From a virus, in the IMG/VR virus record IMGVR_UViG_3300037882_001375, positions 1-34,055 of that record: DNA of 34,055 nucleotides. The stretch is one strand, 5' to 3'. The position numbers were made by a program, and so were the translations under genes. Positions within the stretch are counted from its first letter, which is position 1, and each line of letters begins with the position of its first letter. Below, in pieces: positions 1 to 34,055 of the stretch. The notes below the pieces were generated by a model that did not search any database, was not told where the DNA came from, and was given only the letters and a program-made list of their open reading frames with translations.

Positions 1-166
1 CCCGCTCCTTTCAGTGCAGACTAACCTGCACGGCAACACGGGGCCTTATTGCACTTTCGGCATGTTGCCAACAAAAGCGGGAAAACGGCAAATCTCGATA
101 CGCCTTTGATGAGTAAATCAGGCGATACCGTTATTAACAACAACAAATGAAAGGGAATGTCAGCAG

Positions 167-358
167 ATGACTAGAAAGCTCGCAAACTCTGCAATCACTG
201 AAATTCGCCGGGGAATTAATGACGTTGAAACAATCACTATTTCTGTGACGTTTACAGTTGACGAAGTTCCAGCCGCTAAAGAAATGTTTGACGATAAAAG
301 CAAACCTATGTTTTACAGCGGTTATAGCTTGCTGCACAGCGGAACGGTTGCTGTTTAA
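167..358 (+). CDS. Small hypothetical virion-associated protein
   Basis: A 63-residue protein with no family I recognise. It is soluble-looking, with alternating beta-type stretches (ETITISVTFTVDEV) and no signal peptide or membrane helix. The ATG lies about 13 nt after an AAAGGGA sequence, so the ribosome site is loose. Its stop TAA shares one base with the ATG of the fibre gene that follows (TAATG), which suggests translational coupling and a role with that fibre, for example as a connector or chaperone. The role is inferred from position only. Confidence 0.55.
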   Translation: MTRKLANSAITEIRRGINDVETITISVTFTVDEVPAAKEMFDDKSKPMFYSGYSLLHSGTVAV

Positions 359-1650
359 TGTTGCTTCAACCCGGTAAATTGCTACGTCGTGGCTCAACAG
401 GCTCGCTGTCAGCCGCCATGCTTGCAGCCTATTCGCCGGGCGACGGCTTGGTTTTTAACGTCACGGACAATTCACTCGCTATTGCTGATCCGATCACGCC
501 AGCCAATAATTACGTTGGCCCGCTGTTCAACGGGGATGGCACGTTAACCAAATTCACCTTCACCCGCGCAAGCACTGCCACTAGAATAAATTCTGCTGGC
601 CTTATCGAGTCTGTAGCGACGGGGCTTTTACGGAACGATTACTCCCAAGGCTATGCGGCGGCTCTCGTAGAAGGGCAAAAAACTAACCTCCTTCTTAACT
701 CGAAGTTTGCAGGCGGAGGAGCGGTTCCAACTTCGTGGGCTAAGACAGGAGGTACAGGTACAACCACTCCAGTCGCTTCTACAAAATTCCTCGGTGAGGT
801 GGCCTATGAAATGTCGGCTGCTGTTGAGCGTCCGTTCTTCCAGCAAGCCGTGACTACGGTAGTCTCTACCGTCTACACGATGTCTTTTGAGATCGAGGAA
901 GTGTCAGCGGGAATTTTATTCCGTGACATTTGTCACTCTCTAAACGAAACCGCAACTACTTTTTATATTAATGGAGTTGTCGCCTCAGCTACAACAGAAG
1001 TTGCTACTGGAGACCAGCTTTCTTGCGTGTGGACAGCCACGCTCACAAGCAACATTGTTAGGTACGGGCTTGGGTGCGTGGGTGTGGTGACAGGCACATG
1101 CCGCATCAGTTGCCCTCAGGTTGAGGCTGGAAGCTACCAGTCGAGTTACATCCCCACAGCGGGCGCAACTGTTACACGAGCAGCGGACCTTTTAACGATT
1201 AGTTCTAGCCTATTTAATCTAAATTCCTCTAGTCTTACATTGCACACCAGTCTTTTCTACTCTGGCGGCACTTCTGCAAACGCCGGAAGCGCGACTGCTC
1301 TTGCAGTCACAGATGGAACTTCTCCAAACAGAACAATTCTTTACAATGCATCAAGCGTACACTCTTGTTTCTCCAATGCAGGCGGGGTAGGACAAGCGCT
1401 CTTAAATACCTCTGCTAGTGCCCCCGGAGTTTTATCAAAAATAGCTGTAAGCGTAGCAACAAACCGTGCAGCGATGTCAACCAATGGAGGTGCCATCGCA
1501 CAAGACTTAGTTGTCACAACTCCAGTAGGGTTAAACGTACTCAGCGTCGGAAGCCACATTGGCGGGTTTCAACTATACGGCGGGGTTAAAGAAGTAATGT
1601 ACCTTCCAATAACTTTGTCTGACGCACAATTACAGGCTTTAACATCATGA
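358..1650 (+). CDS. Phage fibre with head-spike-type N-terminal domain and lectin-like C-terminus
   Basis: A 430-residue probable receptor-binding or decoration protein. Around residues 63-110 it carries FTFTRASTATRINSAGLIE...EGQKTNLLLNS, the pattern I associate with the phage head spike fibre domain found in many fibre proteins. The middle (about 110-270) resembles a jelly-roll carbohydrate-binding module. The C-terminal 150 residues (SSLTLHTSLFYSGG ... GSHIGGFQLYGGVKEVMYLP) look like a concanavalin/LamG-type sandwich, ending in a typical LSDAQLQALTS tail. It starts by TAATG coupling and ends in an ATGA overlap with the next gene. It sits upstream of terminase rather than with the other tail genes. 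The fibre call is good; head or tail attachment is unknown. Confidence 0.75.
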   Translation: MLLQPGKLLRRGSTGSLSAAMLAAYSPGDGLVFNVTDNSLAIADPITPANNYVGPLFNGDGTLTKFTFTRASTATRINSAGLIESVATGLLRNDYSQGYAAALVEGQKTNLLLNSKFAGGGAVPTSWAKTGGTGTTTPVASTKFLGEVAYEMSAAVERPFFQQAVTTVVSTVYTMSFEIEEVSAGILFRDICHSLNETATTFYINGVVASATTEVATGDQLSCVWTATLTSNIVRYGLGCVGVVTGTCRISCPQVEAGSYQSSYIPTAGATVTRAADLLTISSSLFNLNSSSLTLHTSLFYSGGTSANAGSATALAVTDGTSPNRTILYNASSVHSCFSNAGGVGQALLNTSASAPGVLSKIAVSVATNRAAMSTNGGAIAQDLVVTTPVGLNVLSVGSHIGGFQLYGGVKEVMYLPITLSDAQLQALTS

Positions 1651-2108
1651 TCGATTTAACATTCCGCTGCTCCTCTCGCGATGGCTGGCTTGTTATCGCA
1701 ACCGCTCGTGGAATTTACAATGCAGAGGGAGCGCCTAACGAGGGTTACGCAGTAGATGAAATCGGCTTCCCTGTTCTCGAAGATGCTGTTCTTGATGAAA
1801 AAGACAACATAGTCACTCCCGCTGTTGTAGACGATTGGTTTTGGGTGTCCCTTCGCATTCACTCCGAAAAAGCCACACTCGACAAAGCTGCGCAATACCT
1901 TGGGGAAACCAAAGACGACTATAAATTTACTTCGTCAAAACTCGCTGCATTCGTTCGTGATCGAGCTGAGCCAATGCCAGTCAGCTTTCGCGGCAAAACC
2001 CTTCGTACTTATCAATTTGGAACGAAAGACAACTACGTCCAATTAATTGACCCTCGTGATTATGCAGATGTGCGCCTTCGTGAGTGGGCTGGCGGAATGG
2101 AATTTTAA
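1647..2108 (+). CDS. Hypothetical protein coupled to the fibre gene
   Basis: A 153-residue protein, rich in acidic and aromatic residues, with no recognised domain. Its ATG overlaps the fibre stop by four bases (ATGA), so it is probably translated by the same ribosomes. There is no signal peptide or membrane helix. The pattern of short strands followed by a helical segment (SEKATLDKAAQYLGETKDDYKF) fits a small globular protein. Position suggests a fibre-assembly chaperone or a second fibre component, but nothing in the sequence proves this. Confidence 0.6.
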   Translation: MIDLTFRCSSRDGWLVIATARGIYNAEGAPNEGYAVDEIGFPVLEDAVLDEKDNIVTPAVVDDWFWVSLRIHSEKATLDKAAQYLGETKDDYKFTSSKLAAFVRDRAEPMPVSFRGKTLRTYQFGTKDNYVQLIDPRDYADVRLREWAGGMEF

Positions 2109-2124
2109 CAAATAGGAGGGCCTT

Positions 2125-2418
2125 ATGCCCACAACAATTACTTTCGGCAGTCTCGTTAATAACTCAACCACGATGCTCCTAACAGACTCCACAACTGAAG
2201 CTGTAACCGAATCCGGTACATCGGCAGCCACAACGGCAAGTGCAGCCCTAACAAGCCTCAACACACAGCCTGCCGTTCGCATCGTCTCAACCGTTGCCAT
2301 CCGCCTCGCATTTGGCGCGTCACCTACAGCAACGGCCACGTCTATGCTGTTGCCGGCTAATGCCGTAGAATATTTCTCTCTCAACACAGGTGACAAAATC
2401 GCTATTATCACGGCATAA
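2125..2418 (+). CDS. Small Thr/Ala/Ser-rich virion-type protein
   Basis: A 97-residue protein with strong AGGAGGG ribosome binding site four bases before its ATG. Composition is heavily Thr, Ala and Ser (TDSTTEAVTESGTSAATTASAALTS), followed by a beta-rich C-terminal half (PAVRIVSTVAIRLAFGASPTA ... AVEYFSLNTGDKIAIITA). This resembles small head-decoration or fibre-associated proteins in style, but I cannot name a family. The strong ribosome site suggests abundant synthesis, which would fit a structural component. Confidence 0.55.
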   Translation: MPTTITFGSLVNNSTTMLLTDSTTEAVTESGTSAATTASAALTSLNTQPAVRIVSTVAIRLAFGASPTATATSMLLPANAVEYFSLNTGDKIAIITA

Positions 2419-2466
2419 CATCACAACCCTATTTCGCGCCTATCAATCGGCGGAAAGGACAATATT

Positions 2467-2706
2467 ATGGCGGCTAGAACCCGAAAAATAAACCATGACG
2501 ATAGCACAAGGGCTAAAATTCAAGCGTCCCTCATTATCAGACGGATGACGGATTGCATGGTAGGCGACGTAACGATGGACGCACAGCAGGTTAGTTGCGC
2601 AAAGGCTTTGTTAAACAAAGTGTTGCCCGATCTGCAAGCTATTGCCAACACAGATGACGTAAACGACCTAAAAGATATTGCCGTTTCATGGCTCAACGCC
2701 GAATAA
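2467..2706 (+). CDS. terS: Probable terminase small subunit
   Basis: A 79-residue, mainly helical protein immediately before the large terminase subunit and overlapping it by 19 nt. Small terminase subunits bind the phage packaging site and feed DNA to the large subunit. The basic N-terminus (MAARTRKINHDDSTRAKIQAS) and a following helical segment fit a DNA-binding plus oligomerisation layout, though the protein is short for the family. The ribosome site is AAAGGAC before the ATG. The call rests mainly on position, size and charge. Confidence 0.55.
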   Translation: MAARTRKINHDDSTRAKIQASLIIRRMTDCMVGDVTMDAQQVSCAKALLNKVLPDLQAIANTDDVNDLKDIAVSWLNAE

Positions 2707-4004
2707 TCATACCCTATGCCCCACGTTCTGTGTTCATGCCGTTCCACAATCGTACAGAACGATTTGCAGTCGGTGTTGCCCATAGACGGTGCGGAAAGAC
2801 AGTAGCAGCGGTTAATGACAAAATCCGCCGCGCGGTACTCTCTGACAAAAAGGCATATGAAGCGGCTTATGTTGCACCCTTTCTAAAGCAAGCCAAGAAA
2901 GTTGCATGGGAATACCTAAAAGAGTTTAGCCGTCCATTATGGACAAAACCGCCAAACGAAAGTGAACTTTACGTCTCGATCTTGCGTGATGCTAAAATCC
3001 GCATATTCGGGGCAGATAATGCCGATAGCTTGCGCGGATCATACCTTGATGACTGCACACTTGATGAATATGCGGATATGGCTCCGAGTATATGGGGTTC
3101 TGTCATCCGGCCAATGCTTTCAGACAGGCGCGGCACGGCAACATTTATCGGAACACCCAAGGGGCGGAATCAGTTCTTCGACATTTATCAGCGTGCTGAA
3201 CATGATCCTGAGTGGACGCGCTTTTTCTTGCCGGCCTCAAAAACGGGCATTCTACCGCAATCAGAGTTAGATAGCGCCAAGCTTGATATGACGCCTGAAC
3301 AGTACGAGCAAGAGTTTGAATGCTCGTTTGAAGCCGCTATCATCGGTGCTTATTACGGGAAAGAGATTTCAGAGGCGGATCGACAAGGCCGCATTACAGC
3401 AGTCGAATATGATCCTGATTTGCCCGTCTACACAGCGTGGGATTTGGGGATGGGAGATAGTACCGCCATTTGGTTTTGGCAAGTATTGCGCGATGAAATC
3501 AGGGTTTTGGATTATTACGAAAACCACGGGCAAGGCCTAGACCATTACGCCAAGGTTATACATTCAAAACCCTACAGAGTAACGGCTGATTATGTGCCAC
3601 ACGATGCACGGGTTAGGGAGCTAGGTACGGGCCGTAGTCGCGTTGAGACAATGGTTTCATTGGGGCTTAAGCCTAAGCTGGCCCCTTCACATGGGTTAAT
3701 GGACGGGATCAACGCAACACGGGTAACGCTCCCTCGCATTTGGTTTGATGAGGTGGGCACACGGGATGGTGTTGAGGCTCTAAGGCAATACCGCTCGGAA
3801 TACGACGAAAAGACAAGGGCGTTTAAAGACACGCCACGCCACGATTGGACAAGCCACGCGGCGGATGCGTTTAGATACCTGTGTATGGCATGGCGAGAGT
3901 TAGCCCCCGACCCTAAGCCAAAACCTAGGGGCCGTACTATTCACGAGATGACACTGAATGAAGCGTGGGACCTGCTCCCTCAACAAACTGGAACGCGGAT
4001 TTGA
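2688..4004 (+). CDS. terL: Terminase large subunit (DNA packaging ATPase and nuclease)
   Basis: A 438-residue packaging motor that pumps DNA into the prohead and cuts it. The N-terminal ATPase has Walker A AHRRCGKT at residues 31-38 and Walker B CTLDEYAD with catalytic Glu near 123-130, followed by the FIGTPKG coupling motif near 153-159. The C-terminal RNase H-like nuclease has acidic residues in TAWDLGMGDST (Asp252), ADYVPHDAR (around 300-308) and SHAADAFRY (Asp393). All expected motifs are present, so the gene looks intact. The length is usual for podoviral TerL. It overlaps both neighbours, which ties it to the small subunit and portal. Confidence 0.96.
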   Translation: MAQRRIIIPYAPRSVFMPFHNRTERFAVGVAHRRCGKTVAAVNDKIRRAVLSDKKAYEAAYVAPFLKQAKKVAWEYLKEFSRPLWTKPPNESELYVSILRDAKIRIFGADNADSLRGSYLDDCTLDEYADMAPSIWGSVIRPMLSDRRGTATFIGTPKGRNQFFDIYQRAEHDPEWTRFFLPASKTGILPQSELDSAKLDMTPEQYEQEFECSFEAAIIGAYYGKEISEADRQGRITAVEYDPDLPVYTAWDLGMGDSTAIWFWQVLRDEIRVLDYYENHGQGLDHYAKVIHSKPYRVTADYVPHDARVRELGTGRSRVETMVSLGLKPKLAPSHGLMDGINATRVTLPRIWFDEVGTRDGVEALRQYRSEYDEKTRAFKDTPRHDWTSHAADAFRYLCMAWRELAPDPKPKPRGRTIHEMTLNEAWDLLPQQTGTRI

Positions 4005-6013
4005 CAACCGAACAAGACGACACCAGCAAAGATCAAAAGCATTGGATTGCTGAAATTTCCCGTGCGGAAAAACACTTTGAAAAGTGGGTTTCGCGGTCAG
4101 ATAAGCTTGTCAACTTGTATCGCAAGCAAAACGATCAAGGTAAGGGGAAGCGAAAGTTTGCTATTCTCTGGGCAAATACAGAAGTTTTAAAGCCTGCTGT
4201 TTACGCCCGCCAACCCGTGCCGCAAGTATCTCGCAGATTTAAGGACAAAGACCCCGTTGGGCGTGTTGCTTGTGAATTGCTAGAGCGCTCGTCAACGTAC
4301 GAACTTGAACGCATGAACATTGATACTGTTCTGCGTTGTGTGCGTGACGACTTGCTGTTGCCGGGGCGTGGCACTGCATGGGTGCGCTTTGATGCTGACA
4401 TTAACGACGTGGATGGCGTTGAAGATCAACGTGTCATCATTGATTATATCAATTGGAAGCAATTCCTACACGGTGCGGCTCGTGTATGGTCGGAAGTGCC
4501 TTGGGTGGCCAAGCTGGTTTACCTCACTAACACACAGGGTAAAGAATTGTTTGGCGATAAGTGGGCCGCCATGGAAGCTGCTGAGCCTGCCAAAAATGAG
4601 AATGACGAGCGCAACCCTGAGAAGGGCGGAAACAAGCGTGAGGTTTACGAGATTTGGTGCAAAGACACTAAAAAAGTCTATTGGGTTTCCAAAGCTGCAA
4701 AAGACGTTCTAAAAACAGAAGACCCTGTGCTTAGGTTTGAAAACTTCTTTCCCGTCCCGGAGCCTGTATATGCAACAACGACAACCGATAGCCTCGTCCC
4801 CGTTCCTGATTACGTTTATTATCAGGACCAAGCTGAGGAAATCGACGACTTAACATCCCGCATAGGCAAGCTTACCGATAGCTTGAAGTTGGTGGGTTTT
4901 TATCCTGCTGGCGGTCCAGAAGATGTTTCCGCTGCGGTTGAAAGGGCTTTATCGCCCGGCGTTGAAAACGTCATGATTCCGATTTCGTCATGGGCTGCAT
5001 TTGCGGAAAAAGGTGGCGGCGGCGGTATTGTTTACCTGCCAATTCGTGAAGTTGCAGAGGTTCTTAAAACGTGCGTTGAGTTGCGCCAGTCGTTTATCCA
5101 AGACACCTATCAAATCGCAGGCATCAGCGACATTCAGCGCGGTTCTAGCGATCCGAACGAAACCGCCAAGGCGCAAGAAATTAAAGCCAATTGGGGATCA
5201 ATGCGGGTTCGTGATAAGCAACAACAGCTCGCCCGCTTTGCCCGTGACCTCGTGAATATGACTTGCGAGGTTATTGCGGAAAACTTTGAGCCAATGCGCG
5301 TTATGCAAATGGCCAACATGGTACCGCCTCAACCGCCTGCCCCGATTGTTGGGCTGGATGGTATGTCGCAAGAAAACCCACATGCCGCTGCAATTGAAAA
5401 GAAAATCACGGAATTAGAACAGGCTTTTGCCTTGCTTAAGGATGAACGCTTGCGCGGATTCCGTATCGACATTGAAACCGATTCAACAATTCAGCCGGAT
5501 GAAAATGCGGAAAAACAGCGGCGCACTGAATTTGTGCAGGCGGTTGGCGCGTTGTTACAACAGGCAATTCCTGCCGTTCAAGTTGCGCCTGAACTTGCGC
5601 CGCTGATTGGTGAAATGCTGACATTTACCGTTCGCGGCTTCCGTGCCGGGCGGAATTTAGAGGATCAAGTCGAGCAAACTATGGAAGCCGTTATGCAGCG
5701 CCTTCAACAACAACAGCAAGGCCCGCAAAATCCAAACGCCGCAAAGGATGCTCTTGAAAAAGAGCGTTTTGAGACGATTGAGAAACCTAAAGCAGAAGCT
5801 GAATTGTATTTGCTAAAAGTGAAGGCGGAAAAAGAAATGTTGGAAGTTGCGCCAACGAACGATGAAAGCCCGCTTGACGATATGGCTAAAGAGCAAAAGC
5901 TTAAGCAAAACGCGGAAAGCCACGGCATGAAAATGGTGCAAATGATACAAGACTCAAAACTTAAGGCGGCAAACATGGAAATGAAACGCCGTATGCAATC
6001 AGGGGCGAACTAA
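4001..6013 (+). CDS. Portal protein (P22-like)
   Basis: About 670 residues forming the dodecameric head vertex through which DNA enters and leaves. The core has the family features: QDQAEEIDDLTSRIGKLTDSLK, then SFIQDTYQIAGISDIQRGSSDPNETAKAQEIKANWG, then a long helical region. A Gln/Glu/Lys-rich coiled-coil C-terminus (QRLQQQQQ ... MVQMIQDSKLKAANMEMKRR) is typical of P22-like portals. I choose the TTG at 4001: it overlaps the terminase stop as TTGA and has GGAACGCGG just upstream. A GTG at 3965 would add 12 residues but lacks a ribosome site. Confidence 0.92.
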   Translation: MTTEQDDTSKDQKHWIAEISRAEKHFEKWVSRSDKLVNLYRKQNDQGKGKRKFAILWANTEVLKPAVYARQPVPQVSRRFKDKDPVGRVACELLERSSTYELERMNIDTVLRCVRDDLLLPGRGTAWVRFDADINDVDGVEDQRVIIDYINWKQFLHGAARVWSEVPWVAKLVYLTNTQGKELFGDKWAAMEAAEPAKNENDERNPEKGGNKREVYEIWCKDTKKVYWVSKAAKDVLKTEDPVLRFENFFPVPEPVYATTTTDSLVPVPDYVYYQDQAEEIDDLTSRIGKLTDSLKLVGFYPAGGPEDVSAAVERALSPGVENVMIPISSWAAFAEKGGGGGIVYLPIREVAEVLKTCVELRQSFIQDTYQIAGISDIQRGSSDPNETAKAQEIKANWGSMRVRDKQQQLARFARDLVNMTCEVIAENFEPMRVMQMANMVPPQPPAPIVGLDGMSQENPHAAAIEKKITELEQAFALLKDERLRGFRIDIETDSTIQPDENAEKQRRTEFVQAVGALLQQAIPAVQVAPELAPLIGEMLTFTVRGFRAGRNLEDQVEQTMEAVMQRLQQQQQGPQNPNAAKDALEKERFETIEKPKAEAELYLLKVKAEKEMLEVAPTNDESPLDDMAKEQKLKQNAESHGMKMVQMIQDSKLKAANMEMKRRMQSGAN

Positions 6014-6294
6014 TGGTTGTTATTATGCGTATTCCAAACCGCAACGGCCCCGCCCATGGCACGCGGTCAAGCTTGTTTGCCCCTCACATTATCCGGGACG
6101 GCCTTGACTATGTGGCAAGCCCAATTACGAGGCAGCCCTTCACAAGCAAGCGGGCTTATGAGCGCCACATCAAAGAAAATGGCTGTTCTATTGCTGGCAA
6201 TGACAGCAGCATCGTTAACCCCAAGGCAAAGGAAATCACAGCGCCGGACGGCGTTGCTGAAAGCATCAAACAAGCGTTATCGGAACGATCTTAA
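6013..6294 (+). CDS. Hypothetical protein between portal and scaffold
   Basis: A 93-residue protein starting at an ATG that shares a base with the portal stop (TAATG). Around residues 32-57 it contains DYVASPITRQPFTSKRAYERHIKENGC, which recalls small phage proteins with a degenerate zinc-finger-like segment, though the full set of metal ligands is not visible. The C-terminus is helical (GVAESIKQALSERS). The position in the head-assembly operon suggests a head or packaging accessory role; the exact function is unknown. Confidence 0.6.
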   Translation: MVVIMRIPNRNGPAHGTRSSLFAPHIIRDGLDYVASPITRQPFTSKRAYERHIKENGCSIAGNDSSIVNPKAKEITAPDGVAESIKQALSERS

Positions 6295-6315
6295 TCATCA
6301 TTAAAGGGATAAATT

Positions 6316-7395
6316 ATGGACATTGACGGCATTGCGGAATCAGAACCGCAGCATGACGATGACGATGTGCGAACCTCAATCGAGGCCGCATGGAACGAAG
6401 TGGAAGCACAGAGCGCCACGCCTGATGCTGTTGCACCTCCTAAAGAGGAAACGACAGCGGAAACATCCGAACGCGCCCGTGACGAAGCTGGTCGCTTTGC
6501 AAAGGCTAATGAAAAAGCATTAGGCGATGCTGACAAAGTAATCGCAGATGCGCAAGCCAAAGTCGATTCCCCGCCTGTTGAGGGTGTTGCGCAAGATGCG
6601 ACCAAGCCTTCTGTAGCAGGCCCGCCTCCCGGCTGGTCTATCGCGTCAAAGGCTGAATTTGAAAAACTACCGCAAGCGGTAAAAGATGACATCGCAAAGC
6701 GCGAGACAGAAATTAACAACGGGTTCGCTAAACTTGGCGAATACCGTGGGCTTGATCCGTATATTGAGACGGCCCGCAACAACGGCACCACAGTCACAGA
6801 AGCGCTTGACCGATACATGGCTGCTGAAAAGTCTTTGGCTGATGATTTCGTAGGTGGAATCCGAGGCCTTTGCCAGATGTATCAAGTGCATCCGGCGCAA
6901 CTAGCACAGGCCCTAGGGGTGGAACAGCAGCAAGGTGGTTATCAACAACCGCAACAGCAGCAATATGACCCTATGCATCCTGTGATGAATGAACTTTCGG
7001 CTTTAAAGCAAAGTTTACGCCAAATCCAAAATGAACGGCAGGCAAACGAAGACGAGGCTATCAGCCGCCAAGTCGAAGCTTTTGCATCCGACCCTAAGAA
7101 CAAATATTTCGAGAATGTGCGTGGTGAAATGGGGCGTTTACTTTCCATCTATCCCAACGCAACACTTGAAAGTTTGTATGAACAGGCGATGCTGCTCAAC
7201 CCTGAGACAAGATCAATTCTTGAACGGGAAAAAGTGGAAATGGCTTTGCAGGAACGGCAGCGCGTTGCGGATCAAAACCGCCGAGCACGTCAAAGCCTCC
7301 CAACGGGAATGCCGACCGGAATCGGTTCGAGCAATCCTAAATCAGACTCAATCCGAGGTGCTATCGAGGCCGCATGGCAAGAAGCAACCGTTTAG
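6316..7395 (+). CDS. Scaffolding protein
   Basis: A 359-residue, strongly charged, helical protein between portal and major capsid genes, the standard place for the internal scaffold that guides prohead assembly and then leaves. It has an acidic N-terminus (EPQHDDDDVRTSIEAAWNEVE), a Pro/Ala linker, PPPGWSIASKAEFEKLPQAVKDDIAKRE near 107-135 as in other podoviral scaffolds, a Gln-rich hinge (QQQGGYQQPQQQQ) and a long coiled coil. The end repeats the start: SIRGAIEAAWQEATV mirrors RTSIEAAWNEVEAQS. The start has an AAAGGGATAAATT leader. Confidence 0.85.
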   Translation: MDIDGIAESEPQHDDDDVRTSIEAAWNEVEAQSATPDAVAPPKEETTAETSERARDEAGRFAKANEKALGDADKVIADAQAKVDSPPVEGVAQDATKPSVAGPPPGWSIASKAEFEKLPQAVKDDIAKRETEINNGFAKLGEYRGLDPYIETARNNGTTVTEALDRYMAAEKSLADDFVGGIRGLCQMYQVHPAQLAQALGVEQQQGGYQQPQQQQYDPMHPVMNELSALKQSLRQIQNERQANEDEAISRQVEAFASDPKNKYFENVRGEMGRLLSIYPNATLESLYEQAMLLNPETRSILEREKVEMALQERQRVADQNRRARQSLPTGMPTGIGSSNPKSDSIRGAIEAAWQEATV

Positions 7396-7406
7396 GAGAT
7401 TAAAAA

Positions 7407-8375
7407 ATGCCATCACCCAACCTGAGTGAAATCATCACGTCTACCTTGCGCAAGCGCACAGGGAAACTAGCGGACAACGTTACTGACAACAACGCCGCGC
7501 TTTATAAAATGAAGAAAAAAGGCAATGCCAGCCCTGTTTCAGGCGGGCGCACTATTGTGCAGGAACTTGAATACGCCGAAAACTCGACCTTCGCATGGTT
7601 TAGCGGTTATGAGCCGTTGAACACCTCTGCGTCTGATGTAATGACGGCTGCTGAATTTGACTGGAAACAGGCATCGGTAGCGGTCACAATCAGCGGCTTA
7701 GAAGAGCTTCAAAACGCTGGCGATGAAAAAATCATCGACTTGCTTGCGGCTCGTGTGAAAAACGCGGAAAAAACCATGATGAACCAGATTGCTCTCGGCG
7801 TGTATGCCGATGGCACAGGTTCGGGCGGTAAAGAAATCGGCGGCTTGCAGTTGCTTGTTTCGGCGACACCAACAACCGGAACCGTTGGCGGTATTAACCG
7901 CGCAACATGGTCCTTCTGGCGTAATCAGTTCCGCGACTCATCCGTTGCGTCTGTAACCTTGTCTGCTACGACAATCCAAAGTGAAATGAACATCATGTAT
8001 CTGAACACCTCGCGTGGTAAAGATACAGTTGATTTGATCATTGGGGATAATACGACCTATCGCTATTATTTGGAGTCTCTCCAAACAATCCAGCGTGTCA
8101 CCAACGACGATATGGCTAAGGCTGGTTTTACCAACCTCAAGTACATGAATGCGGACGTTGTGTTTGATGGCGGTCAAGGCGGCAACATGCCTGCAAACTC
8201 GATGTATTTCCTGAATACGGATTACATTCACTACAAGCCACATTCGGCCCGAAACATGGTTCCGATTGGCGGCGAACGCATGAACACAAACCAAGATGCA
8301 ACCGTGAAGTTGATCGGTTGGGCGGGCAATATGACCCTCTCAAACGCTTCGCTTCAAGGCTTGCTACAGGCTTAA
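7407..8375 (+). CDS. Major capsid protein
   Basis: A 322-residue shell protein, probably of HK97 fold, located directly after the scaffold. Residues 1-60 (LSEIITSTLRKRTGKLADNVTDNNAALYKMKKKGN) look like the N-arm and E-loop region. SVAVTISGLEELQNAGDEKIIDLLAARVKNAEKTM near 93-127 is the spine helix region common to this phage capsid group. VDLIIGDNTTYRYYLESLQTIQRV near 205-230 and YIHYKPHSARNMVPIG near the end fit the A-domain and P-domain. The ribosome site is GGAG ahead of the ATG. No truncation is visible. Confidence 0.9.
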   Translation: MPSPNLSEIITSTLRKRTGKLADNVTDNNAALYKMKKKGNASPVSGGRTIVQELEYAENSTFAWFSGYEPLNTSASDVMTAAEFDWKQASVAVTISGLEELQNAGDEKIIDLLAARVKNAEKTMMNQIALGVYADGTGSGGKEIGGLQLLVSATPTTGTVGGINRATWSFWRNQFRDSSVASVTLSATTIQSEMNIMYLNTSRGKDTVDLIIGDNTTYRYYLESLQTIQRVTNDDMAKAGFTNLKYMNADVVFDGGQGGNMPANSMYFLNTDYIHYKPHSARNMVPIGGERMNTNQDATVKLIGWAGNMTLSNASLQGLLQA

Positions 8376-8387
8376 GGAGAAAACAAC

Positions 8388-8879
8388 ATGCCTTATCGTA
8401 TTATTGACCCTCGCATTGGCTCTCAGCCTATTGCAAACACAGAAACCACGGCCATGCACAATTTGGGTTTGATTGTGAAGGCGGCTGATCCTGTATATGG
8501 CAGTGGGGAGTTTATCTACCTTCTCGGTGTCGCCTCAACCGCCATTGGTGATTGGGTAACATATAACGCGGATGACTTCTCAACTACGCGGCTTGTGGCA
8601 AACTCCATTGGCCCTGTTGCCGTTTCAATGTCGGCAAACGTTGCGGGCCAATATGGTTGGTACCAAATCCAAGGCAAGGCTATCGGCCTTTGCTTGGCTG
8701 GCTTTGTTGACAATGCCAACGTCTACGGCACGGCGACGGCAGGTAGCGTTGATGACGCTATCGTGGCTGGCGACCGTGTGCAGAATGCTAAGGGCGCATC
8801 TGCAATCGGCACACCATCGGGTTCCTTTGCGGAATTTGAAATTGCGCGTCCGTTTGTTAATGACGCACTGGCCGACTAA
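8388..8879 (+). CDS. Probable capsid decoration/stabilisation protein
   Basis: A 163-residue beta-rich protein immediately after the major capsid gene with a strong AAGGAGA ribosome site. It resembles small phage head proteins of the DUF2190 type, which bind the mature capsid outside: a GEFIYLLGVASTAIGDWVTYN segment, then GPVAVSMSANVAGQYGWYQIQGKAIGL and AIVAGDRV near the C-terminus. It is followed at once by a strong terminator, so head genes form one transcription unit. The family assignment is from pattern memory. Confidence 0.7.
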   Translation: MPYRIIDPRIGSQPIANTETTAMHNLGLIVKAADPVYGSGEFIYLLGVASTAIGDWVTYNADDFSTTRLVANSIGPVAVSMSANVAGQYGWYQIQGKAIGLCLAGFVDNANVYGTATAGSVDDAIVAGDRVQNAKGASAIGTPSGSFAEFEIARPFVNDALAD

Positions 8880-8895
8880 GCTTTAAAAACATTAC

Positions 8896-8923
8896 ACGGC
8901 AGGGTTTCGATCCTGCCGTTTTT
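8896..8923 (+). terminator. Rho-independent terminator after head genes
   Basis: A perfect 8-bp stem (ACGGCAGG paired with CCTGCCGT), an 8-nt loop and a run of five T. It lies 17 nt after the decoration gene stop. It should end or reduce transcription between head and tail modules, lowering tail gene expression relative to capsid. Confidence 0.88.
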
Positions 8924-8946
8924 CAAACAGATTGGAACGCTTTTGC

Positions 8947-9177
8947 ATGGCAACTTATACGGCGAAAATTTATAGCAAAGGGGCGTTTCTTGGGGGTGGC
9001 ACCGTTGACACGGCATCAAAAACAATCACCTCTTATTCCGGCACGGCCCCTCGTGTTAGGCGCAATGTTTCCATTGCATTAACAAGCGGCGCAAAATTTG
9101 GCGAAACCTATGCGGCCCGCGTTGTTATCGACTCTGGCGCAACGATAACCTTGAATACAGCCTGCAATTTCGGCTGA
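8947..9177 (+). CDS. Small beta-rich virion protein
   Basis: A 76-residue protein (MATYTAKIYSKGAFLGGGTV...). It is rich in Thr, Ala and Gly with predicted strands throughout, and ends DSGATITLNTACNFG. I do not recognise a family; the style fits a small head or tail decoration protein. The ATG at 8947 is preferred over an in-frame TTG at 8932; GGAACG lies about nine bases before the ATG. It follows directly after the terminator, so it needs read-through or a promoter I could not identify. Confidence 0.6.
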   Translation: MATYTAKIYSKGAFLGGGTVDTASKTITSYSGTAPRVRRNVSIALTSGAKFGETYAARVVIDSGATITLNTACNFG

Positions 9178-9215
9178 CCCTTTTAACCTTGTTTCAGAAA
9201 TCAAAAGGCTGACAA

Positions 9216-9791
9216 ATGGACCCGACTGACTCTACATTCTTTCAACCTCAACAATTTCAACCTCAAAACGGTGTGAGGGCGATTTTGCGCTTTTTCACAG
9301 ACGCGGAGGAAATGACGGGCGAAAGCCTTGCGGCGGGCCGTTCAATTTACCGTGATGCTGATTTTGTTGGAATTACCAATCCCGGTTCCCGTGATGAATT
9401 TGTCAAGCGCTGCACAAAGCTAACCGATCCCTATCACAAGCAAGCCTATGCGCAATGGAAAACCACTCAACAGCAGCCCGTAGACGGGACGCCACTTACA
9501 CAAGTGCCATGGCTTTCGCAGTCACAGATTAAAGAGCTGAACGCCATTAACATTATGAGCCTTGAACATTTGGCTGAAATGTCAGATGCAACAATCCAGC
9601 GCGTCGGAATGGGCGGCAATGATTTACGCAAAAAAGCACAGACATATATCAAGGCTGCAACAGACACGGCGTTGGTTATGCGGCTTGAAACTGAGTTGCA
9701 ATCGCGTGACCGTGATATTGAGCGGCTTACAAAAGAAATTCAAAGCATTTCCGCGCGTTTTGATGCAGCGGCAAAGGAAAAAGCAGCATGA
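9216..9791 (+). CDS. Hypothetical protein with helix-hairpin-helix-like segment and coiled coil
   Basis: A 191-residue protein. The N-terminus is Gln/Phe/Pro-rich (FFQPQQFQPQNGV). The middle (about 100-150) reads SQIKELNAINIMSLEHLAEMSDATIQRVGMGGNDLRKKAQTYI, close to a helix-hairpin-helix repeat of the kind that binds DNA or joins subunits. The C-terminus (about 155-191) is a heptad-like coiled coil (METELQSRDRDIERLTKEIQSISARF style). Similar proteins occur between capsid and tail genes in podoviruses, where they are probably minor virion proteins. It overlaps the next gene by four bases (ATGA). Confidence 0.65.
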   Translation: MDPTDSTFFQPQQFQPQNGVRAILRFFTDAEEMTGESLAAGRSIYRDADFVGITNPGSRDEFVKRCTKLTDPYHKQAYAQWKTTQQQPVDGTPLTQVPWLSQSQIKELNAINIMSLEHLAEMSDATIQRVGMGGNDLRKKAQTYIKAATDTALVMRLETELQSRDRDIERLTKEIQSISARFDAAAKEKAA

Positions 9792-10018
9792 CCGAACGCC
9801 TATCAGTATTCCGTTTTGGAGCCTTGTTTACCAAGGGCGATGACGGAAAGGATATGTTTGAATTTACTGTCGATGCGGGAAATAAAATTGGCCCGCGTCC
9901 CGCAACGGCTGCGGACAAAGCCAAACATCAAAAGGCGTGGCTTTCCTATACGGCTGGCGTTTCAATTGAAGATATGGAGCCTGAAAATGCCCCCCTTAAA
10001 AAGAAGAAAGGGCGATAA
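9788..10018 (+). CDS. Small hypothetical virion protein
   Basis: A 76-residue protein coupled by an ATGA overlap to the preceding gene. It has beta-type N-terminal segments (LSVFRFGALFTKGDDGKDMFEFTVDAGNKIGPR), a helical segment with AADKAKHQKAWLSY, and a very basic end (LKKKKGR). No family recognised. The constant neighbourhood suggests it works with the coiled-coil protein before it, perhaps at the head-tail junction. Confidence 0.6.
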   Translation: MTERLSVFRFGALFTKGDDGKDMFEFTVDAGNKIGPRPATAADKAKHQKAWLSYTAGVSIEDMEPENAPLKKKKGR

Positions 10019-10021
10019 CCC

Positions 10022-10735
10022 TTGGCAACTATCTTAGAGATTGTTCAAGAGATTTCCGTGCAAATAGGAATCCCTCAACCGTCATCCGTTGTATCAAGCA
10101 CGGACAACGGCACAATGCAGCTTTTACGGCTCTGTGTTGCGGCGGGGCGTGAGCTTTCGCGTGAACACTCTTGGTCTGTGTTGCGAAAGGTGCGAACATT
10201 CACAGGTGTTGCCGCTGTTATTCAGGCGGGCGAACCTCCTACCGCATTTGATCGATTCGTCCCGCAAACAAAGCTTTGGAACGTTAACACCAAACGCGCT
10301 CTTGACGGGGTGAAAAACCAAAACGACTGGTTATTTCTAACGTTGGAAAACGTAGGACCGCCTGTTCAATATTGGTCTATGCAGGGCGGTGTTATCAACA
10401 TTTTGCCAGCGCCGGAAACCACAGACAGTTTCACCTATAGCTATATATCCAAAAACTGGATTCGGCCAACAGGTGAAACGACTGATGCAAACGACAAATC
10501 CACGTTCACTGCCGATACTGATGAACCGTTGTTATCAGATGAGTTGCTAATCCTTTCCGGTGTGTGGCGCTGGAAACAAGCCAAGCAACTTGATTATGCA
10601 GAGGATATGGTCACCTATGAGCGGCGCAAGGAAAAGGCCATTGGTGATGATCGAGGCCCGCATGAAGTCGTTACGGCTTTCACAATGGGTGATTATGTTG
10701 CCAGCAATCATTGGCCAGCGTTGATTAATCAATAA
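10022..10735 (+). CDS. Head-tail adaptor / head completion protein (P22 gp4-like)
   Basis: A 237-residue protein of the phage adaptor type that binds below the portal and plugs the DNA-filled head. The N-terminal ATILEIVQEISVQIGIPQPSSV...DNGTMQLLRLCVAAGRELSREHSW is the usual helical opening. The beta-rich middle with RFVPQTKLWNVNTKR and PVQYWSMQGGVINILPAP, and the late LSDELLILSGVWRWKQAKQLDYAEDM, match the family as I know it. Translation starts at a TTG with AAAGGGCG about eight bases before it. The stop overlaps the ATG of the nozzle gene (TAATG). Confidence 0.82.
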   Translation: MATILEIVQEISVQIGIPQPSSVVSSTDNGTMQLLRLCVAAGRELSREHSWSVLRKVRTFTGVAAVIQAGEPPTAFDRFVPQTKLWNVNTKRALDGVKNQNDWLFLTLENVGPPVQYWSMQGGVINILPAPETTDSFTYSYISKNWIRPTGETTDANDKSTFTADTDEPLLSDELLILSGVWRWKQAKQLDYAEDMVTYERRKEKAIGDDRGPHEVVTAFTMGDYVASNHWPALINQ

Positions 10736-12297
10736 TGCGTAAGCCCGTTCGCTCAAATTCAAGTCGCATCCCGCGTTCACAAACAACGCAAGTTCAAGCC
10801 CCTGTAAAAGGCTGGACAACGGATAGTCCTGTTGAGGCGAAAGAGGGAACGGCTTTAATTTTAGACAACTGGTTCCCTGAAGCGGACGCTGTACGCATAA
10901 GGGGCGGTCACGAAGAATATGCAACAGGAATGTCGGGTGAAGTTCTATCGCTTATGCCCTACACAAGTGCAAGTGCAAGCAAACTATTCGCTGCGAACGG
11001 CACGTCTGTTTTTGATGTTTCATCGGACGGCGCTGTTGGCGCTGCTGACATTACAGGGCTTTCAAACGCCAATTTTCAGCACATCATGTTTGCTACAAGC
11101 GGTGGGCAATTTTTGGTTATCTGTAACGGTGCTGATGACGTTCGACAATACAACGGGGCGGCATGGTCAACCCCTGTAATTACGGGTGCAACGTCATCTA
11201 CGTTTATCAATGTTGTGAGCCACAAGAAAAGAATTTGGTTCGTCCCCGTCAACAGCACAACGTTATACTACCTTCCAACAGAAAGCATTGCCGGGGCGGC
11301 ATCTGCATTCCCTGTCGCGTCCCAATTGAAGCGCGGCGGTTACATCATGGCTGCTGGCACATGGTCGGTTGATGCTGGCGACGGCATGGATGATATGTTT
11401 GTCGTTATGTCGTCTGAGGGTGAAATCCTCGTTTATCAAGGGACAGACCCGTCAAGTGCTGCAACATGGGAGATTGTTGGTGTTTACTATACGGGAAAGC
11501 CTATAGGGCGGCGCTGTATGTTCCCCGTCGGTGGTGACCTTGCAATCATCACAGAGGATGGTGTCATCCCTATGTCAGGTGTTGCGAGAACCGACCGCGC
11601 CGCAATTGGCAACATTGCGATTTCGAAGCAAATCCGCCAAGCTTATGCTGATGCGGTTTCGCGGGCTGGCAGTATTGAAGGCTGGCAGCTTATCTCGCAC
11701 CCTGCTAAAAACATGGCAATATTAAACATTCCCGCGTCCGGGTCTGATGGTGTTTATCAGTTCGTATTCAACACTCTTACGGGTGCGCCGTGTCGGTTTA
11801 CAGGGCTTTCCGCGTCATGTTGGGCGCTTTACGATGGCGGTTTATATTTCGGCGGATCGGACGGCATCGTTTATAAAGCGGAATCGGGCGGCTCTGACAA
11901 TGGCGCGTCAATCGTTGCTTCAATGTTGCCGTCATATATGCACCTTGGCGCAAAAGGTAGACTTAAGCATGTAAAGGGCGTTCGCCCCATTTGGTTCACA
12001 GATGTGCCAAACGTACTCCCTCAAATTTCAATCGGGACTGACTACCAAACACCTACAGACGTAGACGCGGCGCAAGACGTATCAAGCGGCTATTTTGTTT
12101 GGGACACATCTGCATGGGATGTGCCGGATATTTGGTATGGTTATGTTGTGCAACGTGCATGGCGGGGTAGCGGAAATATCGGGACGGTTATAAGCCCTTA
12201 CACATATGTTTCGATTGATGCTGGCGCAACGGGCGCTGAATGGCGGTTTAGAGTAACCGCATGGGATATTCTTTACGAATTGGGCGGTGTGATTTGA
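10735..12297 (+). CDS. Tail nozzle / DNA stabilisation protein (P22 gp10-like)
   Basis: A 520-residue beta-rich protein that should form the tail nozzle beneath the adaptor. The early VKGWTTDSPVEAKEGTALILDNWFPEADAVRIRGGHE segment is a common opening for podoviral nozzle proteins. The body is made of repeated blades (LFAANGTSVFDVSS, FLVICNGADDVRQYNGAAW, KRIWFVPVNSTTLYYLP, MFVVMSSEGEILVYQG), consistent with a propeller. No receptor-binding motif is visible. The start is coupled by TAATG and the end overlaps the next gene as TTGA. Confidence 0.82.
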   Translation: MRKPVRSNSSRIPRSQTTQVQAPVKGWTTDSPVEAKEGTALILDNWFPEADAVRIRGGHEEYATGMSGEVLSLMPYTSASASKLFAANGTSVFDVSSDGAVGAADITGLSNANFQHIMFATSGGQFLVICNGADDVRQYNGAAWSTPVITGATSSTFINVVSHKKRIWFVPVNSTTLYYLPTESIAGAASAFPVASQLKRGGYIMAAGTWSVDAGDGMDDMFVVMSSEGEILVYQGTDPSSAATWEIVGVYYTGKPIGRRCMFPVGGDLAIITEDGVIPMSGVARTDRAAIGNIAISKQIRQAYADAVSRAGSIEGWQLISHPAKNMAILNIPASGSDGVYQFVFNTLTGAPCRFTGLSASCWALYDGGLYFGGSDGIVYKAESGGSDNGASIVASMLPSYMHLGAKGRLKHVKGVRPIWFTDVPNVLPQISIGTDYQTPTDVDAAQDVSSGYFVWDTSAWDVPDIWYGYVVQRAWRGSGNIGTVISPYTYVSIDAGATGAEWRFRVTAWDILYELGGVI

Positions 12298-12722
12298 AAA
12301 TCAACACAGGGGCTAATGATATTGCTGCTGTGTGGGCTTCCGAGAAGCTGCAAACGTCATTTGTGCCGCCTTACGTGGCGTGGGGGATTGAGAATAAGGA
12401 CGGGCGCATGATTGCGGCGGTTGTTTTCAATGACTACACAGGCACTAACATTGAAATAAGCTTGGCCGGGCAAGGCGCTTTAACGCGATCGGTTTTGTCT
12501 CAAATTGCTGATTATTGCTTCAATCAAATGAAGTGTAACCGCATTAGTTGCCACACAAGAGCGGGAAATAAATTCGTCAACTCTTTTACGTCCAAAGCAG
12601 GCTTCAAAGTTGAAGGCTTACGACGTAAGTTTTACGGTGATGATGATGCAATTTCATGGGGCATGTTGCGTTCAGATTGTCCGTGGTTTCACGTGAAACA
12701 AAGGGAGAAAAATAATGCCTAG
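12294..12722 (+). CDS. GNAT-like acetyltransferase-fold protein
   Basis: A 142-residue protein of GNAT type. RMIAAVVFNDYTGTNIEISLAG gives the central strands, and the later GALTRSVLSQIADYCFNQMKCNRISCHTRAGNKFVNSFTSKAGFKVEGLRRKFYG matches the second half of the fold, where a residue after Asn begins the helix of the donor site and GFKVEGLRRKF is the classic last strand. The acetyl-CoA loop (Q/RxxGxG/A) is degenerate (LAGQGALTRS), so catalytic activity is uncertain. The TTG at 12294 overlaps the nozzle stop; an ATG at 12261 is an alternative. Related genes are found in several podovirus tail modules. Confidence 0.75.
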   Translation: MKINTGANDIAAVWASEKLQTSFVPPYVAWGIENKDGRMIAAVVFNDYTGTNIEISLAGQGALTRSVLSQIADYCFNQMKCNRISCHTRAGNKFVNSFTSKAGFKVEGLRRKFYGDDDAISWGMLRSDCPWFHVKQREKNNA

Positions 12723-14106
12723 CGGAAATGGATCTGGTAAAAGCGGCGCGGGTTCAAATAGCAAAACGGCGAGTGGTAAAACAAGCGTTCCATCCGGCAC
12801 ATCTGCAAGGGCGGCGCAACCGTCAACAAAAATGATGACACGCCCTGATGCAGGGTGGAGCGGCGGCAAAACTTCCACGTCAACCGTTAGTGGAGATGGC
12901 AAAACAAGCTACGGCGGGAAAACCGTGCAGCCTGCCAGAAGCGGTGTGCAGTTTGCGGGCGGGACGTCATCTTTCAACAAAGGTACAAACGCACAGGCGG
13001 GCGTTACCTACGCTAACAAGGGATCAAATCCGCAACAGGGCGTAAGCTTTGCTGGGAAAGGAGTAACCCCGCAACGTGGCGTATCTTATGTGGCGCAAAA
13101 CAGCCCGCGTTCGGTTGTTTCTCCTAAGTTGAGCCTTAGCGCATACGATAACATGCCGCAAACCTCCCTTATGGGAAGGCCGGGAATGCCATCTCTTATT
13201 AACGTGGATGATCGAAGCGTTACGTCAAAATCCGGCCCTCAAACCTATGGGGAAATTGATAGCATTAGGGGCGCTGGGCCGCGTGTCGGGAACGCCCAAA
13301 AGCTTAGCGCGTTCCTGTCGCGTGATCCTAATTCACAAATGGCTTTTGGTTCTATTGGGAGGGCTCCCAAACAGTTCACAGCAAGCATTGGCGATGATAT
13401 GGCGCGAGGCGTTGGCGCACCATCAAAGCCATTACGTGGGGTTTCAACGGACGGCAGAGAATTACGCACCGCAACGGGAAGCTATTTCGCGCCCCAACAG
13501 CAACCCAATCAGCAACCACGCCAAGCGACGGGCAGTTATTTCCCTGAATCAGGTCCAACCGCAGGCATGATGGCGCTTGGCAAGATTAATAGCGGACTTG
13601 GTAAGTATCGTGACGGGCTCGTGTCGGCAGGCATGTTCAATGATCAATCAGCCGATCTTGGCCCGAATTACAACCCAAACGATGGCAGGCAAAGCGGGCC
13701 GGAACCCATGCCCGATCCTACAAGTGCCCCGCCTCAACGCACGTCTTTAATTTCAGATGATCCCAACTCGCTTATGTCGCCTAATACCGTTGGGCGCGGA
13801 ATTGGTGGCTTGCTTGGCGGACTTGTTGGCGGACCTATAGGCGGTATGTTGGGGTCAAAAATTGGCGGCATGGCAACTGATAAGGCCCGCGAATATGGAC
13901 ACCCTCTTTACGGGTATGGACGCGGCGAAAACAAAATAGCCGCCGAATACGATGATCCCTCTTTAATAGTGGGAATGGGCAAAGGCCCGTTTTCATCGTT
14001 TGCCAATCCCCAAGCAACGACAATTCCACAACAGCAAGAAAAGCCGGGCGTTATCCCGCCATGGTTTAACTGGCAACAATGGGGCAGCGGCCCGCGTCCC
14101 GTTTAA
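12715..14106 (+). CDS. Gly/Ser-rich internal virion protein with tandem motifs and glycine zipper
   Basis: A 463-residue low-complexity protein, probably carried in the virion and ejected. The first 60 residues are Gly/Ser/Lys repeats. Residues about 75-125 hold four diverged copies of a 16-residue unit ending in GVxxAxKG or similar (SGVQFAGGTS, AGVTYANKGS, QGVSFAGKGV, RGVSYVAQNS). A pair of ATGSYF motifs occurs near 257-275. Near residues 365-390 a glycine zipper (GRGIGGLLGGLVGGPIGGML) could insert into membranes. A strong AGGGAGAA ribosome site precedes the ATG, and it overlaps the GNAT gene by eight bases. Confidence 0.68.
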   Translation: MPSGNGSGKSGAGSNSKTASGKTSVPSGTSARAAQPSTKMMTRPDAGWSGGKTSTSTVSGDGKTSYGGKTVQPARSGVQFAGGTSSFNKGTNAQAGVTYANKGSNPQQGVSFAGKGVTPQRGVSYVAQNSPRSVVSPKLSLSAYDNMPQTSLMGRPGMPSLINVDDRSVTSKSGPQTYGEIDSIRGAGPRVGNAQKLSAFLSRDPNSQMAFGSIGRAPKQFTASIGDDMARGVGAPSKPLRGVSTDGRELRTATGSYFAPQQQPNQQPRQATGSYFPESGPTAGMMALGKINSGLGKYRDGLVSAGMFNDQSADLGPNYNPNDGRQSGPEPMPDPTSAPPQRTSLISDDPNSLMSPNTVGRGIGGLLGGLVGGPIGGMLGSKIGGMATDKAREYGHPLYGYGRGENKIAAEYDDPSLIVGMGKGPFSSFANPQATTIPQQQEKPGVIPPWFNWQQWGSGPRPV

Positions 14107-14120
14107 GCGAGGTACTCAAA

Positions 14121-14897
14121 TTGAAAAGCCCAAAAGCGCTCGATCCGTTTGCCGTGGCAAACGCACAATCCGCGTCCAATCGTGATACTGCTATCACCCA
14201 ACAGCTTCTTAATATGACAGGGCAAATTACGCCCTATGGTAACCTGAGTTACAATCAATCGGGTGAATCGTCATATACGGACGCGCAAGGCAATGTTGTG
14301 AAAACGCCAACTTTCACTTCAACGACTTCGATAAGCCCAAATCAGCAACAGATTTTACAGCAAAACGAGCAGGCCGATCTTGCTCAAAACAAAATTGCGC
14401 TATCTCAGATAGACCGCATTGGAACGCACCTTTCAACACCGTTCAAAGCTGATAACGCGGCGGTTGAGGGGCGAATTAATGAATTGTCGTCAAAGCGTCT
14501 TGATCCTATGTGGCAACAACGGGAAGGCGAATTTGAACAAACGATGGCCAACAAAGGGATTTCAGCAGGTTCCGAGGCCTATAACAATTCACGTCGCAAT
14601 TTCGACTACGGTAAAAATGACGCTTACAATAGCATGTTGCTATCAGGACGCGGCCAATCCATAAACGAATTGCTGACAGAACGAAACCAGCCGATGGCAG
14701 AAATTGCATCCTTAATGGGCAATTCGCAGCCACAAATGCCAACATTCCAGAATACGCCAACAACAGGCGTAGCAGGAACGGACATTGCTGGGCTAATCAA
14801 CAACCAGTACCAAGGCAAGCAACAAAACTATCAAGCTATGATGGGTGGGCTTTCCGGCCTCGGTAGCGCTGCTTTAGGTGGCTGGTTTGGTGCATAA
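14121..14897 (+). CDS. Internal virion / ejection protein
   Basis: A 258-residue protein like those found before the large ejection proteins of alphaproteobacterial podoviruses. It is helical, with Asn/Gln-rich stretches: NRDTAITQQLLNMTGQITPYGNLSYNQSG near the start, DPMWQQREGEFEQTMANKGISAGSEAY in the middle, and MPTFQNTPTTGVAGTDIAGLINNQYQ before a Gly-rich C-terminal helix (MMGGLSGLGSAALGGWFGA). I choose TTG at 14121, which has GCGAGG eight bases upstream; an ATG at 14079 would run back into the previous gene. Role by context is DNA delivery. Confidence 0.72.
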   Translation: MKSPKALDPFAVANAQSASNRDTAITQQLLNMTGQITPYGNLSYNQSGESSYTDAQGNVVKTPTFTSTTSISPNQQQILQQNEQADLAQNKIALSQIDRIGTHLSTPFKADNAAVEGRINELSSKRLDPMWQQREGEFEQTMANKGISAGSEAYNNSRRNFDYGKNDAYNSMLLSGRGQSINELLTERNQPMAEIASLMGNSQPQMPTFQNTPTTGVAGTDIAGLINNQYQGKQQNYQAMMGGLSGLGSAALGGWFGA

Positions 14898-14910
14898 GTG
14901 AGGGTTAAAC

Positions 14911-16149
14911 ATGAGCTATGAATTGCCGTCATTTATGATCCCTGCAAATGGGGTCGCAACACCGCAATCGGTGGCAAGGCGACGTAAACTTGCCGAAACT
15001 CTGTCAAGCGGCATGGGTGACGCAAGTCCTGTTGGCCACTGGACGCAAGGGCTTGCGCGTGTGCTGCAATCCGGCGTTGGGGCTTATACGGACCGCAAAG
15101 CGGCGGATGACGAAGCCAAGGGCAAGCAAGGCGCGTCTGAGGCCCTATCCAAGGCATTGATGGGCGGCGATAGCGAGGCAATGACAAGTGCTATGGGTAA
15201 TCCTTGGCTAGAGGACGGCCAACGGAACATGATTCAACAGCAATGGCAAAATCAGAATGATCCTGATGTGTTGTTGGGGCGCAAAATGAAAGAGGCGCAA
15301 CTTAAAGAAATGCAAGCGCCGCCACCCCCCAAATATGAGAAAATTGGTGATACTTTGGTGCAGATTATGCCTGACGGCACGGTGCAAGAGGTTTATCAAG
15401 GGCAGAATAACGAACCTATGAAAGCGCCTTCCGTGGAAACGTTCTACGATGAGGCAACTGGGCAACCTTATAACGCGCAATGGGATGCTGCTACGGGCGG
15501 CTGGCAGCGCGTCGGCGGCACCAAGGCCCCCGGCAAAGGAATAACGATCAACAACATAGACGGCACACCAAACGATGGCGAATTGCGCAAGAAATTGCAA
15601 GCCAAAGAGGGTGAATCGTGGAGCGGCTATATGGATGCTGCTACGGTTTCAGGCGGCATGATGCAGGATATGCAAGTGCTTGATGAGTTGATTCAGGTGG
15701 CTCCACAAGGGCCTATCACTGGTCGCCTTGCAGAAGCCTTCCCCGGGTTTTCGTCGGCGGGTGATGCGTTCCAGTCGGTTATTAAACGTGTGGCCCCCAC
15801 GCTTCGTGCGCCGGGTTCAGGCGCAACATCTGACATTGAATATGATGGCATGTTGAAATCACTCCCTGCACTCAAAAATAACCCTGTTGCTAACGGCATG
15901 ATTTCGCAAGTTATGAAAGCCAAGGCTGCAATCAACATTGAACGCGGACGGATTATTTCACAATATTCTAGCGGCGAGATTGACGCACCAACAGCACGGG
16001 CGCAAATTGACACTCTCAATAAGCGTTCAATCATGACGCCGGATATGAAAAAAGCCTTGCTTGGTTTGGGCGGCGATCAAGCCGAACCTCAAAGTGAATT
16101 TGATGGTATGTCTGATGAAGAATTGGAAGCCTTAGCAAATGGCCAATGA
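14911..16149 (+). CDS. Internal virion / ejection protein
   Basis: A 412-residue protein, second of a run of likely ejection proteins. The N-terminus (PSFMIPANGVATPQSVARRRKLAETL...GHWTQGLARVLQSGVGAYTDRKA) is typical of phage virion proteins that line up next to the portal inner face. A beta section about 150-200 (KYEKIGDTLVQIMPDGTVQEVYQG) is followed by a helical C-terminal half with SDIEYDGMLKSLPALKNNPVANGMISQVMKAKAAINIERGRI. It ends in an acidic FDGMSDEELEALANGQ and overlaps the next gene by 11 nt. Similar proteins resemble coiled-coil tail or DNA-transfer proteins; the precise step is not known. Confidence 0.7.
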   Translation: MSYELPSFMIPANGVATPQSVARRRKLAETLSSGMGDASPVGHWTQGLARVLQSGVGAYTDRKAADDEAKGKQGASEALSKALMGGDSEAMTSAMGNPWLEDGQRNMIQQQWQNQNDPDVLLGRKMKEAQLKEMQAPPPPKYEKIGDTLVQIMPDGTVQEVYQGQNNEPMKAPSVETFYDEATGQPYNAQWDAATGGWQRVGGTKAPGKGITINNIDGTPNDGELRKKLQAKEGESWSGYMDAATVSGGMMQDMQVLDELIQVAPQGPITGRLAEAFPGFSSAGDAFQSVIKRVAPTLRAPGSGATSDIEYDGMLKSLPALKNNPVANGMISQVMKAKAAINIERGRIISQYSSGEIDAPTARAQIDTLNKRSIMTPDMKKALLGLGGDQAEPQSEFDGMSDEELEALANGQ

Positions 16150-18067
16150 TGAATTAAGAGCCGCTGCGAAAAAAGAACTTTTGCGGCGCAAGGCGCGGGC
16201 GGAATTGGCGCGTCGTCGTGGCCAATCTACTCAACAGCCACAAGTATCGACAACAGAGGACGTTTTGAAGTCTGGCGGTGTTGGTCTCGCGCAAGGTGCA
16301 ATTGAAATCCCCGGCCTTATTGGTGATACACAACAGCTTGCAGGTAACATAGCGGGCGGTGCTGCCCGCATGTTTGGTGCGGGTGATGAATTTCAAGCGG
16401 GCCTTCGTGATAAAGTCGCCCGCCTTGCCGTTCCGTTGCCCGGTGTGATTGGTAATCTAGCGCCAACAAGTGAACAGCTTAGGGGTTCCGTTGAAAATGT
16501 AACGGGTGATTTTTACAAGCCTCAAACCACTCCGGGCGAGTTCGCCTATTCAGCGGGTCGATTCATTCCCAGCACAATGATGGGGCCGGGAAGTACTGCT
16601 ATGAAATTAGGTGTTGGCGTTGCCTCTGGTCTGGGTTCGGAAGCTGCTGGTCAAGCGACAAAAGGAACGGAACTTGAACCTTACGCACGGGTTGCGGGCG
16701 CTGTTGCGGGCGGCGTTCCTGTGGCTGCTGGGCTTGATTTGTTACAGGCCCCTCGCGTTGCCGGGCAAACAAAAATTAGTTCCGCGCTTCTTAAAAACGC
16801 ATTGCCCAATGATATGTCTAAATTTAGAGCCATGGGGCCGGATGCTATGCTATTGGATGCAAGCCCGTCAACGGTAGGTCTAGCACAGGGCGCTACGATG
16901 GCGCCCGGCGCTGCAAAAGATGCGCTTGTTGAGGCGCTCTTGAACCGAGACAAAGGAAGGTCTGGACGGTTGTTAGCGGATAAAGATTCAATGCTCGGAC
17001 CGGCTCGTGATCCTATCGCGTTCAAAAAGCAGATACAAAAGGAAGTCCGCGTTGACGCCAAGCCGTACTATGACCAAGCCACACGCAACCCGCCCGACCT
17101 TCGTTATGATCCGGCCTTGGAAAACACGCTAGCGCAAGAATTGACAAATCCAGCTAAAGGAATGTCAACTGCTGCCCGTGCTAAAAACATGGAATGGATG
17201 ACCAAGATTGAGGATGCGTTGACGGCAGACACGCCGCAAGGTGCCGTCTCACGTCTTCACAGCCTGCGGAAAGAACTGGATTCACACATTGAGTTTAATC
17301 CAATGGCTTCTAGCGCAGAAAAGGCGGATCGCGCCGTGGCCGAAAACGTTCGCAAGGTTATTGACAAGGTGTTGAAAGAACGTGTTCCCGGCTTTAAGGA
17401 GGGAGACAAGATTTACTCAGAAGGCCAAAGAGCGATTGAAGGCGTCGATTATGGTTATGATTCTCTCGACGGCGGTAAGAGCGCGGCATTTCCTCAAACG
17501 TTTAACGAAGAATTGAAGCGATTGCCCACTGAGTTTGTGGCAGAGGGTCAAAATTCCCGCATAGCAAACGCCATGGGAACGCAAGCCAACGACCTTTCAG
17601 CCCTTCGCAAAATGCTGGGTGGTGATGGTGATTTTAACCGCGCGAAACTTAACTCAACATTTGGAGCAAACAAGGTAGATGGCCTTCTGAAATCCGTAGA
17701 TCGTGAGGGCACGTTTGCGCAAAACTTTGCAGATGTATCGCGTAACTCTCAAACTGCTCAAAGGCAGGCCGCTCAAAGGCAAATCGAAACGTCAGTGCCC
17801 TTTCAAATTAGCGATAGCGCATCCTTCACAGGGATTATCGGTAAAACAGGCGCAAAGCTTTTAAATGCTCTGCTGTCAAAAGGAGCAGGTGCAATATCCG
17901 CCAAAACATCCGAGGCTTTAGCCAAGGCCTTAAAAGCCAAAGGGGCGAATGCTGAAAAACTTTTCAGTGACTTAAAAAAGACAGGTCCACAAAAAACGGC
18001 GGCGGCTGTTGCGTTGATCTCAGCCCTTAACGGGGCGAAGCCACTTCCCCAAGGTAACGGGCGCTAA
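16139..18067 (+). CDS. Large internal virion / DNA-ejection protein
   Basis: A 642-residue protein, the largest internal virion candidate. It opens with a strongly basic helix (ELRAAAKKELLRRKARAELARRRGQ), then repeated Gly/Ala amphipathic segments (GGVGLAQGAIEIPGLIGDTQQLAGNIAGGAARMFGAG; GVASGLGSEAAGQATKG; AGAVAGGVPVAAGLDLL) that could enter or cross membranes. A soluble helical part around residues 270-450 follows (RVDAKPYYDQATRNPPDLRYDPALENTLAQE ... AVENVRKVIDKVLKERVPGFKEGDKIYSEGQRA), of a type I recognise from phage and prophage virion proteins. The last 48 nt are overlapped by an opposite-strand gene. Confidence 0.72.
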   Translation: MANDELRAAAKKELLRRKARAELARRRGQSTQQPQVSTTEDVLKSGGVGLAQGAIEIPGLIGDTQQLAGNIAGGAARMFGAGDEFQAGLRDKVARLAVPLPGVIGNLAPTSEQLRGSVENVTGDFYKPQTTPGEFAYSAGRFIPSTMMGPGSTAMKLGVGVASGLGSEAAGQATKGTELEPYARVAGAVAGGVPVAAGLDLLQAPRVAGQTKISSALLKNALPNDMSKFRAMGPDAMLLDASPSTVGLAQGATMAPGAAKDALVEALLNRDKGRSGRLLADKDSMLGPARDPIAFKKQIQKEVRVDAKPYYDQATRNPPDLRYDPALENTLAQELTNPAKGMSTAARAKNMEWMTKIEDALTADTPQGAVSRLHSLRKELDSHIEFNPMASSAEKADRAVAENVRKVIDKVLKERVPGFKEGDKIYSEGQRAIEGVDYGYDSLDGGKSAAFPQTFNEELKRLPTEFVAEGQNSRIANAMGTQANDLSALRKMLGGDGDFNRAKLNSTFGANKVDGLLKSVDREGTFAQNFADVSRNSQTAQRQAAQRQIETSVPFQISDSASFTGIIGKTGAKLLNALLSKGAGAISAKTSEALAKALKAKGANAEKLFSDLKKTGPQKTAAAVALISALNGAKPLPQGNGR

Positions 18068-18202
18068 TACCGTCAAAAAGTATGCGACGCACATGCCTAT
18101 AATTGACGCTAACAAAAAGTTGGGTGTCCATTTCCAATAGATATTGGTGCACACGACAAGCCCTGCAATCGAAGCCTGTAAGAACATCATTAATATTTTC
18201 AC
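18020..18202 (-). CDS. Counter-oriented small two-helix membrane protein
   Basis: A 60-residue protein on the opposite strand to all surrounding late genes. It starts at a GTG with an AAGGAG ribosome site six bases away. Residues 3-21 (ILMMFLQASIAGLVVCTNI) and about 28-49 (NFLLASIIGMCVAYFLTVLAPV) form two hydrophobic helices, and the end is basic (GKWLRPVKG). It has its own promoter-like sequence upstream and its 3-prime end runs antisense into the ejection gene. This layout is typical of a moron, expressed apart from the late programme, for example for superinfection exclusion; that role is inference. No family is recognised. Confidence 0.72.
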   Translation of the reverse strand: MKILMMFLQASIAGLVVCTNIYWKWTPNFLLASIIGMCVAYFLTVLAPVTLGKWLRPVKG

Positions 18203-18227
18203 GGGTCACTCCTTAATCCAAACCGCT

Positions 18228-18256
18228 CTTTTAGCGCGGTCCCTTCCATTTGTCAA
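18228..18256 (-). promoter_or_regulatory. Sigma70-like promoter for the counter-oriented gene
   Basis: On the minus strand, a perfect -35 TTGACA (18256-18251) is separated by 17 nt from TAAAAG (18233-18228), giving a start near 18220 and a short leader to the GTG at 18202. The spacer and -10 overlap a small inverted repeat (ACCGC/GCGGT around 18222-18240), which might act as an operator. Confidence 0.6.
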
Positions 18257-18270
18257 AACGAGGTATTTAG

Positions 18271-19518
18271 ATGGCAAGAAATGGTTCCGGCGTTATGAGT
18301 TTGCTTAGTCCCATTGCCCCTGCTGGGCAGACGAGCAATTCAACAAACATAAACGCCACGATGAACGACGTCGCTAACGAGATTACAGGCTCACTTCCTG
18401 TAAGTGGTGTTAAGGCAATGGCAGCGGCACTCCCCATGGGAGGGTTTAAGGTTGTTAACGTTGGTGCTGGCACATCTGCAAGTGATGCTTCGCGGGTAGA
18501 CCAAGTGCAGGCGGGAACGCTAAATTGGGTTGCGGCGGGCGGCACGGCGGACGTTATTACAGCAACCTATGCGCCTGCAATTGCGGCGCTGGTAGACGGG
18601 CTTGAATGTAACGTTCGCATCGGCTCAACAAACACCGTCACAACACCTACGTTTTCGCCAAATGGGTTGACGGCGCGTACAATTGTAAAACTTGGCGGAT
18701 CGGCGCTTTCTGTCGGGGAGTTGACGGCAAATCGTGAAGTAACGCTCCGATACAATCTTGCAAACACGCGATGGGAGCTGGCAACAGCATCGGTAGCTTT
18801 GGCCTCGACAACGGACGTTCTAACAGGAACAGACGCGGTAAAGGCGGTCACGGCGGATGCTCTTGCGGCTACGTATGAAATGGGATCAACGCTTGCCTCT
18901 GCGGCAACGCTTACAATTGGCGAGGGCGGTCACTTTTTTGTAACAGGCACAACCACAATCACGGCGTTTAATATGGGCACAAGCCGTGAGGGGCGTTATT
19001 TCACTCTTTTACACGCTGGTATTCATACAATAACAGGCGGCGCGTCGATTCAAATACCAACCAGTTCACGAACAACTGCCGTGGGTGACGTGTCGCACTG
19101 GAAATATGAATTAGGCGGAATTATACGTTGCGTTGGGTATCACACGATTAGCGGGCAAGCGCTCACAAATCCAGCCGCGCTATCAACAGCAAGTGGCACG
19201 GCTCCTAGCTACTCCGTTCGGGCGTGGGTTAACTTTAACGGCATTGGAACACCTGCTATTACTGCCAGCGGGAACGTTACTTCAATCACAGATAACGGGA
19301 CGGGTGATTATACTATCAACTTCACGACCGCCTTGCCTAATGCAAATTATGCTGTTTTCGGCAGCGTTGCATCATCTCAATATTCTGGGCCTGTGGTATA
19401 TTCGACAACTGTTGGTGGTTCTGCTGTACTCAAAAGCACAACTCAGTGCCGCATTAGATACACACCTACGGACACAGCTACGGATGCGGCTGAATTGTAT
19501 GTTGCATTTTTATGTTGA
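18271..19518 (+). CDS. Tail fibre / spike protein
   Basis: A 415-residue probable receptor-binding protein. The N-terminal 70 residues (NSTNINATMNDVANEITGSLPVSGVKAMAAALPMGGFKVVNVGAGTSASDASRVDQVQ) are a common fibre opening that packs on the tail. The middle is Thr/Ala/Gly-rich beta structure. The C-terminus has SVRAWVNFNGIGTPAITASGNVTSITDNGTGDYTINFTTALPNANYAVFGS, a widespread fibre tip module. A GAGG ribosome site precedes the ATG. With the fibre at 358-1650 the phage encodes two adhesion proteins. Confidence 0.85.
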   Translation: MARNGSGVMSLLSPIAPAGQTSNSTNINATMNDVANEITGSLPVSGVKAMAAALPMGGFKVVNVGAGTSASDASRVDQVQAGTLNWVAAGGTADVITATYAPAIAALVDGLECNVRIGSTNTVTTPTFSPNGLTARTIVKLGGSALSVGELTANREVTLRYNLANTRWELATASVALASTTDVLTGTDAVKAVTADALAATYEMGSTLASAATLTIGEGGHFFVTGTTTITAFNMGTSREGRYFTLLHAGIHTITGGASIQIPTSSRTTAVGDVSHWKYELGGIIRCVGYHTISGQALTNPAALSTASGTAPSYSVRAWVNFNGIGTPAITASGNVTSITDNGTGDYTINFTTALPNANYAVFGSVASSQYSGPVVYSTTVGGSAVLKSTTQCRIRYTPTDTATDAAELYVAFLC

Positions 19519-19547
19519 TCCTAAATTCAGTGTGAGGTTTTATTCCG

Positions 19548-19595
19548 ATGGCTGTTTTGCTGTTGGCGGCAACTATGTTAACAGCAGGTGAATAA
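19548..19595 (+). CDS. Possible 15-residue hydrophobic peptide
   Basis: A tiny ORF (MAVLLLAATMLTAGE) with GAGG about eleven bases before its ATG and a stop that shares a base with the ATG of the next gene (TAATG). It may simply be a coupling leader that brings ribosomes to the next gene. Low certainty because the length is below what sequence alone can prove. Confidence 0.25.
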   Translation: MAVLLLAATMLTAGE

Positions 19596-19816
19596 TGAAC
19601 GAAGACGAAACTAAGCTCTCACGCCAATCCCGCGAGGTGATGGCTATTTTGCGCCAAGAAATTGCCAGTGGTCGGATTCCTGCTGAACATGCAAAGTTCC
19701 TCGCTAATGCGGTAAAGCTATATGAGAGTATGGGTATCGTTCGCACTTTCATTGTGCAGCTTGCGGCGTTTCTCGTTGCAATTGGGGTTGTCTGGACATG
19801 GTGGCCAAAGAAATGA
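19595..19816 (+). CDS. Small C-terminally anchored membrane protein (possible holin/antiholin)
   Basis: A 73-residue protein with a charged helical N-terminal part (MNEDETKLSRQSREVMAILRQEIASGRIPAEHAKFL) and one membrane helix at about residues 49-69 (VRTFIVQLAAFLVAIGVVWTWW), ending PKK. One membrane helix, small size and the position at the head of the lysis block suggest a pinholin- or antiholin-like role, but similar proteins occur without known function. The stop overlaps the next ATG (ATGA). Confidence 0.6.
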   Translation: MNEDETKLSRQSREVMAILRQEIASGRIPAEHAKFLANAVKLYESMGIVRTFIVQLAAFLVAIGVVWTWWPKK

Positions 19817-20256
19817 AAAGCTTGATTACACTCATCGCATTTGGCCTTGCCTTGATTACGAATGTTGTATGGCAATGGGCTGTAGACGCGGGCAAAGAGG
19901 CGACACCTACGTCTGAATGGTTCGTTGTTCGCAAGATTAATGTTGCGACAGCAAAGCAAGGCGACAACCCTTCTGTTGTATATGACAGGGAAATCAAAAA
20001 GCCTTTTACAGGTGATTGGATTGTCGAGATTGTCAGAACCAAAGACGAATTTACGATATGCACAGGGAGCGGTACAAATCGGTATGAACCTAAAGACGCG
20101 CTGCCAAAAGCCGGGGTTGACTTAATTTGGCTGGTCGGCAAAGATTGCAAATTGCCAGTTGGCGAGTACACGCTGCAAGCTCACTGGAAAGTAAAGCCGG
20201 ATGATTATCCAGAAAAATCGTTAAGGATTGTGTCAGATATTTTCGAGGTGAATTGA
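19813..20256 (+). CDS. Membrane-anchored or secreted hypothetical protein
   Basis: A 147-residue protein with an N-terminal hydrophobic segment (KSLITLIAFGLALITNVVWQWAV, residues 2-24) that would be a signal anchor. The rest is a beta-sandwich-like periplasmic domain (EWFVVRKINVATAKQGDNPSVVYDREIKKPF ... YTLQAHWKVKPDDYPEKSLRIVSDIFEV) with one Cys pair (near 75 and 108). I start at the ATG at 19813, which overlaps the previous stop; an ATG at 19798 adds five residues. It could act at the envelope during lysis; no family named. Confidence 0.62.
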   Translation: MKSLITLIAFGLALITNVVWQWAVDAGKEATPTSEWFVVRKINVATAKQGDNPSVVYDREIKKPFTGDWIVEIVRTKDEFTICTGSGTNRYEPKDALPKAGVDLIWLVGKDCKLPVGEYTLQAHWKVKPDDYPEKSLRIVSDIFEVN

Positions 20257-20600
20257 TGCGTTATATACTCGCTTTATTGATTGCCCTTGCCCTGCTTTGC
20301 CTTGTACCTATTTTTGCGATTGCCGATGAAATCCCCAAGGGTCTTGGTCATCCTAGAGGCATTCCCGCCCCGCATTGGTATGAACCCGCTTGCTGCAATC
20401 AAAAAGACTGTGAACCTCTCCCCTTTAATGCCGTGACGATGGTCAATCAAGGCTATCGCGTTCGCTATCGTGGCTCTCTTGGCTTTTTAGTTGATGTGCT
20501 TGTGCCGTGGGAAAAGGCTAGGCCCAGTCAAGACGGCCAGCACCACGGGTGTGCATCGCAGGTCCGGTTTTTTTGTTTTTACGCAGCTACAGGAGCTTAA
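20256..20600 (+). CDS. Secreted Cys-rich protein (HWY..CC..DC type)
   Basis: A 114-residue protein with a clear signal peptide (MRYILALLIALALLCLVPIFAIADE, cleavage likely after AIA). The mature part starts EIPKGLGHPRGIPAPHWYEPACCNQKDCEPLP and later has HHGCASQVRFFCFYAATGA, giving five Cys and two or three His. Proteins with HWY, CC and DC motifs are frequent in Rhizobiales and their phages; their function is unknown. GAGGTG is the ribosome site, and the ATG overlaps the previous stop as TGATG. It lies just before the endolysin, so it may assist envelope breakdown. Confidence 0.65.
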   Translation: MRYILALLIALALLCLVPIFAIADEIPKGLGHPRGIPAPHWYEPACCNQKDCEPLPFNAVTMVNQGYRVRYRGSLGFLVDVLVPWEKARPSQDGQHHGCASQVRFFCFYAATGA

Positions 20601-20603
20601 TTT

Positions 20604-21140
20604 ATGGCGCTACCAAAACAATACGCATGGCTTGATAAGGAGCCCGGCCCTCGCATTCTAAAAACGTTCATATCGATCTACGGCACAACGGAAACCCCCG
20701 GCGCTGCAAATAACAAGACGATTATGGGGTGGGCTAAGCGCATCGGATTGACCAAGGTTTATACTGCTGATAGCATTCCGTGGTGCGGGCTTGGGATGGC
20801 CTATGTCGCACTTGAAAGCGGGTGGGACGTGCCTGTAAGCCCGCTCTGGGCACGTAGCTGGGAAACATGGGGCAATCCTATCGCCAAAGGCAAAGAAGAG
20901 CTTGGAAACGTACTGGTGTTCGTTCGCAAGGGCGGCGGTCACGTCGGTGTGTATGTTGGTGAAGATGCGACGTGCTTTCACGTTCTGGGCTGCAATCAGG
21001 CCGATTCCACCAACATCAAACGCATTCCAAAATCACGCCTTCTTGCAGCCCGCGAATGCCCATGGCGCACTGCCAAGCCTGCCAACGTTCGCAAGATATG
21101 GCTGGCAGCGACAGGCGCGGTCTCAAAGAACGAAGCCTAA
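20604..21140 (+). CDS. Endolysin, CHAP/NlpC-P60-like (TIGR02594 type)
   Basis: A 178-residue peptidoglycan hydrolase. The catalytic Cys is Cys61 in SIPWCGLGMAYVALESGW and the catalytic His is His113 in KGGGHVGVYVGED, with LGCNQADSTNI near 128-137 completing the family pattern. These papain-fold enzymes cut peptide or amide bonds of the cell wall. There is no signal peptide, so it needs the holin at 21191 to reach its target. The cysteine-histidine pair and length are normal, so it should be active. Confidence 0.88.
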   Translation: MALPKQYAWLDKEPGPRILKTFISIYGTTETPGAANNKTIMGWAKRIGLTKVYTADSIPWCGLGMAYVALESGWDVPVSPLWARSWETWGNPIAKGKEELGNVLVFVRKGGGHVGVYVGEDATCFHVLGCNQADSTNIKRIPKSRLLAARECPWRTAKPANVRKIWLAATGAVSKNEA

Positions 21141-21190
21141 CCAATTCCCTGCCGTGGGGTTCACGACAATTCACATAAGGAAAACTTGAT

Positions 21191-21436
21191 ATGAACTCTA
21201 ATCTATTTCACAACATTGCAAACATCGCCAACCTCGTGCTCGCTGCATTGATGGCGGGCCTTATCTCCACTGGATGCGTTGCCATGGCGACAGGTGGCCT
21301 TGATTGCTCCGCCTCTTGGATTGACGCCACATATGTTGGCTATGCCTTGGTGGTGGTTAACGCGCTCAAAATCGGCGTGAACGTTGTCCGTGATGGCCTT
21401 GGTGGCCTATTTAAAACTCAACCGCCAGTCCAGTAA
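21191..21436 (+). CDS. Holin
   Basis: An 81-residue membrane protein located between endolysin and spanins. It has two hydrophobic helices (about residues 9-34, ANIANLVLAALMAGLISTG...; about 46-66, ATYVGYALVVVNALKIGVNVV) and a soluble end VRDGLGGLFKTQPPVQ. FHNIANIANL plus NVVRDGLGGL is a pattern I associate with alphaproteobacterial phage holins. It would open the inner membrane for the endolysin. An AAGGAAAA ribosome site lies about ten bases before the ATG. Confidence 0.8.
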   Translation: MNSNLFHNIANIANLVLAALMAGLISTGCVAMATGGLDCSASWIDATYVGYALVVVNALKIGVNVVRDGLGGLFKTQPPVQ

Positions 21437-21442
21437 GCAAGC

Positions 21443-21670
21443 GTGTTTAAGTGGGCAAAAATCATTGCAGGGGTGGTGGAGTTATTTGCCGCCCTTGCAA
21501 AATGGGTTGAGCGTGAACAGGCTAAAGCCGATGGCGCGGCTATCCAACGCGATGCTGACACGAGGGTCGATAATGAAAAAATTGCGAAAGCTGATATTGC
21601 TGGCGATGCTGTTGCCTCTGGCGGCGGGGTGCCAGTTGAACAAGACGAATTTAACAGGGACAACCGCTAA
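21443..21670 (+). CDS. Rz-like inner-membrane spanin (i-spanin) candidate
   Basis: A 75-residue protein from a GTG. Residues 3-22 (KWAKIIAGVVELFAALAKWV) form a hydrophobic or amphipathic anchor, followed by a charged helix (EREQAKADGAAIQRDADTRVDNEKIAKADI) that could span the periplasm. It ends EFNRDNR. The start of the o-spanin-like gene lies inside it in another frame, the classic Rz/Rz1 layout. It is shorter than model Rz proteins, so the assignment relies on arrangement. Confidence 0.65.
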   Translation: MFKWAKIIAGVVELFAALAKWVEREQAKADGAAIQRDADTRVDNEKIAKADIAGDAVASGGGVPVEQDEFNRDNR

Positions 21671-21791
21671 CTCGCGTCCACCTGTGTGCACGGTTTGGCG
21701 AGGTGTGAGTTATTCGGCCAAGCTTGACACACCTCAAACCGTTGCTGAAATCCGCGTCAACAACGCCAAGCGCGGGGCTTACTGCAAATGA
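21573..21791 (+). CDS. Rz1-like outer-membrane lipoprotein (o-spanin)
   Basis: A 72-residue lipoprotein that begins inside the i-spanin gene in another frame. The signal is KKLRKLILLAMLLPLAAGC, with lipobox LAAGC and lipidation at Cys20. The mature part is QLNKTNLTGTTANSRPPVCTVWRGVSYSAKLDTPQTVAEIRVNNAKRGAYCK. It would link to the i-spanin and fuse the two membranes in the last step of lysis. The C...LDTPQTV...NNA...YC pattern recurs in many alphaproteobacterial phages. I use the ATG at 21573, because upstream in-frame starts lack a signal peptide. Confidence 0.82.
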   Translation: MKKLRKLILLAMLLPLAAGCQLNKTNLTGTTANSRPPVCTVWRGVSYSAKLDTPQTVAEIRVNNAKRGAYCK

Positions 21792-21910
21792 ATCCCGCAA
21801 TCATGCGGTAGGGTTGCGCCGCCCTTAACAGGCCAGATAGAGGCTCGGTTGACCATAAACAATTGACCACTTTGAAACTCGTCTGAATGAACTATCTGTC
21901 TTTAACTCAG

Positions 21911-21943
21911 CCCGCCCGATTAAAATTCGTGGCGGGTTTTTTT
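21911..21943 (+). terminator. Rho-independent terminator at end of late operon
   Basis: CCCGCC pairs with GGCGGG (6 bp) around a 14-nt loop, followed by seven T. It ends the rightward late operon about 120 nt after the spanin. The last leftward gene stops inside its loop, so two convergent units meet here. Confidence 0.85.
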
Positions 21944-22090
21944 AATTGGGCATTTGGGAACTATTGACTCCCCTTTGTATCTTGGCAGACTGCCAAGATA
22001 TTCCCGTTTCCGCATTAAGATGGCGTGATAATGGTCTTGCATTCGCTTGTTTTCTTCCCTGCGAAAATGGTCGTAATATTCATTAATCAT
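21920..22090 (-). CDS. Small hypothetical protein, last gene of the leftward operon
   Basis: A 56-residue basic protein (MINEYYDHFRREENKRMQDHYH...). The ATG is preceded by AGAGGTG at a good distance. It is rich in Tyr, His and Arg, with no membrane helix and one Cys near the end (VPKCPIKKTRHEF). It contains a 10-bp inverted repeat (21978-22000), which within the gene encodes YLGSLPRY. The stop lies inside the convergent terminator. It was recognised from the ribosome site and position; no family. Confidence 0.6.
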   Translation of the reverse strand: MINEYYDHFRREENKRMQDHYHAILMRKREYLGSLPRYKGESIVPKCPIKKTRHEF

Positions 22091-22143
22091 CACTTCACCT
22101 CTTTATCATAATTCAGATTTAGGCATGATATAGAATGCCGCGC

Positions 22144-22590
22144 TTATGGTGTGGCCTCCGTGTCATCAAACGCTGTTTTAGCTATTCCAAGTTCTTTCAC
22201 CCTATTGCTTGCGCGGGCTAAATCGTCTTTCAGCCATCCGTCTTTAGCGTTTGGGACACTTGACAGAATTTGTTGTGCTTTCTCTTGTGCGTTTTGCATA
22301 AGTAAATTTTCTAGCGCTCTGGTGTCATCCCGCCTCACCACCACATATTCCGGTGGCATGGTGGCTAGGGCGCGGATTTCATCCGCAAATCCACCACCAT
22401 CGCTCTCCATATAAACCGCAGCTTCGTTCAAAGCCGCCGCCCGTATAGCCTCACACTCTGTTGGTGAGGTCCAGCCAAGGGATTTGAGGGCTTCGATGGC
22501 TAAAAGAGATTGAACGCCAATGCTGTTGTCTTTTGTTTTTAGCAGCGCGTCACCAACGGCTTTCATTGCGTTATCAAAGTCCTGTGTCAT
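22144..22590 (-). CDS. Hypothetical early protein
   Basis: A 148-residue mostly helical protein. It has SLLAIEALKSLGWTSPTECEAIRAAALNEAAVY near 30-60, which looks like part of the repeated acidic helices of many phage early proteins, and an ADEIRALATMPPEYVVVRRDD segment. The C-terminal 50 residues are charged helix. GGAACA precedes the ATG. Its start overlaps the stop of the gene before it (ATGA). No family; a general accessory role is likely. Confidence 0.6.
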   Translation of the reverse strand: MTQDFDNAMKAVGDALLKTKDNSIGVQSLLAIEALKSLGWTSPTECEAIRAAALNEAAVYMESDGGGFADEIRALATMPPEYVVVRRDDTRALENLLMQNAQEKAQQILSSVPNAKDGWLKDDLARASNRVKELGIAKTAFDDTEATP

Positions 22591-22805
22591 GATTGTTCCA
22601 TAGCTTTTGCGGCGTTGCTAATGGCGGCAATTCCGCCCCTCAGAGTAACGATTTCTGTTTGCAACCGTTTCACCTCAGCTTCAAGGGCTTCGATGCGGGC
22701 GTCTCTTTGGTCAAGATGAGTTTCATCTATAGGCGTTTCGTCAACCCATAACCCGCTTATTGACCATGGGTCGAGTACCGATGTAGAAGTTCTATCATCA
22801 CTCAT
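22587..22805 (-). CDS. Small coiled-coil protein
   Basis: A 72-residue protein with a perfect AAGGAGG ribosome site nine bases before the ATG. The N-terminal half is disordered and acidic; residues about 32-70 (DQRDARIEALEAEVKRLQTEIVTLRGGI) form a clear heptad coiled coil, so it probably oligomerises or binds a partner. The stop overlaps the next gene by four bases. Confidence 0.65.
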   Translation of the reverse strand: MSDDRTSTSVLDPWSISGLWVDETPIDETHLDQRDARIEALEAEVKRLQTEIVTLRGGIAAISNAAKAMEQS

Positions 22806-22808
22806 ATG

Positions 22809-23015
22809 TCATCCCTCCTTAAGTGTAGCTTGAATGCGGGAAAGTGGTTCGGTCACAGCGTCAAGTATTGAGAAAAACTTTATCTTGGCAGTGGATGGAA
22901 CAATCTGTTGTGTCAGCAAGTTTTCGTAGTAGATACCCGCGTCTGCTTCGCCCTTGACTATCAGTAAAATCGCCATCGCCTCTTCCAGTAGCTCTCTGTG
23001 TGTTGGTGCGGTCAT
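22809..23015 (-). CDS. Small hypothetical early protein
   Basis: A 68-residue helical, mildly acidic protein (HRELLEEAMAILLIVKGEADAGIYYENLLTQQIV...). An AGAGGGTG ribosome site precedes its ATG and the ATG overlaps the preceding stop (ATGA). The end of this gene contains the ribosome site of the next one. No family recognised. Confidence 0.6.
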   Translation of the reverse strand: MTAPTHRELLEEAMAILLIVKGEADAGIYYENLLTQQIVPSTAKIKFFSILDAVTEPLSRIQATLKEG

Positions 23016-23188
23016 GGCGCACCCTCTTGCTGCTTAATAAAAGCCATTGCCTCGGCTTGCGTTTTGAACTTCGCAACGTCTTTTGTTACTGATTTTCGCA
23101 CAGTAATCATGCCGCCATCGAAGGAGTATTCACACCAATCAAATTTGATTGTGTCTTTACCCCACACAGGCTTAAACTCGCTACTCAT
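23012..23188 (-). CDS. Small hypothetical early protein (58 residues)
   Basis: A gene too short for common cutoffs. It begins MSSEFKPVWGKDTIKFDWCE and ends with IKQQEGAP, with a beta-type middle (EYSFDGGMITVRKS). Evidence that it is real: it overlaps both neighbours by four bases (ATGA on each side) and has AGGTGACG before the ATG. The layout fits the tightly packed operon exactly. Function unknown. Confidence 0.7.
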   Translation of the reverse strand: MSSEFKPVWGKDTIKFDWCEYSFDGGMITVRKSVTKDVAKFKTQAEAMAFIKQQEGAP

Positions 23189-23484
23189 GGCGTCACCTTT
23201 GGGCGTGGAATAAAATGTGTCACCTCGCGGAACTCATCAACACACCATCCGGCGTCGGGGTGATAACCGCACGTAGTCCAAAATCCCGGCAGACCGTGAG
23301 CGGGTGCTGCATAGACATAGTAGACAGTGCCGTCTGTTGGGGCGTCGGCGATGGGCCGTGGTAGGGCCTGTTTCGCAAGAGCAATAAGTGCAAGCAACTG
23401 ATCACCCGTCATCACATCAAGCCCCGCGTGTGCCGCGTGTTCTATCTGTTCAATCTGTTCTCGTGTAATTGGTGTGTTGGTCAT
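23185..23484 (-). CDS. DUF551-like hypothetical protein
   Basis: A 99-residue protein. The N-terminal half is a short helical region (TREQIEQIEHAAHAGLDVMTGDQLLALIALAKQAL). The C-terminal half has APTDGTVYYVYAA ... FWTTCGYHPDAGWCVDEFREVTHFIPRPK, similar to the DUF551 style of phage protein with a terminal W/F..VTHFIPLP motif. The function of DUF551 is unknown. I choose the ATG at 23484 because it overlaps the stop of the 30-residue gene before it; a GTG at 23529 lacks a ribosome site. Confidence 0.65.
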   Translation of the reverse strand: MTNTPITREQIEQIEHAAHAGLDVMTGDQLLALIALAKQALPRPIADAPTDGTVYYVYAAPAHGLPGFWTTCGYHPDAGWCVDEFREVTHFIPRPKVTP

Positions 23485-23573
23485 GGTGCGAGAACCGAAA
23501 AGACGAGACAGCCCGCCGCTAGAATGCACACTAAAAGCAGCGTGAGTCTGAATAGAAAATCATAAAAAATCAT
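23481..23573 (-). CDS. 30-residue membrane peptide
   Basis: A tiny gene for MIFYDFLFRLTLLLVCILAA followed by GCLVFSVLAP, one long hydrophobic helix. AAGGATAAG stands before the ATG and the stop overlaps the next ATG by four bases, which supports translation. It contains ILAAGC, resembling a lipobox, but only eight residues follow. It could be a small membrane effector or mainly a coupling leader. Confidence 0.5.
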   Translation of the reverse strand: MIFYDFLFRLTLLLVCILAAGCLVFSVLAP

Positions 23574-23600
23574 ATCTTATCCTTTATCGTGTAGGGGTTG

Positions 23601-23759
23601 TCATCCAAACACCCTCACCATTATTTCAAGTTGCGCCACTGTCAGCTTATCAACGCGATGGATGCGCCGAATTTGAGCCATAACAGCTTTGGATTTTTTG
23701 GCGGCTTGAACAGCCTTCCGCATGCGTACTCGTTTCTTGTGATTGCCACGATTTGCCAT
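23601..23759 (-). CDS. Small strongly basic protein (52 residues)
   Basis: Starts MANRGNHKKRVRMRKAVQAA and has a net charge strongly positive, with a helical middle (KKSKAVMAQIRRIHRVDKL) and end VAQLEIMVRVFG. GAGGATAAG lies before the ATG. The basic helices suggest nucleic acid binding, as in small phage early proteins, but no motif proves it. It is below usual length cutoffs. Confidence 0.62.
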   Translation of the reverse strand: MANRGNHKKRVRMRKAVQAAKKSKAVMAQIRRIHRVDKLTVAQLEIMVRVFG

Positions 23760-23772
23760 TATTTCTTATCCT

Positions 23773-23964
23773 CTATCGTGAGTGTGGTATCGTGAGTGTG
23801 GCGGGGCGGACGGTCCAGCCGTCTTTTTCGCAATCAACCCATGGTTTTCCCCATTGCTCTTCAATCTGGTAGATCACAATGGTTTTGTCGGTGTTCACAA
23901 CTGGTCCACATGTCGTCGTTCCGCCGCGTAAAACCACCCACACCTTTATCGTCTTGTCAGTCAT
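23773..23964 (-). CDS. Small hypothetical early protein
   Basis: A 63-residue beta-rich protein (DKTIKVWVVLRGGTTTCGPVV ... EKDGWTVRPATLTIPHSR). AAGGAC precedes the ATG at 23964; a longer reading frame upstream is the other-frame image of the next gene. The last codons consist of a 14-bp tandem repeat that also runs into the leader of the following gene. It overlaps the preceding gene by eight bases. Confidence 0.6.
   Translation of the reverse strand: MTDKTIKVWVVLRGGTTTCGPVVNTDKTIVIYQIEEQWGKPWVDCEKDGWTVRPATLTIPHSR
23774..23801. repeat. 14-bp perfect tandem repeat
   Basis: Two adjacent copies of TATCGTGAGTGTGG (plus-strand reading). They form the 3-prime end of the gene at 23773-23964 and border the leader of the next gene. 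Replication slippage is the simplest explanation for the duplication. Confidence 0.9.
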
Positions 23965-24139
23965 GGGATTTGTCCTTTGGCTTGTGAAGGTCGCAAATGT
24001 CGTCAATTGAGACAACATCCATTCCGCCTCGTTTCCTTTCAACATGGCGTGGTAATACAAACATACAAAATCCCTTTTCATCGTTTTCCATAAACGGCGA
24101 GAACCGAAAACACGTCTTGCACCTTGGCTTCTCACTCAT
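23957..24139 (-). CDS. Small Cys-rich putative zinc-binding protein
   Basis: A 60-residue protein with CKTC at residues 7-10 after the ATG (MSEKPRCKTCFRF), another Cys in EKGFCMF and a fourth in DDICDLHKP, a spacing that could bind one zinc ion. Basic residues surround the middle (PRHVERKRGG). GGAGTGAG lies nine bases before the ATG, which shares one base with the previous stop (TGATG). Role unknown; zinc-ribbon-like small proteins are common in phage early operons. Confidence 0.65.
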   Translation of the reverse strand: MSEKPRCKTCFRFSPFMENDEKGFCMFVLPRHVERKRGGMDVVSIDDICDLHKPKDKSHD

Positions 24140-24342
24140 CACTTCTCACTCCCTGTGTTGGTGCGGGTAAACGGGTTTTCCAAGTTCACACCCTCAATCG
24201 CCTTTGCTGCTTTCGACAAGCAAAGTGCTAACCCGTCTGGCCTGTTGTGTTCAAATCGCGCAAGCACCGTCCCATCGTTAATCTGAACGCGATACCGGCA
24301 AGGCGTTTGATCTGGTGTTTCATTTACAATGATGACCGCCAT
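24139..24342 (-). CDS. Small hypothetical early protein
   Basis: A 67-residue protein (MAVIIVNETPDQTPCRYRVQ...). Beta strands in the first half, and a helical LALCLSKAAKAIEG in the second. AGAGGAAG precedes the ATG; an adjoining GTG at 24345 that overlaps the previous stop (TAGTG) is the alternative start. No family recognised. Confidence 0.6.
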   Translation of the reverse strand: MAVIIVNETPDQTPCRYRVQINDGTVLARFEHNRPDGLALCLSKAAKAIEGVNLENPFTRTNTGSEK

Positions 24343-24344
24343 CA

Positions 24345-24509
24345 CTAATCTTCCTCTACTGTATGGGGTGGGGAATAGGCGGAAATTGCCTTGTTAAATC
24401 GCCCAATGTATTCGATGGCTTTCGGCAGTTTGCGGGCCTGATCTTCTAGCATCCAAACCATCAAGCGAATATCTTTTGAGGCTTCCAATAGCTCTTGCTC
24501 ACGGCCCAT
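24345..24509 (-). CDS. Small hypothetical early protein (54 residues)
   Basis: A short gene (MGREQELLEASKDIRLMVWM...) that is mostly helical and ends SPPHTVEED. GAGGGTG stands before the ATG, and the ATG shares a base with the stop of the gene before it (TGATG). The helix EASKDIRLMVWMLEDQARKLPKAIEYIG has an amphipathic pattern that could dimerise. It falls below common length cutoffs. Confidence 0.62.
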   Translation of the reverse strand: MGREQELLEASKDIRLMVWMLEDQARKLPKAIEYIGRFNKAISAYSPPHTVEED

Positions 24510-24862
24510 CACACACCCTCCACGACTACAGGGGTGGGGAAATCCTTAATCGCTTCCATTGCCAGTGATCTAGGGTCGTTATGGCCGTCTGCAATGAGGC
24601 GAAGTGCATCAAGAAAGTTTTGGGCGTTGCTTGCAAGTTTGCGCTTGACGGCGGCCTCTGCCCACTCAGTATTCCATTTTTCACTTCTGGCGTCGTCCCG
24701 TGCCTTCACGGCGACAGGATCGTGTAATTTGCAATAGGCATCTTCTGGTCCGTAGCCACGCTTGCGCTTGCATTGGTGACTACGCCATTCGCCCATTATG
24801 GACTTACAGCACAAATCAGGGTTTTGGTTTTTGCTGTGAAGCGATGATAGTTCATATGTCAT
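24509..24862 (-). CDS. Putative zinc-finger-like early protein
   Basis: A 117-residue protein. The N-terminal half has Cys/His in CCKSIMGEWRSHQCKRKRGYGPEDAYCKLHDP, a pattern of phage proteins with a WxxHQC...YCxxHxP metal site. The C-terminal half is helical. GGAGAG lies six bases before the ATG at 24862; the ATG four codons upstream overlaps that ribosome site and is less likely. It may bind DNA or RNA by analogy; no proof. Confidence 0.65.
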   Translation of the reverse strand: MTYELSSLHSKNQNPDLCCKSIMGEWRSHQCKRKRGYGPEDAYCKLHDPVAVKARDDARSEKWNTEWAEAAVKRKLASNAQNFLDALRLIADGHNDPRSLAMEAIKDFPTPVVVEGV

Positions 24863-24874
24863 GACACTCTCCAT

Positions 24875-24916
24875 TGCAGGGATGCGCGACCTTTCGGCTC
24901 CGATGCTTTCCCTGCA
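24875..24916 (-). repeat. Inverted repeat before a ribosome site
   Basis: TGCAGGGA at 24875-24882 pairs with TCCCTGCA at 24909-24916 (8 bp, 26-nt loop). It lies between the stop of the gene at 24929-25066 and the GGAGAG site of the next gene. It could be an RNA hairpin that tunes translation or protects the message; no T-run follows, so it is not a standard terminator. Confidence 0.5.
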
Positions 24917-24928
24917 TCTACGTTTACA

Positions 24929-25066
24929 CTATTCCCCTTTCTTGGGAATTGCGCGAATTGTCGCATGTGCGATGGCTTTGTCATCATTCGGCTTTCGTTC
25001 GCTGCGATTGATAAAATACGCGGCGATGGCGTCGATAATTCGACCTAGAGGCCAGCGGGGTTTCAT
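24929..25066 (-). CDS. Small basic protein (45 residues)
   Basis: Starts MKPRWPLGRIIDAIAAYFIN and ends AIPKKGE. An amphipathic helix (GRIIDAIAAYFIN) follows a basic start, and the rest is charged. There is no strong ribosome site; instead the ATG overlaps the stop of the gene before it by four bases, so translation is likely coupled. Function unknown. Confidence 0.5.
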   Translation of the reverse strand: MKPRWPLGRIIDAIAAYFINRSERKPNDDKAIAHATIRAIPKKGE

Positions 25067-25230
25067 GGTTTAGGCGGCGTCACATCGCTAATCTTCGCCG
25101 TGGCTTCCGGTTCGGTCACACACTGAGTCACCACGCTTTCACGCGGGCCATATGTAACGCCGTTGATTGTTGTCTGTTGGTGAATGTTCACTACTGTGGA
25201 CGCTATGATGCAGGCCGTGATTATCGTCAT
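25063..25230 (-). CDS. Small membrane-anchored or secreted protein (55 residues)
   Basis: Begins MTIITACIIASTVVNIHQQT, a hydrophobic N-terminal segment with a Cys, then NGVTYGPRESVVTQCVTEPEATAKISDVTPPKP. The composition suggests an exported or membrane-bound peptide with one further Cys. GAGG lies about ten bases before the ATG, inside the end of the previous gene. The stop overlaps the next ATG as ATGA. Confidence 0.55.
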   Translation of the reverse strand: MTIITACIIASTVVNIHQQTTINGVTYGPRESVVTQCVTEPEATAKISDVTPPKP

Positions 25231-25232
25231 GG

Positions 25233-25532
25233 CTATGCTGCCTCTTTCATGGGAGCGGACAATAACAGAATGTCATCAAACTCAACGCCAAGAGATTGCA
25301 GGTCGCGCTTGCAAGCTGTGATTTCGTCTAGCGTTAAGGCCTTCAAAAGCTCACGAGAACCAATGGTGGTTTTCGGAATGTTGAAAGTGCGCGGGTCAAG
25401 AGCCTCAACGCTGCCGTCTGCCAACACGCGACAAAGCGACCAACTTTCAGTTTCGATAAATTCAAGCTTGGAATTGAGGTGTTCAAGGTGTGCCGATAGT
25501 TCCGTAACTTTGGCAAGGTCCGTGGCTTTCAT
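25233..25532 (-). CDS. Hypothetical early protein
   Basis: A 99-residue protein with a long helical start (KATDLAKVTELSAHLEHLNSKLEFIE) and a later helical segment (SRELLKALTLDEITACKRDLQSLGVEFDDILL). It resembles small coiled-coil phage proteins. A GGAG site precedes the ATG, which overlaps the HNH gene stop by four bases. No function can be assigned. Confidence 0.62.
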   Translation of the reverse strand: MKATDLAKVTELSAHLEHLNSKLEFIETESWSLCRVLADGSVEALDPRTFNIPKTTIGSRELLKALTLDEITACKRDLQSLGVEFDDILLLSAPMKEAA

Positions 25533-25930
25533 TTTACATATTCTCCATCTAGGTTTTTAGCGGTTGGTTTCCATTCGCCGCGCTTAGGCCATGGCTTTTT
25601 GGATTTCGTTATGCCTATGTTTCTCTCACGAATGCGTTTGGCCTTTGCGATTTTTGGCCTGTCGTTCGTGTGGGTTTTGATCTTGTGGTGAACTAAGCAA
25701 ACGTGAAGCCCGTCATCGCTTGATCTTGGCCGCTCACGTTTTAATCCGTCTGCAATAACGTGATCAAATTCCTTGGCGGGCATTTTGCAAATATCACCCT
25801 TTGCCATGCCGTAGAACTTATGTGTTCCTTCTTTGCCCGCCTCACATACGCCATGAGATCTTGCCGCCATTTCGCGCTTTTGTGTGATGGTAAATTCAAA
25901 GCGTGTCGTTGTGTCGGATGGAAGTTTCAT
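25529..25930 (-). CDS. HNH endonuclease-like protein
   Basis: A 133-residue protein with an HNH-type core: Cys in GVCEAGKEG, Cys in DICKMPAKEFDHVIADG where DH is the first His of the motif, then DGLHVCLVHHKIKTHTND giving the Cys and His pair of the second half. The end is very basic. HNH proteins nick or cut DNA; in phages they assist packaging, act as mobile nucleases, or serve recombination. Position beside NinB suggests recombination. The ATG at 25930 overlaps the previous stop (ATGA); one at 25954 is possible. Confidence 0.8.
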   Translation of the reverse strand: MKLPSDTTTRFEFTITQKREMAARSHGVCEAGKEGTHKFYGMAKGDICKMPAKEFDHVIADGLKRERPRSSDDGLHVCLVHHKIKTHTNDRPKIAKAKRIRERNIGITKSKKPWPKRGEWKPTAKNLDGEYVK

Positions 25931-26379
25931 TTTCGTGGAACTTTCTGTCCGCATTTTTCACAAACCAAAAATGGCGCACTAACCGATAACTGGTGTGCAA
26001 GATTTTTTGTTTCTGCGATGACATATTCAATGTTTTTATATGCTTCATCGGCTAAAACCCTTGGATATCTAGGGCTCAAATCCCCGCTATGAGCAGTGTC
26101 AAATCCAAACCACCACCCGCCGAGATTTGAGATTGCATCGCCTTCGCCTGCATATGTAAGACCGCCATGAACGGATATTTCCGATGCTTCGTGAGCCGCC
26201 CCATATCCCGACTTGTTGAGGTGGTGATAAGTAGGAATTTGAACGTATCCATTAATTCCGCCATGGGGACCACGGATAACAACACAGTTGAACCTTGTTT
26301 TGTCATCTACAAATTCCATGTGGTCGGGTTCGTTGTCCCATTCACCGCGCGGCCAGCTAGATTTATCAACTTTCTTCAC
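25927..26379 (-). CDS. Conserved phage hypothetical protein
   Basis: A 150-residue protein with WPRGEWDNEPDHMEFVD, IRGPHGGINGYVQIP, YGAAHEASEISVHGGLTYAGE and GWWFGFDTAHSGDLSP, followed by a YKNIEYVIAETKNLAHQL helix and an end CEKCGQKVP. I have seen the HGG-LTYA and FDTAHSGD motifs in many phage early proteins, but no function is known to me. His and Asp clusters could bind metal. It starts at GTG with AGAGGATAGC and a GTGA overlap with ninB. Confidence 0.72.
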   Translation of the reverse strand: MKKVDKSSWPRGEWDNEPDHMEFVDDKTRFNCVVIRGPHGGINGYVQIPTYHHLNKSGYGAAHEASEISVHGGLTYAGEGDAISNLGGWWFGFDTAHSGDLSPRYPRVLADEAYKNIEYVIAETKNLAHQLSVSAPFLVCEKCGQKVPRK

Positions 26380-26774
26380 GCTGCTATCCTCTCATTATGA
26401 AATACAACGCCACGTTCATCACCATAAGCCTGAATTGAGGTGATCAAATCCGCCATCTCGCGCTTGCCTAGGTCTTTCGAGAAAAAACCTGTTGGAAACC
26501 ATGATTTTCCATCTAGCGTTGGCAGAACCTGAGTATCATGGCCAAGCTCTTTCATGAAGATGCACTTCCATTGTTCGTCGTTAAATGTTGCGCCGTTTAT
26601 TGTGCAGCCAGCTTTGACAATATCACCTAGCATTGCCCACATGCGGTCTGATTGTTCGGTTGAGCGTTTTTGCTCTTGAAACAATACGCGATAACCGATG
26701 GGCAATGTGCGCAGAAACTCCATTGCACGGGCGCGAACGTCTTCGCTGATTATGACAAAGGGGCGGCGCGACAT
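26376..26774 (-). CDS. ninB: NinB-like recombination protein
   Basis: A 132-residue protein of the NinB family (lambda Orf). It binds single-stranded DNA and SSB and helps load annealing proteins. Typical features are EQKRSTEQSDRMWAMLGDIVKAG near 34-56, the EQWKCIFMKELG segment near 67-78, then LPTLDGKSWFPTGFFSKDLGKREMADLITSIQAYGDERGVVF. The gene looks full length. It lies downstream of erf and ssb, a natural recombination set. TAATG coupling joins it to the 43-residue gene before it. Confidence 0.87.
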   Translation of the reverse strand: MSRRPFVIISEDVRARAMEFLRTLPIGYRVLFQEQKRSTEQSDRMWAMLGDIVKAGCTINGATFNDEQWKCIFMKELGHDTQVLPTLDGKSWFPTGFFSKDLGKREMADLITSIQAYGDERGVVFHNERIAA

Positions 26775-26905
26775 TATTCAGCCCACTCCTCGCCTTCAAA
26801 TTTTAGAGCGCTTTCAAGTTGATCATAGCAAAGGCCGTAAACGCACGTTTTCATTGCAATTTTAATCAGTCCTCTAGTAATGTATGAACGGATGCGATTT
26901 TTCAA
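26774..26905 (-). CDS. Small hypothetical protein between ssb and ninB
   Basis: A 43-residue protein from a TTG that overlaps the SSB stop as TTGA, with AGAGGTTC about seven bases before it. Sequence starts KNRIRSYITRGLIKIAMKT (basic helix) and has CVYGLC and an acidic end (KFEGEEWAE). The stop shares a base with the ninB ATG. The exact fit in the operon supports it; function unknown. Confidence 0.6.
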   Translation of the reverse strand: MKNRIRSYITRGLIKIAMKTCVYGLCYDQLESALKFEGEEWAE

Positions 26906-27360
26906 AATGGAACCTCTGAATCTAAATCACGCGCAAATGATTGCTTGACCTGATTTGCGGCCCGCGTGAATTGATCGACAGTTTCGCTCTCAGATTTAGC
27001 GCCATCCGCCTTGCCGCCAAGCATGGTCAAAGTGCCGTTGAAGCCCTGCAACACAATTTCAGTGCTGTACTTCTCAACGCCATCTTTATCCGTCCATTTG
27101 CGTGTTTGGAGCTGGCCCTCAACATAGACGGTTGAGCCTTTTTTGAGGTACTGCTCGATGACTTTGTTTATGTTTTCGTTGAAGGAAACTACCCTATGAT
27201 ACTCTGCTTTCTCTTTGCGCTCACCTGTCGCTTTGTCCTTCCATGTTTCATTCGTAGCTAGTGACAAGTTCGCTATGGACTTCCCATCTTGTGAACGCCT
27301 GATCTCTGGGTCGTGTGTACAATTCCCGATTAAAATAACCTTATTGACCGAACCTGACAT
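26902..27360 (-). CDS. ssb: Single-stranded DNA-binding protein
   Basis: A 152-residue SSB of the bacterial OB-fold type: SVNKVILIGNCTHDPEIRRSQDGKSIANLSLATNE, AEYHRVVSFNENINKVIEQYLKKGSTVYVEGQL, TEIVLQGFNGTLTMLGG. The C-terminal tip DLDSEVPF matches the acidic tail that recruits partner proteins. It protects single strands during phage replication and recombination. It sits next to erf and ninB, and its ribosome site (GGAGGG) lies within the end of the HNH gene. Confidence 0.96.
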   Translation of the reverse strand: MSGSVNKVILIGNCTHDPEIRRSQDGKSIANLSLATNETWKDKATGERKEKAEYHRVVSFNENINKVIEQYLKKGSTVYVEGQLQTRKWTDKDGVEKYSTEIVLQGFNGTLTMLGGKADGAKSESETVDQFTRAANQVKQSFARDLDSEVPF

Positions 27361-27847
27361 ACCTGCGGCCCTCCTTAATTGCTGTAATAGTGTGGTAATC
27401 TATATCTTTTTGGGTCGCGATTTTTCGTGGAGAATGCCCCGCCGCTAGGCGTTGACGAACGTCTTGAACTACGGCCTCAGTAAGGTGTTTTCTGTTGCCG
27501 CCAGCGGCTCTCCCTTTCGCTTGACAATCAGCCATGTTTTCACTTCTTGTCCCAACAAATAAATGATCGGGATTGACGCAATAACGATTGTCGCAGGTGT
27601 GACACACATCCAATCCGGCAGGTACGTCGCCTATGAAAAGCTCGTAAGACCTGCGGTGAGCTGTGATATTAAAGGTCTTCATCCGAATGTTGCCGTAGCC
27701 GTTACCTTTGCCCGCTCCCTTCCAAATCCAACATTTTTCAGTGGTGAAACCTTGCGCGTCAACTTTCTGCAAAAACGAAGAGTAAACATTAGCAATAAAC
27801 TTTCGAGATGTGCCTTTGGGATTGCTTTTAATCGTTGCGCTGCTCAT
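27341..27847 (-). CDS. HNH homing-type endonuclease
   Basis: A 168-residue protein of the HNH_3 type: CWIWKGAGKGNGYGNIR with TAHRRSYELFIGDVPAGLDVCHTCDNRYCVNPDHLFVGTRSENMADC, including the HTCDN..CVNPDHL core. The C-terminal 45 residues (EAVVQDVRQRLAAGHSPRKIATQKDIDYHTITAIKEGRRY) look like a DNA-binding HTH of homing nucleases. Such free-standing genes can spread into related phages. It overlaps ssb by 20 bases and erf by four, so it seems well settled rather than a recent insertion. Confidence 0.88.
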   Translation of the reverse strand: MSSATIKSNPKGTSRKFIANVYSSFLQKVDAQGFTTEKCWIWKGAGKGNGYGNIRMKTFNITAHRRSYELFIGDVPAGLDVCHTCDNRYCVNPDHLFVGTRSENMADCQAKGRAAGGNRKHLTEAVVQDVRQRLAAGHSPRKIATQKDIDYHTITAIKEGRRYVRFGQ

Positions 27848-28599
27848 TTGTCTTTTTTCACTTCTTTTTTGATTTCTGTTTCGTGCGCATAGCGAAGCGC
27901 CCTTACGCGCTCCGAGTTGAACAAATACGCGGCTGGTCGTTCTGATTCCGAAAGCCGTTCAATGCGTCCAGTTTCCTCTGCCTTACGCCCCCAATCAGTA
28001 AGCTCTCTCAGAGTTGTACACTCTCGCATTTCAGCTTTGATGGCCCAAAGCTCTTGACTTTCTTCAATTGGAGTATCTGTTATTTTGCGCGAAACGGTTG
28101 CAACGCCATCATCATCATCTTCGCCGCTCGTCAAACCTAGTGCCGCTAATATGCTGTAACGCCTTCCGTAGCTAACAGCGGAACCCATGCCTTGCGCGTC
28201 TAGTTTTGATAAGGGAACCTCTACGGTGGTGCGCTCTCCCTGTCCCGTTGCGCTATGAATGAAATCTGTGTAAACCGGAACCGCGCGGCCTTTAGTGCCG
28301 TTAGTGTCGAGTTGCCAAGCATGATCAGCGCCTTGCCTAATGCGAATACCGTGATTGATTGCAATCGGTTTCACAACAGCCATAATGGCCTTTAAGCTGG
28401 AGTATTTTCGTTTCTGAGAACCTGTTATTGTGGCCTCGGCGTCTTTCCCAATGGAAACGGGCAATTCTTTATACATGCCAAACAAAGCCGTTTCTAAAGC
28501 GTTTCCCGCAGGGCCAAACTTTTCCGTTTTAATAGCAGACGGAGGCAGCAAAAGCTCCCCTGTCTCAGCATCAAACAATTCAGGCGTTACGGCGTCCAT
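27844..28599 (-). CDS. erf: ERF family single-strand annealing protein
   Basis: A 251-residue recombinase that anneals complementary strands and can circularise phage DNA by end homology. The ERF core is clear: KRKYSSLKAIMAVVKPIAINHGIRIRQ near 63-88, then GSAVSYGRRYSILAALGLTSGEDDDDG near 139-165, followed by a charged helical end. The ATG at 28599 has AAGGAAG upstream; one at 28638 would extend into the small gene before it and is less likely. With SSB, NinB and RusA it forms a full annealing and resolution set. Confidence 0.9.
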   Translation of the reverse strand: MDAVTPELFDAETGELLLPPSAIKTEKFGPAGNALETALFGMYKELPVSIGKDAEATITGSQKRKYSSLKAIMAVVKPIAINHGIRIRQGADHAWQLDTNGTKGRAVPVYTDFIHSATGQGERTTVEVPLSKLDAQGMGSAVSYGRRYSILAALGLTSGEDDDDGVATVSRKITDTPIEESQELWAIKAEMRECTTLRELTDWGRKAEETGRIERLSESERPAAYLFNSERVRALRYAHETEIKKEVKKDK

Positions 28600-28619
28600 T
28601 ATGCTTCCTTCAAGACGGG

Positions 28620-28688
28620 TCACTCTAAAACTCCCCATGCAATGTTGATAAATGCAAGACTGATCAGTATTCCCATGGCGATGCTCAT
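28620..28688 (-). CDS. 22-residue membrane peptide candidate
   Basis: A tiny ORF coding MSIAMGILISLAFINIAWGV plus LE, one hydrophobic helix. AAGGGG stands about seven bases before the ATG, and the ORF fits between two genes without overlap conflict. It may be a real small peptide or only a leader for erf. Confidence 0.4.
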   Translation of the reverse strand: MSIAMGILISLAFINIAWGVLE

Positions 28689-28690
28689 GC

Positions 28691-28858
28691 CTAACCCCTT
28701 ACTTGTGAGAGGATAGAACGGGCGTCATTTAAGTGTGGTGCGCAATGTTCGCCAGTGTCAGCCCAAACCCAAGTGAATTTAGTAAATCCACATGTAGTGC
28801 TTGGATAAATCTCACCAACTCCCTTTAATCGCTTTTGTCTTGCTGTAGCATCCATCAT
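28691..28858 (-). CDS. Small hypothetical early protein
   Basis: A 55-residue protein (MMDATARQKRLKGVGEIYPS...). It has an aromatic, Cys-bearing middle (TTCGFTKFTWVWADTGEHCAPH), perhaps a metal or nucleic acid contact. The ATG at 28858 overlaps the previous stop by four bases with CAGGAGCC upstream. No family recognised. Confidence 0.6.
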   Translation of the reverse strand: MMDATARQKRLKGVGEIYPSTTCGFTKFTWVWADTGEHCAPHLNDARSILSQVRG

Positions 28859-29040
28859 GATGTTGGCTCCTGTGTTGCGGGGCTGCAATTCTGAGGAGCA
28901 GCACCCGCTTGTGTTGTGAAAATCTTAGCTTGCGGTTCTGTGGCTAAACCCTCCTCTAGTCGTTGAATGTGTATGGCGTTGAGAATGCGAAGGGTGCGCA
29001 TGGCACGTACTTCGTCTTGGAAGAGTGATAGGGCATCCAT
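28855..29040 (-). CDS. Small hypothetical early protein
   Basis: A 61-residue protein. Residues 1-32 form a helix (ALSLFQDEVRAMRTLRILNAIHIQRLEEGL); the rest is a Thr/Pro/Gln-rich tail (ATEPQAKIFTTQAGAAPQNCSPATQEPTS). AGGATGA lies before the ATG. No function known. Confidence 0.6.
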   Translation of the reverse strand: MDALSLFQDEVRAMRTLRILNAIHIQRLEEGLATEPQAKIFTTQAGAAPQNCSPATQEPTS

Positions 29041-29042
29041 AA

Positions 29043-29309
29043 TTAATCATCCTGCAACAAAATAGAGTTGACTAAATCTTTATCGGCCTGCACCTCGTCA
29101 AACGCCACATCAAGGCTAAGGCCTGAAATGAACCGCTCAACAAATTCGGCTTTTGTAAAACCGCTGCTGTTGCTTGGTGTGAAGTATTGAGGAACAATCT
29201 TGGTCAGATATTCCTGAACATCCTTGCGTATGGCGTTGCAGCGCGTTTCAAATGTTTCGCTACATTCAATTGCGCGGTGTGCGTCGCGGCTTTCTTGGCT
29301 TAATTGCAT
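29043..29309 (-). CDS. First gene of the leftward early operon, hypothetical
   Basis: An 88-residue helical protein (MQLSQESRDAHRAIECSETF...), with an acidic end DEVQADKDLVNSILLQDD. The GGGAG ribosome site leads me to the ATG at 29309; upstream in-frame starts would overlap the promoter. It is the first gene made from the leftward promoter and so should be expressed early. No family recognised. Confidence 0.65.
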   Translation of the reverse strand: MQLSQESRDAHRAIECSETFETRCNAIRKDVQEYLTKIVPQYFTPSNSSGFTKAEFVERFISGLSLDVAFDEVQADKDLVNSILLQDD

Positions 29310-29334
29310 AATGTAACTCCCGTTGTGTTGGGCT

Positions 29335-29364
29335 AACATAAGCACGGACGCAAATCACTGTCAA
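29335..29364 (-). promoter_or_regulatory. Leftward early promoter
   Basis: On the minus strand, a perfect TTGACA (29364-29359) and TATGTT (29340-29335) with an 18-nt spacer, giving a start near 29328 and a leader of about 20 nt with a ribosome site. It drives the leftward operon and abuts operator-like site 29366-29376. Confidence 0.7.
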
Positions 29365-29365
29365 T

Positions 29366-29430
29366 CAAATTATTTGCTAGTTGGTGCAATTATTTTGCTT
29401 GACGCGGTTTTTAGCGTGTGCAATTATCGC
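29366..29430. promoter_or_regulatory. Operator-like repeats between divergent promoters
   Basis: Three related AT-centred sites: CAAATTATTTG at 29366-29376 (palindrome), GCAATTATTTTGC at 29386-29398 (GCAA/TTGC palindrome) and GCAATTATCGC at 29420-29430. The first borders the leftward -35, the second touches the rightward -35, and the third covers the rightward -10. This is the expected layout for binding by the Cro-like regulator encoded next door. Confidence 0.6.
29399..29427 (+). promoter_or_regulatory. Rightward early promoter
   Basis: TTGACG (29399-29404), 17-nt spacer, AATTAT (29422-29427). The -10 lies only eight bases before the ATG of the regulator at 29435 with no ribosome site, so the transcript is probably leaderless, like some phage repressor messages. 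Confidence 0.62.
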
Positions 29431-29434
29431 CCCC

Positions 29435-29650
29435 ATGAAAACAATTCCTCAAATCTTTGACGCGCTCGGTGGCAATACAAAAGTGGCTCATTTGCTCGGC
29501 GTTAAGCTTTCAACCGCTGCGGAAATGAAACGCCGCCAAATCATCCGCGTTTGTTATTGGCCAACCTTAGTTAAAGTGTGCCGTGAACACCGCGTTCGTG
29601 GTGTCAACTACAACATGCTTGTTGAGCTACATCAAGAGGTAAAATCATGA
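29435..29650 (+). CDS. Cro/YdaS-like HTH transcription regulator
   Basis: A 71-residue DNA-binding protein. The helix-turn-helix is at about residues 4-35 (IPQIFDALGGNTKVAHLLGVKLSTAAEMKRRQ). The end (YWPTLVKVCREHRVRGVNYNMLVELH) matches the WPxLV..A...GV tail of the Cro/YdaS-like regulators in alphaproteobacterial phages. It should bind the nearby operators and switch the two early promoters. I use the ATG at 29435, eight bases after the -10; a start at 29381 would include the promoter itself. Confidence 0.82.
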   Translation: MKTIPQIFDALGGNTKVAHLLGVKLSTAAEMKRRQIIRVCYWPTLVKVCREHRVRGVNYNMLVELHQEVKS

Positions 29651-29853
29651 CCAATTCACCTCGCATTGCATCGCTGCACTTGCTTGAAAGTGGAGGTGTT
29701 GAGTTTACATTTTGCCCGAGCGGAATGGGAAAAGCGCCTTCAGATTTGGTGCTTAGATTAAGCGCCGTTCAACTGCTTTGGGGTAACCCCGAATTTCAAT
29801 CCATGCTTGGCAAAGCAGTTGAAGCTGACAATGGCAGCGTTTCGTTCCAATAA
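29647..29853 (+). CDS. Small hypothetical protein
   Basis: A 68-residue protein overlapping the regulator stop by four bases (ATGA). It is beta-rich at first (RIASLHLLESGGVEFTFCPSGM) then helical (LVLRLSAVQLLWGNPEFQSML). Co-translation with the regulator suggests a linked role, for example as a partner or antagonist; that is inference. A terminator follows directly. Confidence 0.6.
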   Translation: MTNSPRIASLHLLESGGVEFTFCPSGMGKAPSDLVLRLSAVQLLWGNPEFQSMLGKAVEADNGSVSFQ

Positions 29854-29888
29854 TGCCGCGCTTTTCCCTCCCATTAGCGCGGTTCACT

Positions 29889-29924
29889 GGGCGGGGTTTC
29901 GTATTGCGTACCCCGCCCTTTTTT
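29889..29924 (+). terminator. Strong Rho-independent terminator after the regulator
   Basis: GGGCGGGG pairs with CCCCGCCC (8 bp) around a 14-nt loop, followed by six T. A second GC-rich hairpin (CCGCGC/GCGCGG, about 29857-29882) precedes it. The pair would separate the regulator unit from the genes downstream unless transcription is antiterminated or a further promoter exists. Confidence 0.9.
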
Positions 29925-29946
29925 AATTCGGAAAAAAGGATAAGCC

Positions 29947-30198
29947 ATGACGGCAACATTTGGAAATAACGGACAATTGCGGGCCTTGGTGGAACGTATT
30001 GAACGCTTGAACGAAGAAAAGAAAACCATATCAGACGACATTAAGGAAATCTACGCAGAGGCAAAGGCTAACGGATTCGACGTGAAAATCCTTCGCAAGG
30101 TTATCGCCCTTCGCAAGAAAGACGCGGTTGAACGCCAAGAAGAAGAAGCCATGATTGACACCTATATCGCTGGCATCGGCGAAGCGGTTGCGGGGTGA
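29947..30198 (+). CDS. GapR-like DNA-binding protein (DUF2312)
   Basis: An 83-residue protein matching almost the whole DUF2312/GapR domain: [61 protein letters not shown]. In Caulobacter GapR is an essential protein that encircles overtwisted DNA ahead of replication forks and stimulates type II topoisomerases. A phage copy could assist its own replication, or replace or compete with the host protein. AAAAGGA is the ribosome site. The family is almost restricted to alphaproteobacteria, so it helps place the host. Confidence 0.93.
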
Positions 30199-30202
30199 TG
30201 TA

Positions 30203-30655
30203 ATGACCAGCCGCTTTTCAGGATACGCAATCAAGCGCCGTCAAACTACGGAAGCCTTAATCCAAGAGGTTACAGCCAATAATCCAGATAGAGTTGAGGT
30301 CGCTTTCCCATGGCCTCTAAAAGAGTTGAACCCTAATAAAAAATTGCATCGCATGATCAAGGCAAAGGCGTTCAAGAAATACAAAGCCGATTGTATCAAC
30401 ACCGCCTTAGAAGCCAAGCTTCATTTGAAAAAGCACACCCTTGTTTCAAACGGCCTAGCTTTGCGTGTGAAGTACACTTTCAACCCGCCCGATAAGCGAC
30501 GGCGCGATAAAGACAACTGCATCGGATCAATCAAAGCCCTACAGGACGCCATAGCTCATGTTGTGGCTGTCGATGATTATTATTTTGTCACCACATACGC
30601 CATGGGGCCAAATGGGGCCGGCAACGTCACCGTGTTAATTGAGGTGGCCGCGTGA
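30203..30655 (+). CDS. RusA-like Holliday junction resolvase
   Basis: A 150-residue enzyme that cuts four-way DNA junctions. The N-terminal FPWPLKELNPNKKLHRMIKAKAFKKYK and central FNPPDKRRRDKDNCIGSIKALQDAIAHVVAVDDYYF match RusA, with the metal-binding acids in RRRDKDN and VDDYYF. The basic N-terminus suits DNA. It complements ERF and NinB from the leftward operon. The GGGGTGATG ribosome site fixes the ATG at 30203; an upstream in-frame ATG at 30155 lies within the GapR gene. Confidence 0.85.
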   Translation: MTSRFSGYAIKRRQTTEALIQEVTANNPDRVEVAFPWPLKELNPNKKLHRMIKAKAFKKYKADCINTALEAKLHLKKHTLVSNGLALRVKYTFNPPDKRRRDKDNCIGSIKALQDAIAHVVAVDDYYFVTTYAMGPNGAGNVTVLIEVAA

Positions 30656-30882
30656 TTTCCACCGCCTGCGAAGGCTGCAAATGGCACGGCATTAGCCGCG
30701 TATATCGTGAGAGTGGTGCTTGCTACAGGCGCAAGGCGTTCACAGACGGTACGATTCGACGTCCACCTTCAGACGGGTTTTCAACTGAGATTGGAACCGG
30801 AAATATTCACCTGATTGATAGTCGCGTTGAAGCCGATCATTGCGGGCCGGATCGCCGGAATTATGTTGCGAGGGCAGTATGA
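30652..30882 (+). CDS. Small Cys-bearing hypothetical protein
   Basis: A 76-residue protein starting at a GTG that overlaps the RusA stop (GTGA). The N-terminus has CEGC at residues 6-9 with a Cys at 24 and another near 64 (ADHCGPDRRNY), possibly one zinc site. ISTACEGCKWHGISRVYRESGACYRRK is followed by TDGTIRRPPSDGF. Similar small proteins with Cys at both ends are common in phage early regions. Its stop overlaps the methyltransferase ATG. Confidence 0.62.
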   Translation: MISTACEGCKWHGISRVYRESGACYRRKAFTDGTIRRPPSDGFSTEIGTGNIHLIDSRVEADHCGPDRRNYVARAV

Positions 30883-31625
30883 CAGAAAAATTGCGCGTCT
30901 TAGATTTGTTTTCTGGAATTGGCGGTTTCTCTCTTGGCCTTGAACGTACAGGCGGATTTGAAACCGTAGCATTTTGCGAGATCGAAGAATTTCCCCGCAA
31001 AATATTAGCGAAACATTGGCCAAAGGTGCCTTGCTATGACGATGTTAGAACTATTTCCAGACACCGATTTGTCGCTGACGGGGTTTTTGCAAACGTCATT
31101 ACAGCAGGGTTCCCCTGCCAAGATATTTCCGCAAGTGGATTGCAGAAAGGCATTGGCACAGAAACTAGAAGCGGGCTTTACAGGCAAGCGATTAGACTTG
31201 TTGCTGAAATACGCCCCATCATTGCAATCTTTGAAAATGTCGTCCGGTTTCTCAGTGGGCCAAAAGAAGCGCCTGGCGCGTGGTTCTGGCAATTTCTCAG
31301 CGACTTGGCCGAGATCGGGTATGATGCTGAGTGGCACTGTATTACCGCTGCCAGCATTGGAGCGCCGCACGAGCGGGACCGCGTTTGGATTATTGCCTAC
31401 CCCGATGAAACACAACTCGAAAGAGGGCGCATATCCAGCAGAATACACCAGGAACACACCAACTTTAGCAACGCACGCTGGGGGCAAGATAAACCCGGAG
31501 TGGTCAGAACACTTGATGGGGTTCCCAATTGGATGGACAGAGTTGGAACTTTAGGAAACGCCGTAGTTCCACAAATCCCTGAATTAATCGGAAACGCAAT
31601 ATTAGCAGCGAGGGCAGGGGCATGA
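30879..31625 (+). CDS. DNA C5-cytosine methyltransferase
   Basis: A 248-residue enzyme that methylates cytosine in DNA. Conserved motifs in order: I, DLFSGIGGFSLGLE (9-22); IV, AGFPCQDIS with catalytic Cys80; VI, FENV (about 118-121); VIII, ERDRVWIIA (165-173); and X, LGNAVVPQIPELIGNAI (225-241). The target recognition region between VIII and X is very short, a feature of small phage members. It probably protects phage DNA from restriction or adjusts host gene activity. A 172-codon frame is nested inside it. The ATG overlaps the previous stop. Confidence 0.94.
   Translation: MTEKLRVLDLFSGIGGFSLGLERTGGFETVAFCEIEEFPRKILAKHWPKVPCYDDVRTISRHRFVADGVFANVITAGFPCQDISASGLQKGIGTETRSGLYRQAIRLVAEIRPIIAIFENVVRFLSGPKEAPGAWFWQFLSDLAEIGYDAEWHCITAASIGAPHERDRVWIIAYPDETQLERGRISSRIHQEHTNFSNARWGQDKPGVVRTLDGVPNWMDRVGTLGNAVVPQIPELIGNAILAARAGA
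31036..31554 (+). CDS. Nested ORF in the methyltransferase gene, with methylase-associated C-terminal motifs
   Basis: A 172-codon frame wholly inside the methyltransferase gene but in another frame. It has its own ATG with AAAGGTG seven bases upstream. It is not arbitrary sequence: TWPRSGMM (90-97), LPLPALERRTSGTAFGLLPTP (103-123) and GGKINPEWSEHLMGFPIGW (149-167) match the C-terminal part of phage methylase-related proteins as I recall them. The same bases encode DLAEIGYDAEWHC and LGNAVVPQ in the main frame. It could be a real overlapping gene or a family born by overprinting. No expression evidence exists here. Confidence 0.5.
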   Translation: MTMLELFPDTDLSLTGFLQTSLQQGSPAKIFPQVDCRKALAQKLEAGFTGKRLDLLLKYAPSLQSLKMSSGFSVGQKKRLARGSGNFSATWPRSGMMLSGTVLPLPALERRTSGTAFGLLPTPMKHNSKEGAYPAEYTRNTPTLATHAGGKINPEWSEHLMGFPIGWTELEL

Positions 31626-31891
31626 CAAAATCAGACCAAATCCGCGTGTTAAAAAAAGCGCGTCCAGATTTAAAAAACATTGAAATCGCCCGTATCATTG
31701 GGTGTTCACCACCAAATGTCACGCAAGCTCTTTCTCTCATCCCGGTTGTTGCGAGAAATGCACACCACTGCTTAGCCCCCGATGAAATGGCCTTTCTTGC
31801 AAAGGAAGCAAAAGCTCATAACCTGAGCGAGAAGCAGATGGTCGTCGCCTTGTTAAGGGATGCGATAAGTGATGCAATGGAGTGCGCGTAA
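31622..31891 (+). CDS. Small HTH protein
   Basis: An 89-residue protein with an N-terminal helix-turn-helix (about residues 12-40: ARPDLKNIEIARIIGCSPPNVTQALSL) and a helical C-terminal half (DEMAFLAKEAKAHNLSEKQMVVALLRDAISDA). It is probably a DNA-binding regulator or replication accessory protein. It overlaps the methyltransferase by four bases and the next gene by one (TAATG), so it belongs to the same translated chain. Confidence 0.72.
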   Translation: MTKSDQIRVLKKARPDLKNIEIARIIGCSPPNVTQALSLIPVVARNAHHCLAPDEMAFLAKEAKAHNLSEKQMVVALLRDAISDAMECA

Positions 31892-32436
31892 TGACTTGTG
31901 TTGAACCACAATCCCTTGCTGAAATGCAGGCGGCTCACAAGGCCCGTAGAGCGCGGATGTATGCCGCCGCTACAGACGGCCAGAAAAAGCAAGAAACCAC
32001 GTCACGGCTTAAATCTGCAAAGCCTAAGACGTACTGGCGTCCATACATCATGACATGCACTCCGTTGCTTAAGCGAGTGTTGTTGAAATATGAAATCAAC
32101 GCTGCTGTTGAGGGTGAGTCCCGTATTTGCAACGCTATTCTTGACGTTGTTGAAAAGGTTTCTGGGGTTTCGCAACGTCTCATCACATCTCAAAGCCGAG
32201 ATAGTGTCGCAACGTTTTTGCGTCATGTTTATTTCTACCTGTGCAAAAAACACGCAGGACGTAGTTACCCACGGATAGGCAAGCAATGTGGTGGCAGGCA
32301 CCACACAACGGTTATCAGTGGCGTTAGGAAAGTAGCGCGGGCTGTGAAGGTCGGCAGTCCTGACGTTATTGAGCTGATTGAAAAGGTTGAGGCCTACCTT
32401 GGTTTTTCAAGCGAGGGGTTGGGAACGCCAGGGTAA
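31891..32436 (+). CDS. DnaA domain IV-like protein 1
   Basis: A 181-residue protein whose C-terminal half resembles the DNA-binding domain IV of DnaA: AILDVVEKVSGVSQRLITSQSRDSVATFLRHVYFYLCKKHAGRSYPRIGKQCGGRHHTTVISGVRKV. GGRHHTTV corresponds to the DnaA signature G-R-D-H-T-T-V that reads the DnaA box. There is no AAA+ ATPase. The N-terminal half is basic (AAHKARRARMYAAATDGQKKQE...). It may bind a phage origin or compete with host DnaA. The ATG at 31891 shares a base with the previous stop; GGAG lies upstream. Confidence 0.83.
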   Translation: MTCVEPQSLAEMQAAHKARRARMYAAATDGQKKQETTSRLKSAKPKTYWRPYIMTCTPLLKRVLLKYEINAAVEGESRICNAILDVVEKVSGVSQRLITSQSRDSVATFLRHVYFYLCKKHAGRSYPRIGKQCGGRHHTTVISGVRKVARAVKVGSPDVIELIEKVEAYLGFSSEGLGTPG

Positions 32437-32479
32437 GTCAATTTACTGCGAAGGTCACTGGCAATTCATGCAAGTTCAA

Positions 32480-32498
32480 CGTGGTGACACGCACCACG
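32480..32498. repeat. Inverted repeat between the two DnaA-like genes
   Basis: CGTGGTG and CACCACG, 7 bp each, with a 5-nt centre. It is not followed by T, so it is more likely a protein-binding site or message hairpin than a terminator. Position between the DnaA-like genes makes it a candidate site for one of them. Confidence 0.55.
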
Positions 32499-32557
32499 GC
32501 AGCGGTGTGAAAACAGCACATAACGCAACGTTTCGATAAAGTAGAAAGGGCTTTTTG

Positions 32558-32911
32558 ATGGACGCCGCATTTATCAGGGCACACGCAATTATAGACTACG
32601 CAACAGGAAAGGACGTCGCCTTTGATTCGGCAGACGTTCTTAAAGCCGTCTCTGTCGCGCTAAAGGTTGCAGTGAAGGAATTAACGGGCATTAATCGCTA
32701 CAGGTACATTTCTAACGCACGGCAGATATTTTATTGGGTGTGCCGAAAGTACTTGTCGATTTCATCTTCACAGATAGCCAAGAGAGCGGGGCTAAAAGAT
32801 CACTCCACGGTTTTGCACGGCATCAAAAAAATCGACCGCCTGATCATGGAAAGCGACGTTGCAACGTTGAACAGTATTGCCGCCGTTGAACGCGAGTTAG
32901 CGATCTCTTAA
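32558..32911 (+). CDS. DnaA domain IV-like protein 2
   Basis: A 117-residue second DnaA-like protein: KELTGINRYRYISNARQIFYWVCRKYLSISSSQIAKRAGLKDHSTVLHGIKKIDRL, ending with a helix. GLKDHSTVLHG matches the DnaA signature G-x-x-D-H-S/T-T-V and keeps the Asp that protein 1 has replaced by His. No ATPase part. AAAGGG lies about seven bases before the ATG at 32558. Diverged from protein 1, so the two may read different sites or form a pair. Confidence 0.82.
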   Translation: MDAAFIRAHAIIDYATGKDVAFDSADVLKAVSVALKVAVKELTGINRYRYISNARQIFYWVCRKYLSISSSQIAKRAGLKDHSTVLHGIKKIDRLIMESDVATLNSIAAVERELAIS

Positions 32912-32918
32912 AACAAGT

Positions 32919-32945
32919 AAGGCCCCTGCAATTAAGAGGGGCCTT
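32919..32945 (+). terminator. Probable hairpin terminator region after DnaA-like protein 2
   Basis: AAGGCCCC pairs with GGGGCCTT around an 11-nt loop eight bases after the stop. It lacks its own T-run. A following GCCTT...AAGGC pair (32941-32975) ends in TTTT (32976-32979), so the two hairpins may act together or as alternatives. Confidence 0.55.
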
Positions 32946-33283
32946 GCAAGTTCTGCCATCTTATGGCAAGAAGGCTTTTGTCAAGAAAGCGTTCGGACTG
33001 TGTATCACGACAAAGTGGTCACCGCAAGCGTCCAAAGCAAGGTTTCGGATTAACTGCCTTGCCCCTTAAAAATAGGGAATCCATGGTGAAAACCTAAAGA
33101 CATCATTTTAAAGTAATGGGGCGGCTCTATGAAACACCATAACCGTCAAGGCTCACGTTTATCTTGAATGCGACGTGATACCCCGCGCTAGATCAAAGCA
33201 ACACCTACAGGGCGACAGCTAACCCCGTCCTAACCTGCGAGCAGGCAAGTGTATTTCAAGTATGGTAATTCCCTACGGCTCCG

Positions 33284-33360
33284 CTGTTTGTGATTGTCCT
33301 GTAGTTTTGCTGCTTAAGCAAAGCTATGGCGCAAACCCAACTCACCACTGTTTGTGATTG
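33284..33360. repeat. Two direct 13-bp repeats, CTGTTTGTGATTG
   Basis: Exact copies at 33284-33296 and 33348-33360, spaced 64 bp start to start, about six helical turns. Candidate binding sites (iteron-like) within the non-coding region. Confidence 0.75.
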
Positions 33361-33496
33361 AACTCAATAACCTTTCCCTTAAAACATTTAATAGCCTTCC
33401 TTAAACCCTTACGCCTCACTCGCGCAAAGCGCGAAGCCTTGGTTAGTTCAAATTGCAGTTTTTGAAATAAAAAAAGAACCTACCTATTGCAATATC

Positions 33497-33525
33497 TGTT
33501 AGAGCGTGTTAGAGCGGATTATAAC
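33497..33525 (+). promoter_or_regulatory. Promoter with tandem 10-bp repeat
   Basis: TGTTAGAGCG occurs twice head to tail (33497-33516), followed four bases on by the -10 TATAAC (33520-33525) and a leader with AGGAGA before the ATG at 33544. There is no good -35; the repeat occupies its place, so an activator or repressor may bind here. Confidence 0.5.
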
Positions 33526-33543
33526 TTAAACAGGAGAACGAGA

Positions 33544-33933
33544 ATGACTACACTGACAATTGAACATGCTTTTGCTATTGCTAATTATTTGAATAGCAAC
33601 GCTACAAAAACAGTAGATCACAAAGCACTAACTGAAAAAGGTGATGGTCGTGTCGTTATTGTCCGCAGCCGTGACGCTGGCGTGTTGTGGGGAAATTATC
33701 AGGGCCGCGAAGGTGCTAATATCCACCTTACGAATGCCGTTCAAATGTGGTCATGGAAAGCCGCTAAAGGTGGGACGCTTGTTGATTGCGCAATTTATGG
33801 CGTTGAGAAGGCGAACTGCAAATTTTCCATAGCAGCCGCATCAGTTACGGTGTTTAACGCGTGTGCGTTGATTAATTGCAGCGCGGATGGAGCCGCATCT
33901 CTTGCAGAGGTTGAGGGTGGAAAATGGAAATAA
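33544..33933 (+). CDS. DUF6948-like phage protein
   Basis: A 129-residue protein. The middle (VVIVRSRDAGVLWGNYQGREGANIHLTNAVQMWSWKAAKGGTLVDCAIYG) matches phage proteins I recall as DUF6948: a VIVRxxxAGV strand, a G-Y-x-x-R-E-G turn, an NA..MW.W core, then a second strand pair (VTVFNACALINCSADGAASLAEV). Function unknown. ACAGGAGA is the ribosome site that fixes the ATG at 33544; a frame open from 33487 has no site. It overlaps the following repeat gene by ten bases. Confidence 0.75.
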   Translation: MTTLTIEHAFAIANYLNSNATKTVDHKALTEKGDGRVVIVRSRDAGVLWGNYQGREGANIHLTNAVQMWSWKAAKGGTLVDCAIYGVEKANCKFSIAAASVTVFNACALINCSADGAASLAEVEGGKWK

Positions 33934-34055
33934 TTTCTTTCAATAACAAGTATGACGCATTGAAAGACGGATACGGCGACGGCGGCGGATACGGCGGCGG
34001 ATACGGCGACGGCGGCGGCGACGGCGGCGGATACGGCGACGGCGGCGGATACGGC
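33924..34055 (+). CDS. Gly/Tyr/Asp-repeat protein, cut by window edge
   Basis: The first 44 residues of a longer protein: MEIISFNNKYDALKDGYGDG then Gly-rich units such as GGGYGGGYGD and GGGYGDGGGYG, without a stop before the window end. A short normal N-terminus is followed by low-complexity repeats. Small Gly/Tyr/Asp-rich proteins follow DUF6948-like genes in other phages as I recall. The ATG overlaps the preceding gene, so they are probably coupled. Function unknown; the repeats could self-associate. Confidence 0.65.
   Translation, partial: MEIISFNNKYDALKDGYGDGGGYGGGYGDGGGDGGGYGDGGGYG
33970..34055. repeat. GGC/GAC/TAC codon repeat at the window end
   Basis: Imperfect tandem units of GGATACGGCGACGGCGGC type (9-18 nt steps) fill the last 86 bases and continue past the edge. 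They keep the reading frame of the repeat protein, as expected for expansion by slippage in multiples of three. Confidence 0.85.

Follow-up and report, generated by a model that had tools for sequence, protein, structure and literature searches.

A nested reading frame predicted to supply the missing half of a phage cytosine methyltransferase

Does a long open reading frame lying wholly inside another gene encode a protein of its own, or is it forced open by the gene that contains it? The question is raised by a C5-cytosine methyltransferase (MTase) gene in the viral record IMGVR_UViG_3300037882_001375, of which the whole stretch analysed (34,055 nucleotides) is referred to here as the window. 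The original prediction, made from the letters alone, described a 172-codon frame within this gene, with its own AAAGGTG site and recognisable motifs. This frame is present exactly at 31036–31554. It begins with ATG, lies in the +1 frame relative to the methyltransferase, and its translation reads TWPRSGMM, GLLPTP and NPEWSEHLMGFPIGW; AAAGGTG stands 7 nt 5' of the ATG. The containing frame is called alpha and the nested one beta (Table 1).

The two frames and their surroundings

Alpha encodes 248 aa and matches PF00145 (E = 7e-40) and phrog_363 (2e-66), with the PF00145 match covering only positions 2–170 of 324 in the profile. Beta matches phrog_1008, 'DNA methyltransferase' (E = 2.4e-15), as do 105 of 105 aligned relatives, which agrees with the phage methylase-associated family named for it in the original prediction. 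The phrog_1008 profile of 329 positions also spans mycobacteriophage gp74-type proteins that include motif X, whereas the window beta ends before this motif. Searches of Pfam and NCBIfam gave no match for the window beta protein, and the beta profile matched no PDB sequence up to E = 10.

Elsewhere in the window, two adjacent small proteins (31882–32436 and 32555–32911) each carry a Bac_DnaA_C domain (7e-19 and 1.5e-17) without the rest of DnaA, and a recombination block on the minus strand (26376–28638) comprises NinB, SSB, an HNH endonuclease and an ERF annealing protein.

Table 1. Features of the alpha/beta locus, in window positions
Feature	Position	Strand	Basis
Alpha: C5-cytosine methyltransferase, motifs I–VIII and X, without canonical motif IX	30879–31625	+	PF00145, AlphaFold, M.HhaI fold
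Beta: nested +1 gene, 172 aa, predicted recognition-region and motif IX subunit	31036–31554	+	Openness, alpha 4-fold constraint, phrog_1008
Putative ribosome-binding site AAAGGTG of beta	31022–31028	+	Read in sequence; start and SD-like sites in relatives
Alpha catalytic motif IV GFPCQDIS; beta on the same bases GSPAKIF (consensus SPAKTS)	31107–31130	+	Translation, consensus
Beta core motif TWPRSGMM over alpha DLAEIGYDA	31303–31326	+	P92, S94, G95, M96 and M97 nearly invariant (105 sequences)
Predicted target-recognition cassette, encoded by beta; low-confidence linker in alpha	31405–31491	+	Identity to L007–L010, independent variation, pLDDT
Beta motif IX NPEWSEHLMGFPIGW	31492–31536	+	E158, M161, G162 and P164 nearly invariant; in the alpha frame of single-chain relatives
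Alpha motif X LGNAVVPQ, beginning at the beta stop codon	31551–31574	+	Consensus; helix 232–247 in model

Openness and selection in the nested frame

One explanation is that beta is a shadow of alpha, its openness and apparent conservation being forced by methyltransferase motifs and codon usage. Some beta residues are indeed dictated by alpha motifs, YDDV giving ATGACGATG and DLA.GY giving TWP.SG. We nevertheless consider a shadow ORF extremely improbable, and codon shuffling is the first result against it: the +1 run within alpha extends over 181 codons, compared with a mean longest run of 73 after synonymous-codon shuffling (p = 0.0002). All 80 viral loci fetched by the methyltransferase protein only, and hence blind to the +1 frame, keep this frame open over 151 codons or more (median 215), and none has the stops that the original prediction had named as a refuting result. 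In the same loci the median is 48 for the +2 frame and 90, 103 and 62 for the three antisense frames. The +1 frame of the viral loci typically ends in LNPxWVEWLMGFPxGHTDL, and the loci fetched by the nested protein are in phase +1 throughout (L003 by profile scan). The original prediction had also cautioned that the antisense strand is open here. This holds for the window, where an antisense frame runs for 181 codons from stop to stop, but the shuffling result is marginal (p = 0.034) and the frame is open for at least 150 codons in only 20% of relatives; it is thus not a conserved gene, and the antisense ORF 31005–31487 was rejected as a candidate.

Initiation signals are less uniform than openness. 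Of 139 relatives, 93 have an ATG within 18 nt of the homologous beta start position, and in 72 a start at that position is accompanied by an SD-like site. About a third have no ATG there, which counts against the explanation that we favour below.

The arrangement extends to bacteria. Forty bacterial loci, drawn from Proteobacteria, Desulfovibrio and relatives, Bacteroidota, Bacillota, Planctomycetota, Neomarinimicrobiota and Treponema, match the beta profile and the alpha profile on overlapping stretches, again in phase +1; alpha is split over two frames in two of them (L174 and L190). In 12 bacterial genomes holding such a locus, all 12 alpha-type genes carry beta in the +1 frame (profile scores 122–231 bits), and no beta match was obtained in any of the 11 other C5-MTase genes scanned there. 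The double coding is therefore specific to the alpha/beta clade rather than a side effect of C5-MTase motifs, contrary to what a shadow ORF predicts. Within this clade, judging by the loci compared, the nested arrangement is ordinary. A plasmid search returned nine weak matches. A search of E. coli genomes with the Salmonella phage relative found four chromosomal copies, with an Ea22-like gene under the match in two; EcoHK31I was not identified among them.

Selection on the two frames was examined in 37 independent, non-overlapping pairs of relatives, 70–98% identical. Ahead of beta, alpha 4-fold sites differ at 0.483. The value is 0.210 between the beta start and motif VIII and 0.070 between motifs VIII and IX, and it stands at 0.417 beyond the beta stop. 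A finer profile gives 0.44–0.53 up to 31022, 0.05 at 31503–31550 and 0.42 from 31551. The limits of the constraint are the start and stop of the beta ORF, which argues against a shadow ORF. Synonymous-site conservation, a check that accompanied the original prediction, is thus in strong excess and bounded by the nested frame.

The zone between motifs VIII and IX is the most telling, as the periodicity of its alpha codons is reversed: differences at positions 1, 2 and 3 amount to 0.322, 0.166 and 0.181, and alpha position 1 is the beta wobble position. In the target-recognition (TRD) zone, the amino-acid difference is 0.353 for alpha and 0.227 for beta, and the 4-fold difference 0.069 for alpha against 0.314 for beta. 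Between the window and L008, the TRD zone has 17, 2 and 3 differences at alpha codon positions 1, 2 and 3, leaving 45 of 48 residues identical in beta and 33 of 48 in alpha; over L007–L010 the figures are 45 of 48 for beta and 32–36 of 48 for alpha. Based on the reversed periodicity and the stronger conservation of beta, beta is the functional frame in the TRD zone and alpha merely open, which contradicts a shadow ORF. RNA structure does not explain the zone, since it would not reverse codon periodicity.

What is shown here is that both frames are under coding selection, as judged by substitution patterns, and that the motifs are divided between them. Of the options left by the original prediction, that of a real overlapping gene is supported by the +1 openness, by the synonymous-site constraint and by homologs outside the methyltransferase shadow, which were found for the C-terminal part of beta (gp74-type ORFs and single-chain enzymes). 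By sequence comparison with hundreds of relatives, the nested ORF is a real overlapping gene.

Division of the enzyme motifs and known two-polypeptide systems

Motifs I–VIII and X were found in alpha, which has no canonical motif IX. The beta C-terminus, NPxWxExLMGFPxGW, occupies the place expected of this motif, which as LMGFPIGW is on the small polypeptide only and is nearly invariant. In the single-chain relatives Gordonia phage Leonard gp5, prophi91-1 gp16, CheeseTouch gp88 and RitaG gp71, motif IX stands between motifs I–VIII and motif X of the alpha frame; in the mycobacteriophages Achebe and Catdawg it is carried, with motif X, by a second ORF running past the alpha stop. The two halves are linked to one family by phrog_116 (779 positions), matched by alpha at 204–377 and by the mycobacteriophage beta at 409–489. 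The original prediction missed the most likely role of the nested protein, which is to provide the recognition region and the motif IX that the same enzyme otherwise lacks.

Structure prediction was applied to both proteins. The sequence match of alpha to M.HhaI extends only to motif VIII, and its AlphaFold model (pLDDT 86.8) is confident except at residues 191–230, keeps the motif X helix and superimposes on M.HhaI with Z 26.5 and rmsd 2.5 over 218 residues. Beta alone is poorly predicted (pLDDT 62, pTM 0.26) and confident only at the motif IX end, which would fit an obligate subunit and proves nothing.

The stretch of beta before motif IX varies with little regard to alpha, the correlation between cassette identity and alpha identity being 0.19. 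Extreme pairs combine 95% alpha identity with 17% cassette identity, or 56% with 97%. By this measure, the stretch behaves as a swappable specificity cassette, independent of alpha. A separate observation concerns L214 (1568–3124) and L216 (1497–2771), where tandem LLPTPxxxDxKG units, several per protein and about eight in L216, stand between motifs VIII and IX; they are possibly repeated recognition modules.

The location of the TRD and motif IX in the +1 frame downstream of motif VIII could also mean that a +1 frameshift after motif VIII produces a single chain with motifs I–VIII, TRD and IX, with no separate beta, and single-chain forms do occur in the same clade. A frameshifted enzyme is improbable in our judgement, because the beta constraint begins ~120 codons ahead of motif VIII, at an ATG preceded by an SD site, which a shift product would not need, and because the shifted chain would lose motif X.

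Two subunits find a characterised precedent, overlooked in the original prediction, in M.EcoHK31I. This enzyme recognises YGGCCR and is a relative of M.EaeI. Lee, Kam and Shaw are reported to have described in 1995 that the coding sequence of its small polypeptide lies out of frame within that of the large one, as beta lies within alpha. M.EcoHK31I has been termed a naturally split enzyme (PMC3439449), and a published summary assigns motifs I–VIII and X to its large polypeptide and motif IX to the small one (PMC3404938). Alpha and beta share this layout, a likeness judged by motif arrangement. The same summary places the predicted TRD of M.EcoHK31I on the large subunit (PMC3404938), whereas here evolutionary evidence places it on beta. 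A further difference is that the window enzyme is encoded by a phage, and the ORFs scanned included no recognised endonuclease to partner it.

M.AquI, as outlined in the same source, is a C5 MTase encoded by two genes, whose small subunit provides motif IX as well as the distal variable region (PMC3404938). Its layout is seen within the alpha/beta clade in Achebe and Catdawg. The window locus differs from it, since M.AquI-type enzymes have motifs IX and X on the small subunit, whereas LGNAVVPQ is in the alpha frame of the window and beta is wholly inside alpha. Neither is alpha a single-chain C5 MTase, with motifs I–X and the TRD on one chain, as it is without motif IX. An out-of-frame protein within a phage methylase gene is also known from the hidden HNH endonuclease of the ShiLan domain (PMC11855218); that is an inserted homing element, whereas the window has no insertion and its overlap encodes core methyltransferase motifs. 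A literature search, mostly of open-access papers, found no phage survey of nested C5 MTases. By motif content and frame layout, we assign the locus to the known two-polypeptide C5 MTase class of the M.EcoHK31I type, which occurs far more widely than the annotation of the opened records suggests.

As for that annotation, the deposited records of nested phage loci (L001, L003, L005 and L207–L213) give one frame only, namely beta in Stenotrophomonas SOVA965 and Microcystis Mwe-JY08 and alpha in the others. In the split mycobacteriophage loci, both ORFs are annotated. Because a single frame is usually kept, the nested-type records opened lack half of the enzyme.

Frame switching and the proposed enzyme

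Single-chain relatives from actinophages (L220–L298) retain traces of the nested frame. Over ~50 codons (alpha residues ~118–168 in L222) their 4-fold rates are mostly 0.03–0.15, compared with 0.22–0.33 and 0.51 in the flanks, rates that alone do not separate a peptide from nucleotide-level constraint. Of 43 sequences, 36 share a GTG placed 33 codons ahead of the core motif, preceded by purine-rich SD-like bases in those inspected, and the +1 frame is open over the tested span in all 43. The beta core thus seems to be kept even where alpha itself holds the recognition domain together with motifs IX and X; what is kept may be a peptide, or the leftover of a recent fusion.

That the core is conserved in enzymes whose alpha chain already includes TRD, IX and X would suit a division of labour in which alpha does the methylating and beta has another task, for instance in anti-restriction or regulation. 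We give such separate functions little credence, as motif IX and the variable recognition cassette are on beta and absent from alpha, and beta always accompanies such an alpha.

Close actinophage relatives also differ in where TRD-IX-X is read, some using the alpha frame for it and others the beta frame (L234, L238 and L243 versus L220–L222). This change of frame is a switching between single-chain and split enzymes. The bacterial L205 (3454–4299) has an intermediate layout, in which alpha includes motif IX while the N-terminal part of beta is still open in +1. It is conceivable, though we hold it doubtful, that the N-terminal core of beta is a protein selected in its own right, doing more than complete the recognition domain, and that the clade records enzymes split and fused again and again through frame switching, with the hidden peptide kept.

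Two polypeptides of one enzyme are the reading that we favour. The locus very probably encodes one heteromeric C5-cytosine DNA methyltransferase in two overlapping frames, for which we infer translation of beta, association and activity. Alpha would be the catalytic large domain, which binds SAM and holds the PCQ cysteine, the ENV glutamate, motif VIII and the motif X helix. Beta would be initiated internally at its own SD and ATG and would contribute the target-recognition cassette and motif IX, both missing from alpha, with a disordered alpha linker spanning the gap before motif X. Association of the two would then allow methylation of a specific site. Phage orphan methyltransferases generally protect DNA against restriction, and on this basis the methylation presumably shields the phage DNA from the restriction systems of the host.

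For work on such enzymes, heterologous expression of the annotated alpha alone is predicted to fail, and swaps of the beta cassette are predicted to change specificity. The locus would be an unusually clear case of double coding, with frame-specific selection that can be put to the test, in which two proteins of one enzyme share ~500 nt, an arrangement conserved in phages as well as several bacterial phyla.
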